Positions 1 through 64,000 of a stretch of 64,000 nucleotides of DNA are shown piece by piece. Position 1 is the first letter of the stretch. Each line of letters opens with the position of its first letter. Source of the DNA: Spiroplasma chinense (GTDB taxonomy: Bacteria; Bacillota_I; Bacilli_A; Mycoplasmatales; Mycoplasmataceae); contig NZ_CP043026.1 of the NCBI RefSeq assembly GCF_008086545.1, positions 1,178,001 through 1,242,000 of the forward strand, in the 5' to 3' direction. The notes beneath the pieces are model-generated. The model was not told the DNA's origin, did not search any database, and worked only from the letters and a program-made list of their open reading frames with translations. Position numbers and translations under genes: made by a program.

Positions 1-350
1 TTTTTATTAACTTTTGAAACCATTTTACTAATTTTGTGACCTTCTTTAAATAATTTTTTTTGGTCTTTTTGTAAAGTAACTTCTCTGGTTTTTAATTCTT
101 GTTTTACTTCTTCAACAACCTCTTTTATATGAGTTTTTTCATCCTCACTAAAAGGTAGATTTTTTCTTTTTCTTGGTTTAATTACTTCGTGAGCTTCAGA
201 AATTACTTGTTCTTCTACGACTTTTCTTTTTGGAACAAAGTAGTTTGTTGCACTATTTGCCTTTACTAAATCATCACTTCTTTTGATTTCTTCAAGTCTT
301 TTTTTTGCATCATCACTAAGTAAATTTTGTTTTTCTTTTAAATCACTCAT
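1..350 (-). CDS. Charged hypothetical protein (3' end outside window)
   Basis: The reading frame opens at an ATG at 348-350 behind a strong ribosome-binding site (AAAGGAGG) and runs off the left edge, so only the N-terminal 116 residues are seen. The protein is rich in Lys and Glu, with no membrane segment or signal peptide. It contains a basic KPRKRK patch near the middle, like the KPRRK tail of the preceding gene, which ends 17 bases upstream. The two are very likely co-transcribed. I do not recognise a family; a cytoplasmic, partly coiled-coil structural protein is the most that can be inferred. Confidence 0.6.
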   Translation of the reverse strand, partial: MSDLKEKQNLLSDDAKKRLEEIKRSDDLVKANSATNYFVPKRKVVEEQVISEAHEVIKPRKRKNLPFSEDEKTHIKEVVEEVKQELKTREVTLQKDQKKLFKEGHKISKMVSKVNK

Positions 351-367
351 AATTTAACCTCCTTTAA

Positions 368-1357
368 TTAATCTTTTTTTGTTGTAGAAGTTTTTCTTCT
401 AGGTTTAATAATTTTTTCTTCACCTTCAACTGGTTTAACTTTTGGTGTTGTTTTTCTTTTTCTTGGTACAAGAGTTGCTACATCATCAGATTTGTTAGCA
501 ATTTTCTTTTGAGATTTTTCAATATAGGTTTCAAATTCTTTAAGTTTCTTTTCTAGAAACTCTTCTCTTTGTTTATCAGTTTCAAAGGTTTCAGTTTCGA
601 TTGTTAATATACTTAACTCTGTTTCCTTTTCTAACTTTTCGCTCATTATATTTTTTAGATCTAAAATTTTACCCTTTACTTTATCTTCAAGTTCTTGAAG
701 TCTTGAAACACTTTTCTTTTGAGCTAAAAAGATATTTTCTTCTTTAACTTCTTCTTGCTCTTCAACGATTTGTGGTGTATAAGATGCTCTTAGACTTTCT
801 CGTCTCTCTTGTGCTTCTCTTGAGAGTCTAAGTTTTCTTTCCAATTCAGTTTCAACAATTTTTTTAGTTATGTTTTCACTATGAAACTTTTTAGCTCTTT
901 GTGCATAACTCTCTGTTTTAGACTTTGTTAAATCTGTATAAAGATCTGCATCAACCCCACCACTTCTCTTAAGTTGTTCGATTTTATGTAATTTTGCAAT
1001 TACAGGGTCATTTTCAAGTATTTCATTTTGTAATGAACTAGATTTTTGTCTTGCTCCATTAATAATTGAACCCAATACTCCCCCAACTTTAGGTTCTTTT
1101 GGGATACCTATGTTTTTTCTCATTGCCTGTAACTTTTCAGCCACTTCGTCATTTTGTTTATTTTCACTTTGAGGCATATATTGTTTTGCAACTTCTTCAA
1201 TACTTGGAGCTGGACCATCTTTACCATCTGTAAAGACAGGTTCCATATTTAAAAGTGGATCATCATTATATGTTCAGTGATTTGGTGCCCTATCTTCTTG
1301 TTGTTTTGCATAATCACTTAATTCCTCAACGTTTTTCTTCTTCTTAAATACCGCCAT
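368..1357 (-). CDS. Hypothetical coiled-coil protein, 329 aa
   Basis: The frame needs TGA=Trp (NHWTYNDD near residue 29) and starts at ATG 1355-1357 after a G-rich Shine-Dalgarno. The first part is low-complexity and acidic. Residues about 150-280 are predicted helical or coiled coil, rich in E, K and R (ELERKLRLSREAQERRESL). The C-terminus is a basic tail (PRKRKTTPKVK, KPRRKTSTTKK). There is no signal peptide or transmembrane segment. A segment with AMRKNI, and later KIEQLKRSGGVDADL, resembles AQMRANI and RIEKLNQAGGDPSVL in the E2-like protein at 11.6-14.3 kb, which suggests a shared module. Function is unknown; a cytoskeletal or scaffold role is only a guess. Confidence 0.65.
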
Positions 1358-1381
1358 AATTTCGCCCCCCAAATTTTGCTA

Positions 1382-2425
1382 TTATATATATTTTATACTT
1401 TTTATTCTATTTGAACTAATATTTTGTCTTCCAACTTTCGCTTGGTTTTTTCCATCAATTAAAACTAGATCTCCTGTGAAAGACACTTTATTTTTAGTTA
1501 AAGCTTCACCAACACCATAAATATCTACTGGTGTGTTTAGTTGTTCAAAATATTTAATTTTTTCTTCATCAAAACCTGAAGATACAATGATTTTTACATG
1601 ATTGTAACCTTCTTTATCCAACTCTTCTCTTAGTTTTTTAACCAGAGTTGGATTTACACCATGTAATTCATCTTTTTCTTCTCTTAAGTCTTGTAAAGAC
1701 TTATCTACCAATGCTTTTGAAGTGTCTAATCTTACAGCATATAAAGATTCTTTAAACTCTCTTGCAACTTTCAAACCATCAGTTACACAATCGTTATTGT
1801 AATCAATCAAAGATACTAGATTATTGTTTGGAAATGTCTCTTTATATGCTCTTGTAGCTTCAATGATGTCCCCATCAAATGAAGCTATTAAAGCGTGAGG
1901 CATTGTTCCATTTAAATTAGCTTCTAAATCAATGTATTCAAAACTTGCAGCTGTTACTAGAGAAGAAATACCCCCAACATATGATGCATAACCATCAATT
2001 TGTTGTGTTGAGTATATATCCATTCTGTCGTTCATATTTAAAACTAGTTTGCCATTTGCTGCATTTTTAACTCTAAAAGCGTTTGTTGCTACTGTTGAAG
2101 CTCTTGATAAAATACCATCAATTAAGCCTTCTAAGTATGCAAAATCACTGTATTTTCCAGTAATTTTTAATACTGGTTCATTTTCGTTTGCAATATCTCC
2201 ATCATTTAAACCTTCAACAATTAAATTTTTAACACCACTATCTCTTAAAAGTTCACAAATCATTTCAATACCACAAATAACTGTATTATTTTTTCTTTGA
2301 AATCATTGCATAGTAACTTGTTGATTAGGTTTGTACTTATCTAAAATTTCTTTAGTTTTTTTAAAATAATCTGCACCATAATAATCGTCAAAAATTCTTT
2401 TGTCTAAGTTAAATTTTGTACTCAC
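1382..2425 (-). CDS. pncB: Nicotinate phosphoribosyltransferase
   Basis: This 347-residue enzyme makes nicotinate mononucleotide from nicotinate and PRPP, the first step of NAD salvage, on which mollicutes depend. Family features are GTMPHALI, the loop between the sheets of the barrel, SGFDEEKI near the phosphate-binding end, and DIYGVGEAL close to the C-terminus. Length is near the usual 340-360 of the short bacterial form. The start is a GTG at 2423-2425, seven bases after GGAGG, and it overlaps the TAG of the upstream ytpR-like gene by one base (TAGTG), so the two are translationally coupled. One TGA codon (TMQW) is read as Trp. Confidence 0.88.
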
Positions 2426-3006
2426 TACAATACCTCCCAAACAGATTTACCTATTTGACTGTCATCAACTTCAAGTTCGACAATTCCTTCATTGTTATAT
2501 TTAGGATTTTCATAACCTAACTCTTTTAGACTGCATAACATTCCAAAAGATTCAAATCCTTTTAATTTACCTTTTAAAATTTGCATTCCATTTGGCATGA
2601 ATGAGCCAATTGTTGCAAGACAAGTAAATGAACCTTTTCTTACGTTTTTAGCTCCACATACGATTTGTATTAATTCTTTTCCATCATTCACTTTACAAAG
2701 TGACAAATGTGTTCCTTCAATTGGTTCACACTCTTCAACTTTTGCAACAACAAATTGATTTTCAATGTTTTCAATTTTAATAATATCTTTTATTTCACTT
2801 ACACAATATTGACTAAGTTCACTATCTTCTAAAAGATATTTTTTGTCTTTATCTATTTGAGGGTTGAAAATGTTTACCCCAATTATTTCTTTATCATTAA
2901 ATAAAATTTCTTTGTTATCTTTTTTTTCACTACTTGTTACTGGTTTGTTTGAAAAACCAACCATTAAAGTATCAAACACTTTAACGTATTTTGTATATAG
3001 TTTCAT
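2425..3006 (-). CDS. ytpR: YtpR-like tRNA-binding-domain protein
   Basis: The 193-residue protein has a C-terminal EMAP/OB-fold tRNA-binding domain (about residues 85-190). Diagnostic stretches are VCGAKNVRKG, GSFMPNGMQI and FESFGMLCSLKELG, as in the N-terminal domain of PheT. The N-terminal 80 residues match the small YtpR extension. Such stand-alone proteins bind structured RNA, but their exact role is unsettled. It is the first gene of an operon with pncB and is transcribed divergently from degV. The symbol follows the Bacillus family name. Confidence 0.8.
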   Translation of the reverse strand: MKLYTKYVKVFDTLMVGFSNKPVTSSEKKDNKEILFNDKEIIGVNIFNPQIDKDKKYLLEDSELSQYCVSEIKDIIKIENIENQFVVAKVEECEPIEGTHLSLCKVNDGKELIQIVCGAKNVRKGSFTCLATIGSFMPNGMQILKGKLKGFESFGMLCSLKELGYENPKYNNEGIVELEVDDSQIGKSVWEVL

Positions 3007-3211
3007 TTCAATTCCCCCTCTAAAACACTTGGAATAACTTCAAAACAATTATATAATAAATAATGTCTTTTATAAAATGTAGCACAAATTTATGTGCTTC
3101 TATTAAGAAGAAACAATAAACTGGTTTTAAAACAATTGTATTATTTTGGTTTTAAACCCAAAAAGAGAATGCAATTATAAAGTTTAATATTAGATAGCAG
3201 GAGAGACACAA
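3007..3211. promoter_or_regulatory. Divergent promoter region with inverted repeat
   Basis: This 205-base AT-rich gap separates the minus-strand ytpR-pncB operon from plus-strand degV. It holds a perfect inverted repeat AGCACA-N6-TGTGCT at 3081-3098 and two direct copies of TGGTTTTAAA at about 3122 and 3149. A clear ribosome-binding site (AGGAGAG) precedes degV. The inverted repeat could be an operator serving both directions; no regulator can be assigned. Confidence 0.4.
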
Positions 3212-4045
3212 ATGAAGATTGCAGTTGTAATAGATTCGTCAACAGGAATTAAAGATGTTGAAAATTATAAAGATTTATATTTAGTGCCATTAATGATAAC
3301 AAAAGAAAACGGAGAACAAGTTAAAGATGATGAGAATCTTAGTTTTGATGAATTTTATGCATTAAATGACTCTCAATTACTGAAAACTTCTCAAACCGTT
3401 CCAGGTAATATGCTTGGAAAATGAGATGAATTACTGAAGACTTATAATCAAGTTATTTGTTTACTACTTTCAAAAGGTTTATCAGGTCAATACAATACTT
3501 TTAGAATGTTTTCACAGGAAGAAGAATACAAAGGAAAAGTATTTGTAATTGATACCAATGGAGTAAGTATTATTCTAAAGCGCCAAGTGCTACGAGCTTT
3601 AGAATTAAAAGAACAAGGTAAAAGTGGAGAAGAAATATTAAATATCATTGAAGAAGAAACAAAGAAATTTAACTGTTTCATTATCCCAAAATCTCTAGAC
3701 CAATTGGTTAGAGGTGGAAGAATTAGCAAAGCCGCAGCAGGACTTGCAAAAATCCTAAAAATTACACCAATTTTAAAATATAATGGTGAAATTGATAAAG
3801 AAGACAAAACTAGAACTTTTAAAAAAGCTATAGAACAAGCAATTACACTACTAGATAAAAGATCAACAAACGATAAAAAAGTTATTGACCTATCTTATTC
3901 TAGAGTTGATAGCGAGGTTCTTGATATGGTAAAAGATTTAATAAAAGAAAAAGGTTTTGAATTAGGACTACTAGAAGAAATGCCAAACACTATTACTTGT
4001 CATACAGGTCGCGAAACATTTGCACTTGGAATATGAGACAAGTAA
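3212..4045 (+). CDS. degV: DegV family fatty-acid-binding protein
   Basis: This is a 277-residue DegV (FakB-type) protein, usual length about 280. The N-terminus has the family motif AVVIDSSTGI. The fatty-acid head-group motif region reads KTSQTVPG (compare T-S-Q-P/A-S-P). A later domain holds SLDQLVRGGRIS, the DxLxxGGR signature, and the C-terminal CHTGRETFALGIW (H-x-G-P/R). FakB proteins hold a fatty acid for phosphorylation by FakA and feed phospholipid synthesis; mollicutes rely on host fatty acids. Two TGA codons are read as Trp. The paralogue follows 45 bases downstream. Confidence 0.88.
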
Positions 4046-4090
4046 TATAGTATTGTAACAAAGTAATAATCGAATGGAGATGAAAAAAAT

Positions 4091-4948
4091 ATGAAAATAG
4101 GAATACTTATGGATAGTTCATCAGGTTTAACTGATGAATTAATCAAAGGAACAAATATAAGTTACATACCATTACACATCATAATTAACGGGGAAATAGA
4201 CTTCTTAGATACAAAAAAAGAACACGAAAAACATGATACATATAAAATTATTGCCGATAAGGGAGCTGTAACAACTAGTCAAGCTTCACCTGGGGAATTA
4301 ATTGAAAAGTACCAAGAAATGTTAGAAAAATACGATCACGTAATTCACTTATCAATTAGTCCAAATTTATCAGGAATGTACCAAACAGCTGTTATGGTTT
4401 CAAACGATGATGAATTTAAAGGTAAAGTTACAGTATTTGAACATTATCTTGCAGCTAATGTTTTAAAAGAATTAGCACTTAAAATGAATCAAATGACTCA
4501 AAATGAAAATCTGACTATTGAAGATTACAAAAAAGAGGTAAATATTTGATCTAAAAAAAGTTGTTCAATTGTAATACCTGGAGATTTAGACAGATTAGCA
4601 AGCGGTGGGCGTGCTAAATCAGTATTGATTTCAATCCTTAAAATGTTAAAAACAAAAGTAGCAATCCAATGAGGTGAAAAACCTAAAAAAGTTGGTATGG
4701 GAAGAACTGTTGCATCACTTTATGATAAAGTTGTAAAAGCTGTTAAATCAACAGCTGGTGCAGACTGTAAATTAATATTTGTTTATTCACCAGCTACTTC
4801 TGAAAAACTTATAGAACAAATCAGAAATAAAATGAATGAAGTAAATATTTCTTACACAGAAGAACAAATTCCTTCTCCATTTACTTGTCATGCAGGAGTT
4901 GAAACTGTAGGTTTCCTTGCAATTGATAAAAAACTATTAGCAAAATAG
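4091..4948 (+). CDS. degV: DegV family fatty-acid-binding protein, second copy
   Basis: This 285-residue paralogue of the preceding gene starts after GGAGATG. It has ILMDSSSGL at the N-terminus, TTSQASPGEL in the ligand site, LDRLASGGRAKS as the DxLxxGGR motif, and CHAGVETVGFLA near the end. Tandem FakB copies commonly prefer different chain lengths or saturation; that split is inferred here. Three TGA codons are read as Trp. A strong bidirectional terminator follows at once. Confidence 0.88.
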
Positions 4949-4950
4949 AA

Positions 4951-4983
4951 AAAGACAATTCTTTTAAAGAATTGTCTTTTTTT
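4951..4983. terminator. Bidirectional rho-independent terminator
   Basis: AAAGACAATTC and GAATTGTCTTT form an 11-bp stem with a short loop, followed by a T-run on the plus strand and preceded by A-runs that serve the minus strand. It ends degV and, from the other side, the tRNA-Trp pair. Confidence 0.85.
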
Positions 4984-4992
4984 GATTCAAAT

Positions 4993-5068
4993 TGGCAGGG
5001 GTAGCAGGACTTGAACCCACGACACTCGGATTTGGAGTCCGATGTTCTACCAACTGAACTATACCCCT
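4993..5068 (-). tRNA. trnW: tRNA-Trp (anticodon CCA)
   Basis: Read on the minus strand, a 76-base cloverleaf with encoded CCA is visible: acceptor AGGGGTA/TACCCCT, T-arm GTTCAAGTC, and anticodon loop CTCCAAA with anticodon CCA. It reads UGG. It is nearly identical to the upstream copy with anticodon UCA. Confidence 0.95.
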
Positions 5069-5074
5069 AAATAT

Positions 5075-5100
5075 AAAAAACCTGCCAATAGCAGGTTTTG
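5075..5100 (-). terminator. Hairpin between the two tRNA-Trp genes
   Basis: ACCTGC-N4-GCAGGT is followed on the minus strand by a T6 run. It probably terminates part of the tRNA-Trp(UCA) transcripts or acts as a processing hairpin. Confidence 0.6.
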
Positions 5101-5108
5101 ATTCTTTT

Positions 5109-5184
5109 TGGCAGGGGTAGCAGGACTTGAACCCACGACACTCGGATTTGAAGTCCGATGTTCTACCAACTGAACTATACCCCT
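5109..5184 (-). tRNA. trnW: tRNA-Trp (anticodon UCA, reads UGA)
   Basis: The same 76-base structure as the neighbouring tRNA-Trp, with anticodon TCA in the loop CTTCAAA. It decodes UGA as tryptophan and proves the mollicute genetic code (table 4) for this genome, in agreement with the many in-frame TGA codons. The pair plainly arose by duplication and one anticodon change. Confidence 0.96.
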
Positions 5185-5245
5185 ATTTACAACTTTATTA
5201 TTATACATTACTTTTATTAATGTATAAATAAAATTGTAATTTTTT

Positions 5246-7042
5246 TTAAATTTGTTTTCTTAAAGCTATTAATTTTTGAGATAACTCTTCAAGGCCAACA
5301 TCTTCTGTGTTTTCACGACTTACCAATATAGTTGCAGCCAAAGCACAAGAGTTTAATATTGCCATTATTGAGAAAAGGAAAGGCATAATAATTTTTAGAT
5401 AATCATTTAATCTAAAATCAAATCCCCCTCATTTTCTTCCCTGTTCATCTTCTACAAAGTTTACTTTTCTTAAGAAACTTTGATTATAAAGTGTGTATCT
5501 TCCTAAAGTAACTTGTTTTTGATTAATTTCAAGATCTTTTTCATCTAATAAAGATAAAGCTAATTTATCAAAGTAAGTTGATATATTTAAAGCATTTGCA
5601 AAGTATTCAGTTTTTTCGCTATTACGAATACTGTTATATGAAGAATCATCAACTGTAGAGTTTTCTAATTTCATATTGTTGTAAATAACTGAAACTTTTT
5701 TCTCAAACAATTCATTTGGAGTATAAGTCACCCCTTCTTCAGTAATAGTTTTTCCCATAAAGTTTCAATCATCAATGATTTTAATTGTATTTAAATCATT
5801 TGAAGATTTTTCAAGAATTGAATTAATTATTTCAATTAATAAAGTGTTTTTAAAATACGAAGTTCTGTAAAACATATATAAGAATAATTCTTTCATAATT
5901 TTAATTGATACTTCATTTAAAAAAGGTTCATTTGCATCAAAACTTGTATAAAAACCTTTGTCATTAACGTTTCAACTTCTATAAATATCATCAGGCACAT
6001 AAGTAAAGTCAATTCTTTTTAAATGTTGTATAGAAAACATATCCCTGTAATGTTCAAAATCACTTGGTCTTTCTTTAAAAAATTCAACGTATTCTTTTAA
6101 CTCTGAGTTAAAAATTGGTGAAAACATAAAGTATTGAAATAATCTATCAACTTCATCATCTTCAAAGAAATAATCAACCATTTCTCTTTCTGTTAAATTT
6201 TCATCTATTTCGTCAATAACTACAACTGATTCGTTTTTTGTAATAAATACAACACCTTTTATTGAATTAAACTCTAACAAATTATTTGTGGCTGCTAAAA
6301 ACTCTTCATCATCATTAACACCATCATAATATTTATTATAAAATTCTGATGATTGAAGACTTGTGTTTTCCACAAAGTCTTTATATAAAATTGATCTAGT
6401 TTTACTTTGACCGCCTTCTTGTGCTTCATTAAAGTTCAAAACAATATCTTTATCTTCATATCCTTTTGAAAAGAAAAAACTTGAAACCAAACTTATTGAA
6501 ATTGATGCTAAGAAAAATAATATTGAAACTATAATTACAGTTTTTTTACCTTTAAAAATAGCTACAACAATTACACTAAATGGAAGTCATATCATAATTG
6601 CAACAGTACTCATTAAAAGATTAGAACTTAAGACTTTACCATTTGCAGATCAATCTGAAATTTTAATTGCAAGTACAAAAGTATTTAAAATATAAATTGA
6701 AAATACATAGAAGGCAATAAAAATGATTGAAAGAATGTAATCTCTAAAAGCACCTAACGCTTTATTCCTCTCTTCTACAAGATCATCAATAAAACTATCT
6801 TCTTCACTTGTAAATTTACCAATAAAGTATCATCCTTCAATTGTTGTTAAAAAAGGAACTACTAGCAATAACATTACAGGTGAGAAAATCTTCACGTTAT
6901 TTACAATAGCTCCCAAAGTTGTATTTGATTCTTGTTTGGTATTAATTAATACAACATTAACGACAACTACTGCTAAACAAAATAAAAAACTAAAGAAATA
7001 AAACTTTCATTTTTTTGCTCTATAAACTAAAAAATTTTTCAT
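5246..7042 (-). CDS. Polytopic membrane protein with large extracellular domain, 598 aa
   Basis: The frame is continuous with TGA=Trp from ATG 7040-7042. About four hydrophobic segments lie in the first 190 residues (for example FLFCLAVVVVNVVLI, IMIWLPFSVIVVAIF). A soluble acidic stretch of about 350 residues follows, then one membrane segment near the C-terminus (IIMPFLFSIMAILNS). This outline resembles the permease at 28.1-29.8 kb (also N-terminal helices, a long loop and a C-terminal helix), so it may belong to the same mollicute ABC-2-like or surface family. No ATPase gene is adjacent. Function is unknown. Confidence 0.6.
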
Positions 7043-7160
7043 ATAGTTGCCCCCTTAATATTTTTCCCCAAAATCGATACTTATATTATACCATTTTAGA
7101 GAGCAATTTTTTATGTAACCAGAAACTTCCCAACTATGAGTTTAGTTCCTTATTTTGCTA

Positions 7161-7197
7161 AAAAAATAAAATAAAAAGATTCCCATTTGGAAATCTT
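7161..7197 (-). terminator. Rho-independent terminator after fur-like gene
   Basis: On the minus strand AAAGATTTCC and GGGAATCTTT pair around a short loop and are followed by T-rich sequence. It overlaps the last codons of the Fur-family gene. Confidence 0.8.
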
Positions 7198-7658
7198 TAT
7201 TTATTTGCGATAGTTGAAAGTTTTTTTCGACAATTGTTACACAAACCGTGCATTTCTAACTTGAAATGATCCAACTCAAAATTTATTGATTCACCAATTT
7301 TTTTAAATTGCGAAAGTAAATCTTGTGATAAGGAAGAACTGTCAATATGTTCAAACATCTCACATTCATGACACTTAACATGAATTAATTGTGGGGTGAT
7401 TGCCTCATATATAATTTGTTTACCATTTATTGTGTTTGAAAACAACAAATGTAAGTCTAACAGCATATCTATATTGTTATACACTGACATTACATTAACT
7501 GAAGACTTTGTTTCCTTTTCTATTTCAGCTATTAACTCGTTAATAGTGAAATGTTTTCTAGTAGCAATACATTTTAGAATAGTTAGACGTACATCGGTAA
7601 GTTTTATCTTTTTCTCTTTTAAGATTTCTACATATTCATCGAAAAGCTTATCTCTCAT
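7197..7658 (-). CDS. Fur family transcriptional regulator
   Basis: This 153-residue protein has the Fur/PerR layout: an N-terminal winged helix (LTDVRLTILKCI, then SVNVMSVYNNIDML as recognition helix) and a C-terminal dimerisation domain with two CxxC pairs (CHEC about residue 108, CNNC about 143) that bind structural zinc. The HVKCHECEMFEHI stretch is typical. Whether it senses iron, zinc or peroxide cannot be told. It starts directly after the TAG of the acyl carrier protein gene and is the last gene of the operon beginning at 9554. Confidence 0.85.
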   Translation of the reverse strand: MRDKLFDEYVEILKEKKIKLTDVRLTILKCIATRKHFTINELIAEIEKETKSSVNVMSVYNNIDMLLDLHLLFSNTINGKQIIYEAITPQLIHVKCHECEMFEHIDSSSLSQDLLSQFKKIGESINFELDHFKLEMHGLCNNCRKKLSTIANK

Positions 7659-7883
7659 CTATTTTACCAATTCTTCTATTGTAGTGATTAGGTCATTAAC
7701 TGTGTTAATGTCACTCATCTGTTCATCAGAAAATGTAATATTTAATTCATCTTCTAATAATACAATCATGTCCATAAGATCTAGAGAATCTAGACCCATA
7801 GCTTTAAACACACTGTCTTTTGTGATAGAACCTTTGGCTCCCTTAGCAACTAGGGATTTTTTAATTTCTTCAAAATAGTTCAT
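7659..7883 (-). CDS. acpP: Acyl carrier protein
   Basis: A 74-residue acidic protein with the phosphopantetheine motif GLDSLDLMD; Ser33 is the attachment site. Length is usual for ACP. The ATG at 7881-7883 sits a good distance from TGGTGA and is preferred to a TTG 12 bases upstream. In mollicutes without complete fatty-acid synthesis, ACP probably serves acyl transfer in phospholipid or lipoprotein metabolism. It is co-transcribed with the Fur-like gene, to which it is directly abutted. Confidence 0.9.
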   Translation of the reverse strand: MNYFEEIKKSLVAKGAKGSITKDSVFKAMGLDSLDLMDMIVLLEDELNITFSDEQMSDINTVNDLITTIEELVK

Positions 7884-7900
7884 ATAAATCACCAAAATGA

Positions 7901-8329
7901 TTATATATTCTTAATTGAATAATTTCAAATATATTGATAGTCTTGATTGAAATTTAAAATATATTTTATGGAAATGGCCTTTATGAAATAAATATCATCT
8001 ACATAAAACCTAAAAGTTGCTTTGTCATTTAATGGACCCAATTTATAGAACTCTTGTAAGAAATGGTACTTAAATTCATCTAAATTTATATAAACCTTAT
8101 TACTTTCAAATCTTAAAATTTGCATTTTTTGGCCAATAGATAGGTTAATGTCTAGATTTTGTGAAACAAAATCTTCATTCACCTCTTCTGTTGGTTTTTC
8201 TACATCTTGTTCAATTTGCGTTGAAGAAATGGTGTGGTTTTTAAGCAAAACCACAGTAGTTACTGAAACTAGCGAAGCTATTGTGAAAATCGGTAATAAA
8301 AGTCTATAAAATATTTTTTTGATTTTCAT
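7901..8329 (-). CDS. Membrane-anchored hypothetical protein, 142 aa
   Basis: Starts MKIKKIFYRLLLP with one N-terminal hydrophobic helix (about residues 8-29, LLLPIFTIASLVSVTTVVLL), followed by an extracellular domain of about 110 residues with no cysteine. The true end is 24 bases beyond a TGA read as Trp (YQYIWNYSIKNI). Its start lies 26 bases inside the end of the preceding gene, showing tight coupling. No family is recognised. It may act with the product of 8304-9554. Confidence 0.6.
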
Positions 8330-9554
8330 GTATAAATTTTATTGCACTTTCTTTATCGTTTCAGTCAACTTCATAATAGTCTTCATGTAAATAATTAAGT
8401 TCTTCAACTTTAACAGCTTCAAAATTCAAATCTATTCTAGAATTGAAAATGTTTGTATAATCACTGTCTAAAAACTCGTTTTCAAACACTAAATTTAGAT
8501 CATTTAATTTTAAAGTCTTTTTAAAAACTACCCTATCACTAATTAAAGGGTTTAATAAAATACCTTTTTGTCCATAAATAGATTCACTTACCTTGTTGGT
8601 TTTTCAATCAATAGCTGTAAAGTTTTGATTTTCTATCAAATATTGGTCATTTCTAGAAGAAATGGCATCATCTTTTAGTTTTAAATCATAATAACTTTCT
8701 TTGTTGTTTAATAAAATTTCGTTTGTACTAGAAACTCCAATAACTTTTGAAACTCCTGAAACATATTGGTTTAAAAAGTTTGTTACAAGAGTGCCATAAA
8801 TTGAAGTTTCAACTTTACCAAGTCAAGATTCTTTAAATTTTAAACTTACGTCAAAATCCAATCTATTTACAGAAGTATTTAAAACTTCATAATCTATTTC
8901 TCTTGTAATTAAATCTCTATTTCCTGTTTCATATTTTACATTGAATTGATTTGTTAAATATGAAGAAATAAGATTATATTGAGTCAAATTATTTTTACTT
9001 CTATAAATTTGGGGCTTTCTATTTAAATTAATCAGTCCTGTAACCGAACCTTCATCAACAAAGTTTCCTGTATATTTATAACTTGCAGTATATCTAATTG
9101 TTGGAAAATTGTTATCTTCAAAATATTCATAAGGTATAAGTACACTTTTAAATTCATAATTTAAGAACTCATACTTGTTATTTTCACTTTTAGAGATTCT
9201 ATAGTATCCAAAATCTACTCTGTCAGTTTTGTCTTCAAATACAATTTGTTTCAATTCTGACCCAACTTGTGCATAAAATACGCAAGTTCCACCGTTAAAG
9301 TATAAACTTATGCTTTGTGCATTTGGATTTTTTCCAAAGTAATAACTGCATATACTATTTCATTTTTTTTCAGAAATACTTGGTCTGAAAAACAGTTTAA
9401 AGTACTTTTTGTTGTTCTTCATAACAACTTCATTTTGAAATACTATATCTAAATCAAAATTTTTGTTTACATCTTGCGAACTATTTTCAACTTTAATAGT
9501 ATCTTGTCTGTCGCTAGAATTTAAATCTATATCATTGTCTATTGCAATATTCAT
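8304..9554 (-). CDS. Hypothetical protein, 416 aa, first gene of the Fur/ACP operon
   Basis: Frame verified through four TGA=Trp codons from ATG 9552-9554, which follows GAGGTGA. The product has no signal peptide and no clear membrane helix, and is rich in N, Y, F and K with alternating hydrophobic residues that suggest beta structure. An acidic, Asn-rich N-terminus (IDNDIDLNSSD) precedes it. I recognise no family. It heads the operon with a membrane-anchored protein, ACP and a Fur-like regulator. Its promoter shares a long identical element with the coiled-coil gene at 58.3 kb. Confidence 0.6.
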
Positions 9555-9573
9555 TTTTTTTCACCTCATATAA

Positions 9574-9610
9574 ACTATCGTCATGAAATCAAAAAAAATG
9601 TACAAAAAAA
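9574..9610 (-). promoter_or_regulatory. Unusual promoter element shared with 58.3 kb
   Basis: On the minus strand TTTTTTTGTACATTTT, seven bases, then TTCATGACGATAGT, lies just upstream of the GAGGTGA ribosome-binding site of the gene starting at 9554. The same blocks with the same spacing occur at 58276-58312. The -10-like GATAGT and -35-like TTGTAC/ACATTT are not the usual TATAAT/TTGACA, so an alternative sigma factor or an activator is possible. Confidence 0.55.
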
Positions 9611-9628
9611 ACTCAAAAATTTGAGTTT
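9603..9628 (-). terminator. Terminator of tRNA-His
   Basis: AAACTCAA-loop-TTGAGTTT is followed by T8 on the minus strand. Its T-run overlaps the T-run that opens the unusual promoter element of the next gene. Confidence 0.7.
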
Positions 9629-9642
9629 ATTTTCTTTATAAA

Positions 9643-9719
9643 TGGGGCGCACGAGGGGAATTGAACCCCCGAGTGTCGGAACCACAATCCGATGCGTTAA
9701 CCACTTCGCCACGTGCGCC
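9643..9719 (-). tRNA. trnH: tRNA-His (anticodon GUG)
   Basis: The minus strand folds into a cloverleaf with acceptor GGCGCACG/CGTGCGCC (including the extra G-1:C73 pair special to tRNA-His), T-arm GGTTCAATTCC, anticodon loop TTGTGGT with GTG, and encoded CCA. Confidence 0.95.
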
Positions 9720-9790
9720 ATATATTCAACTTAATTATTATACTAAAAAAGTTGAATTTTTTTTATTTTTTTTAATTTCCTTTATATTTT

Positions 9791-9823
9791 AAAAAAAACA
9801 TATTCTGCATAAGCTAGAATATG
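9791..9823 (-). terminator. Terminator after lipoprotein gene
   Basis: CATATTCT-loop-AGAATATG followed by T8 on the minus strand. Confidence 0.8.
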
Positions 9824-9844
9824 TAATTTCTTTATACTAAAAAT

Positions 9845-10597
9845 TTATTCTTCTATTTCTGGTAAAGGAATATCTTCTACATCAAATCAAATACAAGAAC
9901 CATCTGTATTTGTTACTTCATAGTCTGTTATATAAAAACTTTCATATATAACACTTGCATTAATAGGTTTTAAGTCAAAAAGTAATGTTGGTTCATATAC
10001 CCTTACCTCAACATATCCTTTTTGAATATAAGTTCTATATGCATTTTTCGCATCAATAATAGAGTTTGTACTTGCTTCTGGTTTTCCTTCCCAATCATCT
10101 GGAATATCTGGAGTACTTATTTCAAAAATATTGTCAAAAAACCTTTCCCAGGTATCTCAATCATTATTATCTTGGTGCACTTTTTTAAGATAAGGTATTG
10201 CATTTACTCCGTCTTGATCAACAACATAATCATTTTCTCTATTTAACTCTCCCAATAAAATATCTATCCTTCTTCGTGTTGTGGTTTGAAAATAATCTCA
10301 AAATTTTTCTTCATTTTTTTTGTCGTCAGAATTTGAATATCACCAATTTTCTCTGTTTTCTAAATGTGTATAAGGGCGTTTAAAATCTTCTGGTTTATAA
10401 TCTGCGTTTCCAAAATCTATTATCAATTGTTTGGATAGGAAGTCTCTAAAACTATTAAACTTATTTATAGTTAATTTTTCCTCGGGTTCGATTTGATCTT
10501 CATCTCCGTTTCTTATAGGCACTGAGCAAGCCACAATATTTGTGATTGTAGTTGTTAACAAACTTGTTATTCCCAGTATACTTAGTAATTTTTTCAT
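9845..10597 (-). CDS. Lipoprotein, 250 aa (pair A)
   Basis: Signal peptide MKKLLSILGITSLLTTTITN with lipobox IVAC; Cys24 would be lipidated, placing the protein on the outer face of the membrane. The mature domain is acidic and Trp/Tyr rich, with several TGA=Trp codons. Near the C-terminus it has KNAYRTYIQKGYVEVRVYEP. The lipoprotein at 62.5-63.2 kb has a matching region (NAY...GYLEVRVYQ...LKP), so the two are paralogues, each with a related partner gene immediately upstream. Function is unknown; the genes form a duplicated surface-protein pair. Confidence 0.75.
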
Positions 10598-10601
10598 TTT
10601 T

Positions 10602-11048
10602 TTATTCCTCCTTGTAAATTAGGTTATAAATTTTATTAGCTATTTCATCAATCTCTTCTAAGTTTGACCAATAAAACTCATAATATTTTTGTTTTATCGA
10701 AAGACCATAAATATAATGCTTTTTATAAATTACTTGAACAGCAGAAATAAGATTTATATTATTTCTGTATGATTCTAAAGCATATTTATAATCTTTAAAG
10801 TAAAGTTTTTGATTATCTATTCAATAGTAATAAACATTATATTTTCCGTTAGAAATTATATTGTTAAAATCTGTAAAGTTATTTTCTATATATCTAAGTT
10901 CTTTAATATTTACAAATCCTTTTTTTATATTTGTAATAGATTTTAAATAGTTAAAAGCATCTTGTTCATTATAATCTTCGGCTATTTTTTCCCCGTTAGG
11001 GTTATAAAGGATTATTTTTTTGTAAAGTACTCGTTGGAAGTAAAACAT
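10602..11048 (-). CDS. Partner protein of lipoprotein pair A, 148 aa
   Basis: Recognisable only as a paralogue of the gene at 63.2-63.9 kb: both have LYNPNGE..(S/A)EDYNE, SNGKYNVY, YKNNINLI or YRNNINLI, and end in FYWS-(T/N)-EE. Compared with that copy, about 70 N-terminal residues are missing; the frame is open only about 12 codons upstream of the ATG and meets a TAA at 11085-11087. The ribosome-binding site is weak. No signal peptide is seen. The stop lies inside the ribosome-binding region of the lipoprotein gene, so the pair is co-expressed. It may be an N-terminally truncated but still translated gene. Confidence 0.55.
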
Positions 11049-11534
11049 GATGTTCTCATTAAAAAAAACGGTTTTTAAAAAACTTTATACTTTTCTAAAA
11101 TTTGTATTCTGATATGATTAAATATTAATTTTTGTAGTAGCTTATCCATATATTGAATAAACTAAATTCATAAAATACTATCATTGATAATTTTTATGAA
11201 AAGAATGATGACATTTCAATATTTAAAATAAAACTTTTAAAAAACAGCAAGACTTAAGTATAAATATTGGTTTTGAACCCAAATTAAAAAACCAAATATT
11301 AAGATAGGATTGATACAGATAAATTGATAATAAACAACTATTTATAACTGCATTTTAATTCTTCATAATACTTGGATTTATAATTTTTAAATTTATAAAA
11401 TTCAACATGTGTTAATTGAAATAAATCATGTTTGTTTTTTCAAAACATAAATTTACCCTTAGGTTCAAATTTTCTTTCATTACATCACTTCATTTTCTTA
11501 AATATTTTATCATTTTTTTTGAAAATTTACACCA
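11049..11534. other. Intergenic region with small ORF remnant
   Basis: About 490 bases without a convincing gene. On the minus strand 11338-11493 an open frame (TGA=Trp) would give a 51-residue basic, aromatic-rich peptide beginning MKWCNERKFEPKGKF. It has no ribosome-binding site, so it looks like a decayed gene fragment. The rest is AT-rich with no evident structure. It probably includes the promoter of the gene starting at 11048. Confidence 0.3.
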
Positions 11535-11562
11535 TAAAAAAAGAGAGCGCGGCTCTCTTTTT
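11535..11562 (-). terminator. Strong terminator of the E2-like gene
   Basis: AAAAAGAGAGC-loop-GCTCTCTTTTT, a GC-containing stem followed by T-run on the minus strand. Confidence 0.9.
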
Positions 11563-11565
11563 AAA

Positions 11566-14277
11566 CTATGATACTGTTAAAACTTCGGGTCTTTCAAGGA
11601 TCTCTTTTACTCTAGATAAGAATCTTCCAGCTTCAGCTGCATCCAAAATTCTTTGGTCAACTGTTAAACTCATATTCATAATAGCTTTAATTGCAAGTTT
11701 TTCGTTGTTAACAACAACAGGTTTTTTAACAACTTTACCCACTCCAATTACTGCTGCATTTGGATAGAAAATTGTTGGAGTAGCTTGTATTGCTCCAATA
11801 TTTCCGTAGTTTGCAATAGTAATGGTGCTTCCTTCAGTTTCGTAATTATATAATTCTCCAGCTCTTAATCTTTGTGTCATTTCACGAATGTCTATTGCAA
11901 CTTCTTTTACAGAAAGTTTTTCAACAAATTTTAGAACTGGAATTATAAGTCCTTCACTAGTTTCTGTTGCAAGACCAATGTTGTGATATTTTTTAATTAT
12001 CACTTCATCGCTTTCAGGATCATAACTAGAATTAATTTTTGGATGTTCTTCTAAAGCAATTGAAATTGCTTTAGCGATAAATGAAATTGTAGAAAATTTA
12101 ATATGATTTTGAGTTTGCTTTAACATATGTTTTAATTTTAAAATTGAAGACATATCAATTTCTGTTGAAATTGTTAATGGCGGAATATAGTTTTGACTTA
12201 AAATCATTGATTTAACAGCAGGATTTCTAGTCTTATTAACCTTTTCTCTTCTAACCTCTTTATTTACATCATTACTTTCGTAATCTAAATAACCAAGATT
12301 TGCATCTTGAACTTGGTTTTCAAAGTTTACTGTTCTCATTTCATCATAATTTTTTGAAGGAGTTTTTACTTCCTTTTTAAATGATTCAATTTCAGATCTT
12401 ATTAAGTCTTTAATTTCTTTACCCGATATTTTATCTCCACCTAAAGACATGTTTTGCATTATACTTTGCATTAACATGTATTGCATTAGTTGAGAGAAAG
12501 TGTCAGTTCCTCCACCCGCACCCATTTGAGTTTGCTGTCCCACTCTTTGGCTGGCTTCATTTAATTTATTTTGTTGAATTAAAGCATCTTGTAAGTCAGC
12601 AATTTGTTTTTTTAAGAAGTCTATTGTGTCATCTTCTTTGTCCCCACTAATTGTTGCATACTCTTCACCTTGTTCGTTTAGTTTTTTACTAATTTGTTTT
12701 TGAACTTTTTTAGGAGTTTTGTGTCCTCCCATATCAAGTTCTCTACCCTCTCTTTCAGCATCATGTTCTGCTTCAAGATATGAAGTATATAAGTTACTTG
12801 CTCTTAATCAAGATTCAAATTCCTTTTTACCTCTTGGTGTTTTATTATAAGGTATAAATTGCATTTCTCCAGTTACATCATCTTGGTAAGGAACTTCTTG
12901 AGTAAACTGTTTTGGTATTTTATCTTGTTCAACAGTTTGTTCAAATTTACTTACTTCTCTAATTTGACCAGATTCAATAGCTTTACGTCTATTGGTAATT
13001 TCTGTTCTTTCATCTCTATCTTTCATTAAATTTCAACGTTTATTAATATCATATAAACTTTTGATTTTTGACTCAGCATAACTTTGTTTACCTTTTGAAT
13101 TAATTTCCTCTAAAAGTTCATCTGGTTTTTTTTGTGGCATTACAAAACCACCATATTTACTTAAGTCGTTTGCATCAATTACTGTTGGTTCTTCATCAAC
13201 TATGTAACCTCCAAGAGAAACACCAAAATCACCATCTTCACTGGCTCTTTGTCTCATAAATACTTCATCTTGAGTTACTTCAAGGTTTTTACTTCCTCTT
13301 TGTTCTCAATTAGAGTTTTGTTCTGGCTTACTCATTGGTTTGGCCTCCAAACTTGGTTTTGGTTTATCTTTATCTAAGAGTGCATTATCTTTTGTAGCTA
13401 CAATATCTCTTTCAAGTACAGAAGGGTCTCCTCCTGCTTGATTAAGTTTTTCTATTCTTGAAGCGATAATGTTTCTCATGATTAAAGGTCTACCTTTTTC
13501 ATCAGTTTTAGACATAGCATCAATTGATTGGTCTACATCTTTTACTTCTTTATAATCATTTTCTTCTAACAATTTTTCTTTTCTTGCTTGAATAAGTTGT
13601 CTAAATTTACTTGGACCTACTCCATCTTGTTTTTCAAAGATGTTTCCCCCAGTACTTGCCATTAGATCGTTATTATTCATTTTTAAAAGTTCATCTGGAT
13701 TCATATCTCCCATAACTTTATTTTGAGGAGCATTTTTTATGGAATTTTGGATATTTGCACGCATCTGTGCAAATCTATCTTTTACTGGCGAGTCTTGCAT
13801 AGTTTTTTCCTTCTCCTCTAATTTTTCAAATTTCTCTTTTGAATCCATTATATCATCGTGTCCAGATGAAAAAGGAGTTATGGCTTGATTGTATCTATCA
13901 TAAACTACTGCACCAGAAAATTCGTCTGCAGGAGAATCGACAACGGGCATATTTGTCTCTTCAATATAATCAGGTAAAAAAATACCATCAATATTTCCTT
14001 CTTCTACATTTTCTCTTGTGAAATGACGATTTCGAAATTTTGCTATTTCTTTTTCTCCAATTGCAATGTTTGCAAGGATACTTCCATTTTTTACAGGGCT
14101 TCCAAGTTTTATGGTTTTTACAATGACACCATTGTAATTAGATTTTATATTTACTTCTCCACCATCATCTAACTTTACAAGAGCAAAATCATCTCCAAAA
14201 GAGATGTTTTCTCCTTTAAAAAGTCATTCAACAACTTTTCCTTTTGATGGTAAATTTCTAGCCCTTAAATGTACCAT
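11566..14277 (-). CDS. Degenerate dihydrolipoamide acyltransferase (E2)-like protein, 903 aa
   Basis: One continuous frame with TGA=Trp from ATG 14275-14277 (GGAG upstream). Residues 1-85 have the lipoyl/biotinyl domain fold pattern (FGDDFALVKLDDGGEVN, NYNGVI, GSPVKNGSIL). The lipoylated lysine of the usual ETDKA motif is replaced by Gly39 in KLDDGG. Residues 690-903 match the E2 catalytic domain (KFSTISFIAKAISIAL, YHNIGLATETSEGLIIPV, STITIANYGNIGA). The active-site DHRxxDG reads DQRILDA, so the catalytic His is Gln875, though Asp879 remains. About 600 charged, probably disordered residues lie between. Usual E2 length is 400-450. An acyltransferase activity is unlikely; a structural scaffold using the trimeric E2 core is my inference. 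Confidence 0.8.
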
Positions 14278-14497
14278 AGTATCTCCATTCTCTATAATTA
14301 TATCATTTCTAAATAGTCATTTTAACCCTAATTTACTACCATAATTATATAACATTTAAACTTATAGTAGTAAAAAGTCACTTCTTTTTTTATAGACTTG
14401 ACATTTAAAATTATATATTATTTTTCAAGGTTTTGCATATTCTCTTTACCCCCTAATAATGGTGCTATAATTAAAAAGAATAGGAGTTGTTTAAAAA

Positions 14498-16402
14498 ATG
14501 AGCACAAAAATAAGACCTCAAGACAATTTTTACGATTACGTAAATAAAGATTGAATTGATAAAGCAGAACTTCCAAGCGGATATGCTGCTTGAGGTAGTT
14601 TTGAAATGCTGCACAAAAAATCTGTTGATGACATCAACGATTTGATTGATAAATTAATTAAAGATAAAAATAATTTAAATGAAGATCAAAGAAAAATTGT
14701 TACAGTGTATGAAAACTACTTAAACTTTAAAATGAGAGATGAACAAGGAATAACACCAATTTTACCTCTCATTGAAGAAATAGATAAACTAGAAAGTAAA
14801 GAAAACTTTACTGAGTTCTTAATTAATTTTTATAAAAAATATGGTTTTGGTTTCTTTCATTCAAAAAGCATTGATGCAGATTTTGAAGATAGTAACTTAA
14901 GAGCTTTAATGATTGGTTCAATGGGACTTGGAATGGGAGACAGAGACTTTTATGATCCAAGTCATGTAAGACACGAAGAAATAAAAAGCGCATACAAAGT
15001 TTATATTGAAGATATTATCAAAGCTTCAAAATTAAAATTTAATACAGATAATTTATTTGAAATGAATTATGATCTTGAATATAGAATAAGTCAATCAATG
15101 TTGAAAAAAGAAGAGTTCAGAAACATTGACAATATAAATAATGTTGTAACAATTGATGAGCTTACAAGTTACTGTGACTTTATTGATTGAAATAAATATT
15201 TAACTTCAACAGGTCATGCTAAAGCTAAAAAAATTATTTTATTAGAACCTAAATTTATGAAAGCTTTAAATAAAGAATTAAAAGAAATTGGTTTAGAAAA
15301 TCTTAAAGATATTTTAAAACTAGATATCATTACATCATATGCAGGAATTCTTACAACTGAATTACACAAAATTAATTTTAACTTTGCAAAAGTTTTTTCT
15401 GGTGTAAAAGAAATGAGACCAGAAAAAGAAAGAGCTTTAAGTTTTACTGAAGGATTAGTTGGGGAATTAATTGGTCAAGAATATGTTAAGTTACATTTTT
15501 CAAAAGAAGCAAAAGAAAATGTTTTGAAAATTGTTGATGACTTAATTAAAGTTTATTCAAAAAGAATTAATCAGCTTGAATGAATGAGTGACACAACAAA
15601 AGCAAAAGCAATTGAAAAATTAAATACTTTTGAAACAAAAATTGGTTACCCAGATAAATTTGAAGACTATAGTGGAATTGAAGTTAGAAGTTACGAAGAT
15701 GGTGGATCACTTTTCGAAAATAGATCTAACATTGCAAAACACTTTAGAGAAAAAAACTTAAGAGAAATTAATTTACCAGTGGACAAAACTAAATGACATA
15801 TGAGTCCTCAAACTGTAAATGCATATTACAATCCACAAGCAAATGAAATTTGTTTCCCTGCTGCAATTTTACAATCACCTTTCTATGACATCAACGAACC
15901 TCTTGCAAAAAATCTTGGAGGTATTGGAGCTGTTATTGGTCATGAAGTTAGTCATGGTTTTGATGATGAAGGAAGTAGATTTGATAAAGATGGAAATCTT
16001 TCAAACTGATGAACAGAAGAAGATTATAAACAATATAATTCTAGAACAGAAAAATTAGTTGATCAATATAGCGCTTACGAAGTTGATGGTTCAAAAGTAA
16101 ATGGAAAATTAACTTTAGGAGAAAACATCGGAGACTTAGGTGGAGTTAGTGCAGCTCTTGATATTTGTTTAGAGCAAGCACCAGATGATTTAAAATTATT
16201 TTTTGAAAACTACGCTTATGTTTGAAGAAGAAAATCAACAGCTGAAATGTTGAACACAAGATTATTAACTGATCCTCATTCACCAGAAGAGTTTAGATGT
16301 AATGGAGTACTTGTTAATGTTGACAAGTTCCACGAAGTTTATGAAACTAGTGAAGGTGATAAAATGTATAAACCAAAAAATGAAAGAATTAAAATCTGAT
16401 AA
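14498..16402 (+). CDS. pepO: M13 family metallopeptidase (PepO/neprilysin type)
   Basis: A 634-residue oligopeptidase. The zinc site is HEVSH (His482, Glu483, His486) inside [16 protein letters not shown]. The third ligand lies in GENIGDLGG, and NAYYNP (residues about 441-446) is the substrate-binding motif. The N-terminal domain begins [15 protein letters not shown], as in M13 enzymes. There is no signal peptide, so it acts in the cytoplasm on imported peptides. The start follows AGGAG. Length is normal for bacterial PepO. Confidence 0.93.
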
Positions 16403-16404
16403 AA

Positions 16405-16430
16405 AAAATTGCCGCTTGGCAATTTTTTTT
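16405..16430. terminator. Bidirectional terminator
   Basis: AAAATTGCC-GCTT-GGCAATTTT flanked by A8 and T8. It ends pepO on plus and the membrane-protein gene on minus, whose stop codon overlaps it. Confidence 0.9.
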
Positions 16431-17685
16431 AATCAAATTTATTTTTAGAAACAAGAACACCTTTTGAAACAAGTCTTTTGTATCTATCAGCTTCACGTAA
16501 ATTGTTTCTAACAAAAACTCTATCTTGTGTTTTCAACGAGTTCATAAGAGAACGATAATCTCTTCTTTCTTGTTTGGCAACAAGTCGAAGATTTTTTTTC
16601 TCTGCAATTTCTAATTTCGTTTTTAGAATTTGTTCATTCTTTCTTTTTGAAATCGCTAAACTTTTTTCTTCCTTAGTTAAAGTTGCTAAACTTTTTCTTC
16701 AACTTTTTCTCTCCGTTTGTCTTTTAACAAACTGTAATTTGATTTCATTTCTTCTTTGAACTTTTTTCAACTTTCTCATTTTTTTTCTGTAGTCATGTTC
16801 TTCTTTTGAAATAAGATTTTCATTGATATCATGTCATCTGAAGAACTTACTGTTGTTTCAATTTAAGTAAATAAATTGTAATCCTATTACTAATCCAAAG
16901 ATTGCAACACTTGCTAAAAATAAAGTTAAGATTAACATTCAAGCTGGTTGTGGTGTTTCGTATCAAACATTTCCTGCAGCATCTTCTAAAGTAATGTGTC
17001 TAAAATTTAAAAATCAATAAGGGTATCACATTTGAGTTGTGTAAGGTGAAGCGTTTGCAAAAGTACCGTGACCCATACCTTCTGGTCAGTTAGCCACTCA
17101 GTTTGTTCCATCTAAGTGATAAATTGTTTTGAAAAAATCTGGACCAAATTCTTGGTATCTAAATTTACCTCTAATCATTACAAAGATCCCGTATCCTAAT
17201 GGATACAATGTAGTTCCAAACAATCCAAACTTTGTATGCTCTCTTGGTGAGTAGTAGTAATCACCAGAAGTCAGAATAAAGTTTGAAATCATAATTGTTG
17301 GAATGCACAAGTGAAGAACTACTGTTGAAATTCAGTTAGCTATTCCATATGAATTCATTTCGTCTGTAGAACCAAGTAATCCAAATCAGAATACTAACAT
17401 TGTTACTGTAATGTAAACTGTAACTGCCAACTCAATTCCAAATGGAGGTTTTCTATTATAGTTTTGTTTTGTAAATAATGTAAAGAATAAATAAATTACA
17501 ACAATGTAATTTGACTGAGTTGTAAAAAATGCATAATAGATATTTAATCTTTGTAAAGTGGGAATTGCACGCATATTCATTTTTGGACTATACACTTGAA
17601 GCATAAAGTCAAAAACTAGAAACGCAATTAAAACAATTAAAACCATTAGCTTAATTGAAAATTCCGAGTTTTTATTTAATTTCAT
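16429..17685 (-). CDS. Pr6Pr/DUF1600-like polytopic membrane protein, 418 aa
   Basis: About six transmembrane helices occupy residues 10-290 (KLMVLIVLIAFLVFDFMLQ, then a TQSNYIVVIYLFF motif typical of this family, and a last helix ending VIGLQFIYLNW). A cytoplasmic tail of about 120 residues follows, extremely rich in Lys and Arg (KKMRKLKKVQRRNEIKLQF). The Y-FT-QSN motif and topology fit the Pr6Pr/DUF1600 membrane proteins common in mollicutes; function is unknown. The basic tail may bind nucleic acid or membranes. Many TGA=Trp codons. Confidence 0.7.
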
Positions 17686-17742
17686 ATTCCCACCACCTTT
17701 CTATAATAATATCACTTTCAACAATTTAATTCTATTGTAAAT

Positions 17743-17780
17743 AAAAACTCTACAACTTTTTTTAGTTGTAGAGTTTTTTT
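17743..17780 (-). terminator. Terminator of the ackA operon
   Basis: AAAAACTCTACAACT and AGTTGTAGAGTTTTT form a long stem with a T-run; it lies two bases after the ackA stop. Confidence 0.9.
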
Positions 17781-17781
17781 C

Positions 17782-18969
17782 TTATAAGAATTTTAAAACA
17801 GTATTACAAATCATAAGTTCTTCATCAGTTCTTACTTTGTAAATTGGTACTTGTGAATCTGGTGTTGAGATTTCTAAGTAATCATCATAACCTTGAGAAT
17901 TTTTTGTATCATCTAAAGTTACATTTAATAATTTAACTTTATCGATAACTGCTTTTTTAGCTGCAGCTGAATTTTCACCAACTCCTGCTGTAAAAATAAT
18001 TGCATCAACTTTATTTTCTAAGTAGTTTGCATATTTAACAATGTAGTCAGAGATTCTTGTTGCATACATGTCAAGAGCAAGAGTTGCTCTTTCATCTCCT
18101 TTTTCAACAGCTGTTGTTACATCTCTCATGTCACTTGAAATTCCACTAACTCCAAGTAAACCACTTTCTTTATTTAAAGCATCAGTAACTTGGTTTAGAT
18201 CCATTCCAGTTTCTTTTGAAATGTATTGGATAATTGATGAATCAATATCTCCAGCTCTTGTTCCCATCATAACTCCAGCCAATGGAGTAAGTCCCATTGT
18301 TGTGTCTAATGATTTTCCATTTTTTACACAACAGATACTTGCACCATTTCCTAAGTGACAAATAATTAAATTAACATCATCAATTTTTTTATTTAACATT
18401 TCTGCTGCTTTTAAAGTTATGTAGTCATAACTAATTCCGTGCATCCCATATTTTCTTACAGCATGATCTTCGTATCATGAGTAAGGAGTTGGGTATAAGA
18501 ATTTTTCTTTTGGCATTGTTTGGTGGAATGATGTATCAAAACATCCAACCAATTTTGCTTTTGGCATTTTTGATTCAAATGCATTAATTGCAGTTAATGC
18601 TCCAGGATTGTGTAAAGGTGCAAGACGAATATTTTCTTCTACAACTTTTTTCATTTCATCAGTTAGTTCAACTGGCTTAACAACTTTGTCTCCCCCGTGA
18701 ACAATTCTAAATCCAATACCTTTAATATCTTCTTCATTTTTAATAACTTCTAATTCTTTAAATCTATTTAAGATTGAAGTTACAGCTTCTAAGTGATCTG
18801 ACATCTTGTCATCAAACTCATGTTTTTGATCTCCAACTTTAATTGTTAAAGCTCCATCAACTGTAATTCTTTCTGCCAAACCTTCTACTAAAGCATTTGG
18901 AGTTTTACCTTCTATTGAGTATAGTTTAAATTTAATTGAACTACTTCCTGCGTTTACTATTAAAATCAT
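17782..18969 (-). CDS. ackA: Acetate kinase
   Basis: This 395-residue enzyme converts acetyl phosphate and ADP to acetate and ATP. ILIVNAGSSSIKFKLY is the N-terminal ASKHA phosphate-binding signature; GFRIVHGGD, CFDTSFHQTMP, HLGNGASICCVKNG and FTAGVGENSA are further acetate kinase signatures. One TGA=Trp interrupts near residue 166. Length is normal. It starts two bases after the pta stop, so Pta and AckA form the ATP-yielding end of pyruvate fermentation with PFL. Confidence 0.96.
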
Positions 18970-18971
18970 AA

Positions 18972-19952
18972 TTATTTTCCTCCCTTACATAAACTTTGAA
19001 ATACTGTTACGATAGCTGTTTGATAAATATCTTCAACAGTAGCTCCTCTTGATAAGTCATTTACTGGTTTGTTTAAACCTAAAATAAATGGACCTGCAGC
19101 TTCATAGCCACCAAGTCTTTGTGCTATTTTGTATCCAATGTTACCAGCATTTAAATCTGGGAACACAAATACATCTGGTATTTCTTTTGTTAATTTACAG
19201 TTTGGATATTTTTTATCTCTAACTGATTTTACAAACGCTGAATCGAATTGCATTTCTCCATCAAATATCATTGACTCATTTTCCATACCTTTTAATCTGT
19301 CTACAGCTTTTGCAACTTTATCAACTGTAGGTCCTGCTCCAGAACCTGCAGTTGAATAACTTAACATTACAGTTTCTACAGTTTTAACATTTAATTGTTT
19401 TGCAAATTCTGCTGCCATAAAGGCAATGTCAGATAAATGTTTTGGGTTTGGATCTACGTTTAGAGCACAGTCTGTGAATAAAAAGTTTTGATCTCCTTTT
19501 GTCATAATAAAAACTGAAGATGCAATTGAGTAATCTGGTGCAGTTTTTATTATTTGAAGTGCAGGTCTTAAAGTATCTGCTGTTGTATAATTTAATCCAC
19601 AAACCATACCATCAGCTCTATCAAGTTGCATCATTAAACTACCATAGTAGTTTCTTTTTTGAACAAGTTCAATAGCTTCTGCTTCTTCAAGTCTCCCTTT
19701 TCTGATTTCTAAAATTGTTTCTAACATTTCTTTGTCGACATTTCCTTTTATAACTCTTGTTTCAATGTCTTTGTGAATGTTGCTAGCTATTTCATCTTCA
19801 CTATCAAAAAGTAAAACTATGTTAGCCAACCCTTCTTCTTGCATTTTGTTTGCAACTTCTACAATTTTTTCTTCTCTTCCTTCTGGAAAAACGATTGTTT
19901 TTTTAGTATTTGAGTTTAATATTGATTTTTTTATTTCATTAATAGTCATCAT
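18972..19952 (-). CDS. pta: Phosphate acetyltransferase
   Basis: 326 residues, the short single-domain Pta. It makes acetyl phosphate from acetyl-CoA. Recognisable stretches are KKTIVFPEGREEKIVE, DGMVCGLNYTTADTLRPAL, LSYSTAGSGAGP and PDLNAGNIGYKIAQRLGG (the family signature). It lies four bases after coaD and two before ackA; the ATG ATG start follows AAGGAG. A coaD-pta-ackA operon couples CoA synthesis with its main user. Confidence 0.96.
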   Translation of the reverse strand: MMTINEIKKSILNSNTKKTIVFPEGREEKIVEVANKMQEEGLANIVLLFDSEDEIASNIHKDIETRVIKGNVDKEMLETILEIRKGRLEEAEAIELVQKRNYYGSLMMQLDRADGMVCGLNYTTADTLRPALQIIKTAPDYSIASSVFIMTKGDQNFLFTDCALNVDPNPKHLSDIAFMAAEFAKQLNVKTVETVMLSYSTAGSGAGPTVDKVAKAVDRLKGMENESMIFDGEMQFDSAFVKSVRDKKYPNCKLTKEIPDVFVFPDLNAGNIGYKIAQRLGGYEAAGPFILGLNKPVNDLSRGATVEDIYQTAIVTVFQSLCKGGK

Positions 19953-19956
19953 AAAA

Positions 19957-20382
19957 CTATTCTCCTTTTTTGTATCTTTCTATCTCTTTGATTCTTGAAG
20001 AAGAGATTTCTCTACTTTCAGAATCTGCAATAAAGATTATGGTTTCTAGTTCTTTATTTAAGTATTTATTGGCATCAGAAAGTTCCAATTCATAATTGAA
20101 ATCTTTTGCATCTCTAACACCTCTGATCATATAGCTTGCTTTTAGCTCTTTTGCAAGTTCTGCTGAAAGTTTGTTTTCGTTTATTAAAACTTCACAACCC
20201 TCTAAACCATTGATCATTTGTTTTAAAGTTTCTACTCTTTGTTCAAAATTAGATTCTTGTTCTTTTAGAATGTTTTTTGTAACTACTACATAAACCTTCT
20301 CAAAAAGAGCAAGTCCTTTTTTCAAAACTTCTAAGTGCCCTTGGTGAAAGGGATTGAAACTTCCTGGATATATTGCTATCAC
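19957..20382 (-). CDS. coaD: Phosphopantetheine adenylyltransferase
   Basis: 141 residues. It adenylates 4'-phosphopantetheine, the fourth step of CoA synthesis. The nucleotidyltransferase motif HxGH is HQGH (13-16) after YPGSFNPF, and the second motif is ISSSRIKE near the end. MIRGVRDAKDFNYELEL is a hallmark of CoaD. It is divergent from coaX, a gene of the same pathway, across a 105-base promoter region. Confidence 0.95.
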   Translation of the reverse strand: MIAIYPGSFNPFHQGHLEVLKKGLALFEKVYVVVTKNILKEQESNFEQRVETLKQMINGLEGCEVLINENKLSAELAKELKASYMIRGVRDAKDFNYELELSDANKYLNKELETIIFIADSESREISSSRIKEIERYKKGE

Positions 20383-20487
20383 AACTTCACCTGATTTCTA
20401 GTACCCCTTTATTTTATTATATTTGTGTAGAAAAAATTTTTTTATATTAAAATTTTGATAAAATATTTCTAGTGGAGATATGAAAAA

Positions 20488-21243
20488 ATGAGCATTTTAC
20501 TTATAGATATTGGAAATACAACAGCTGACTTTAGATATTGTGAGGAAAATGGCTCAGAATTATTCTCTTTAGTTAGACCTGCCACTTATTCTGAAGAATA
20601 TACAAGTGATAAAAAAATAATTGAAATAATTAACCAAAAAGGGTTAAAAATTGACACAGTAGTTTACTCATCAGTTGTTCCCAATTGAAACGTACTTATA
20701 AGAGCCATAGCAAGTGCTTTAGAAGCAAAACTTGTTAATGTTAGGGATTTTGTCTTTGAACATTGTGAATTATTTGAAGTGGATGATGTAAATAGAGTTG
20801 GAGCAGACTTTATTGCAAATTATTTTGCAGCAACTGATAAATACAACATTGAAAACGGAATAGTTGTATCAATGGGAACTGCAACAACCTTATTATTAAT
20901 CCAAAACAAGAAATTTGTAGGAACAGTAATTGCTCCAGGATTAGAATCTTCTTTAAATGGTCTTATAAGTAATGCTTCTCTATTAAAAGAGTTTGAATAT
21001 AATAAAACCTCAAAATTAATTGGAAAAAATACAGTGGATGCAATTGATATTGGTGCATTTGATGGGCATTGATGTTTGGTAAAAGGCTTAATTGACAAAT
21101 TAACCAAGGACTTTAAAGTTGAAAAAACTGTTATAACCGGAGGAAATGCAATTCACTTTAAACAAGAAATGAATGAAAATAACTTTATTTATGATGAAGA
21201 ATTAATATTCTTTGGTTTATCACATATACTTACAAAAAAATAA
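20488..21243 (+). CDS. coaX: Type III pantothenate kinase
   Basis: 251 residues, ASKHA fold. LLIDIGNTTADFR is the phosphate-1 motif, DDVNRVGADFIANYFAA the pantothenate-binding region, and VVSMGTATTLLLI then FVGTVIAPGL the dimer-interface and phosphate-2 motifs. The enzyme phosphorylates pantothenate to start CoA synthesis. The start follows GTGGAG. Two TGA=Trp codons are present. Confidence 0.94.
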
Positions 21244-21265
21244 TGGCTTGCGCCATTATTTTTTT
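21235..21265. terminator. Bidirectional terminator between coaX and pflA
   Basis: AATAATGGC-loop-GCCATTATT with A7 and T7 flanks. It overlaps the stop codons of both convergent genes. Confidence 0.9.
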
Positions 21266-22011
21266 GCCATTATTCCTTGTTCTATTATTTTTCTACATTC
21301 TTTTACATAATCTTTAGTTGGAGGTTCTACATCTTTTAAATAGAACTTCATTTTAAGATTTTCGTATTTTGGAACCATCATGTTATGGTATGGAAGCATT
21401 TCTAAACGTTCCATATTTTTAAGTTCACCTACAAATTCTCCTAATTTGTAAAGATCTTCTTTATCATCGGTTCACCCTGGAACTAAAACGTGTCTAATTC
21501 ACATTTTTGCTCCGTTTTTATCTAGAAATTTAATAGCTTGTAAAATATTTGTATTAGGTCTTGATGTTAAATTGATGTGTTTTTCATTATCTATATGTTT
21601 TAAGTCAGCCAAAACTAGGTCTGTATAACTTAAAAGTTCTTTTCATTTATCTTGGATTTTATCAACTTCTTGATAAGTACCAAAACATGTGTCTAAACAT
21701 GTATTGATCCCTTTTGCTTTTGCCGCTTTAAAAACTTCAATACAAAAATCAATTTGTGTTGTAGCTTCTCCCCCAGATAAAGTGATTCCACCATTTTTAT
21801 AAAAAGATTGATTTTTTTTGTAGAGAGCCATAATTTCATCAACCGTAATAGGTTTATCTTTTTTAAATTCTAGTGTTTCTGGGTTGTGACAGTATTTACA
21901 TCTTAATAGACATCCTTGTAAAAAAACTACAAGTCTAACCCCAGGACCATCAACTGCTCCAAAGGTTTCTATACTGCTATAATAACCGATTTTATTGTTG
22001 TTTTCACTCAT
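21256..22011 (-). CDS. pflA: Pyruvate formate-lyase activating enzyme (radical SAM)
   Basis: 251 residues. The radical SAM cluster motif CLLRCKYC (CxxxCxxC) follows ETFGAVDGPGVRLVVFLQG, and the SAM-binding GGITLSGGEAT is present. The enzyme abstracts hydrogen from the glycyl-radical residue of PFL. Of two possible starts, the ATG at 22009-22011 behind AAGGAG is preferred. It is the third gene after pflB and the small radical-domain gene, so all three parts of the PFL system are in one operon. Confidence 0.95.
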
Positions 22012-22070
22012 AGTATTTCTCCTTAAAAAAAGAGCACCTATTGAAGGCACTCTTGGTTTATAATTCCTAA

Positions 22071-22322
22071 TTACATTTTTTCGTGGAATGTTCTTGAGAT
22101 AACTTCGTCTTGTTGTGATTTTGTCAATTTAACAAAGTTAACAGCATATCCTGAAACTCTAATTGTTAATTGTGGATAGTTGTCTGGGTTTTTTTGAGCA
22201 TCTAATAAAACTTCACGTTTTAAAACGTTAACGTTTAAGTGGTGCCCTCCGTGTCCCATATATCCGTCTAACATGTTAACTAGGTTTTCTTTTTGTTGTT
22301 TTGAAACTTTTTGATTTTCCAT
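22071..22322 (-). CDS. Separate glycyl-radical domain of pyruvate formate-lyase (GrcA-like)
   Basis: 83 residues homologous to the C-terminus of PFL and to GrcA/Yfi[18 protein letters not shown], then [12 protein letters not shown] with radical Gly58, then the usual end ISRTFHEKM. It has its own ribosome-binding site (AAAGGA) and begins 50 bases after the stop of the large PFL gene, which lacks this region. The second ATG is preferred because the first is too close to the Shine-Dalgarno. In contrast to Escherichia coli GrcA, a spare for damaged full-length PFL, this product looks obligatory, because no intact PFL C-terminus exists here. Confidence 0.88.
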
Positions 22323-22372
22323 AATTTTCATTCCTTTCGTGTAACTATTTTTATAGTTTAATTATACTACAA

Positions 22373-24445
22373 TTATTTGATTTTTGCATCTTCTGGGATT
22401 TCTCCTGAAACTGAGAAGTCACCTTGGATTACCATATCATCATCTTTTCCAAGTGCGTTTGGAATAACTGAGAATGTGTTTGAAATTCCATCAGCTGCAT
22501 GTTTGAATGGTAATTTTGAAACTGATGCCATTGAAGCAACAGCTCCTGAACAGTCACGTCCATGCATTGGGTTAGCTCCTGGAGCAAATGCTTCAGGGTA
22601 TCTTCTTCCACATGGAGTATCTCCTGTTGATTTTCCATATACTACGTTTGAAGTAATTGTTAATACTGATAATGTTGCGTGTGAATCTCTGTAAGTTTTG
22701 TGTGATCTTACTTTATCCATAAATACTTTAACAACTTCTTTTGCTAAACTATCTACTCTATCATCATCATTACCATATTTAGGGAAGTCTCCCTCAGTTC
22801 TATAAGAAACTACAACTCCGTTTTCATCTCTTACAGGGAATACTTTTGCGTATTTAATAGCTGAAAGTGAGTCAGCAACAACTGATAATCCTGCGATTCC
22901 AGTTGCAAAGAATCTGTACACGTTAGTGTCATAGAAACACATTTCTGCACTTTCATAGTAATATTTATCGTGCATGTAGTGAATTACATTTAAAGTATTT
23001 ACATATTTATCTGCAACTCAGCTCATCATGTTGTCGAATTTTGCTCAAACTTCATCAAAGTTCATAGCATCATCTCCTGTTTGAATTGGTTCAAATCTTG
23101 GAGATACTTGTTCTTTAGAAATTTCATCAATACCACCGTTAATAGCGTATAGTAATGTTTTTGCAAGGTTTGTTCTTGCTCCAAAGAATTGCATTTGTTT
23201 ACCAACTTGCATTGGTGATACACAACAAGCAATAGCGTAATCATCACCGTGTGTTACACGCATAATGTCGTCGTTTTCATATTGCATTGAAGAATATAGA
23301 ATTGAGTAGTTAGCACAGAATTCTTTAAATCCTTCTGGTAAGCTTTGAGATCAAAGAATTGTTAAGTTAGGTTCTGGTGATGGACCCATATTTGATAATG
23401 TATGGATATATCTAAAACTGTTTTTTGTAACTAAAGTTCTACCATCAATTCCCATTCCCCCGATTGATTCTGTAGCTCAAACTGGATCTCCTGAGAAAAT
23501 TTCGTTGTATGCAGGAGTTCTTGCGAATTTAACCATTCTTAATTTCATAACTAAGTGGTCAACTAATTCTTGAGCTTCCTCTTCTGTAAGAGTTCCGTTG
23601 TTTAGATCTCTTTCAACGTAAATATCCAAGAATGTTGCAGTTCTACCAAATGATTCTGCAGCACCATTGTTTTGTTTAATAGCTGCTAAGTAAGCTAAGT
23701 ATGTGAAGTTAAATGCTTCAACTGCATTTGCTGCAGGTTGACTTACGTCAAATCCATAACTTGCAGCCATTTTTGTAATGTCTTTTAAAGCTAGGATTTG
23801 TTCTGTAATTTCTTCACGTAATCTAATTTTTTCTTCAGTCATTTCTCCATCAATTAATGAAGCATCGTGAATTTTTTGTTCAATTAAGAAGTTACTTCCG
23901 TATAATGCTAAACGTCTGTAATCTCCAATAATTCTTCCTCTACCATAAGCATCTGGTAAACCAGTAACGATATGACTTTTTCTAATTTTTCTCATATCTG
24001 GTGTATAAGCATCAAATACTCCTTGGTTGTGAGTTTTTCTGTATTTTGTAAAGATTTCTTTTACTCTATCAGAAACTGTAAATCCATAAGATTCGTTAGC
24101 TTGAACAGCCATGTTGATTCCACCTCATGGCATTAGAGCTCTTTTAAATGGTTGGTCAGTTTGTACACCAACTACTTTTTCCAAGTTTTTATCTAAATAA
24201 CCTGGTGCATGAGAAGTAATAGTTGAAGGAACATCAGTGTCCACATCAAGAACACCTCCTGCATCTCTTTCTTTTTTGGTTAAAGCCATAACCATGTCTC
24301 ATAGTTTTGTTGTATTTTCAGTTGGGCCTTTTAAGAATGAATCATCCCCAGTATAAGGTGTATAGTTTTGTTGGATAAATCCTCTAACATCAACCTCATC
24401 GGTTCATTGCCCTGATTCAAATCCGTCTCATTGTTTAAATCGCAT
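22373..24445 (-). CDS. pflB: Pyruvate formate-lyase, main subunit without radical domain, 690 aa
   Basis: It cleaves pyruvate plus CoA to acetyl-CoA plus formate. The active-site pair Cys407-Cys408 is in [25 protein letters not shown]-like sequence near residue 105 and [20 protein letters not shown] near residue 640 are PFL-typical. The chain stops at residue 690, after [12 protein letters not shown] plus about 20 extra residues. Full-length enzymes continue about 60 residues to the radical glycine. A clean TAA, a 50-base gap and a ribosome-binding site then lead to the separate radical-domain gene, so this is a split enzyme rather than a frameshift. Start ATG at 24443-24445. Confidence 0.92.
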
Positions 24446-24720
24446 ATGTCTCTCTCCTCATTAGTTATTTTCTCACCTTTTTTAAAAAAAATTCTAAAAA
24501 AAATAAAGATTTTGAAATATGAAAAAAAATACCACACAAATCCTTATTTGGTATTTTTTTTCAGCAAATTTTTTAGTAAAAGTTATTTAAATTGTTCTTT
24601 ATAGCAATATTGGTAATTTTAATAACTCTTACAAAATATAGTTTTTAATTTTAAAAGGTTTGATTAAAATTAGTCAAAAAAAACACTCTTTATAAAGAGT
24701 GTTTGATCTTGTTTAAAAAA
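24446..24720 (-). promoter_or_regulatory. pflB upstream region and adhE terminator
   Basis: Two hairpins lie in this 275-base gap. AAACACTCTT-ATAAAGAGTGTTT with T8 (24676-24704) ends adhE. A second, ATACCA-N14-TGGTAT with long A and T flanks (24522-24561), sits about 80 bases before pflB. It is either a second terminator or an attenuator for read-through into pflB. Confidence 0.55.
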
Positions 24721-27327
24721 TTATTTTGCAAATTTTTTAATTTCGTTACCGTAGTAAGCGTCAATGTAAATTTGTTTGATGTCTTCGATTAATGGATATC
24801 TTGGGTTTGCCCCTGTACATTGGTCATCAAATGCATCTTCTGCCATCATATCTAGTGATTCCATGAATTTAGCTTCATCTACACCATAATCTTTGAATGA
24901 TGCTTTTAATTCAACTTCTGCAGTTAATTTTTGAACTGCTTCGATTAATGAATCCACTAATTCTTCATTAGTTTTTCCTTTTAATCCTAATTCTTTTGCC
25001 ATTTGAGCATATTTTTCCATTGAATTTTGTGTTGTGTATTGTGAGAAGTATGCTTGTTTTCCACCTTCTAATACACAAGCTGCGTTATATCTAATTACGT
25101 ATGGTAATAAAATTGCGTTTGCAGCACCGTGGATTACATCGTGGTATCCACCAACTTTATGAGATAATGAGTGAACTATTCCTAGGAATGCGTTAGCAAA
25201 TGCGATACCTGCGAATGCAGCCCCATTCATAACTTTTCCTCTAGCTTCTTTATCTTCTGAACCATTGTGGTAAGCAGCTGGTAGGTATTCCATAATGTTT
25301 TTTGCACCTTGAACAGCATAACCATCAGTGTATTCTGTTGACATAACTGATACATAAGCTTCTAAACAGTGAGTTAATGCATCTAAAGCAGGAGCGTTAG
25401 TTGCACCTTTTGGTACTGTTAATGTTAATTCTGGGTCAATAATAGCCATTTGTGGAGTTAATGAGTAATCTGCCAATGGGTATTTTTTGTGAGTTTCATC
25501 ATCTGTAATAACTGAGAATGGTGTAACTTCTGATCCAGTTCCTGATGTTGTAGGAATACATAACATTTTTGCTTTTTTGTTTGTTGCTGGATATCTAACA
25601 ATTCTTTTTCTAATATCTGCAAAAGTAACTGCTAAGTCTTTAAAGTCAATTTCTTTTCCATCATTTTCATACATTAATCACATTAATTTGGCAGCATCCA
25701 TTGATGAACCTCCACCAAATCCGATAATTAAGTCAGGAGCGAAGTCTCTCATTTTTTTAGCTCCTCTTGAAGTAGTTGATAACATAGGGTTTGGTTCAAC
25801 ATCATCATAAATAGTGTATTGAATTCCTAATTTATCTAATTGAGTAGTAACTCTTTTTCCGTATAATTGGTTAATGAATTTATCTGTTACGATGAATGCT
25901 TTTTTGATTCCTCATTCTTTTAAGTCGTCAAATGCGAATTCTAACGCACCAAATTTATGATAAATTCTTTCAGGCAATCTTAATCATTGCATATTTTCCC
26001 TTCTTTCTGCTACTGTTTTTACGTTTAATAGGTTCATTGGTCCAACGTTTTGTGAGAATGAGTTCCCTCCGTGTGTTCCACAACCTAAAGTTAAACTTGG
26101 TTCTAGTCCAAAGTTATATACATCCCCGATTCCTCCAAGTGATGAAGGTGAGTTGATTAATAATCTACCTGGGTTTAAAGTTTTAAATTGTTCAACTTTA
26201 TCTTTGTTTTTATCTGCATCAATTCATAATGATGCTGTATGTCCAGGACCCATTTTTAAGATATCTCTTGATTTTTGGATTCCTTCTTCAAAAGTTTTTG
26301 CTTTAAAGATTGCAGCATAAGTTGATAATTTTTCGTGAGCTAATGCTTCATCATGTGCTGTAGATTCTGCTTCTACTAAGATAAAACGAGTAGTTTCAGG
26401 AACAGTAATTCCAACTAATTCTGCAACTTTTAATGCACTTCTTCCTACTAAGTCAGCGTTTAATAGACCGAATTTTCCTTCTTTAAACATTGCTTTTCTG
26501 AATTTGTTTTTTTCTTCTTCTGATCTAACGATGTAAGTGTTTTTGCTTTCAAATAGTTTAATTACTTTATCATAAACTGATTCTAAAACTACTAATGAGT
26601 TTTCTGTAGCACAAACAACCCCGTTATCAAAAGTGTTTGATTGAATAATTGATGAAGTAGCTGTATCTAAGTTAGCTGATTCATCAATAAGTGCTGGTGC
26701 ATTACCTGCCCCAACCCCAATAGCTGGATTCCCTGAAGAATATGCAGCTTTAACCATTCCAGGTCCACCTGTTGCTAGAATGATATCTGCGTTTTTCATA
26801 ACGTAATCTGTACCTTCTAAGCTTGGTTCTTCAACTCATCCGATGATGTCTTTTGGAGCACCTGCTTTAACTGCAGCTTCTAAAACTATTTTTGCAGCTT
26901 CAATAGTACTTTTTTTTGCACCTGGGTGAGGTGAAATTATAATTGCGTTTCTAGTTTTTAATGCCAATAGACATTTAAAAATAGCTGTTGATGTTGGGTT
27001 TGTAGTTGGTATAACAGCTCCAATAACCCCGATTGGTTCATAAACTTTTTGAATTCCCAATGCTTTATTTTCGTAAAAAGTACCTACAGTTTGAAGATCT
27101 CTATATTTGTTATAGATGATTTCACTGGCAAAATGGTTTTTGATAACTTTGTCTTCAACGATTCCCATTGAAGTTTCTTCGTTTGCCATTTTTGCCAAAT
27201 AGATTCTATTTTCGTTAGCTGCTAATGCAGCTCTTTTAAATATTTCATCTACTTTTTCTTGGTCAAAAGTAGAATATTGTTCGTAAGCTTCTCTTGCTTT
27301 GTCAAACAATGCTTTGATGTTTTCCAT
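24721..27327 (-). CDS. adhE: Bifunctional acetaldehyde-CoA/alcohol dehydrogenase
   Basis: 868 residues, the normal AdhE length, after reading several TGA as Trp. The N-terminal half is a CoA-acylating aldehyde dehydrogenase with catalytic Cys239 in [10 protein letters not shown] and [12 protein letters not shown]. The C-terminal half is an iron-dependent alcohol dehydrogenase with [29 protein letters not shown] and [23 protein letters not shown] (metal histidines). It turns acetyl-CoA to ethanol and regenerates two NAD, balancing PFL-derived acetyl-CoA against the ATP-producing Pta-AckA route. Confidence 0.96.
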
Positions 27328-27495
27328 TATTTTGCATCTCCTTTTACTTTTTAATTATAGTACTTATGAAAATTTTTTTCATACTTTTTTTGCTTTTTTT
27401 ATTCTTTTGAAAGTTTTTTGCTTATTTTTTTAAAAAAGATTGAATTTTTCACTTAAAAAGTGTGATAATTATTAAATATACAAGAAATATTTTTC

Positions 27496-27534
27496 AAAAA
27501 AAACGACTTTGAATTAGTTCAAAGTCGTTTTTTA
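27496..27534. terminator. Terminator at end of the cobalamin operon
   Basis: AAAACGACTTTGAA-TTAG-TTCAAAGTCGTTTT, a long near-perfect stem with T6 on both strands. It closes the operon that starts at the riboswitch near 32.8 kb. Confidence 0.92.
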
Positions 27535-28062
27535 ATATTCAATTCCTTTTCGTGCAGTTACACCTTTTTCATAGTAATGTTTAATTTCTTTAACTTCACT
27601 TATAAGATCTGCAATTTCACTCATTTGTTCATAAATAACTCTACCTGAAACTGCAATTTCAATATTGCTTTTTCTGTTATTTATTATTTTTACAACATGT
27701 TCTTTATCAAAGAAACCATTTTCAATTACTCCAAGTAACTCATCTACTAAAATTAAATCTACAGATTCATCTTGAAGTAATTGCTCTAATCTTTCGAGAC
27801 CCTTTAATGATTCAACCTTAAATTCTTCCACCTCTTGAGGATTCATATCCCAGATAAATTTTTTAGAAAAGTGATAGAAGTTTTCCACCTCTACCCCAAT
27901 TTTGCTTAACATATCATTTTCAGAGGTTTTCATATTTTTTAAGAATCTTAAATATTTCACATTCATATTAGAACCCTTCGCTCTTAAACACATCCCATTT
28001 AAGACTGAAGTTTTACCTTTTCCATTCCCATAATAAATGTGAAAGCACCCTTTCTTATTCAT
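27532..28062 (-). CDS. cobO: Cob(I)alamin adenosyltransferase (CobO/BtuR family)
   Basis: 176 residues. The P-loop GNGKGKTS (12-19), the LVDELLGVIENG stretch (compare the LDE-x3-x2-G motif) and the terminal pattern VKEIKHYYEKGVTARKGIEY (compare KH-Y-.-G..A..GIE-Y/F) are all typical of the CobO type. It transfers the adenosyl group of ATP to reduced cobalamin, giving adenosylcobalamin. The start ATG 28060-28062 overlaps the preceding stop as TAATG; an ATG nine bases upstream is too near its Shine-Dalgarno. It is the last gene of the riboswitch operon. The likely user of its product is the class II ribonucleotide reductase at 58-61 kb. Confidence 0.92.
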   Translation of the reverse strand: MNKKGCFHIYYGNGKGKTSVLNGMCLRAKGSNMNVKYLRFLKNMKTSENDMLSKIGVEVENFYHFSKKFIWDMNPQEVEEFKVESLKGLERLEQLLQDESVDLILVDELLGVIENGFFDKEHVVKIINNRKSNIEIAVSGRVIYEQMSEIADLISEVKEIKHYYEKGVTARKGIEY

Positions 28063-29753
28063 TACTTTCATTTCCTTTCATAGATAAAGTATGTTATAAA
28101 ATTTAATCCTAAAAATAAAGTGAAATAAGTAATAAACATAGCTTCATAAACAACAGTTACTGATTGTTTTACTAAAACTGATTGTGATAGTTCAGAAGTT
28201 TCACTTGTAAAAATAAAATTGTGAGCTTGCAATGAAGTATCTCTTCTTGCAATTGCATCTGGTAATTCTATTTTTAAATAACTATTTAAAAAGGAATTTC
28301 TTAACTCTCCACTTAGATTTCAAATATCATCATAATTTGGATTTGTGTAACTTTTTCCAGCTCATAAAATTTCAAAATGCCTGAATATATCAACTTTATT
28401 TTTTAAGTTTTTATCTCCTAAAATTTTGTCTAAATTAACAACTGCTTTTACTTGATAATTATCAAATACATAAGAACTTTTTAATAGGTTTAAAAAGTAT
28501 CAATTGAAAACAGTTTGCATTGGCGTTTTAACATTTGCAACAACTGTATCTATTGTGGCTTGATTCTCATCAACATGACCATATGCAAATATGGTTCCAG
28601 ATCTTGTTCCTGGAGAAAAACTTATAATTTCATCCAATTCGTTATAGATTTGTATTCCCTTAGCAGAATTTGAAATATATTTAAAAAGAGAGTTGAATTT
28701 ACCATCTTCAATATTTTTTGATATTAGATAGTTTGAAAAACGGCTAATATCACAAATTCCTTTTGAGTAAATGTTATCTTTTTCGCGTCTTTTACCATAA
28801 TTAAACATTAGATCCACTTTATTACAATTTTCTTGTCACTCACCTGAGTATAATGAATCATCTATGCTTTTAAAGAAAGAATAAATATCGGGTGAATTCT
28901 TTTCTAACTCAGTTGCAATATTTGGGAAATAAACATCACCAAAATAAAATTCTCTTTCATATAAATCTCAAGTATAAAGTTGAGAGTTATGTCACCTAAT
29001 ATCTAAACCATTATATTGTTCTTGAAAAAAACTATACTCGTTGTTTTTTTCAAGAAAATCATTAAAATCAAAACCCAGTTTTGTTCTGATGTTTGCTGCA
29101 ACAAACTTTAGTTCATCTCTATATTTCATTACATTGTCATAAGAACTTGTATAACCTTTTGAATAAAACATTGGAGTTAAAACTAAAATGAACGGTATAA
29201 AAATTGAAACAAACATTGCAGCTATATAATGAATTGTTAAAATACTAATCATAGTAATTGTAAAAAACAAAACATCTACAAGATAATAAAATCCAAAAAC
29301 ACTTATAAATTTTGTGTTTACAAGTTCTTTAGGAGTGTTATCCATAATTGAAGAGATTGTAAAAAAAATTAAAAAACTTATTAATATTGTTGTAACTGTG
29401 ATAATTTTTGAAAGACCCATTCTCAAGAAAAACATATAACTTGTTTTTACACCTAGTCTTTTTTCGACATTATGAACTCCATCATCATATTGTTTTTTTC
29501 AAAATAAACTTATAACAAATAAATTTAAAAGCGCTAAAAATAATATGTCTAATGTAGTTTTAATATAAAAAGTCATTTTTACATTAAGGTTACCACTAAT
29601 GATACCTTGTCTGTAATTTTGATTTATAATGACTGGAAAAACAACATTATTTAAAATCAATAAAGAAATAGTAATTAGTATTGTATAGTCAACCAAAGCC
29701 TTTTTCATATTAACTTTAAACATTATGTTTATTATTTTAAGGTTATCTTTCAT
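28062..29753 (-). CDS. Membrane protein of the cobalamin operon (ABC-2-like permease), 563 aa
   Basis: Translated through TGA=Trp codons from ATG 29751-29753, which overlaps the ATPase gene by 11 bases. About five or six hydrophobic segments fill residues 15-210 (for example ITVTTILISFLIFFTISSI). A soluble part of about 320 residues follows, then a last helix (EAMFITYFTLFLGLNFITYFIY). With the adjacent ABC-2-type ATPase it should form a transporter, but the layout is not that of BtuC or EcfT. Substrate unknown; the riboswitch suggests cobalamin or a corrinoid. The layout resembles the membrane protein at 5.2-7.0 kb. Confidence 0.65.
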
Positions 29754-30495
29754 TTTCTATCTCCACTATATTCTTTAATTTTTCAATGTCTAGTTTTTCA
29801 TTTGGTACCAACTTAGAGTAAATTTGTTGAATTGACTCTTTGTTGGGATCGTATTTTTCTTTGTAAAGGATTTTTCCTTTATCAATTAAAATTAATTTAT
29901 TTATGTTTTTTTCTAACTCTTCAATGATATGGCTTGTAACCATAATAGTTATTCCATTTTCATTCAATAGTTTTAAAATATTCATAAATTCGATTTTAGA
30001 TTTAACATCTAAATTTGCTGTTGGCTCGTCTAAAATAATCATTTTTGGTTTAATAACCAAAATTGAAATTAGAAGAGCTTTCTTTTTCATTCCTGCTGAA
30101 AGTTCTTTAAATTTTTTATCAACATGTTTTTCAAAATTAAAGAACTCACATAACTCTTTTATTTTCTTTTCATAATTTTGTAAGAAACTTAATTCACAAA
30201 TATATTTAATATACTCATTAACTGTAAAGTTAAGTGGTATATTATTTGAATCTGGAAAAAAAGCCAGATTTTTTAGATTTTGATTTTCAAAGACACTTTC
30301 TCCATAATACAAAACTTCTCCTTGATTAATTTTTAATTCATTAAAAATTAATCTGATGGTTGTGGTTTTTCCAGCTCCATTGTCACCAACAAAGCCCACA
30401 AACTCACCTTCCTTAATTTCAAAGTTTATATCATGTAAAATTTTTTTATTTCTTATATCTTTGTATAACTTTTTAATCTCTAATATATTTTTCAT
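29743..30495 (-). CDS. ABC transporter ATP-binding protein (ABC-2/CcmA type)
   Basis: 250 residues with Walker A GDNGAGKTT (37-45), signature LSAGMKKK, Walker B PKMIILDEP and the switch VTSHIIEEL. The LSAGMKKK signature and lone nucleotide-binding domain are typical of exporters of the ABC-2 class, not of EcfA. Its ATG overlaps the stop of the S-component gene (TAATG). In this operon it pairs with the membrane protein downstream. An ABC-2 pair inside a B12-regulated operon is unusual. Confidence 0.88.
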   Translation of the reverse strand: MKNILEIKKLYKDIRNKKILHDINFEIKEGEFVGFVGDNGAGKTTTIRLIFNELKINQGEVLYYGESVFENQNLKNLAFFPDSNNIPLNFTVNEYIKYICELSFLQNYEKKIKELCEFFNFEKHVDKKFKELSAGMKKKALLISILVIKPKMIILDEPTANLDVKSKIEFMNILKLLNENGITIMVTSHIIEELEKNINKLILIDKGKILYKEKYDPNKESIQQIYSKLVPNEKLDIEKLKNIVEIENER

Positions 30496-31013
30496 TATAA
30501 GTACCTTGCCAAGTCATTTCTATATACATTGTAAATGGGTTTGTATAAAAAGTATGCTACTAAGAAATTTGAACATCCGTGAATTACATCAAAAATTAAT
30601 CCTTTAATTCAGTATGCGTAAAAAACACTTCAGTCAAAAAAAATTAAATTGACTGTGGCGTCAAGTGTTCCAAACATAAAACCAAACAAAGTATTAATTA
30701 AAACAAAGGTAAATCAATTTAGTGTTTTAGTTTTTCGTAGAATAAAAATCATTGTAATTAGGGTTGGTCATAAAATTAAGTAAGTAATATACCAAGTACC
30801 AAAACCTCACATTAATACATCTAATGTACAAAATACAATAGTAATTAGAAGTGCTTTTCAATAATTAAAAATTATGACAGAAAAAGATAATAGTAGAGTT
30901 GTAACTTCAACATTAGGAATGAAAGCTATCATAGTTTTTGTTGCAAAAACCATTGAGGCATACATTGCAACTAAAGCTATTGAATATGCATGAGAAAAAT
31001 TCTTACTCTTCAT
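30495..31013 (-). CDS. ECF transporter S component, probably for cobalamin
   Basis: 172 residues with about six membrane helices. Near the N-terminus ALVAMYASMVFATKTMI-F-PNVE resembles the conserved helix 1 of ECF S components, where small residues contact EcfT. VFCTLDVLMWGFGTWYITYL fits the CbrT/CblT-like group often found under cobalamin riboswitches. It binds the vitamin and needs a shared EcfA-EcfA'-EcfT module, which must be elsewhere in the genome. The start overlaps the preceding gene by 11 bases. Cobalamin specificity is inferred from the riboswitch and cobO. Confidence 0.75.
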
Positions 31014-31458
31014 CTATACTAGTCCCGTAAACCTCATATTTAAAAACAAACGAATTTGTCATTCCTAAATACATTGTCCCTGCACCTTCTCCACAAAAAT
31101 GACCTACTGCGTTTTTGCATGCGGAGTGCGTTTCAGAATAAATGAATCATGCTCTAGCACCCGGACCATCTTCTTGCTCTAATCCTTTTATTGCAATTAT
31201 CATCGTAAACTTAAATTTCACTTCTTCATCTTTCTTTAAGACTTCGTATAAGTTAAGACCAGCTACATCATTCACTTCTTTGTCTAGAATCAAATTATTT
31301 TCTGAATCATAGGCTTGATAATGCAAAGTACTTCCTACTGCACTTTCTCTTATTTGTCCTTTAAGTGAATAAAATTTATACACAAACAAGGAAAATAAAA
31401 TAGCTAAAATAACATTTGAAACTATTAAAATATTAGTTATTATTTTTAGCTTTTTCAT
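31003..31458 (-). CDS. Membrane-anchored DUF4430-like (transcobalamin C-domain-like) protein
   Basis: 151 residues. A single N-terminal helix (about 8-28, NILIVSNVILAILFSLFVYKF) anchors an extracellular domain of about 120 residues. That domain follows the DUF4430 pattern: AGLNLYEVLKK, AIKGLEQEDGPGARAWFIY, CKNAVGHFCGEGAG, then FVFKYEVYG. The same fold forms the C-terminal domain of transcobalamin and intrinsic factor and is frequent beside ECF cobalamin S components. It may capture B12 at the cell surface. The start follows AGGAGGAAAT. The assignment is by pattern only. Confidence 0.65.
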
Positions 31459-31466
31459 ATTTCCTC

Positions 31467-32552
31467 CTAATAAATTATGTTTGACTTTAGGTATGATCCT
31501 CAAGTTTCTAATCTATAATCTTCTACATTTGGTCAATAGAAATATGATTTAAACAATACTGAGTGAACTCCAAAATCATATTTTTTTTCAAATCATATTT
31601 TTTCTCCATCATTACTTAAAGTTGGTTTACCACCAGTATTTCAACTTGACATTGCACTGGCAACATCAAGTTCTAAAAAATTGTAATTTAGACTTAATTT
31701 TTCATCAATGATACCTGCAGTTCTTAATCTTGAAGAAATAAAATCAGTATTTAGTTTCTTAACTGTTTCTGTTGAGATTCATTGATCTTCATCTCAATCA
31801 CAACCGTTTTTATCTTCATCAAGAAGTTCTAAACAACTTCAATTGTTAGGATCTTTTTTAGCTCCATTAAAATCCAAAGTGATAAATACACTTTGATTAA
31901 TTGGTGCACCAGTACCATATGTCCAGTCAGTTATGTATCCAGCTTCAACAACTTTATCAATAATTGATTTGAAGTTATTTGCATCCAAATCTTTTATTGG
32001 ATCAAAATTTCAATCTGTTATTCCACCTTTTACTGTAAAAGTTTTATCACTACCTTTGAAATTTATATTAACTTTAAATTTCAAATAACTATAATCCGCT
32101 TCTGAACCAGGACCATTGTAGAGAGATTCTAAATCTCCTACCAATGTAAATTCTGTAAAATCAAAATCATTGATATTAAAGTTTGAATCACTATCTAAAA
32201 AACCATATACTCTTAAATTTGAATTAAATATGTCAAATATTTCTTCTTTAACATCGCTTAATTCTACAGTTTTGTTGGCCACTTTTTCTTTATTAGCTTT
32301 AACTGTATAGTTTGTTAGCATATAACTTTTTATATAAGAACCAACACTTGGTGTAAAAGTGGTTCATTTTAAATAAGCATTCTCATAAGTTTCTTTAGCG
32401 TTACTTACAGAGTTGTAACTAGTTAGTATCAAACCATCAGTTGTATTAATGGTTTTTGACGTTTCATTATTTGGTGTTCCACAAGAAATAACTTGTGTTA
32501 CGATTCCACTTGTCATTGAAAGAGAGACTAAAATACTAAGCATTTTTTTCAT
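31467..32552 (-). CDS. Lipoprotein of the cobalamin operon, 361 aa
   Basis: Signal peptide MKKMLSILVSLSMTSGIVTQ with lipobox VISC; Cys24 is the lipidation site. The mature part is acidic, Asn/Asp-rich, with many TGA=Trp codons, and has two loosely similar halves ending in ITDWNFDP and ITDWTYGTGAP. It is the first gene after the riboswitch (start after AGGAG) and nine bases upstream of the DUF4430-like gene. A surface receptor for cobalamin or a carrier is the simplest inference; no family is recognised. Confidence 0.7.
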
Positions 32553-32581
32553 ATTTTTTTCTCCTGTTATCTTATTTGTAG

Positions 32582-32607
32582 AAATAAAAAGCACGATCTA
32601 AATCGTG
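32582..32607 (-). terminator. Riboswitch expression-platform terminator
   Basis: CACGAT-TTAG-ATCGTG followed by CTTTTTATTT on the minus strand, 30 bases before the first gene of the operon. TAGCCA (32606-32611) overlaps its 5' arm by two bases and can pair with TGGCTA at 32651-32656, closing an alternative long AT-rich hairpin (32606-32656). This suggests terminator/antiterminator control. Confidence 0.75.
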
Positions 32608-32677
32608 GCTAATTAATATTTATTTCCTTATGAATAAATATTATCCTCCATAGCCAGTGAAAGATTAATAATTATCT

Positions 32678-32821
32678 AGTAAAATAGGTATCCTGACTTA
32701 GTTTCTTCTCTCTTGTCACCTTCTCAAACTTAAATTTAGTTCAATGGTATCAAGACAAGAGATCCGCTTTACAGTTGCTGGTACAGTTTTGGCTTTTCAC
32801 CAAATTCCCTTACATTCTACT
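32678..32821 (-). promoter_or_regulatory. Cobalamin riboswitch
   Basis: The minus strand contains the cobalamin aptamer core in the right order: AAGGGAATTTGGTGAAAAGCC, CCAGCAACTGTAAAGCGG (the B12 box region, one base from the usual CCCGCAACTGT) and AAGTCAGGATACC at the 3' side. Outer helix P1 can form between AGTAGAA (32815-32821) and TTTTACT (32678-32684). Cobalamin binding normally shuts such operons down. It lies 126 bases upstream of the lipoprotein gene, with a terminator between. Confidence 0.95.
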
Positions 32822-32878
32822 TGCTTTTTAGTTCTATATTTATTTTAGCAAAGTAATGTGAAATAAATTTTTTTAATA

Positions 32879-32902
32879 CAAAAAAAGGAACAAGTGTTCC
32901 TT
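32879..32902 (-). terminator. Terminator after the 784-aa protein gene
   Basis: GGAACA-CT-TGTTCC followed by T7 on the minus strand. It separates the large gene upstream from the riboswitch transcript. Confidence 0.85.
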
Positions 32903-32913
32903 AGAATAGTTTA

Positions 32914-35268
32914 TTAATTATTATTATTTTTCTTTTTCTTAATTGAAAGTGATAATAGGACGATGTTTTCGATTAAGAATACCGCAGTTAATACGATAGA
33001 AAAGACTAATAAGAATATTCATATACCCGAAATACCTTGAGACCCTTCAAATGTAATTGGAGGCTTTGGTGTTGCTGGATTACTTATATTTCTAATTCTT
33101 TGCATAAGTTTTAGTTTAAAAGCAACTTCCTCATTTGGTAACTTCAGTTTTACAACAAATTCTATTTCTGAATTACTCTTGAAAGATTTATCTCAAAATT
33201 CCTTTAGCCATTCTAAACTTCAATTAGAAGTTTCAACATCTGTATATCCTTTTAAAACAAATAATTGCACTTCATCTTTATACTCTTCTAATTCACTTCT
33301 CTCCAACAAAACTGTAATGGTCCTATCAATTGCTTCTTGATAATTTAAGAAGTATTTTTCATAAGGTAATACTAAATTTTGATCATTTTCATCGTATTCA
33401 AGTACATCTCCTGTTGCAAAACCATTAGTTATGTATTTTAGGTTTTCATCCCCACCCGGCGTAACGAAATTGACCTCAACCTTTAATTCCTCTTTATTAA
33501 ATTTCTTTTTATATCATAATTTTAAAGGCTCTCTTTTTAATATTTTTTCTAAAATACCTTTAGTGTTAAAAACACTGCCACCGTTTTCATTATAAAAATC
33601 ATAAGTTGGTTCTATAAACTTTAATTCGACTCCATTAATGTTTGAATATAACAGTTCGATTTGTCTAGAAATCTCCTCTGCAATTGGTTCATAAAATTCC
33701 TTTAACATATCAAAGAAATTACCATTTATTGAACTGCTAACACCAAGATATACAGTTATTTCATCAAGTGAACCAAACCCTTTTGCCTCCAACTCGGTAT
33801 AATCAACTTCCTGCTCAAAATGATCTTTATTTCACATTTTATACCCTTCATTGATACTTGAAATTTCGTTCTTAATAAATTCTTGTGCGTTTACTGAGTT
33901 TCAATTACCTTCATTTTCTTTTCCTGCTCACCAAAACATAGCTTTGGATAGGTAATGATAAAAAACTTGGTAAGGAAAATAATTTCGTTCTCTTTTATCA
34001 ACATTAGAAGAGTTATAGATTATATAAGAATTTTCCTTCAATGGTACTGAGTCAGATGGTGTCACAAAGGTTGTTATGCTTGAAAAGTTTTTTTCACTAT
34101 CATAAGTTTTTAAGACCCCAAAATCATTATTTATTTCTGATAAATCTCTTGATAATAATAGATGAACAGGATTTAATTTATAAAATTCCTGACCTGTTAC
34201 AATATAAAATAAATTCATTATTTGCATTACAATTTTTTCATGTTCTTTTAATTCTTCATCGCTATATGCAATATCATTATTTCAATTAGTAACTTTGGAT
34301 TTTCAATAATTATTTAAGGAATGCAAATTTCTTTTTAACATTAACCCACTGTAATTAGTTCCAGAAACCTTAGTTTTTTCTTCAAACAGTTTGTCCATTT
34401 TATCAAATTCTTTATAAACACCTTTATCATAACTGTTAAATATCAAATCGTTTTCAAAATAAGGTGTATGCATTAGTAAGCTTTGAATGTTTTGAATTTC
34501 AAACTCTTTGCTAATTAATTCTAATTTATCAAGTAATGTTGAATAGTGTCCTTTTGTAGCGCTAACTCCACTTTTCATAGTTAACAATTCAACTATATCA
34601 AGATCTTCCTCTGTTTTTAAAGTTCAAAACCTTTCTTTCTTTTGACGAGTATATAAATTTTTATAAAACTTATCAGCTTTGGTTTCTGCAAAAAAGAAAT
34701 CTTTTTCATTAATAATTGATGTATATTCAAAAATTTCTTCTTTCCCTTTGCCATCACTAATCAAATTTAAAATTTCTGGGAGTTTCTTCCATAGAAAATC
34801 GTCAACTATTTTTGTATAAACTGTTATTTGATTTCCTAGTATTTGATTAATATAACTTGAAAACAATTCTGCAAAAAAATCATTATAACTTTCTAAATAA
34901 TTTCTCTCTTTGTTCAAAGTAAATGAAAATAATCATTTAAAATTTTCTTCAAGATATTTAGAATATGAGTAATATCTATTCATATCAACTTTAGTATAAC
35001 CTACAAAAGCTTTACGAACTTCTTCAGAAGAATCGTTCAAAAACTTTTGTGGTAATTCTATATGATTAATTAAGTAATTGCCTCATGCATCCATAATTAA
35101 TTCGTTTGTTTCATTCTCAAACCAATCTTCTATTTTTTCACTTTCTTGAATTTTGTTGTTTGAAATATTTTGTGTGTCTCTAAAAAATGACCCTGTGTTA
35201 ACTATATTTTGTAAAAACAGGAACGGCGTGGTCAAAAATATTAGTATTATTTTTATATTTTTTAACAT
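32914..35268 (-). CDS. Large membrane-anchored surface protein, 784 aa
   Basis: Five open segments in one frame joined through TGA=Trp. The N-terminus MLKNIKIILIFLTTPFLFLQ is a signal anchor or uncleaved signal; residues 25-735 are an extracellular domain rich in E, N, Y, F and W with no cysteine. A single C-terminal helix (ISGIWIFLLVFSIVLTAVFLIENIVLL) is followed by a short basic tail, SIKKKKNNNN. This is the layout of mollicute surface proteins with a C-terminal anchor. No family is recognised. There is no ribosome-binding site before the ATG; translation may be coupled to a small upstream frame. Confidence 0.7.
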
Positions 35269-35270
35269 AT

Positions 35271-35381
35271 TTACTTAACGAAAGTAAGCATGCTTACTTT
35301 CATAAGATAACTTTGACCAAAACCTCTTACCGCCAATAGACGTTTTATTATTAGTTTATTTATTAAATGTAAATTTACCAT
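35271..35381 (-). CDS. Possible 36-aa leader peptide
   Basis: An ATG at 35379-35381 follows a good Shine-Dalgarno (GGAGGGAATTAAAT) and opens a 36-codon frame (MVNLHLINKLII ... LTFVK) whose stop lies two bases before the ATG of the 784-residue protein gene. That larger gene has no Shine-Dalgarno of its own, so coupling is likely. The peptide is hydrophobic and basic. Its last codons fall in the perfect palindrome at 35280-35301. Existence as a stable protein is doubtful. Confidence 0.4.
   Translation of the reverse strand: MVNLHLINKLIIKRLLAVRGFGQSYLMKVSMLTFVK
35280..35301. repeat. Perfect 22-base palindrome
   Basis: GAAAGTAAGC ATGC TTACTTTC reads the same on both strands. No T-run follows, so it is unlikely to be a simple terminator. 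It sits immediately before the large surface-protein gene and overlaps the leader frame; an operator or a translational hairpin is possible. Confidence 0.6.
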
Positions 35382-35520
35382 ATTTAATTCCCTCCATTTT
35401 TAACGAGTGATATTTGATAAATTAATAACCATAGCTTGATACAAATAAATTTTATTAAATAAAAACAAAAAAACAAGAGCAATTATTTGCACAAATCTTG
35501 TAAAACCAATATTTAAGGCA

Positions 35521-35551
35521 AAAAAATCTACTTTGTAAGTAGATTTTTTTT
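35521..35551. terminator. Terminator at end of the sucrose/fructan operon
   Basis: AAAAAATCTACTT-TG-TAAGTAGATTTTTT symmetric stem with A and T runs, just after the fructokinase stop. Confidence 0.88.
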
Positions 35552-35555
35552 AAAA

Positions 35556-36464
35556 CTATAAGTGCTCTAAAAATGATAATGCACCTTTATATTCAATACT
35601 GTTTCTTGCAAACAAGTTTGCATCATTTACTATGTCATCTTTGTGTTCAATTCAACTTGAGAAATTATCTAATTGAGAAATTTTATAGACAATGTATGCA
35701 ATAAAAGAATCTCCCGCTCCTGTTGTATCAACAGGGTTTTGTGATTTTTGTATTTCATAGTGTTTTGTTACACCTTGATAACCAAATAAGCTACCATTGC
35801 TTCCTAAAGTTATTATAAAAGCTGCTTGTGGGTATAGTTTCATGATTTTTTCTAACCCTAATTTGTTGTCAGAGATTTCTGAAACAATTTGTAGCTCTTC
35901 TTCACTTAATTTAACTAAGTGTGCAGCTTTTAAAAATGGTTCTACCTCTTTTTTGAAGGTTTCTTTATCTTCTTTTCATAAAAGGTTTCTTCAATTTGGA
36001 TCAAATGAAATAAACATTTTTTCCTCAACAGCTCTTTTTAAAATTTCTTTATAGTTTTTTTTAACTTCATCACTCAATAGTGAAGTTGCACTTCCCAGGT
36101 GAACAATGTCATAATTTCCAAATTCATCTTCAATAGGTTTAAAAGATAGTTTTTGGTCTGCATCTAACTTAAATTCAAAGTTTCTTTCTCCTTCATCATA
36201 TATAGAAACATATGCCAGAGAAGTGTTTCTGTCTTCTAATACTTGTACATTTTTTAAATCTACTTTATATTTCGAAAGCATTTCTTCTATTTTCTTTCCA
36301 TTAGAATCATTACCAATTGCTCCTACAAAAGAAACATCTCCACCTAAATATCCTACAGAACATGCCACATTAAGTGGAGCTCCTCCAACATTTTCTTCAA
36401 TTATTTTTCCATCTTGCTTAATAACATCTATTAAAGCTTCACCTATACTTAATATTTTTTTCAT
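35556..36464 (-). CDS. scrK: Fructokinase (PfkB family)
   Basis: 302 residues. SIGEALIDVI, then GGAPLNVAC (sugar-binding glycines) and DTTGAGDSF (residues about 246-254, with the catalytic Asp) are the two PfkB signatures. It phosphorylates fructose released by the hydrolases of this locus. It begins seven bases after the GH32 gene upstream, so it is the last gene of a PfkB-DeoR-GH32-fructokinase operon. TGA codons are read as Trp. Confidence 0.88.
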
Positions 36465-36471
36465 ATCAATT

Positions 36472-37914
36472 TTATTTTTTCAATATTAAAGGATTAATAT
36501 CTGAAATTTCTATATTTATTGATTTATCAAAAATAATTTTATTGAAGTCTTTAATAAAGAATCTTGATGTAAAAATGGTTTTATAATTGTCGGCAAAGAT
36601 TTCTATAGCAGATCTGTCAATGTACATTTCTACTACTTGTTCTTTTTCTTTTCTTAATGCATATCTTGGTGACTCAAATTCAAAGTCAACTTCTTCACTT
36701 TGTTTTGATCTATCTAAAATGATTTCTTTTTCTGTGAATTCAATAACAACTTCTTCATCTTTATCATTTTTTAAAGTTATTTTTAAATTATCATCTAAGT
36801 TAAATTTTAAATGTAGAGCTTGTTTGTTTTCAATTGAATCTGTAGTTATTTGTTTTGTATCAACTAAAACATTCTTTTCAAAATCCTTAAAGGGTTTTTG
36901 AACTAATGTATTACCAGATCAACTCAACTCACGAGGTATTGTTAACATTGAATGTCATGAATAATCATCAGTTGGATATTGAACTCCAATTGTTCCAAAT
37001 CAACCTATCATAACCAACTTGTCTTTTACTCAATAAGTTTGTGGAGCATAAAAGTCATGTCCATAATCCATAGTTATCATTTCAAATAATTCATTTAGTT
37101 TTCCGTTTTCTAGATCTAAATCTTTAATTGCAGTATAAACAACATTTCTAGAATTATTTAATTCATACTTGTTGTCATCTTTGTTTCATCCTTCTGCAGA
37201 CATCATAAATAACATTTTATCTCCAAGTAAATCTAAATTTGGACATTCTCACATATAACCATAATCTATTCCTAAACTTGGTTTTAAAGTTTTAAAATAT
37301 TCAAACTCTTCTGGGTTTATCATTTTATAAAATGCAACACCTCCAAGTTTATCTTTTTGGTTTTGAACTCCAAAGATCATATACTTTTGACCTTTATATT
37401 CAAAAATTTTAGGGTCTCTTGTATTTGGAGTAAATTCATTTAAGTCTCCATTAATAACAACTTTTTTATTTAAAACTTTTCCGTCGATTAAATCAGCTGC
37501 AATTTGTACCTCTTCAATCATATGTCCGTTTTCTTCTATATTTCCTGTGTAATAAATTTTTACTTTATCACCAAAGTCATAAGCACTTCCAGAAAATGCA
37601 CCAGATCTTTCTTCGTGAATATCTGGAACAATAGAGACTCCTTTGTCTTCATAAGTTACAAAATCTTTTGTTGTAACATAAAGTCAGTGTTTGAAACCAT
37701 GATATGGTTGAATTGGACTTCATTGATAATGAATGTGATGAACTCCGTCTTTAAATAAAAGTCCGTTTGGATCATTTAACAATCCGTTTGGGGGCGCTAA
37801 ATGATATAAGGGTCTATAGTATTTATCTGATTCAACTAACTTATTTGCATTATCAATATCTTCTTTTGTATGTTCATTATGTTTAAGTCATAATATTTCT
37901 TCTCTAAATTTCAT
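36472..37914 (-). CDS. scrB: Sucrose-6-phosphate hydrolase (GH32)
   Basis: 480 residues without signal peptide, so cytoplasmic. GH32 motifs are intact: GLLNDPNG with nucleophile Asp48, then [13 protein letters not shown] (the RDP stabiliser) and MWECPNL (acid/base Glu). A C-terminal beta-sandwich ([14 protein letters not shown]) is typical. The canonical motifs set it apart from the two other GH32 proteins of the locus. With the adjacent fructokinase it would split sucrose (or its 6-phosphate) or short fructans and activate the fructose. Start ATG 37912-37914. Confidence 0.92.
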
Positions 37915-37941
37915 TTTTAATCCTTTCTAATCTAAACTCTT

Positions 37942-38640
37942 TTACTCAGAGATAATAATTACATCTTTTTTTGAACCAAATTTAATAAAAGACTTTTTAT
38001 TAAATTTGGTTTCATCTGCTAGAGCAAAGCAAAATTTAGATTTCTCAATAATTCTTTGTTTAATTTGACAATCATCAACACTTGTTGTGTAACAATTGTA
38101 TTCGTTATCAACCGATGATACTTCTAAAAAAGAAACATCAAAGTTGTATTTTTCAATAAAATCAACTGCTCCAAAACCAACAAGTGATTGGTTTGTTGCA
38201 TTATAGTTTCCACCAATTAAAACAATATCTTTAAAACCTTTTTCAAATAACTTTAAAAAGATTGGTATAGAGTTTGTAACAATATTTAAATGTTGACCAA
38301 TCTCCAAGAGATCTGCAAGAAAATCAATAGTTGTTCCACCATCTAAGAATACAGATTCACCATCTTTAATACAATAAAAAGCTTTCATTGCAATTTCTTT
38401 CTTTTTATCAATATTTGTAAATGTTTTTTCATAATATGGTGTTTCTCTAACTAAAGGTTGCGCTACAATTTGGTACATTCCTAAATCCTTTACAACTTTC
38501 CCACTTCTTTCGAAATTAGTAAGTATTCTTCTAATAGTAGATTCTGGAATATCTAGTTTTTGCTGTAATTCTTTAAATGTTGGGTTTTTTAATTGTCTTA
38601 TAGTTTCTAAAATAACTAATTGATTGTTTGCTTTCTTCAT
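37942..38640 (-). CDS. DeoR/GlpR family transcriptional regulator
   Basis: 232 residues. The N-terminal helix-turn-helix has TFKELQQKLDIPESTIRRILTNFE; the C-terminal DeoR effector domain has FLDGGTTIDFLADLL, NIVTNSIPIF and VLIGGNYN. The domain binds a phosphorylated sugar. It lies between a PfkB kinase gene and scrB in one operon, so it probably represses these genes and is relieved by a fructose phosphate. A perfect inverted repeat upstream of the operon (39647-39666) is a candidate site. Confidence 0.9.
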   Translation of the reverse strand: MKKANNQLVILETIRQLKNPTFKELQQKLDIPESTIRRILTNFERSGKVVKDLGMYQIVAQPLVRETPYYEKTFTNIDKKKEIAMKAFYCIKDGESVFLDGGTTIDFLADLLEIGQHLNIVTNSIPIFLKLFEKGFKDIVLIGGNYNATNQSLVGFGAVDFIEKYNFDVSFLEVSSVDNEYNCYTTSVDDCQIKQRIIEKSKFCFALADETKFNKKSFIKFGSKKDVIIISE

Positions 38641-38653
38641 CTTCCTGGATCTC

Positions 38654-39580
38654 CTAAAACTGGATTTTGTTATCTATTCAAGATGCTTGTTCTAGAAAAC
38701 CAATAGCTCCTACAGAGCTTAAGCTTTGTTTTACTTCCACAAGTGCATCTTTTGTAAATTCCACAATTTTATCGATTGATACTTTTTTTTCTTTAAAAAA
38801 TTTATTTGATATAGACGACAATAATATATCCCCAGCACCTGCTGAATCTATAATTCTTTCTTCTATTTCGTTTTTAAAATAGAAGTTTTGATCATTGTAA
38901 TATATTTCAATATCTTTATTTGATTTTGTATTTATAAGTACACTATTTTTTTTAATAAATTTTTTTATATCTTTGTCAATTCCAAGTAAACTGGCTTGTT
39001 CTTGTAGGATTTGAAGGTCTGAGTCTTTTAATTTAATTAAGTCTGCATTTTTTATAAAGTCCAATGATCTTTGAAAGAAACTTGATTTTCCCCCTCATGC
39101 ATCATCTCTGTAATTAGGGTCAAAAACTATTTTTTTATTTTCTTTTATTGCAGACTTTAAAAGCGGTGAATATATTTTGGTATATAGATTATCATCTGAC
39201 AGATAGAAAGCGCTTACAAAGTTAATCAAATCATATTCATCAACTTTGATATTGTGTTTATATGCAGAATCATTATCATCTTTGTATATAAATTTAAACT
39301 CAACACTTTTATCTTTATTTTTCTTTACAATCGCTTTTGTTGTAAAGTTTTTATTTACTTTGTTAATTACTTTTACCTTTAAACTTGCTAAAAATTTGTT
39401 AATTTCATTACCATGAAAATCCGATCCAAAATCTGTAATTAATGTAGATTCGTTATCTTTATCAAGTGCATATACAACCGCACAGTTTAAAGGTGCTCCA
39501 CCAATTACGTGAACTATTTTTTCATCATTGAAATTAACAAATATATCTACTAAAGACTCTCCTATACTTAAACTCTTCAT
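38654..39580 (-). CDS. PfkB family sugar kinase
   Basis: 308 residues. SIGESLVDIF, VIGGAPLNCA and SAGAGDILLS (catalytic Asp in GAGD) identify a ribokinase-superfamily enzyme. It resembles the fructokinase of the same operon but is diverged, with a shortened second signature. The substrate is probably a ketose or a fructose phosphate. A strong TATAAT and AAGGAGG lie directly upstream, and the gap of 122 bases before it marks the start of a transcription unit. Confidence 0.82.
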
Positions 39581-39646
39581 ATCCTATCCTCCTTAAAATT
39601 ATACTATACTTTTAAAACTAAATAGCTGTTTCGAAAAAACTCAACC

Positions 39647-39666
39647 TTAAGAAAGATAATTCTTAA
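39647..39666. repeat. Inverted repeat upstream of the PfkB-DeoR operon
   Basis: TTAAGAA-N6-TTCTTAA, perfect 7-base arms, 67 bases before the start at 39580. No T-run follows directly, so an operator is more likely than a terminator. A TATAAT box lies about 45 bases downstream on the minus strand. Confidence 0.45.
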
Positions 39667-39702
39667 TACTTATTGGTATAGCCACAGACAAATACTATCT
39701 GT

Positions 39703-41343
39703 CTATTTATTTGGATTTTCTATTTTTATTAATTGATAGTATGCAAAGTCTATAATGGCATTTTTGTTAGTTTCAATGCTTAACTCTTCTTTAGACTCTC
39801 CGTCAACATATTTTAATAATGTAAAGGCACTTTCATCAGGAAATCTAAATTCAATAACTGTAGTATCCACATAGATTTCAAATTTTGAATTTTTATCTAA
39901 ATCTGGTGCACTATAGGTTCATTTTTTGTTAAATTCTTCTTCTCCTTGTACCATTTCGAAGTCCAGTTTTCTTTCAACACTTATTTCATTTTTGCCAAAA
40001 TCAATCTGAACATCAACATAATACATATCATCTGCAAGTTTTATTTTAACAATTTCATCATTGCTGATGTTAGATAACAATAAATCTAATTTATATGTTT
40101 TACCTTCAAAATTATTATCTGTTAAAAAGTTTTTAGTGTTTTGGGTTTTTCCTTTTTCTGGGGCCAAAACTTTTGCAACTTTTTCAAGCTTTGAATCATA
40201 ATCATCATTGTTATCTCAAAAGTTCACAAACTCGTTTTTTAACTCGTATCTACCATCAACTGTTTTGATTAATTTAATTTCTCTTGCCAACGACATATTT
40301 CCATATCTACCATCATTTGGAACTGCAAAATTATATGATCAGTTGCTTACTCAACCAGTTGTTAAAAGAGAATCCATATCAGTGTTTTCTTGTTTTAAAG
40401 TCATCAGTTTTGCAGCATAATAATCTGGACCAAAGTCTAATCTTTTTGTTTCCTGACCTGGTTCTTCTATGAAAACAAAGTTTTCATCCAAAGTACCTAC
40501 AACATAATAAGTTCCAATAGAAAGTCCGTCAGCATCTTTTCCGTGAATACCATTACCACCATAGAATAGAACTCATTTCTTTTCATTGGTTCCTTGTACT
40601 TTCATTTCAAAAAGATTAGGACACTCTAACATAGGGTGTTTTGCAAAATACTTTCCAATTTTTTTGTAATCTGAAGTTGGTTTATTTGATACCCATACAC
40701 CAAAGTGGTCATCTTCTGCTAAGTACATAATAAATACATTATTACCTTCTTTATCTTTTCTTATAAAAAAGTAAGGGTCTCTAAAGTGTTCACTTGCACC
40801 TGGATTTCATAATATTGGTTCTGGTTTAACTGATGTAAAGGTATAACCATTATCAAGTGTATATCACATCATGATATTTTGTCCTTTTTTACTGAAAGAT
40901 GTTGTTGCTGCCATTATAGTCTTGGCATCTTTTCCTTCAATATAATTTTTATCATAACCAAAAATGTTTTGTTTATCCTCATAAAAAGTACCAGTTGCTT
41001 GATCTCTAAAGTTAGGTGTATTTTTTGGAATACCTGGACCTTCATAAGTTCAATTTATTCAATCTTTTGTTGTGATGTGATATCAAACAGAATCATCAAC
41101 TCCATGGTTGAAACCATACTTATCAAAATCTCCATCAGCATTTTGAAGAAAATAAATGTGTCATACACCATCTCTAAAGAATCCACCTTGAATGTCATTC
41201 ATCATTCCTTGATCTGGATTTTGAGCATGAAATAAATTTGAATATAATTTATGATTTATTTTTGGCACCACATAATTTTCATCTTTTTTTCTTTCTTTCT
41301 TTAATTCTTCAGTTACTAAAACTTCTTCTTTTTCTTTCATCAT
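39703..41343 (-). CDS. GH32 fructan hydrolase-like protein, cytoplasmic, 546 aa
   Basis: Homologous along its whole length to the lipoprotein at 52.9-54.5 kb. The nucleophile motif reads MMNDIQGG (Asp50) in place of NDPNG; HFRDPYFF gives RDP and MLECPNLF the acid/base Glu; GTYYVVGTLD and RLDFGPDYYAAK follow. A C-terminal beta-sandwich completes the GH32 fold. It starts with a charged stretch and no signal peptide, so unlike its paralogue it acts inside the cell. ATG ATG start; the second ATG (41340) is better spaced from AAGGAG. It ends the ABC-importer operon. Confidence 0.87.
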
Positions 41344-41350
41344 CGTCTCC

Positions 41351-42232
41351 TTAAATTATTTCTAATTCTTTTTTTGTAAGTCTAATATTTTCAGACTCAC
41401 AAACTTTAGAAGCTATATTAATTGCAAATCTTATAGCTTCATCTACATTTTTTGTTAAATGATATTTGGATATAAATGATCCTAGAAAAGAATCACCAGC
41501 TCCTACTGTATTTTTTACTTTAATTTTTTTAGCTTCATATTTTTTTAAAACTTTATCATTTGCAAAGAAACATCCTTCGGCTCCTAATGTAATAATTATA
41601 TTTTTTACTCCTTTTCTCAAAAGGTAATCAACACATTCTAAAATAGCTATCTTTGGATTTTTCTTTGTGATACTTTCTGTCTCTGATTCATTTAAGATTA
41701 TAAAATCTAAATTTTCTAAAATGGTTAAATCAAAACTCAAAGACGGAGAAGGATTTAAGAAAATTGTTACTTCTTTATTTTTTCTAACTTTTTTTATTAA
41801 CTTAACACTTTCTTCTTGAGGTGTTTCAAGTTGAAATAAAATTACATCCCCTTCTTCAATTAAATCTGCTTTAAAATTTTCTGCTTTTCAATCTCAATTA
41901 GAACCTTTATTAACAATAATTCTATTATCATTTTCATGATTCAGTATTATTGCAGAACCTGAAACGTTGTTATTTTTTTGAATAATATATTTTATATTTT
42001 TATTAGTATCAAAATCTTTGAGTATTAAGTCAGCAAATTCATCATTTCCAATTGCACAACTAAATAAAACTTCTTTTTCAAACAACGAACAATAATATGC
42101 TTGGTTGTAACCTTTACCTCCAATGCTTGTAAAAAAATTATTACTAAAAGTTGTTTCACCTTTGTTTGGGAAATTTATTAAATTTAAATTAAGGTCTACA
42201 TTAACACTACCCAATACTATAATCTTTCCCAT
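41351..42232 (-). CDS. Ribokinase-like PfkB family kinase
   Basis: 293 residues. VLGSVNVDLNL, then SIGGKGYNQAYYC (ribokinase-type GGKGxNQA) and NTVGAGDSFLGS are diagnostic; ribokinase is the closest described member. The exact sugar is not clear, because the operon is otherwise for fructan-like sugars. It starts two bases after the ADP-ribosylglycohydrolase-like gene. Kinase, glycohydrolase-like protein and importer together suggest that a glycoside is imported, cleaved and phosphorylated. Confidence 0.85.
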
Positions 42233-42234
42233 TT

Positions 42235-44346
42235 TTATTTAACCATTACCTTTTCAAATACAACTTTGTCGTTAGTGTTTTCAAACATTGAGAATTGTCC
42301 AACTCCTTTGAAAATTGTGTCATCAAAAACTTGGTTTGAAACTATTTGTACTTCGTTTACAAATAAATTAATTTTATTTTGTCTAACTTCAATACTACAT
42401 TTGTTTTTACCAATCTTAATTTGACAAGCGCCTTCAGAAATTATTTTTTTGTTTTGATAATCATAATTTTCTGTAATAAATACTTTGTCATCTTTAAAGT
42501 TGAAAGAAATTTTTTCAAAAATTCCTTCTACAAAGATTGATAATCCAAAGTTTGCGTTTTCCTTTGCTAAAAAATTTATTTGATAGGTAAAGTCATTTCT
42601 AAAGTTTTGACCAAAATAAGTTTCATTAAAAATTTCTTTATTTTTATTTACAATACCTTCTTTTTCAATTTCTCAACCATGTCTGTAAGTTGTAAAGCCC
42701 AAAATATTTTTATGAAATCTAGTTCAATATTCTTCTTTGGATTTTTTTAAATCCAAATTAATATAAGGAGCTCCGGTAATTTCAAATTCTGAAATATCCA
42801 TTTTTATAAATCTTTTTTTCAAAGATTCTTTGCTATCATCAAGATAATATATAATTCCAACCTTATAAACGTGATCATCGTCAACTTTGGGAATTTCGAA
42901 TTTTAGTTCTGTTCAATTATCTTTTACGATAATCTTTTCACTCTCAAAAGTTTTACCTTCAAGAGTCTCGACAAAGACGCTTCCTAATATATCTTGTCCA
43001 AATTCAAAATCTTCTTGTCTAACTTTACAATTTATTGTTTGACCAAAAAATATTTTTGGTGAAATTTCAGGATCATATCTTGAATCTTCAAAATCTTTTA
43101 CTGAATAAAAACCATTAATGTAAGTTTTGAATTTATCGCCCGGGGTTAAGAAAGAAAAATATGATCTAAGAAATTTTTCTTTTTCAAAAACTTTGCAAAA
43201 ATTTAATTTTTTTGTAAAGTTTTTATCTGAGCTCACTCAAGTTTTAAAACCTTTTTTAGCAAACTTTTGATCGAAATTTCAAACTCTTTTTTCTTTCACG
43301 CTTACTTCAGCATTTTCAAAATAACGTTTTGAAAGTTCTACAGTTCTCATTGCTAGGTCAGAAATATATTGTATGTTTAATTCACCCAACGCCGTTGAGC
43401 AAATTATTTCATCATTAAGAGGATTTATTCATTTTTCATCAATTCCGTCAAGTCCTACAAATACACCCATTATCATTCCTGTGTTTCCAAGGTTTGAATC
43501 TGTATCTTCTCCTGGTAGCAAAGTGTATTCTAATGCTTTTGTAAAATCATTTTCACAACATAATAAAGCTATTAAAACAATAGCAGCATTTGGAATAACA
43601 TGACAAACACCAGGATATTTTTTAGAAGAGAAATAATTTTCTTTAATATATTTTAGATTATCTCTTCATTTTGGATTTTTACTTTGAAAATCAATTATGT
43701 CACAACAAACTTCTTTGTAGTGTGATGGAGGTAATTTATCAACAACTTTAAGAACTATTTCTTTTATGCTTTGGTAATTATCAAATGCAAGAGATACGCA
43801 AGCCGACATAAACATCGCTCCCACTACCGCATCTCCATCATGAGTTACTTTAGCCATTTTTTTTGCAAGTTTCATTGCTTCAAGTTTGTCAATTGGACTT
43901 AACAATCCTCAATGATCATTAAATATTTCTCCACCAATTTGTTCTGTTATATAGTCTGTATTTGTTTTTTTTGAACCAGTTAGTGGGGGAATTATACCTT
44001 CATTAATGTTTATGAAAGCTGTGTGTTCAGTAGCAATATTTTTACCACCCCACCACATAACTCCATGACCATTTGGAACTAAGTTCATTATTGCATTTGC
44101 AAAATTAGCACCATCTAAATTTTTTCTAGATAATTTTTTTAAGTTTTCTTGATAAATCATTCCTCAAATGTAATCATCATCTGATGCATATCTTTTATAA
44201 TCTGTTAAATAGTTATCGTATTTATCAAAAACTTCTTCAATTTCTTCATTCTTTCACCCTTCGGTTGGGGTTCCATAAATAATTCCTATTATTTTTCCCA
44301 ATCAACCAGAGTAAACTTTGTCTTTGTAATTTTTAGGATAGTCCAT
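42235..44346 (-). CDS. ADP-ribosylglycohydrolase-fold protein with C-terminal beta domain, 703 aa
   Basis: Read through TGA=Trp from ATG 44344-44346 (GAGG upstream). Residues 1-330 follow the DraG/ARH pattern: SGWLGKIIG, YASDDDYIW (metal-binding acidic cluster), VTHDGDAVVGAMFMSA, and the second metal motif LPGEDTDSNLGNTGMIMGVF. Residues about 380-700 look like two all-beta domains, perhaps carbohydrate binding. Family members often sit in sugar-utilisation operons beside PfkB kinases, where they may cleave N- or O-glycosides rather than ADP-ribose. The fold is well supported, the substrate is not. Confidence 0.78.
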
Positions 44347-44389
44347 TACAAACAAACCTCAACTCTTTTTTTGAGTTTCTTTCTAATCG

Positions 44390-45469
44390 TTAGTCTATTC
44401 TTTGTTCTGTAAGTTCATTAAATAAATGATATTTTTTTATTTTTAAATGCACTTCTTTTCCAACTTGTACATCCATTTCTTTTGTTGAAGTTATAATCAA
44501 ATTTGATTCGGGTATAATTTCACAAATAATTTGTTTACTCATACCTAAGTGCTCTACGTTAATAGCTTTAACAGAAAAATCTGCTTGAGCTTTATCAACT
44601 ATTTCAAAGTCTTCAGATCTTACACCCATTATCACAGAACTTATTCCTTCATCTTTAATGATTTTTTTGTGATTGTCAGCTAGTTTGATTTTGCAATTTA
44701 AATCATTTAATGCAAAGTCTCCATCTTTTAATTCACCGTTTAATACATTGATTGTTGGTGTTCCTATAAATTTAGCAACAAATAAGTTTTGAGGTTTATC
44801 GTAAAATTCTTCAGGTTTACCAACTTGTTGTATAACTTGGTTGTTCATTAAAACAATTTTTGTAGCCATTGACATAGCTTCAAGTTGGTCGTGAGTTACA
44901 TAAATTGTTGTTGTTCCCAACATTCTATGAATTGAAACCAACTCAGTACGCATACTTTCTCTTAACTTTGCATCCAAGTTACTTAATGGTTCATCCATTA
45001 AAAATATTTTTGGTTTTCTAACAATAGCTCTACCAAGAGCAACACGTTGTTGCTGTCCCCCTGATAACTCTTTTGGTTTTTTAAATAAATATTTTTCAAT
45101 TTTTAATATTTTTGAAGCAGCTCTAACTCTGTAGTTTATAACTTCTTTTCTCTCTTTGTTCATTTCTAATCCAAATGACATATTTTTATAAACATTCATG
45201 TGAGGATAAAGTGCATAACTTTGAAACACCATTGAGATATCTCTATCTTTTGGTAGTAAGTTATTTACTTTTGTATCATCAAAGATTAAATCCCCTTTTG
45301 TAATAGAGTTTAGACCTGCAATTATTTTAAGTAGTGTGGTTTTTCCACAACCAGAAGGTCCTAAAATTACACAAAATTCTTTACTTTCTATTTCTAGATT
45401 TATATTTTCTAATGTATAAAATGAGTTACCTTCATATTTCTTTGAAATATTTCTTAGTTCAACTTTCAT
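44390..45469 (-). CDS. Sugar ABC importer ATPase (MsmK/UgpC type)
   Basis: 359 residues. Walker A GPSGCGKTT, Q-loop MVFQSYALYPHMNV, signature ELSGGQQQRVALGRA, Walker B KIFLMDEPLSNLDAK, switch His in VTHDQLEAMS, and a C-terminal OB/TOBE domain from about 235 (VMGVRSEDF). This is the ATPase class of CUT1 importers of oligosaccharides. It lies three bases after the second permease gene, so importer and enzymes are in one operon. Confidence 0.95.
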   Translation of the reverse strand: MKVELRNISKKYEGNSFYTLENINLEIESKEFCVILGPSGCGKTTLLKIIAGLNSITKGDLIFDDTKVNNLLPKDRDISMVFQSYALYPHMNVYKNMSFGLEMNKERKEVINYRVRAASKILKIEKYLFKKPKELSGGQQQRVALGRAIVRKPKIFLMDEPLSNLDAKLRESMRTELVSIHRMLGTTTIYVTHDQLEAMSMATKIVLMNNQVIQQVGKPEEFYDKPQNLFVAKFIGTPTINVLNGELKDGDFALNDLNCKIKLADNHKKIIKDEGISSVIMGVRSEDFEIVDKAQADFSVKAINVEHLGMSKQIICEIIPESNLIITSTKEMDVQVGKEVHLKIKKYHLFNELTEQRID

Positions 45470-45472
45470 AAT

Positions 45473-47989
45473 TTATCCTTTCACTCCTGCGGCAGATAAT
45501 CCACCTGTAATATTTTTTTGTAATCCAAGGAATAGTGCAGAGATAGGTACTGCAATAATAATTGAACCTGCTGCAAATGATCCTTGTGCTTTTGTTGAAA
45601 CTCCTCCAATTAATGTTCTTAATCCAGAGGCCATTGTATATTCTGAAATGTCATTTAATAACATTGGAGGTAACATAACATCTCCAAATGGTCCGATAAA
45701 TGATCATAGAGCAATAACAGATAACATTGGTTTTGATAAAGGTGCTATGATTCTTGTGAAAATTGTTATACTTCCGCAACCATCAATTTTTGCAGCCTCA
45801 TCAATATCCATTGAAATATTATCCATATAACCTTTTAGAACAAAAACGTTACCCGGGATTCCTCCTCCAGTGTAGATGATTATAAGCATAACCTTTCCGG
45901 TCATACCTATTCATTGATTTAAGATTTGGGTCATGATATAGAAGGCAACAAAACTTGATACTGTTGGAATCATTTGAATCAACAACACAGTCATAAGACT
46001 TATTTTTTTACCTTTAAATCTAAATCTACTAAATGCGTAACCAATTAAGGCTACTAAAATTACCATTGCTATCATACTTGTGATAGATATAACTAATGAA
46101 TTTATCAATCAGTTAGTAAACTGTGTTTCTTTAAATAAGTAAACAAAGTTTGAACCACTAAATTGGAAATTAACAAAGTCGAATATACCTAGGTTCCCTA
46201 AATTACCGTTCATCCCTGAAGATTCATTTGAACTATATCAGTTAAATGCTTGAATAATTACTTGGAATATTGGATATGCAATTATCAATACCCATAAAGC
46301 AAGTATCAAATATATAGCTACAAGCATAACTTTTTGAGAACCTGTCATTGGCGGTTTGTCTGAAAGATATAATTTTCCATACGTTTCAGTCATAAATCTT
46401 ACATATTTAATTGCTAGATTAGATTTTTCATTTGCAAAAATCATTTCTATATTATAAATAAGATCTTTTTGTCAGTAAGAAGCTGATGAAATTGTCAACT
46501 CTTCGCTTCCAAATATTTTTTTTATTTTTTTGTTATTCTCTAATTCAAATAACTCGTTTTTAACTACATAATATCTAATAGTGTTTTCCATTAGTTTAGT
46601 GTTTAATTCCATTTTTTCAAAAACAAAATCAACCACCTTAATTAAGTCATTAACATTTTCTCTGTGACTATATTCTTTAGGAATATTTTTCTCTACAAAG
46701 TCATCTTTAAAATTATTGTTTGCAAATACTTTTGATAATTCTTGACAAAATTCTTTTGATTCAATTTCTGCAAATTGAAGCATCATAATTTCAAATATTT
46801 TTTTAGCTTCTTTGTATTTAGAGTTTCTAGAAGAACTTCATGAAGAATATCCGTAAGCCAATGTTGCAAGTTTTATTATTGCAATAAAGTTTCTGTATTT
46901 GTTGTATCTAATTTTTTTTGATTTAAAATAACTTTCTGCAAGAGCTGCAATGTAATCTATTTTATCTGTTTTTAATAAAATATTTTTAGCAGCTCTTATT
47001 TCACTTGAACTAATTTTAAATTCCTCATTTAATACTTTTACTGAATTAGTTTTAGACAAACTATCCGTATTTTGTTTTCCACTCAGTGATAAAACTTTTA
47101 ATTTTTTGGCAATTTCAACCATTGTCTCATCAGACATAAACAATCTGAATTTTTCGTTTCTTTTGCTTGGATTTAAAATCTTGCTCATAAAAGATACAGA
47201 CTTAACATTTAATTGGTAATTAGGAATTATTGATAAAAAAGTTCTTATCAATTCTTTTGTGAAGAAAATATCTGTGTTTTGTTTTTTTAATTCATCAAAC
47301 ACTTCTTCTAATAAAGAGTTTTGTGAATTGAAAAGATAATCTTCTTTTAAATTTTCACTGCTAACCAAACTTGATGATACAAAATCTAACATTTCTTTTT
47401 GTGATTCATAGGTCACAAGAAATAGTAGAGCCAAATGATTACCCAATTCTTTTTGTCCAATCTTTGTAAAGAAATAATTAATTACACTGTTCATACTTAA
47501 TCAACGATCATAAAACTCATAACTATTAATATTTTTCAATTTAAGAGTTTTTATATCTTTAACTGATTGTTCATTGTTATATTTTTCAATTTCATTATTT
47601 ATTTCTTCATCTACATTACTTGATGCAATTTTTTCAAGAAGTTCATTTACTTCAACCAAATCAAGTTTAGAGTTCAATCCAAAATCTGAAAAAATATTTG
47701 GAATTAACTTTAATACAAACTCTTCTTTTAGTTTGTATTCTGGTTTGAATAAATCGTAAATATCAAATAATGCACCTAGATAATAATTTTGATTAATCAA
47801 TTCTTTGTAAAGTTTTTTTACTTTTGGATCTTTTAATTCCACTGAGTTAAAAATCTTTTTAGAAATGATTTTATAGCTTTCACTTTTCTTGAAATTGCTT
47901 ACATCATAATTGTTTGTAGGTTTAAGCAATTCATCAAAATGAAATTCTTTAACACTTGTTGAATGTTGTTCTATATTAATTTGTTCCAT
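45473..47989 (-). CDS. Sugar ABC importer permease (MalG-like) with ~540-residue N-terminal extension
   Basis: All seven open segments are in one frame and join through TGA=Trp into 838 residues. The C-terminal 300 residues are a normal CUT1 permease: six helices starting MLVAIYLILALWVLIIAYP (about residue 552) and the EAA loop DEAAKIDGCGSITIFTRIIAP. The first 540 residues are soluble, mostly helical, with no signal peptide, and match no family I know. MalG homologues are about 280 residues. The extension must face the cytoplasm near the ATPase. The gene starts after GAGGAATC, 12 bases after the other permease. Confidence 0.85.
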
Positions 47990-48001
47990 AATGATTCCTC
48001 T

Positions 48002-50416
48002 CTAGTTTTTAAATACTTTCATGTTTTTAAATCCAAATGCTGAAATACCTACAACAAAGAATGATGAAACAATAATGAATGACGCAGCCAATCCATATCT
48101 ATACATTGTATCTGTTGTTGATAATTTATAAACGAATGATATAAGAATGTCTGTTATTCCAGGTTCTCCTGGATAAGGCAGACCATCAGGAGCTAATGCA
48201 ACACCGTTTGCTCCATACAAACTAATTAATCCAAAGTTTGAAAAGGCTCCTGTAAATTGCCCTAACATAAGTGGAGCAATTTGACTAAATACCATAGGTA
48301 TTGTTATTTTAAAAGTTTGTTTAAATCTATTTGCCCCATCAATAGATGATGCTTCATAAATATCTTTTGATATTCCTTGCATGATACCTGTTATCAATAA
48401 GAAAATATATGATTGACCTAACCAAGTGTTAATAAAGATAAGAGCTACCCTTGCTTGGGTTTGCTGGTTGGTCCATCCATCAACTCCAATGAGTTTTTTT
48501 GTAAGTGCATTAAAGTTTTCGCTTCCAAACAAAAGACTAAACATCATAATCATAATAAATGCAGGTACAGCTCAAGGTAATATGAAGAATAATCTAAAGA
48601 ATCCTTTAAATTTAACTCTGTCATTATTTACCAATAAAGCTCCTAGTGTTCCTGAAATTATGGCACCAAATGCTGCAAACAGAACTCATAGAACTGTTCA
48701 CAAAATTACATATTTGAATGATGATGAATATTTTCCACCAAAAATATCTCTAAAGTTATCAAACCCAACTCATTCAATATATTGTCCAGGTCTAGCAGGG
48801 TCATTTCCTCTACCATAATTTGTAAATGCAATAACTATTGTTGTAATAATAGGCAATAGTATTACAAAGATAATTGCAATAATTGCTGGGAAAGAAAGTA
48901 TGTAAGGGGTTCCTTGAGTTCTTAAGAACTCAGTAGTTTGACTTCATTTTCTTTCTCTAATTCCTATGTTTCTTGTTCTTGATACGAATAATGCATCAAG
49001 CATACAACCAAGAACAATTAGAAAGGCTATGGTAATGAATATTATTGCCAATACCCCTTCAATTAAATAGAATCTTCCATCAGAACTTGGATCACTTTTA
49101 CCAAAGTCAATTAAACCAAGGATACCTGGTCCCTCAACATTTGCAAATCCAAATCCATATAACATAAATCATATTACTATTGGTAATAGCAACATCATAA
49201 GCAATCCTTTTTTAGTTTGCCCATTAATGATTTGACCAACTCCAGGAATAATTCCAAGAATTGGAGCCAGTATAGTTTTTCATTTTGGCACTTCTACTGG
49301 TAATGTATTGTTTATGTCTTCAATACTTGAAACATATGATACTTTTGCTTTTTTCAAACCAAGTTTCATTGAGTTCTTTTTGTAAACATAATTAGATTTT
49401 GCTTTTCTATAGATGTTACTTTCAATAACTTCTCTTTTCTCTTGGGCAAAACCTTTTTTTAATTCGTTTAATTCACTTTTAGTTGAAGCGAAATTTAAGT
49501 CAGTTTTATATTCATCTTTTAGTTGTTTGATTCCTAATCTCTCTGACTGTAGATATTTTTTCTTATTGTTTTTTTCAGAATTCAATTCTTCTTTTGCTAT
49601 TGAAACTTCTTTCAATAAATTTTCTTTAAGAATTTCATATTCTTTTACAAAATCTTTTTTTACACTTAATGTTTTTGTTTTAAGTTCTCAATCATAACTG
49701 TAATCAATACCTTTTTGATAAATTTCAATTTGTTTTTCAAGAGATACTTCTTTATCTTTTATTTTTTTAGCTTCTCTTAATTCTTTAGAAATTTGTTTAT
49801 CTAATTCTTTTTTATCTTGGCTAAATTGTATAAAGTTTTTACCTTTACTTTTTTGATAAAATAACTCTCCGTTAAATGTAAATAATATTTTCATCTCTTT
49901 TATTTTTCTTTTAGAGATCAAATAAGTTTCTTTAATATATTTTTTATTTAAATCATAATCACGTTTTATAATTTTGTTCATTAATTTTGAATAACTAGAA
50001 TTAACTCTTGAGTTTTCGTTTTTAATTTCCTTGTGAGAATCATTGTAACTTATTTTCGCAAGTTGTCTTCTAGCTTTTGCTTCAAACATTTCTTTTATAA
50101 ATTCTTCATCTTTTGAATGAAAGTAATCTTCTAAATCATTTTTATTTACTATTATTTTTTTATTTGAATATTCTGCAAAGCTAGCATGTTTTTTAGTAGT
50201 AACAAATTTTAGATCTGATGATATTTTATTTAAACCATACTCATAACCAAATTTAGCAATTTGCTTATTTGTAAAAATAAATTTTGAATCTTTTTCATTT
50301 TTTACAGTTTCATCAATTTCTCTTTGAAACTCAAAAAATTCAAAGAAAGTCATTTTATCAAATTGTTCAAATACTTCTTCTTTATTCGAAAGAACTTTTA
50401 AATCTTCTATTAACAT
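48002..50416 (-). CDS. Sugar ABC importer permease (MalF-like) with ~380-residue coiled-coil extension
   Basis: 804 residues in one frame through TGA=Trp. Residues 1-378 are highly charged and helical, probably coiled coil (KKYLQSERLGIKQLKDEYK). Then comes IIPGVGQIINGQTKKG and eight or so helices of a MalF-type permease with EAA loop EASSIDGANRFKQTFKITIP. MalF homologues without the extension have 300-500 residues. The extensions of the two permeases are not obviously similar to each other. Both likely reach into the cytoplasm next to the ATPase. Start after AAAGGAAT. Confidence 0.85.
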
Positions 50417-50444
50417 AATATTCCTTTCTAAAAAATTTGTTTAT

Positions 50445-50951
50445 TTAAATTTTTCTTATTTGGGTTTTAACATCTGCCATTCTTTTATATCTTTTTGCAT
50501 TATAAATATCATTTGCTATAAAAAACATTGATATTAATATAACTGCAAACATAATAAATTCAATTACATCAAAAGCTGTTATTCTTTTATTCAATATTGG
50601 ATTTGCTATAGCAAATCCAAATCACACAAACAGTCAAATTACTATAAATAAGTAACCAACCTGAACTTTATTTAAAGCTAAATATATATAGAAACCAAAC
50701 ATGAAAACTATTATTACAGATACTATGTATTGTACTAATCAAGTTTTAATTGTTTGATTAATTACTTCCTCTACGAAAGTTTGATAATCTGAAGAACCAA
50801 CAGCGTGTCCTGCATTTAATGCTCTAACATTTGCATTAAATGTATTATTTGATAAATCGTAAACCATATGAATGGTTATTAATATAACAAACAAAGCAAC
50901 GACCGCCAATTGAGTTCAAAAGATTTTTTTATCTATATTGACTTTATTCAT
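50445..50951 (-). CDS. Small membrane protein of the sugar importer operon, 168 aa
   Basis: Four hydrophobic helices (for example TQLAVVALFVILITIHMVY, and YIVSVIIVFMFGFYIYLAL) with a short extracellular loop after the first. Basic C-terminal tail. It lies between the substrate-binding lipoprotein and the MalF-like permease. No family recognised; a mollicute accessory subunit of the importer is possible. TGA=Trp codons present. Its Shine-Dalgarno is poor, and a hairpin lies just before it. Confidence 0.65.
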
Positions 50952-50961
50952 AACTTATTAA

Positions 50962-50986
50962 AAACCACTTTGTTGAAAAGTGGTTT
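50962..50986 (-). terminator. Partial terminator or mRNA-stabilising hairpin inside the importer operon
   Basis: AAACCACTTTTC-AACAAAGTGGTTTTT on the minus strand, directly after the lipoprotein stop and before the next gene. A hairpin here would let the binding protein be made in excess over the permeases, as in many ABC importer operons. Confidence 0.65.
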
Positions 50987-50993
50987 AACAATA

Positions 50994-52595
50994 TTAACCT
51001 CAGATAAATTCAGCTTTGTCTTTAGCTCATTTGTCTGTGAATTGAGTTCAGAATTGATCTGCCATTGCTTTTCATTCTGTATCATTTTTTGATGTGTTCA
51101 TTGCTAAACGATATGTATCTCAAGTTGTTCCACTTGCTTGGTCTAAAGCTGTATTTGGCATATCAGTTACACCTTCATATCCTTTTGCAATTTCGTTTGC
51201 AGCATCTGCATAGAAACCATAACCTTCAGTTTTATTAAATTGTTCTACTGCAGCTTCTTTGTTAGCTTTGAATGGTGAATATTTACCATCAGTTATAGAG
51301 AAATCTGCTGAATATTTTGGATCTGATAATTCTTTAATTGCCAACATAGCGGCACCAGCTTTTGTTAAGTTTTCTCCATCTTTAGTTTTTTCAGAAACAT
51401 TTGCAATTGTACTTTTAATTGCAAATCCATGTCCACCAGCTGAACTTGAAAGTGAAGGACTACCTTCGCTGTTATCAAATTTTAATGATGAAATATCTTT
51501 AACTCTGATATCTGCTTTTGGATCAGCTTGTTTCATAAATGAAGCATATGACTGCAAGTTGAATATTTCTAGTGCAGCCATACTTGTAGTTCCATCTCTT
51601 AGAGATGCAACTGTTGCATTATCAATAGCTTCATCACCAACTTGGTTGTATAATGCATTTCTCATTGGTTTTCCAAATGAGTAACCAAGTCTTACCATCA
51701 TATCCATTACAAGTTTTGCATCATCTTTAGTTTTTTCATTTTCTCAAAGTGAATCAAAATCTTTGTAATTTTGTGAAGGGAATTCTCCAGTTTTTTGTCA
51801 AATTGTTGCTTTTGCAGAACCTTCAACAGGATTAATATCTGCATCATGTTTTTTAACCATTGCATTAAAAGCTGCAGCTACAAAATAACCTTTAAGAGCT
51901 TTTAAGTAACCTGTAGGTTTATAACCCATAGCTTCGTTAATGATTGCCATGTTTTCTAGAGATGCTATGGGATTTTCTCCAACAGCTGCTTTAACAGCTT
52001 CGTTTTCAAGAACACTTCCTGTGAAATGTCCATCATCTGTAATTCCAAACTTGTTGTTATCAAACATCATTGAAATAGTTTCAATAGCTGATGGAACTAC
52101 CCCAAAGTATTCTTCTGCACCTGAATTTATTCGTGCAGCTTTTCAAGCTCTAGCTGAGGGAACACCTTGTGTAATTTCAATTCCACTATCTGTTTTTTTC
52201 AATCCGAAATGTTCTTCGTCATCGCTAGTTTGAAGTAAGTATTTTTTCACTAAGTCGCTTACGTTTAAAATGTTATTTTGATCTTTATATAACTGGTATT
52301 TAAAAGCATCCACTATAAATACATCTGGTATGCTTTTATCTCTAACTCCTTTGTTAGAAATTTGTACATAGTTTTCATACATATGTGATTCTTTAATTTT
52401 TGCTCTAAATTTAACTCCAGCCTCTTCAAATTTAGCATTTACAGCAGCAGCTGCTTTTTGATATACGTCTAATGAAGCAGGATTTGCTTGAATAACGATA
52501 TCAGTATTTTTGTTTCCATTACCACATGCAACAACAGAAGCAGTTGATGCACTCACCAAAGTTATTGATGATAATAAAGTAAGTATCTTTTTCAT
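50994..52595 (-). CDS. Sugar ABC importer substrate-binding lipoprotein, 533 aa
   Basis: Signal peptide MKKILTLLSSITLVSASTAS with lipobox VVAC (Cys24). The mature chain has the start of a CUT1 extracellular solute-binding protein (DIVIQANPASLDVYQKAAAAVNAKFEEAG) and an overall size of about 510, in the usual range for oligosaccharide binders. TGA codons are read as Trp, including the last-but-one residue. It is first in the operon and behind a promoter with a candidate operator, consistent with induction by the transported sugar. Confidence 0.9.
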
Positions 52596-52649
52596 TCATT
52601 TCTCCTCTCCGACTATTTGGTAAAATTTTTTCCAAATAACCTTACTTAT

Positions 52650-52735
52650 AGTATATTTTTTTCCTTTTAATGTGTAAAATCACAAATTATCATCAAAAAT
52701 GAGAGAAAGTGAGAATTTATGAGAGAAAGTGAGAG
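52650..52735 (-). promoter_or_regulatory. Importer operon promoter with candidate operators
   Basis: On the minus strand -35 TTTACA (52673-52678), 17 bases, -10 TATACT (52650-52655). TTGTGATTTTA overlaps the -35 box and recurs exactly upstream of the lipoprotein GH32 gene and again before the DeoR gene. Upstream are repeated CTCACTTTCTCTCA blocks (52698-52740). Both features suggest control by the nearby DeoR regulator. Confidence 0.65.
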
Positions 52736-52768
52736 AAAGTTGGTTTTTGAGTTTTGAATATAACAAAA

Positions 52769-52811
52769 AAATGTTATATTCAATGTTATCTTTGTTAATT
52801 TTTGTTATTTT
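52769..52811. repeat. Cluster of TGTTA repeats
   Basis: Four TGTTAT or TGTTAA copies within 40 bases on the plus strand (starts near 52771, 52783, 52792 and 52802). Similar TGTTAATTTA repeats occur at 54694-54735 upstream of the other GH32 gene and the DeoR gene. DeoR proteins often bind short direct repeats, so these are candidate sites. Confidence 0.4.
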
Positions 52812-52827
52812 AGAAAATTCATTTTTT

Positions 52828-52860
52828 TCAAAAAAAAATTAGATTTAAAAATCTAATTTA
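52828..52860 (-). terminator. Terminator after the GH32 lipoprotein gene
   Basis: AAATTAGAT-loop-ATCTAATTT followed by T8 on the minus strand; it overlaps the stop codon. Confidence 0.85.
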
Positions 52861-54525
52861 TCTTTTTTTTCAATTTAATTGATAGTAACTAAAGTCTAGA
52901 TTTGAACCATCAGATGAGGTTATTGTTACCTCTTCACCTTTGCTTCCTATTGGAAATTTCAACATAGTGAAGGCTTTTTCATCTGGAAACTTGAATTCTA
53001 TTATATTTCTGTCCACATAAATTTCAAGTTTAACTTCTTTATCCAATTTAGTAGGATATGTTCTTAATTTATTGAATTCTTTTGCACCCATAGCAAAGTC
53101 ATGTTCAATTTTTCTATCCACACTTACTGTACTTTCTTTAAGATCTATTTTTGCTTCCACATTATACTTATTGTCTGCAATTTTAAATGTTACAGTTTCA
53201 TTTTCTTTAGTATTTTTTAAATCTAAATCAAGTTTAAAGGTTTCTCCTTTAAACTTGTTATCTTTCAAGAAAGACTCTGTTTTTGAAACTGTACCATCAA
53301 CTTTTTCGTCTACGCCAACATAATTGTTAGTTTTTAATTTTGAAGCATTAGTTCCTCTTCCAGTTTCATTTTTATGTTCTTTATTTCAAAAATCCACAAA
53401 TTCTGAATTAAATTCATAATCATTAGTATCATTTTTTACAAGAGTTATTTTTCTTGCCAATGACATTAATCCAAGTCTTCCATCATTTGGAACACTTCAA
53501 TTATATCCTCAGTTATTTGCTCAAGCTGCTGTATATAATCAGTCATTTTCTGTGTTTACATATTTATCTTTTCAAAAGTTAGCAGCATAATAATCTGGAC
53601 CAAAATCTAATCTTTTAGATGTGAATGCTTCATCTTCTACAAATAAACCTTCGTCATTTAAAGTCCCCACAGCATAATAAGTTCCTGAAGAAAGTTTTGG
53701 ATCATTTAAATCATTTTCATTAGACCCACTACCTCCATAAAATAATACTCATTTTTTTTCACCATTATTATTTCCATCCTTATCTTTTACATTCATTTCA
53801 TATAAACTAGGACACTCTAACATTGGGTATTTTAGATATATTTTTTCTTTAATTGGTGTGAAACCTTTAGTTGGGTCGGATGATGTAAACACTTCAATAA
53901 AGTTATTTTCTGCAATGTAAGCTACAAATTGAGGTTTTCCATCCACCTCTCTTACAAAGAAATATGGATCTCTAAAGTTATCATAAATATCGATATTTGG
54001 ATTTGTTATTATTGGTTCTTCTTTTACTGGACTAAAATCATATCCTCCATCAGTTGAATAATACATCATAACAGTTTGTCCAAAATCACTAAAAGATGCC
54101 ACAATAGCAATTACAGTATTTTCACCATAACCAAAATAGTTATTAGTATCTACATATAAAGAACCAGATGATGAATCTCTATAGTGTTCTATTGATTTGG
54201 GCACTGACATGCCCTCATAATTTCAATTTATAAAATCAGTGGTTGTTACGTGATATCATATTGAACCTTCTTTTCCTGAATTTTCACCATCACTATTGAA
54301 AATCCCATCAGGATTTTGAAGAAAGTAAACATGATATTTACCATTTAAAAAGAAACCACCTTGAATATCATTCATCATTCCAAAGTCTGGGTTCTGCACA
54401 TGGAACATATTGGTAAAAGTCTTTTCATCTAATTTGTTTGAAGCTTTATTTTTACAACTCACAGTAGTTGAAGAAACACTTACAACAAGTGAGAAAGCAG
54501 CTAAACCATTTAACAATTTTTTCAT
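52858..54525 (-). CDS. Surface lipoprotein GH32 (levanase/fructanase-like), 555 aa
   Basis: Signal peptide MKKLLNGLAAFSLVVSVSST with lipobox TVSC (Cys24) puts the enzyme on the outer face. Catalytic motifs are MMNDIQGG (Asp53), FRDPYFF and MLECPSLY, the same unusual set as in the cytoplasmic paralogue at 39.7-41.3 kb. A C-terminal GH32 beta-sandwich (EIYVDRNIIEFKFPDEKAF) follows. The end lies four codons beyond a TGA read as Trp. It likely trims fructans outside the cell for the importer. Confidence 0.9.
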
Positions 54526-54570
54526 ATTCTTACCTCTCTTGATTATTTACTCTTAAATAATCTTATAAAT

Positions 54571-54640
54571 AGTATATTTTTTTAGCAAAATCTTGTAAAA
54601 TCACAAATTATCACAAGTAATGAGAATAAATGATTATATT
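54571..54640 (-). promoter_or_regulatory. GH32 lipoprotein promoter with candidate operator
   Basis: -35 TTTACA (54594-54599), 17 bases, -10 TATACT (54571-54576), the same pair and spacing as the importer promoter. TTGTGATTTTA overlaps -35, and TTCTCA motifs follow upstream. The two promoters share more than 30 conserved positions, so the two transcription units must be co-regulated. Confidence 0.65.
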
Positions 54641-54947
54641 TGAGAAAAAACTAAATAAATATCTTACTTTACTAATTTGAAATTTACATTTATCTGTTAA
54701 TTACATAAAAAAGATGTGTTAATTTATGTTAATTTATAAAACTCAAATAATTTTTTTATAAAATAACACCCATATAAATCAATAAAAAGAGCAGTTTTTT
54801 GATATAGTATTGTATTTTTTTACTTTTGTTATAAAATCACAATGTAACACAGTTATAAAAAAGTGAATGAATAATAAATGAAAGGGATAAAATAACAACA
54901 GTTGTTTTTATGAAAGAAAAAACGACGTTATTTTTTGTTGTATAAAA
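54641..54947. promoter_or_regulatory. Upstream region of the DeoR gene with repeated elements
   Basis: About 300 AT-rich bases between divergent genes. TGTTAATTTA-like repeats lie at 54694-54735. TAAAATCACAA, the element seen at both other promoters, recurs at 54832-54842. The DeoR ATG has no clear Shine-Dalgarno; TGTATAAAA lies directly before it, so a leaderless or near-leaderless mRNA is possible. Autoregulation is likely. Confidence 0.45.
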
Positions 54948-55655
54948 ATGAATAAAGAGAGATTGAATAATACATGGAATTTTTTAAAAACCAAAAATAG
55001 TCATACTTCAAAAACCCTTTTGAAGTATGCAAAACAAAATAATATTAATGAAATGACATTTAGAAGAGATCTTCACCTATTAGAAAAGAATGGTTTTGTC
55101 AAACTTCACTATGGTTATTTAGAGGTTCTTACTCCAGAATTAGAACTAACTGAAAATATAAAAGTAATCAAATTAGTTAACTTAAATTTAAAAGAACAAA
55201 TTGCTTTAGAAGCTGTAAAGTTACTAGAAAATAATGACTCAATATTTGTTGGACCAGGAAGTACTTGTGAAGTATTTGTAACTCAAATTAATGTGAGAGT
55301 CCAATTGCTTGTAACAAACGGAATTAACGTTCTAAGTAAAGCTTCAAAAAACAATTTTGTAAATACTTTAATTATGGTTGGGGGTAAACTAATTCACAAT
55401 ACAAGTATAATTGCTGGAAGTTCAGCCATTAACCAATTAGATGATTTTGCATTTAAAAAGGCTTTTATAACTGCGCAACACATAGATGAAGATGGCAATG
55501 TTTATGTTGATAATCACAGTGAACTAAATTTTATAAAAAAAGTTGTATCCGTTTCTGAAAAGAAATATTTATTAGTTGATTCTACAAAGTATAATTCAAA
55601 AGGATTAATTAAAATTTGTAATTTGATGCAATTTGACAAAGTGATAACAAAATAA
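54948..55655 (+). CDS. DeoR family transcriptional regulator
   Basis: 235 residues. The N-terminal winged helix contains LLKYAKQNNINEMTFRRDLHLLEKNGFV, the classic DeoR recognition pattern (TFRRDL). The effector domain has FVGPGSTCEVFV, LLVTNGINVL and MVGGKLI, and VDSTKYNSKG near the end. It is divergent from the GH32 lipoprotein gene, with repeated elements between them. It is probably the repressor of the GH32 gene and of the importer operon, which share the same promoter element. Confidence 0.92.
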   Translation: MNKERLNNTWNFLKTKNSHTSKTLLKYAKQNNINEMTFRRDLHLLEKNGFVKLHYGYLEVLTPELELTENIKVIKLVNLNLKEQIALEAVKLLENNDSIFVGPGSTCEVFVTQINVRVQLLVTNGINVLSKASKNNFVNTLIMVGGKLIHNTSIIAGSSAINQLDDFAFKKAFITAQHIDEDGNVYVDNHSELNFIKKVVSVSEKKYLLVDSTKYNSKGLIKICNLMQFDKVITK

Positions 55656-55697
55656 AGATGAAGTGGACTTTGTCTGAGGATAATAGAAAATGACTTG

Positions 55698-55730
55698 AAA
55701 AACCTAAGATTAAATTTCTTAGGTTTTTTT
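55698..55730 (+). terminator. Terminator of the DeoR gene
   Basis: AAAAACCTAAG-loop-CTTAGGTTTTTTT on the plus strand. Confidence 0.88.
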
Positions 55731-55842
55731 ATAATCTAAAAATTCAGAACTAAGTACGAAACATTAGAATAATATTGGTTAAAAATAAAAAAATACATTT
55801 ATTACAATGTATCTTATTTTGCTAATTTGTAATTAGCGTCAT

Positions 55843-56238
55843 TTACTTTTGATTTTTAATGGATTCAAGTTTTTCGTTTAACTTTTCAATTTCAAGTTTA
55901 TAAAATTTTTCTTGTTCGATACTTTTTTGTTCTTGATCTTTTAATTTTGCTTCTTGTTCAGCTTGTTTTCGGTCTTGTTCAGCTTGTTTTCGGTCTTGTT
56001 CAATGATTTTTCTTTCTTGTGCTTCTATTTTTTCTAAAAACTCTTGTTTTAATCTCATAAAAGCAAAATCTTTTTTTATTTCAAAATCTTTAATTGCTTT
56101 TTCACAATCTTTATTTACATCTTTTAAATTGTATCTTTCTATTTCTCTGGCCACTGTTACGTTCATCCCTCTATTTATCTTTCTAATTACTTTGGTTGTA
56201 TTTTCATCTTCAAATACTGCCTCTTTTATTTTATCGTT
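55843..56238 (-). pseudogene. Truncated coiled-coil cassette, copy 5
   Basis: Nearly identical to the last two thirds of the intact gene at 57590-58258, from NDKIKEAVFED onward. The N-terminal 84 residues are missing: the frame is closed by a TAG directly before the homology and no Shine-Dalgarno is present. The first in-frame ATG is at MNVTVARE. The central heptad unit QDRKQAE occurs twice (three times in the intact gene). Each copy ends with its own AT-rich terminator hairpin. Best read as a silent cassette or remnant. Confidence 0.65.
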
Positions 56239-56326
56239 CTATAATAGTTAGAATACAGTGGGTTAAAAATAAAAAAATACATTTAATATAATGTATCTTA
56301 TTTTGATAATTTGTAATTAGAGTAAT

Positions 56327-56662
56327 TTACTTTTGTTTTTTAATGGATTCAATTTTTTTGTTTAATTCTTCAATTTCAAGTTTATAAAATTTTTCTTGTT
56401 CTTTTATTCTTGCTTCTTGTTCAGCAATTTTTCTTTCGTGCGCTTCCGTTTTTTCTAAAAGCTCTTGTTTTAATCTCATAAAAGCAAAATCTTTTTTTGT
56501 TTCAAAATCTTTAATTGCTTTTTCACAATCTTTATTTACATCTTTTAAATTGTATCTTTCTATTTCTCTAGCCACTGTTACGTTCATCCCTCTATTTATC
56601 TTTCTAATTACTTTGGTTGTATTTTCATCTTCAAATACTGCCTCTTTTATTTTATCACTCAA
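56327..56662 (-). pseudogene. Truncated coiled-coil cassette, copy 4
   Basis: Same 5' truncation as the other partial copies, but the junction has changed sequence and the frame could begin at a TTG (56660-56662) just before SDKIKEAVFED. The coiled-coil part differs most from the others: EAHERKIAEQEARIKEQEK replaces the QDRKQAE units. No Shine-Dalgarno. It may be a silent donor of sequence variation. Confidence 0.6.
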
Positions 56663-56747
56663 TAATAGTTAGAATCCTGCGGGTTAAAAATAAAAAAATA
56701 CATTTATTATAATGTATCTTATTTTGATAATTTGTAATTAGAGTAAT

Positions 56748-57038
56748 TTACTTTTGATTTTGAATGGATTCAAGTTTTTTGTTTAACTTTTCAATTTCAA
56801 GTTTATAAAATTTTTCTTGCGCTTCCATTTTTTCTAAAAGCTCTTGTTTTAATCTCATAAAAGCAATATCTTTTTTTGTTTCAAAATCTTTAATTGCTTT
56901 TTCACAATCTTTATTTACATCTTTTAAATTGTATCTTTCTATTTCTCTAGCCACTGTTACGTTCATCCCTCTATTTATCTTTCTAATTACTTTGGTTGTA
57001 TTTTCATCTTCAAATACTGCCTCTTTTATTTTATCATT
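56748..57038 (-). pseudogene. Truncated coiled-coil cassette, copy 3
   Basis: The shortest copy: the whole QDRKQAE/KLKDQEQK region is absent, so MEAQ runs straight into EKFYKLEIEKLN. It is closed upstream by TAG at the common junction. Otherwise almost identical to the C-terminal part of the intact gene. Confidence 0.62.
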
Positions 57039-57126
57039 CTATAATAGTTAGAATACAGTGGGTTAAAAATAAAAAAATACATTTATTATAATGTATCTTA
57101 TTTTGATAATTTGTAATTAGAGTAAT

Positions 57127-57501
57127 TTACTTTTGTTTTTTAATGGATTCAATTTTTTCGTTTAATTTTTCAATTTCAAGTTTATAAAATTTTTCTTGTT
57201 CGATACTTTTTTGTTCTTGATCTTTTAATTTTGCTTCTTGTTCAGCTTGTTTTCGGTCTTGTTCAATGATTTTTCTTTCTTGTGCTTCTATTTTTTCTAA
57301 AAACTCTTGTTTTAATCTCATAAAAGCAAAATCTTTTTTTATTTCAAAATCTTTAATTGCTTTTTCACAATCTTTATTTACATCTTTTAAATTGTATCTT
57401 TCTATTTCTCTAGCCACTGTTACGTTCATCCCTCTATTTATCTTTCTAATTACTTTGGTTGTATTTTCATCTTCAAATACTGCCTCTTTTATTTTATCAT
57501 T
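57127..57501 (-). pseudogene. Truncated coiled-coil cassette, copy 2
   Basis: First partial copy after the intact gene, with one QDRKQAE unit. The homology begins at NDKIKEAVF directly after TAG at 57502-57504; the junction holds an inverted repeat ATTCTA-N7-TAGAAT. The frame is intact to its natural stop, so nothing prevents recombination with the intact gene from giving a functional variant. Confidence 0.65.
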
Positions 57502-57589
57502 CTATAATAGTTAGAATACAGTGGGTTAAAAATAAAAAAATACATTTAATATAATGTATCTTATTTTGATAATTTGTAATTAGAGTAAT

Positions 57590-58258
57590 TTACTTTTGTT
57601 TTTTAATGGATTCAATTTTTTTGTTTAATTCTTCAATTTCAAGTTTATAAAATTTTTCTTGTTCGATACTTTTTTGTTCTTGATCTTTTAATTTTGCTTC
57701 TTGTTCAGCTTGTTTTCGGTCTTGTTCAGCTTGTTTTCGGTCTTGTTCAGCTTGTTTTCGGTCTTGTTCAATGATTTTTCTTTCTTGTGCTTCTATTTTT
57801 TCTAAAAACTCTTGTTTTAATCTCATAAAAGCAAAATCTTTTTTTATTTCAAAATCTTTAATTGCTTTTTCACAATCTTTATTTACATCTTTTAAATTGT
57901 ATCTTTCTATTTCTCTAGCCACTGTTACGTTCATCCCTCTATTTATCTTTCTAATTACTTTGGTTGTATTTTCATCTTCAAATACTGCCTCTTTTATTTT
58001 ATCACGATTAGTTTCATATTCAGGAGAATCGGGTGGAACAGTTTCTTTGATAATAGGAGTAATAGTTTTTTCCTTAAAATTAAACTTTAACCCAACATTA
58101 AAAGCAACATCAATCACATGTTCATCTTCAGTAACATTTGTAAAATCTTTAGTATCTTTGAAAGCGTTGATTATTTTTAATAGTTCATTTAAATTATTAA
58201 CTCTAATTGATTTGGAAGTCTTTGTTGGGTTATTATTTTTTTTAATTTTGTCTTTCAT
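57590..58258 (-). CDS. Coiled-coil protein heading a tandem cassette array, 222 aa
   Basis: The only full-length copy. It starts after GAGGTGA. Residues 1-84 are a unique N-terminal domain (KSIRVNNLNELLKIINAF, then VIDVAFNVGLKFNFKEKTITPI). Residues 85-222 are helical, with NRGMNVTVAREIERYNLKD and then three QDRKQAE heptads in a long coiled coil ending IESIKKQK. No signal peptide. Family unknown; the heptad repeats recall other mollicute variable coiled-coil proteins. Expression is probably from the unusual promoter at 58276-58312. Four truncated copies of the C-terminal part follow. Confidence 0.75.
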   Translation of the reverse strand: MKDKIKKNNNPTKTSKSIRVNNLNELLKIINAFKDTKDFTNVTEDEHVIDVAFNVGLKFNFKEKTITPIIKETVPPDSPEYETNRDKIKEAVFEDENTTKVIRKINRGMNVTVAREIERYNLKDVNKDCEKAIKDFEIKKDFAFMRLKQEFLEKIEAQERKIIEQDRKQAEQDRKQAEQDRKQAEQEAKLKDQEQKSIEQEKFYKLEIEELNKKIESIKKQK

Positions 58259-58275
58259 TTTATCACCTCACTATT

Positions 58276-58312
58276 ACTATCGTCATGAAAAGAAATAAAA
58301 TGTACAAAAAAA
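58276..58312 (-). promoter_or_regulatory. Unusual promoter element shared with 9.6 kb
   Basis: TTTTTTTGTACATTTT-N7-TTCATGACGATAGT on the minus strand, identical in both blocks and spacing to 9574-9610. It lies 18 bases upstream of the coiled-coil gene start. Confidence 0.55.
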
Positions 58313-58336
58313 TGTAACTAATTTTAAAAAAAGTAT

Positions 58337-58366
58337 AAAAAAACTAATGCCTAAGCATTAGTTTTG
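58337..58366 (-). terminator. Terminator of nrdJ
   Basis: AAAACTAATGC-TTAG-GCATTAGTTTT followed by a T-run on the minus strand, five bases after the stop. Confidence 0.9.
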
Positions 58367-58370
58367 GTTT

Positions 58371-60869
58371 TTATAGCCCACATTTTAATTGTGCCCCACA
58401 GTTTGCACAAGTAACACATCCAGCTGAATCTATTAAAGTTCCAATTGTACACATTGGACATAAGTCTCCGACATCATTTCCAATTTTTTGTTCTTGTGTA
58501 ATTTTTTTAGGTACGTCAGTTTCTTGAATTGGTGTCAACTCTTGTTCTTCTTTTAATAAGTGTTCGTCATCTGTGTCAAGTGATAAAACTTGTGTATCAC
58601 GACTTCCGTCAACATAAACTGTTCCACCTTTTGCTCCGCCTTTGTAAAGTCTTGTATAAATTTTTTCAACTTGTTCAACTTTATATCCTTTAGGTGCATT
58701 AACAGTTTTTGATATTGATGAGTCAACTCATCTTTGAATGATACATTGAACATCTGCATGAGCTTCTGGTGCAAGTTCCATTGCACTTACAAAGTAATCA
58801 GGTAAAGGTTTGTCTGTATATTCTGGGTTATATTTTAATCATTCTTGAACAATTTTAGCTTTAACTTCCATGAACTTTCCAAGTCTTCCACTTCTAAAGT
58901 ATGAGAAAGCAAAGTAAGGTTCAAGTCCTGTTGAACATCCAACCATTGTTCCAGTTGAACCTGTTGGTGCAACTGTAATTAGGTGAGAGTTTCTAATTCC
59001 TTCATCAAGAATTCCTTGTCTAATGTCTTCTGGCATTTTTTTCAAGAATCCTGATTCAATAAATTTTTCTCTATCTTCTAAGAATGGGAATGATCCTTTT
59101 TCTTTTCCAAGTTTAATTGATGTTCTATAAGCTGTTGTTGTTATAGTTTCAAAGATTTTGTCAACAATTTTGTTTCCTTCTTCTGATCCATATTTTACTC
59201 CAGCTCAGATTAATAAATCGTGTAATCCCATTACACCAAGTCCAACTCTTCTTTCACCAAGTGCTTGTTGTTTGTTTGGTTCCAAGAAGTATGGAGTTGA
59301 GTCAATTACGTTGTCTTGCATTCTCACACAAACAGAAACTGTTTTTGCAAGTTTATCGTAAAGAACTTCTTTAGTTTCTTTATCAACAAAGTTTGCTAAG
59401 TTAACTGCTGCTAAGTTACATACTGAGTAAGGTGCTAAAGGTTGTTCACCACAAGGATTTGTAGCAACAACTTTTTGACCATATCCTTTTGCATTTGTCA
59501 TATCATTTGCAGTATCTAAGAAGAAAATTCCAGGTTCTGCAGAATAAGTTGCACAGAAGTTAATCAAATCTCATAAGTCTTTTGCTCTAATTGATTGATA
59601 AACTTTTGATGGATATCTTCTTTTTTCTCATTCGAATACATCCCCTATGTCAGCTCATTTAGTGTCATAGAAATATTTTTGTTCTTTTGTTAAATTTTCT
59701 AGATCTGGATATTTTAATTCTCAGTCTAAATCTTTTTCAACTGCTTCCATAAATTTGTGAGAAATTGTAACAGAGATATTTGCACCAGTCATAAATTCTG
59801 GGTTAGCAACAACTCATTTTCCTCCCACTTTCAATTTTTCTGCAGCTTCTTTTATAAGTGAAGCGTCAACATTTGTTGGATTTGCAATTACATTTTCATA
59901 TAATTTTCTTTCAACTTCTGTTAAATATTCAAATCTTAATTTTCTATTTGCTTCTTGACGAATTAATTCACTTGGTGAATTATTTCTTAATCATAATAAG
60001 ATGTTTGGGTTTTGCATTTTTGAAATAATAAACTCAATTACATCTGGGTGTCAATCAGCTAACATAATCATTTGAGCTCCACGTCTTGAACCACCTTGTT
60101 CTATTAAGTGAGTTAATAGAGAAAGGTCATTCAATCAAGACACAGCCCCACTTGAACGACCACCAACACTTTTTGCTGGTGCTCCTTTTGGTCTTAAAGT
60201 TGAACCATTTGTTCCAACTCCTCCACCTCTTGACATGATTTCAGTAACTTGCGCTCTATGGTGAGAGATTGCAGCTCTGTCATCTTTAATAAATGGCATT
60301 ACATAACAGTTAAAGTATGTAACTTCACTACCACTTCCTGCACCGTATAAAACTCTTCCTGCAGGTATAATATTTAATTCACCAAGTTCTCTTGCGAACT
60401 CTTTTCCGATTTCATCACGAAGTTCTTCTTTTTCAACTTGTGCTAAGTTGTTACCAACTCTTTTTGCAATTTGTTCAAAGAATAATTCTAATGGTTTTTC
60501 TAGTTCATATTTTTGTTTAATAATCAGATTTTCACTGTTTGTTTCTTTTAATAACTCTGGATCTATTGCTCCCAAATATCCTTCGTCAACTTCAATTATA
60601 TAAGTTCCGTTATCTTTAATTTCTTTTACATAACCAATTCCTCTTGATGGGAAAACTGGGTCTGCTTTAATAGTTGTGATAACTAAATCACCAACTCCTA
60701 AAGAAACAAGGTTTTTATCTTTTTGTGAATATCTATCTAGCATAACCATTCTTGAAACACCTTCAAACACCATTTTATCTGAATTTTCAATTGGATAAAG
60801 GTGTTTGAAGTATTTATGTATGTCTTCATTGATGTTCTCAATTTGCTTTTGATTGTAAAGCTCTTGCAT
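58371..60869 (-). CDS. nrdJ: Adenosylcobalamin-dependent (class II) ribonucleotide reductase
   Basis: 832 residues through many TGA=Trp codons. It reduces ribonucleotides to deoxyribonucleotides with an adenosylcobalamin-generated thiyl radical. The active-site motif NPCGEQPL has Asn471, Cys473 (thiyl) and Glu475; Cys188 (TYFNCYV) and Cys484 (SVCNL) form the redox pair. Also seen are SRGGGVGTNGSTLR, EQGGSRRGAQM, PTGSTGTMVGCSTGLEP and RWVDSSISKTVN. The C-terminal zinc ribbon CPMC...CVTCANC is typical of the NrdJ Z group. Start ATG 60867-60869 after AGGAGG. No separate small subunit is nearby, as expected. Cofactor likely from the cobalamin operon. Confidence 0.95.
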
Positions 60870-60925
60870 TATAAATTCCTCCTGTTGATATTTTTTTGAT
60901 TGCTTAAAAAGCGCCCAATAATAGA

Positions 60926-60963
60926 TATCCACTAATCATTAGCCAATGTGTAAAAGTGGATAA
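60926..60963. promoter_or_regulatory. Inverted DnaA-box-like repeat upstream of nrdJ
   Basis: TATCCACT (60926-60933) and AGTGGATAA (60955-60963) are inverted about 21 bases apart; on the minus strand TTATCCACT differs by one base from the DnaA box. It lies 57-94 bases before the nrdJ start, near a TATAAT-like sequence. It may be a replication-linked operator or just a 5'-UTR hairpin. Confidence 0.4.
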
Positions 60964-61115
60964 CTTTTTTATAATATATGAAAATACGAAAAAATCTAGT
61001 ACTTGGAAAATTTAATTACCCCCTTTAATAGCCACAAGATAAAACACTTATTTTAAAGTAGATTGGAAAATTAAACCAATAATTTTTTCCATATTAACAC
61101 TTATAATTTTGGATC

Positions 61116-61142
61116 AAAAAAACACCATTGTAACATGGTGTT
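61116..61142 (-). terminator. Terminator of the rplM-rpsI operon
   Basis: ACACCATG-loop-CAATGGTGT followed by T7 on the minus strand. Confidence 0.88.
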
Positions 61143-61166
61143 CATATGCGCATATGATATTGTAAA

Positions 61167-61571
61167 TTAACGTTTTGAGAATTGTGGTGCTCTACGTGCT
61201 CCGTAAAGTCCGTATTTTTTACGCTCTTTAACACGAGCATCACGAGTCAATAAACCTTTACCTCTTAATTCTGGTTTGTAGTCTTTACTTGCTTCTAATA
61301 AAGCTCTTGCAATCCCTAAACGAGCTGCTCCAGCTTGACCTGTAAATCCTCCACCTTTAACTGTAATTTTGATTGAAAAGTCTGATTTTGTACCTGTTGC
61401 TTCTAGTGGTTGTTCCATATCTTGAACTAAAGTTGCATATGGGAAGAACTCTAGAGCTGGTTTTCCGTTAACAATTATTTCACCTGTACCTGGAGTTAAG
61501 ATAACTTGAGCAACTGAAGATTTTCTTCTACCAGTTCCTCTGTACATAACAGTATTTTTATTTGCAGCCAT
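61167..61571 (-). CDS. rpsI: Ribosomal protein uS9
   Basis: 134 residues. [19 protein letters not shown] at the N-terminus, [19 protein letters not shown] in the core, and the typical basic C-terminus [14 protein letters not shown] that reaches the P-site tRNA. It is the second gene of the usual L13-S9 operon, with its start overlapping the stop of rplM. Confidence 0.97.
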
Positions 61572-62029
61572 TATTTATTATCTCCTTTTGTGTTTCTTGT
61601 TATCACTAAAACTTCAGGGTTTTGTGCTTGGTGAGGGTGTTCAGGACCAGCGTACACGTGTAGTGCACGGTATTGGTTTGAACCTTGTACGTTTTTAGGT
61701 AACATTAATCTTACAGCTCTTTCAATGATTCTTTCAGGGAATAGTGCACGTTGTGTTTTAACGTTTCTTGATTTTAATCCCCCTGGGTGCATTGAGTGGT
61801 GGTAGTAGTTTTTATCAGATTCTTTTTTTCCTGTTAAAACTACTTTTTCAGCATTAACAATAATAACGTGGTCACCGTTGTTAATGTGTGGTGTAAATGT
61901 TGGTTTATGTTTTCCTCTTAAAACTTTTGCAACTTCAGTTGATAAACGTCCTAAAATTGCGTCAGTAGCGTCAACTACATATCATTTTTTAGCAATATCT
62001 GCTGTTTTAATAAGTGTAGTTTGTTTCAT
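61571..62029 (-). CDS. rplM: Ribosomal protein uL13
   Basis: 152 residues. [34 protein letters not shown], the HPGGLKSRN stretch, and [24 protein letters not shown] are conserved in L13. The start ATG 62027-62029 follows AAGGAG. One TGA=Trp (KKWYV). Confidence 0.97.
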
Positions 62030-62448
62030 GTGCTTTTTCTCCTTCGCTTCCGGGGCTTGTGAGTAAGCAAATATATTATATATTAAAAAATAGGTTTAGG
62101 ACAAGGGTTTATGATTTTTTTAAATAAAAAAGTGAATAATAAGCATTATGTCCTAAAAAAATAAAAAAATATTGCTTGTTAGATTTAGCTGCAAATCACA
62201 TAAACTTAAAATATTTCAAGCTAAAATAGTACAATTTTTGCTTTAAAATATGCACTCGAGTTTCTTCTATTGAATCAAAGAAGTTTAAATTATCATAACT
62301 ATATTTAATTCTTGTGAGTTCTGTATTAATATAAATCCATAAGTTCTTTCTTTTACTGTTTTTCGGTCAAAAATCTTTTAACTTTTGTAAACAATTTTAT
62401 AATTTTCTTAATTTATTTTATACACAACAGCGACTCAATTAAACAAAA
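62030..62448. other. rplM upstream region with a gene remnant
   Basis: About 420 bases. On the minus strand 62109-62396 is open for 95 codons with TGA=Trp. It has no ATG near its start and no Shine-Dalgarno, yet its composition is protein-like (DFWPKNSKRKNLWIYINTEL, then FFDSIEETRVHILKQKLYYF). It is probably a decayed gene end. The rplM promoter must lie between 62045 and 62110 and overlap its 3' end. Confidence 0.35.
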
Positions 62449-62474
62449 AGAAGATTTATCATCTTCTTTTCTTT
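62449..62474 (-). terminator. Terminator after lipoprotein pair B
   Basis: AAGAAGAT-loop-ATCTTCTT with following T-run on the minus strand. Confidence 0.75.
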
Positions 62475-62476
62475 TT

Positions 62477-63201
62477 TTATTCTTTATCAAAATCACTTCT
62501 GTTAAAGTAAATACCTGGATCACCATTTTCTTTTGGTTTTGCTATAAAGAATCTTTCAAAGTTTTCTCCTTCTTCAGGTTTAAGATTTCAAATAAAGGAA
62601 TCTTGATATACTCTAACTTCTAAATAACCAAATTCTTGAAATGTTAAAATTGTATCCATTTCATATGCATTTCAAATTGTAAAAGCAGATTTTTTTCATC
62701 TCCTACATTTTTATAGTCATTAAAAATTAAGGGATTAATTTTTTCTTCCACTGCAGAGTTTAACCCTCCGGTGTAACTTCCTTCGTTATAAACTACATTA
62801 AAAATGTTTTTTTCATTCTTATCTTTAATGTCATAATTATATTCTCGATTTCTTTCATAACTTTGCGTTGCGCTATCTATGTAATCGCGAACGTCTTCAA
62901 AATTATATGTCATAAAAGTTATTAACGTTTTTGTATAAATTTCTTCTAATTTTTTACCACTTAAACCTTTTAAATCATTATTATAAATATAAGCCGATGT
63001 TAGCGTATGATTTTTTAAATTTGCTTTTAAGTAATCAATTGCACTGTCAAATTTTTGGATTTCATAGTCTTGTCATCAAAAAGTTTCTTCAGGTTCTGGT
63101 TCAGATGGAACATTATGTTTTGGATCTTCGCACGAAACCGCCAAACTAGTTGGGACCGTTAACACTGTAGCGCTTAGTAATTTTAATAATATTTTTTTCA
63201 T
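62477..63201 (-). pseudogene. Lipoprotein gene with poly-A frameshift (pair B)
   Basis: Signal peptide MKKILLKLLSATVLTVPTS with lipobox AVSC. The frame breaks after NVGDEK in a run of seven A (minus strand, 62690-62696). As it stands the protein ends at 62644 after an unrelated tail. With eight A it continues SAFTIWNAYEMDTIL and EFGYLEVRVYQ to a stop at 62477, matching the C-terminus of the paralogous lipoprotein at 9845-10597 (241 against 250 residues). The disruption could be decay, reversible slippage or a sequencing error in a homopolymer. Confidence 0.75.
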
Positions 63202-63203
63202 TT

Positions 63204-63870
63204 TTAATCTCCTTTGTTTATTAGCGTAAAAATTTTGCTAACAACTTCTTTCATTTCTTCTTCTGTTGACCAGTAGAATGTTATTAATTCTTTTCCAGTA
63301 TTGTAAACATAAACTCTTCTACTTCTGTAAATGGTTTTTACACCTGTTATGAGATTTATATTATTTTTATATGCATTTAATGCATTTTCATAATTATTGA
63401 AATAAAGTGTTCTATTTTCAAATGAGAAACTATATACATTATATTTTCCATTTGAAATTAAATCATCAAAGTTAGTATATTCGTTTTCTAAATTATTCAA
63501 CTCTTTTTTGTTTATAAAGTTTTCTTTTACATTTATTGTCGAAGTTAAATAACTTAAAGCATTTTCTTCGTTATAATCTTCAGATATTATTTCTCCATTT
63601 GGATTATATAAGTAAAACTTTTTATAAAGTATTGGTGATTGTTTGTCAAATTGTATTTTTTTAGCACCTTCAATGGTTGTAGATATATTTACACCTATAT
63701 TATCAATAAAGGTGTAAGGTGTTGAACCTGAATCTGATATAAACCATCAAGCATTTAGGATATTATCTCCTTCACTTGGATAGTCCAAATACGTAAAGTT
63801 ATTTTTTCACTTGTTTTTTATTTGTTTCTATATTCTTTCATTCCTCTTCTTTTTTTCCTTTCTTATTCAT
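63204..63870 (-). pseudogene. Partner gene of pair B with poly-A frameshift
   Basis: The ATG at 63868-63870 opens a frame that ends after 23 codons at a TAA inside a run of six A (63802-63807). Removing one A joins it to a long frame lacking any ATG of its own (NNFTYLDYPSEGD ... FYWSTEEE), giving about 221 residues. That frame is paralogous to 10602-11048 (LYNPNGE, SNGKYNVY, YKNNINL). It is adjacent to, and co-oriented with, the frameshifted lipoprotein gene, so both genes of this copy are interrupted. Confidence 0.7.
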
Positions 63871-63930
63871 TTTTATATTAACAAATTCTAAAATTAATTT
63901 CCATTTATTTATTTGATTTTAGAAATAAAT

Positions 63931-64000
63931 TTATTTGTTTTCACAATCTCTTTCTTCTATCCAAATTTTTGCATCCAGATTTTCAATTATCTTTTTTAAA
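63931..64000 (-). CDS. C-terminal end of a gene entering from the right
   Basis: An open frame of 22 codons from the window edge to TAA at 63931-63933 (ends AKIWIEERDCENK). Too short for identification. It may be an upstream gene of the lipoprotein pair. Confidence 0.4.
   Translation of the reverse strand, partial: LKKIIENLDAKIWIEERDCENK

Follow-up and report, generated by a model that had tools for sequence, protein, structure and literature searches.

Background

The cobalamin riboswitch of Priestia megaterium metE is of the L5-L13 kissing-loop type and acts in a repressing transcriptional form, which is OFF with ligand (PMC10653944). Lactobacillus delbrueckii carries the cluster nrdJ-cbrS-cbrT-pduO, and the structure 6FNP is that of the cobalamin transporter ECF-CbrT (PMC5997447). 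A 2009 survey of 17 mollicutes found the use of nickel and cobalt both lost in 88% of them and urease in two (PMC2667541), and a 2025 survey reported riboswitch enrichment and a transcriptional bias for Mycoplasmatota in general (PMC12452182). In the open-access literature (subscription papers are mostly outside it), we found no paper joining a cobalamin riboswitch and the Mollicutes, and searches there for Spiroplasma with cobalamin, with riboswitch, or with B12 and ribonucleotide reductase (RNR) gave nothing relevant by title and abstract.

Mollicutes are regarded as little-regulated bacteria in which cobalt use is almost nil. Here, one mollicute retains a full sensor for B12, an importer of the CbrT type, an adenosyltransferase and an RNR that depends on B12, and a B12-controlled network in small-genome mollicutes is apparently unreported. 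The DNA analysed (the window) is a stretch of 64,000 nucleotides from Spiroplasma chinense (NZ_CP043026.1, positions 1,178,001 to 1,242,000), for which an earlier note, made from the letters alone, had proposed a cobalamin riboswitch with a terminator platform.

Results and Discussion

Aptamer and leader

A cmscan search against all Rfam families, in line with the check that the earlier note had suggested, gave a significant match to RF00174 at 32834-32666 of the minus strand (75.3 bits against a gathering cut-off of 31.5; E-value of 9.7e-17 for the entire window). The match covers positions 1-189 of the 189 of the model and aligns through the peripheral region P7-P11. The aptamer had thus been rightly placed on this strand, with its core motifs in the order given, although it ends slightly beyond the limit first set and reaches 32834. 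When the 1.37 Mb genome was searched family by family and in stretches, the window copy was its sole RF00174 match. We assign the aptamer to the class-I, adenosylcobalamin (AdoCbl)-type cobalamin riboswitches, with ligand binding and selectivity as predictions, and the transcript is expected to start at about 32835. As L5, a UGAAAAG loop was considered and was dropped for UACCAG after comparison with relatives. The coordinates are collected in Table 1.

Table 1. Leader elements, operon genes and the class II ribonucleotide reductase in the window
Feature	Position	Strand	Basis or detail
Terminator of gene upstream of leader	32902-32885	(-)	Terminator scan
Extended -10, promoter-like, TGCTAAAAT	32842..32850	(-)	Inferred from sequence; absent from consensus scan
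Cobalamin riboswitch aptamer (RF00174), full length with peripheral helices	32666..32834	(-)	75.3 bits
P5/L5	32776..32785	(-)	Rfam alignment; loop UACCAG at 32783-32778
B12 box / J6-3, AGUCAGGAUACC	32687..32698	(-)	Sequence and Rfam alignment
P13 hairpin	32643..32665	(-)	Arms 32665-32658 / 32650-32643; loop L13 CUGGCUA 32657-32651
AU-rich hairpin AAUAUUUAUU/AAUAAAUAUU, extends antiterminator	32615..32642	(-)	Folds
Antiterminator 3' arm UAGCCA, partner of UGGCUA of L13	32606..32611	(-)	Compensatory changes and permutation test
Intrinsic terminator AGC(C)ACGAU-UUAG-AUCGUGCU and U tract	32582..32610	(-)	Scan and folds
Gene 1 SD AGGAG	32565-32561	(-)	Sequence; ATG at 32552
Gene 1, lipoprotein, 361 aa	31467..32552	(-)	ORF, table 4; without functional family
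Gene 2, membrane-anchored DUF4430 / transcobalamin beta-domain-like protein	31003..31461	(-)	Weak DUF4430 match and model
Gene 3, CbrT-like cobalamin ECF S-component	30495..31013	(-)	Profile and fold
Gene 4, ABC transporter ATPase	29743..30495	(-)	PF00005 5.5e-25
Gene 5, putative ABC permease partner, 563 aa	28062..29753	(-)	Adjoins ATPase in relatives
Gene 6, CobA/BtuR corrinoid adenosyltransferase	27532..28071	(-)	PF02572 6.1e-49
NrdJ, AdoCbl-dependent class II ribonucleotide reductase	58371..60932	(-)	NF005991, TIGR02504

Both structures required for a transcriptional OFF switch, a terminator and a competing antiterminator, are present by sequence and folds. The intrinsic terminator, already named in the earlier note, is real: a scan of 1.2 kb gives three terminator-like sites, this one included, against 0.3 +/- 0.5 in shuffled sequence. 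The UGGCUA (32656-32651):UAGCCA (32611-32606) hairpin set against it there also exists and is part of the full-length minimum free energy (MFE) fold, and compensatory changes among relatives back its pairing as an antiterminator. With the minimal CACGAU/AUCGUG stem the hairpin overlaps by only 2 nt; the folded terminator, AGC(C)ACGAU/AUCGUGCU (32610-32590), raises the overlap to about 5 nt. The objection that the two stems overlap too little is ruled out by this longer form.

Switching platform

The termination platform and the competing hairpin of the earlier account stand, but the account was incomplete: P13/L13 and the L5-L13 kissing loop, the elements that would link ligand binding to the antiterminator, had been overlooked. 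The genes under control and the B12 user in the same window were likewise absent from it. All 8 of the 8 P13 pairs vary on both sides among 14 relatives, a covariation reached in 0 of 500 shuffles. Kissing-loop complementarity in the window (CCAG:CUGG) is seen in the sequence, and across the order L5 and L13 covary. Where L5 is UACCAG, L13 has CUGG and then C, U or A; where it is UCCCAG, L13 has CUGGG; and where it is UCCUAG, L13 has CUAGG. G305 is the single exception. L13 also matches the 5' arm of the terminator. The mean duplex energy is -6.0 kcal/mol; permuted pairs average -4.34 +/- 0.28, and none of 20000 permutations was as good. The leaders were taken as independent after removal of near-duplicates, so that relatedness may inflate the result. 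In this pairing 94% of cells are paired, two pairs show compensatory changes, and the substitutions run from UGGCUA/UAGCCA to UGGUCA/UGACCA and UGGUUA/UAAUCA; to judge from these sequences, the complementarity follows lineages. The platform model does not extend to the whole order, since most copies of genus g8 (1.1-2.2 Mb) show a weak match between L13 and the arm or none.

Our main reading, to which we give a probability of roughly 80%, is that the riboswitch turns the B12 uptake and adenosylation operon off when B12 suffices. Without AdoCbl, UGGCUA of L13 would pair with UAGCCA and occupy the AGC-CA portion of the terminator 5' arm; the polymerase would then read through into the operon, with synthesis of CbrT, of the transcobalamin-like capture protein and of CobA (ON). 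With AdoCbl bound, CCAG of L5 would kiss CUGG of L13 and keep L13 in P13, by which UAGCCA would be freed, the terminator would form and transcription would stop (OFF). The imported B12 would be adenosylated by CobA and used by NrdJ in dNTP synthesis. Since L13 is complementary to both L5 and the terminator arm, this one loop can be held by either, with ligand by L5 (OFF) or without it by the arm (ON). The P. megaterium metE riboswitch shares the RF00174 family, the kissing loop and the OFF response to ligand proposed here. It differs in that here the L13 loop itself, not only the 3' side of P13, complements the terminator 5' arm, and in that the present host is a mollicute with TGA as Trp and its L5 is UACCAG, whereas the consensus is UCCCG. 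On the evidence of the sequence, L13 itself would be the strand that toggles, a small variation on the known mechanism.

The same riboswitch and operon could also work through a platform that acts via the 3' side of P13 or the P1 strand, with the UGGCUA:UAGCCA pairing as a secondary matter. The tested P. megaterium antiterminator does use the P13 3' side (PMC10653944), and when the platform is folded alone, P13 with the terminator is 3.7 kcal/mol more stable than the antiterminator. The full-length MFE fold contains the antiterminator, so that the two calculations disagree and the energy balance is uncertain; the hairpin energies themselves (antiterminator, -11.0; P13 and terminator, -4.7 and -6.0) are near balance. 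In the window, however, we saw nothing in the P13 3' arm that complements the 5' arm of the terminator; L13, by contrast, matches the latter and covaries with it, and we regard this variant of the platform as unlikely.

Much less probable still is control at the start of translation instead of at termination. The P13 3' arm does contain GGAGG (32649-32645), but a terminator with a U tract lies between it and gene 1, whose own Shine-Dalgarno sequence is outside the hairpins, and translational control through this GGAGG was rejected for want of a start codon downstream at a fitting distance. We attach an equally slight chance to a riboswitch in decay that has lost its response; a decay series before nrdF in NrdJ-less species of the genus and a broken copy of the operon in G195 give some ground for it, but the aptamer of the window scores 75 bits, the operon genes are intact, and both NrdJ and CobA are present.

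Uptake operon and NrdJ

The six genes behind the leader are separated by gaps of at most 5 nt and followed by an inverted repeat with a T run. The genome reads TGA as Trp: the open reading frames of the window are whole only under table 4, and the host is, as the earlier note held, a mollicute. Gene 1 has a weak match to the LP_plasma signal domain, under the cut-off, and remote homologs behind the riboswitches of relatives. Gene 2 scores 15.9 bits against PF14478 (DUF4430), below the Pfam cut-off of 23.8, and is therefore called "like" and not a member; 4 of its 16 relatives match PF14478 at E-values up to 0.1, the best being 2.2e-6. Its AlphaFold model (pLDDT 87.5) matches 3u7z, a bacterial protein of 97 residues, as well as haptocorrin and intrinsic factor (E-values of 4.5e-4 to 8.7e-4), with transcobalamin next. 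From the model, gene 2 is a putative transcobalamin-like B12 capture protein. It shares the predicted fold of the transcobalamin and intrinsic factor beta domain (DUF4430, PF14478), whose animal relatives bind B12, but is only about 10-17% identical to these proteins and is membrane-anchored.

Gene 3 is without a Pfam match. A search with the profile of its family gives 6fnp_A (ECF-CbrT) with an E-value of 1.5e-15, and the top PDB folds for its model are S-components (biotin, riboflavin and thiamin) with TM of about 0.6, a probability of about 1 and E-values of at least 0.05. In G154 and G014, the CbrT-like proteins continue into a longer C-terminal part (L038:1668-2849 and L084:2155-3267), which in G154 resembles DUF4430-like proteins by eye; this may be a fused capture-plus-transport protein. 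Genes 4 and 5 encode an ABC ATPase and a putative permease, gene 5 being without a family match in profile searches. Gene 6 reaches 167 bits against PF02572 (cut-off, 25.7) and matches 4hut/1g5r with E < 1e-20; its score is under the stricter TIGR00708 equivalog cut-off. As a set, the genes resemble an operon for the uptake of B12.

The likely user of the imported B12 is NrdJ, which lies 26 kb from the operon and outside it, within the same window. It scores 1290 bits against NF005991 (cut-off, 854) and 543-565 bits against TIGR02504 (cut-off, 400), and its closest named relatives are two Spiroplasma records with 67 and 65% identity. Among other candidate users, ethanolamine lyase, methylmalonyl-CoA mutase and QueG were not found in the genome by searches in which the positive controls were detected; the genome search for diol dehydratase gave no match, as did its control, and that for B12-binding domains gave only sub-threshold scores (19.3 bits). 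As in the L. delbrueckii cluster, a CbrT S-component and a corrinoid adenosyltransferase would serve NrdJ. The adenosyltransferase is of the CobA type here and of the PduO type there, and the present operon has in addition the transcobalamin-like protein, the lipoprotein and the ABC pair. In L. delbrueckii nrdJ is in the cluster, in contrast to the distant NrdJ of the window, although NrdJ adjoins the riboswitch operon in G154, G156, G164, G177 and G182.

Distribution in the order and decaying copies

The earlier note knew of no B12 riboswitch in this lineage, which may hold for the literature but not at the sequence level: 43 of the 320 genomes of the order (12 of 50 genera) have RF00174 matches, 35 of them above the cut-off, and several carry two to four copies. 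The genes downstream of the 62 copies inspected include CbrT-like and DUF4430-like genes, nrdFIE, and nrdD followed by a short gene (L051, L060). In genus g8, the copies precede a set of purine nucleoside phosphorylase, putative deoxynucleoside kinase, transketolase and nucleoside deoxyribosyltransferase, the kinase being assigned by eye on weak kinase matches. RF00174 co-occurs with CobA (odds ratio of 149, p 2.7e-32), NrdJ (41) and CbrT (46) in tests that ignore phylogeny, and CobA is present in 35 of the 36 NrdJ genomes. Since there are exceptions both ways, 10 genomes with NrdJ and no riboswitch and 17 with a riboswitch and no full NrdJ, the link between the two is strong but not absolute.

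We are evenly divided on a wider proposal, an order-wide dNTP regulon in which B12 would shut its own uptake together with every route to dNTPs that needs no B12 (class Ib nrdFIE, class III nrdD and deoxynucleoside salvage) and so favour NrdJ; in many members, L13 would toggle between L5 and the terminator, and loss of NrdJ would lead to decay of the switch and leave fossils. This broader regulon would be more interesting than the riboswitch alone, which is of a known kind.

In genomes of the same genus without NrdJ, which also lack CobA, the leaders of nrdF are decayed (L034-L037, L209, L214, L206, L213 and L215). Six of them (G183, G184, G188-190 and G192) keep L5, P13/L13, the antiterminator and the terminator with a damaged core that scores 22-27 bits where detected, and in G179, G191 and G193 only traces of P13 and the terminator are left. 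On this sequence evidence, the series shows what would be decayed B12 riboswitches before nrdF; the other reading is that the shrunken aptamers now sense something else. In the broken operon of G195 (L033:301-5300), the lipoprotein, permease and CobA genes are each split in two frames, the ATPase is shortened and the riboswitch ahead is truncated. The order offers a natural series from a full B12 regulon to a riboswitch fossil, on which it can be tested directly how the supply of B12, the RNR class chosen and the loss of a riboswitch are connected.

No riboswitch was found for the host's own class Ib nrdFIE. In G153, a 2'-dG-I riboswitch (RF01510, 75.5 bits; L219:1133-1196) stands before nrdF. 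It resembles the present system as a riboswitch ahead of nrdF and differs in ligand and family, and it was not found in the nrdF leader of the host genome; as judged by sequence, RNR genes of this family fall under different riboswitches.

Other observations in the window

The pyruvate formate-lyase of the window is split. Its core of 690 aa (22373-24445, minus strand) stops short of the glycyl-radical site, RVSGYAVNF, which is found instead in a second frame of roughly 96 aa (about 22131-22331, minus strand). Among relatives (L220-L239), the Gly_radical match is also in two parts; it lies in a separate short frame (83-97 aa) in G180, G181, G182, G186 and G187, and in a long frame in G178, G185, G194 and G196. 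Possibly, this radical enzyme is naturally in two pieces, one of them GrcA/YfiD-like. Finally, the tRNA at 5109-5184 (minus strand), which ARAGORN calls SeC, has nearly the same sequence as the adjoining tRNA-Trp, and its anticodon TCA is consistent with TGA as Trp.
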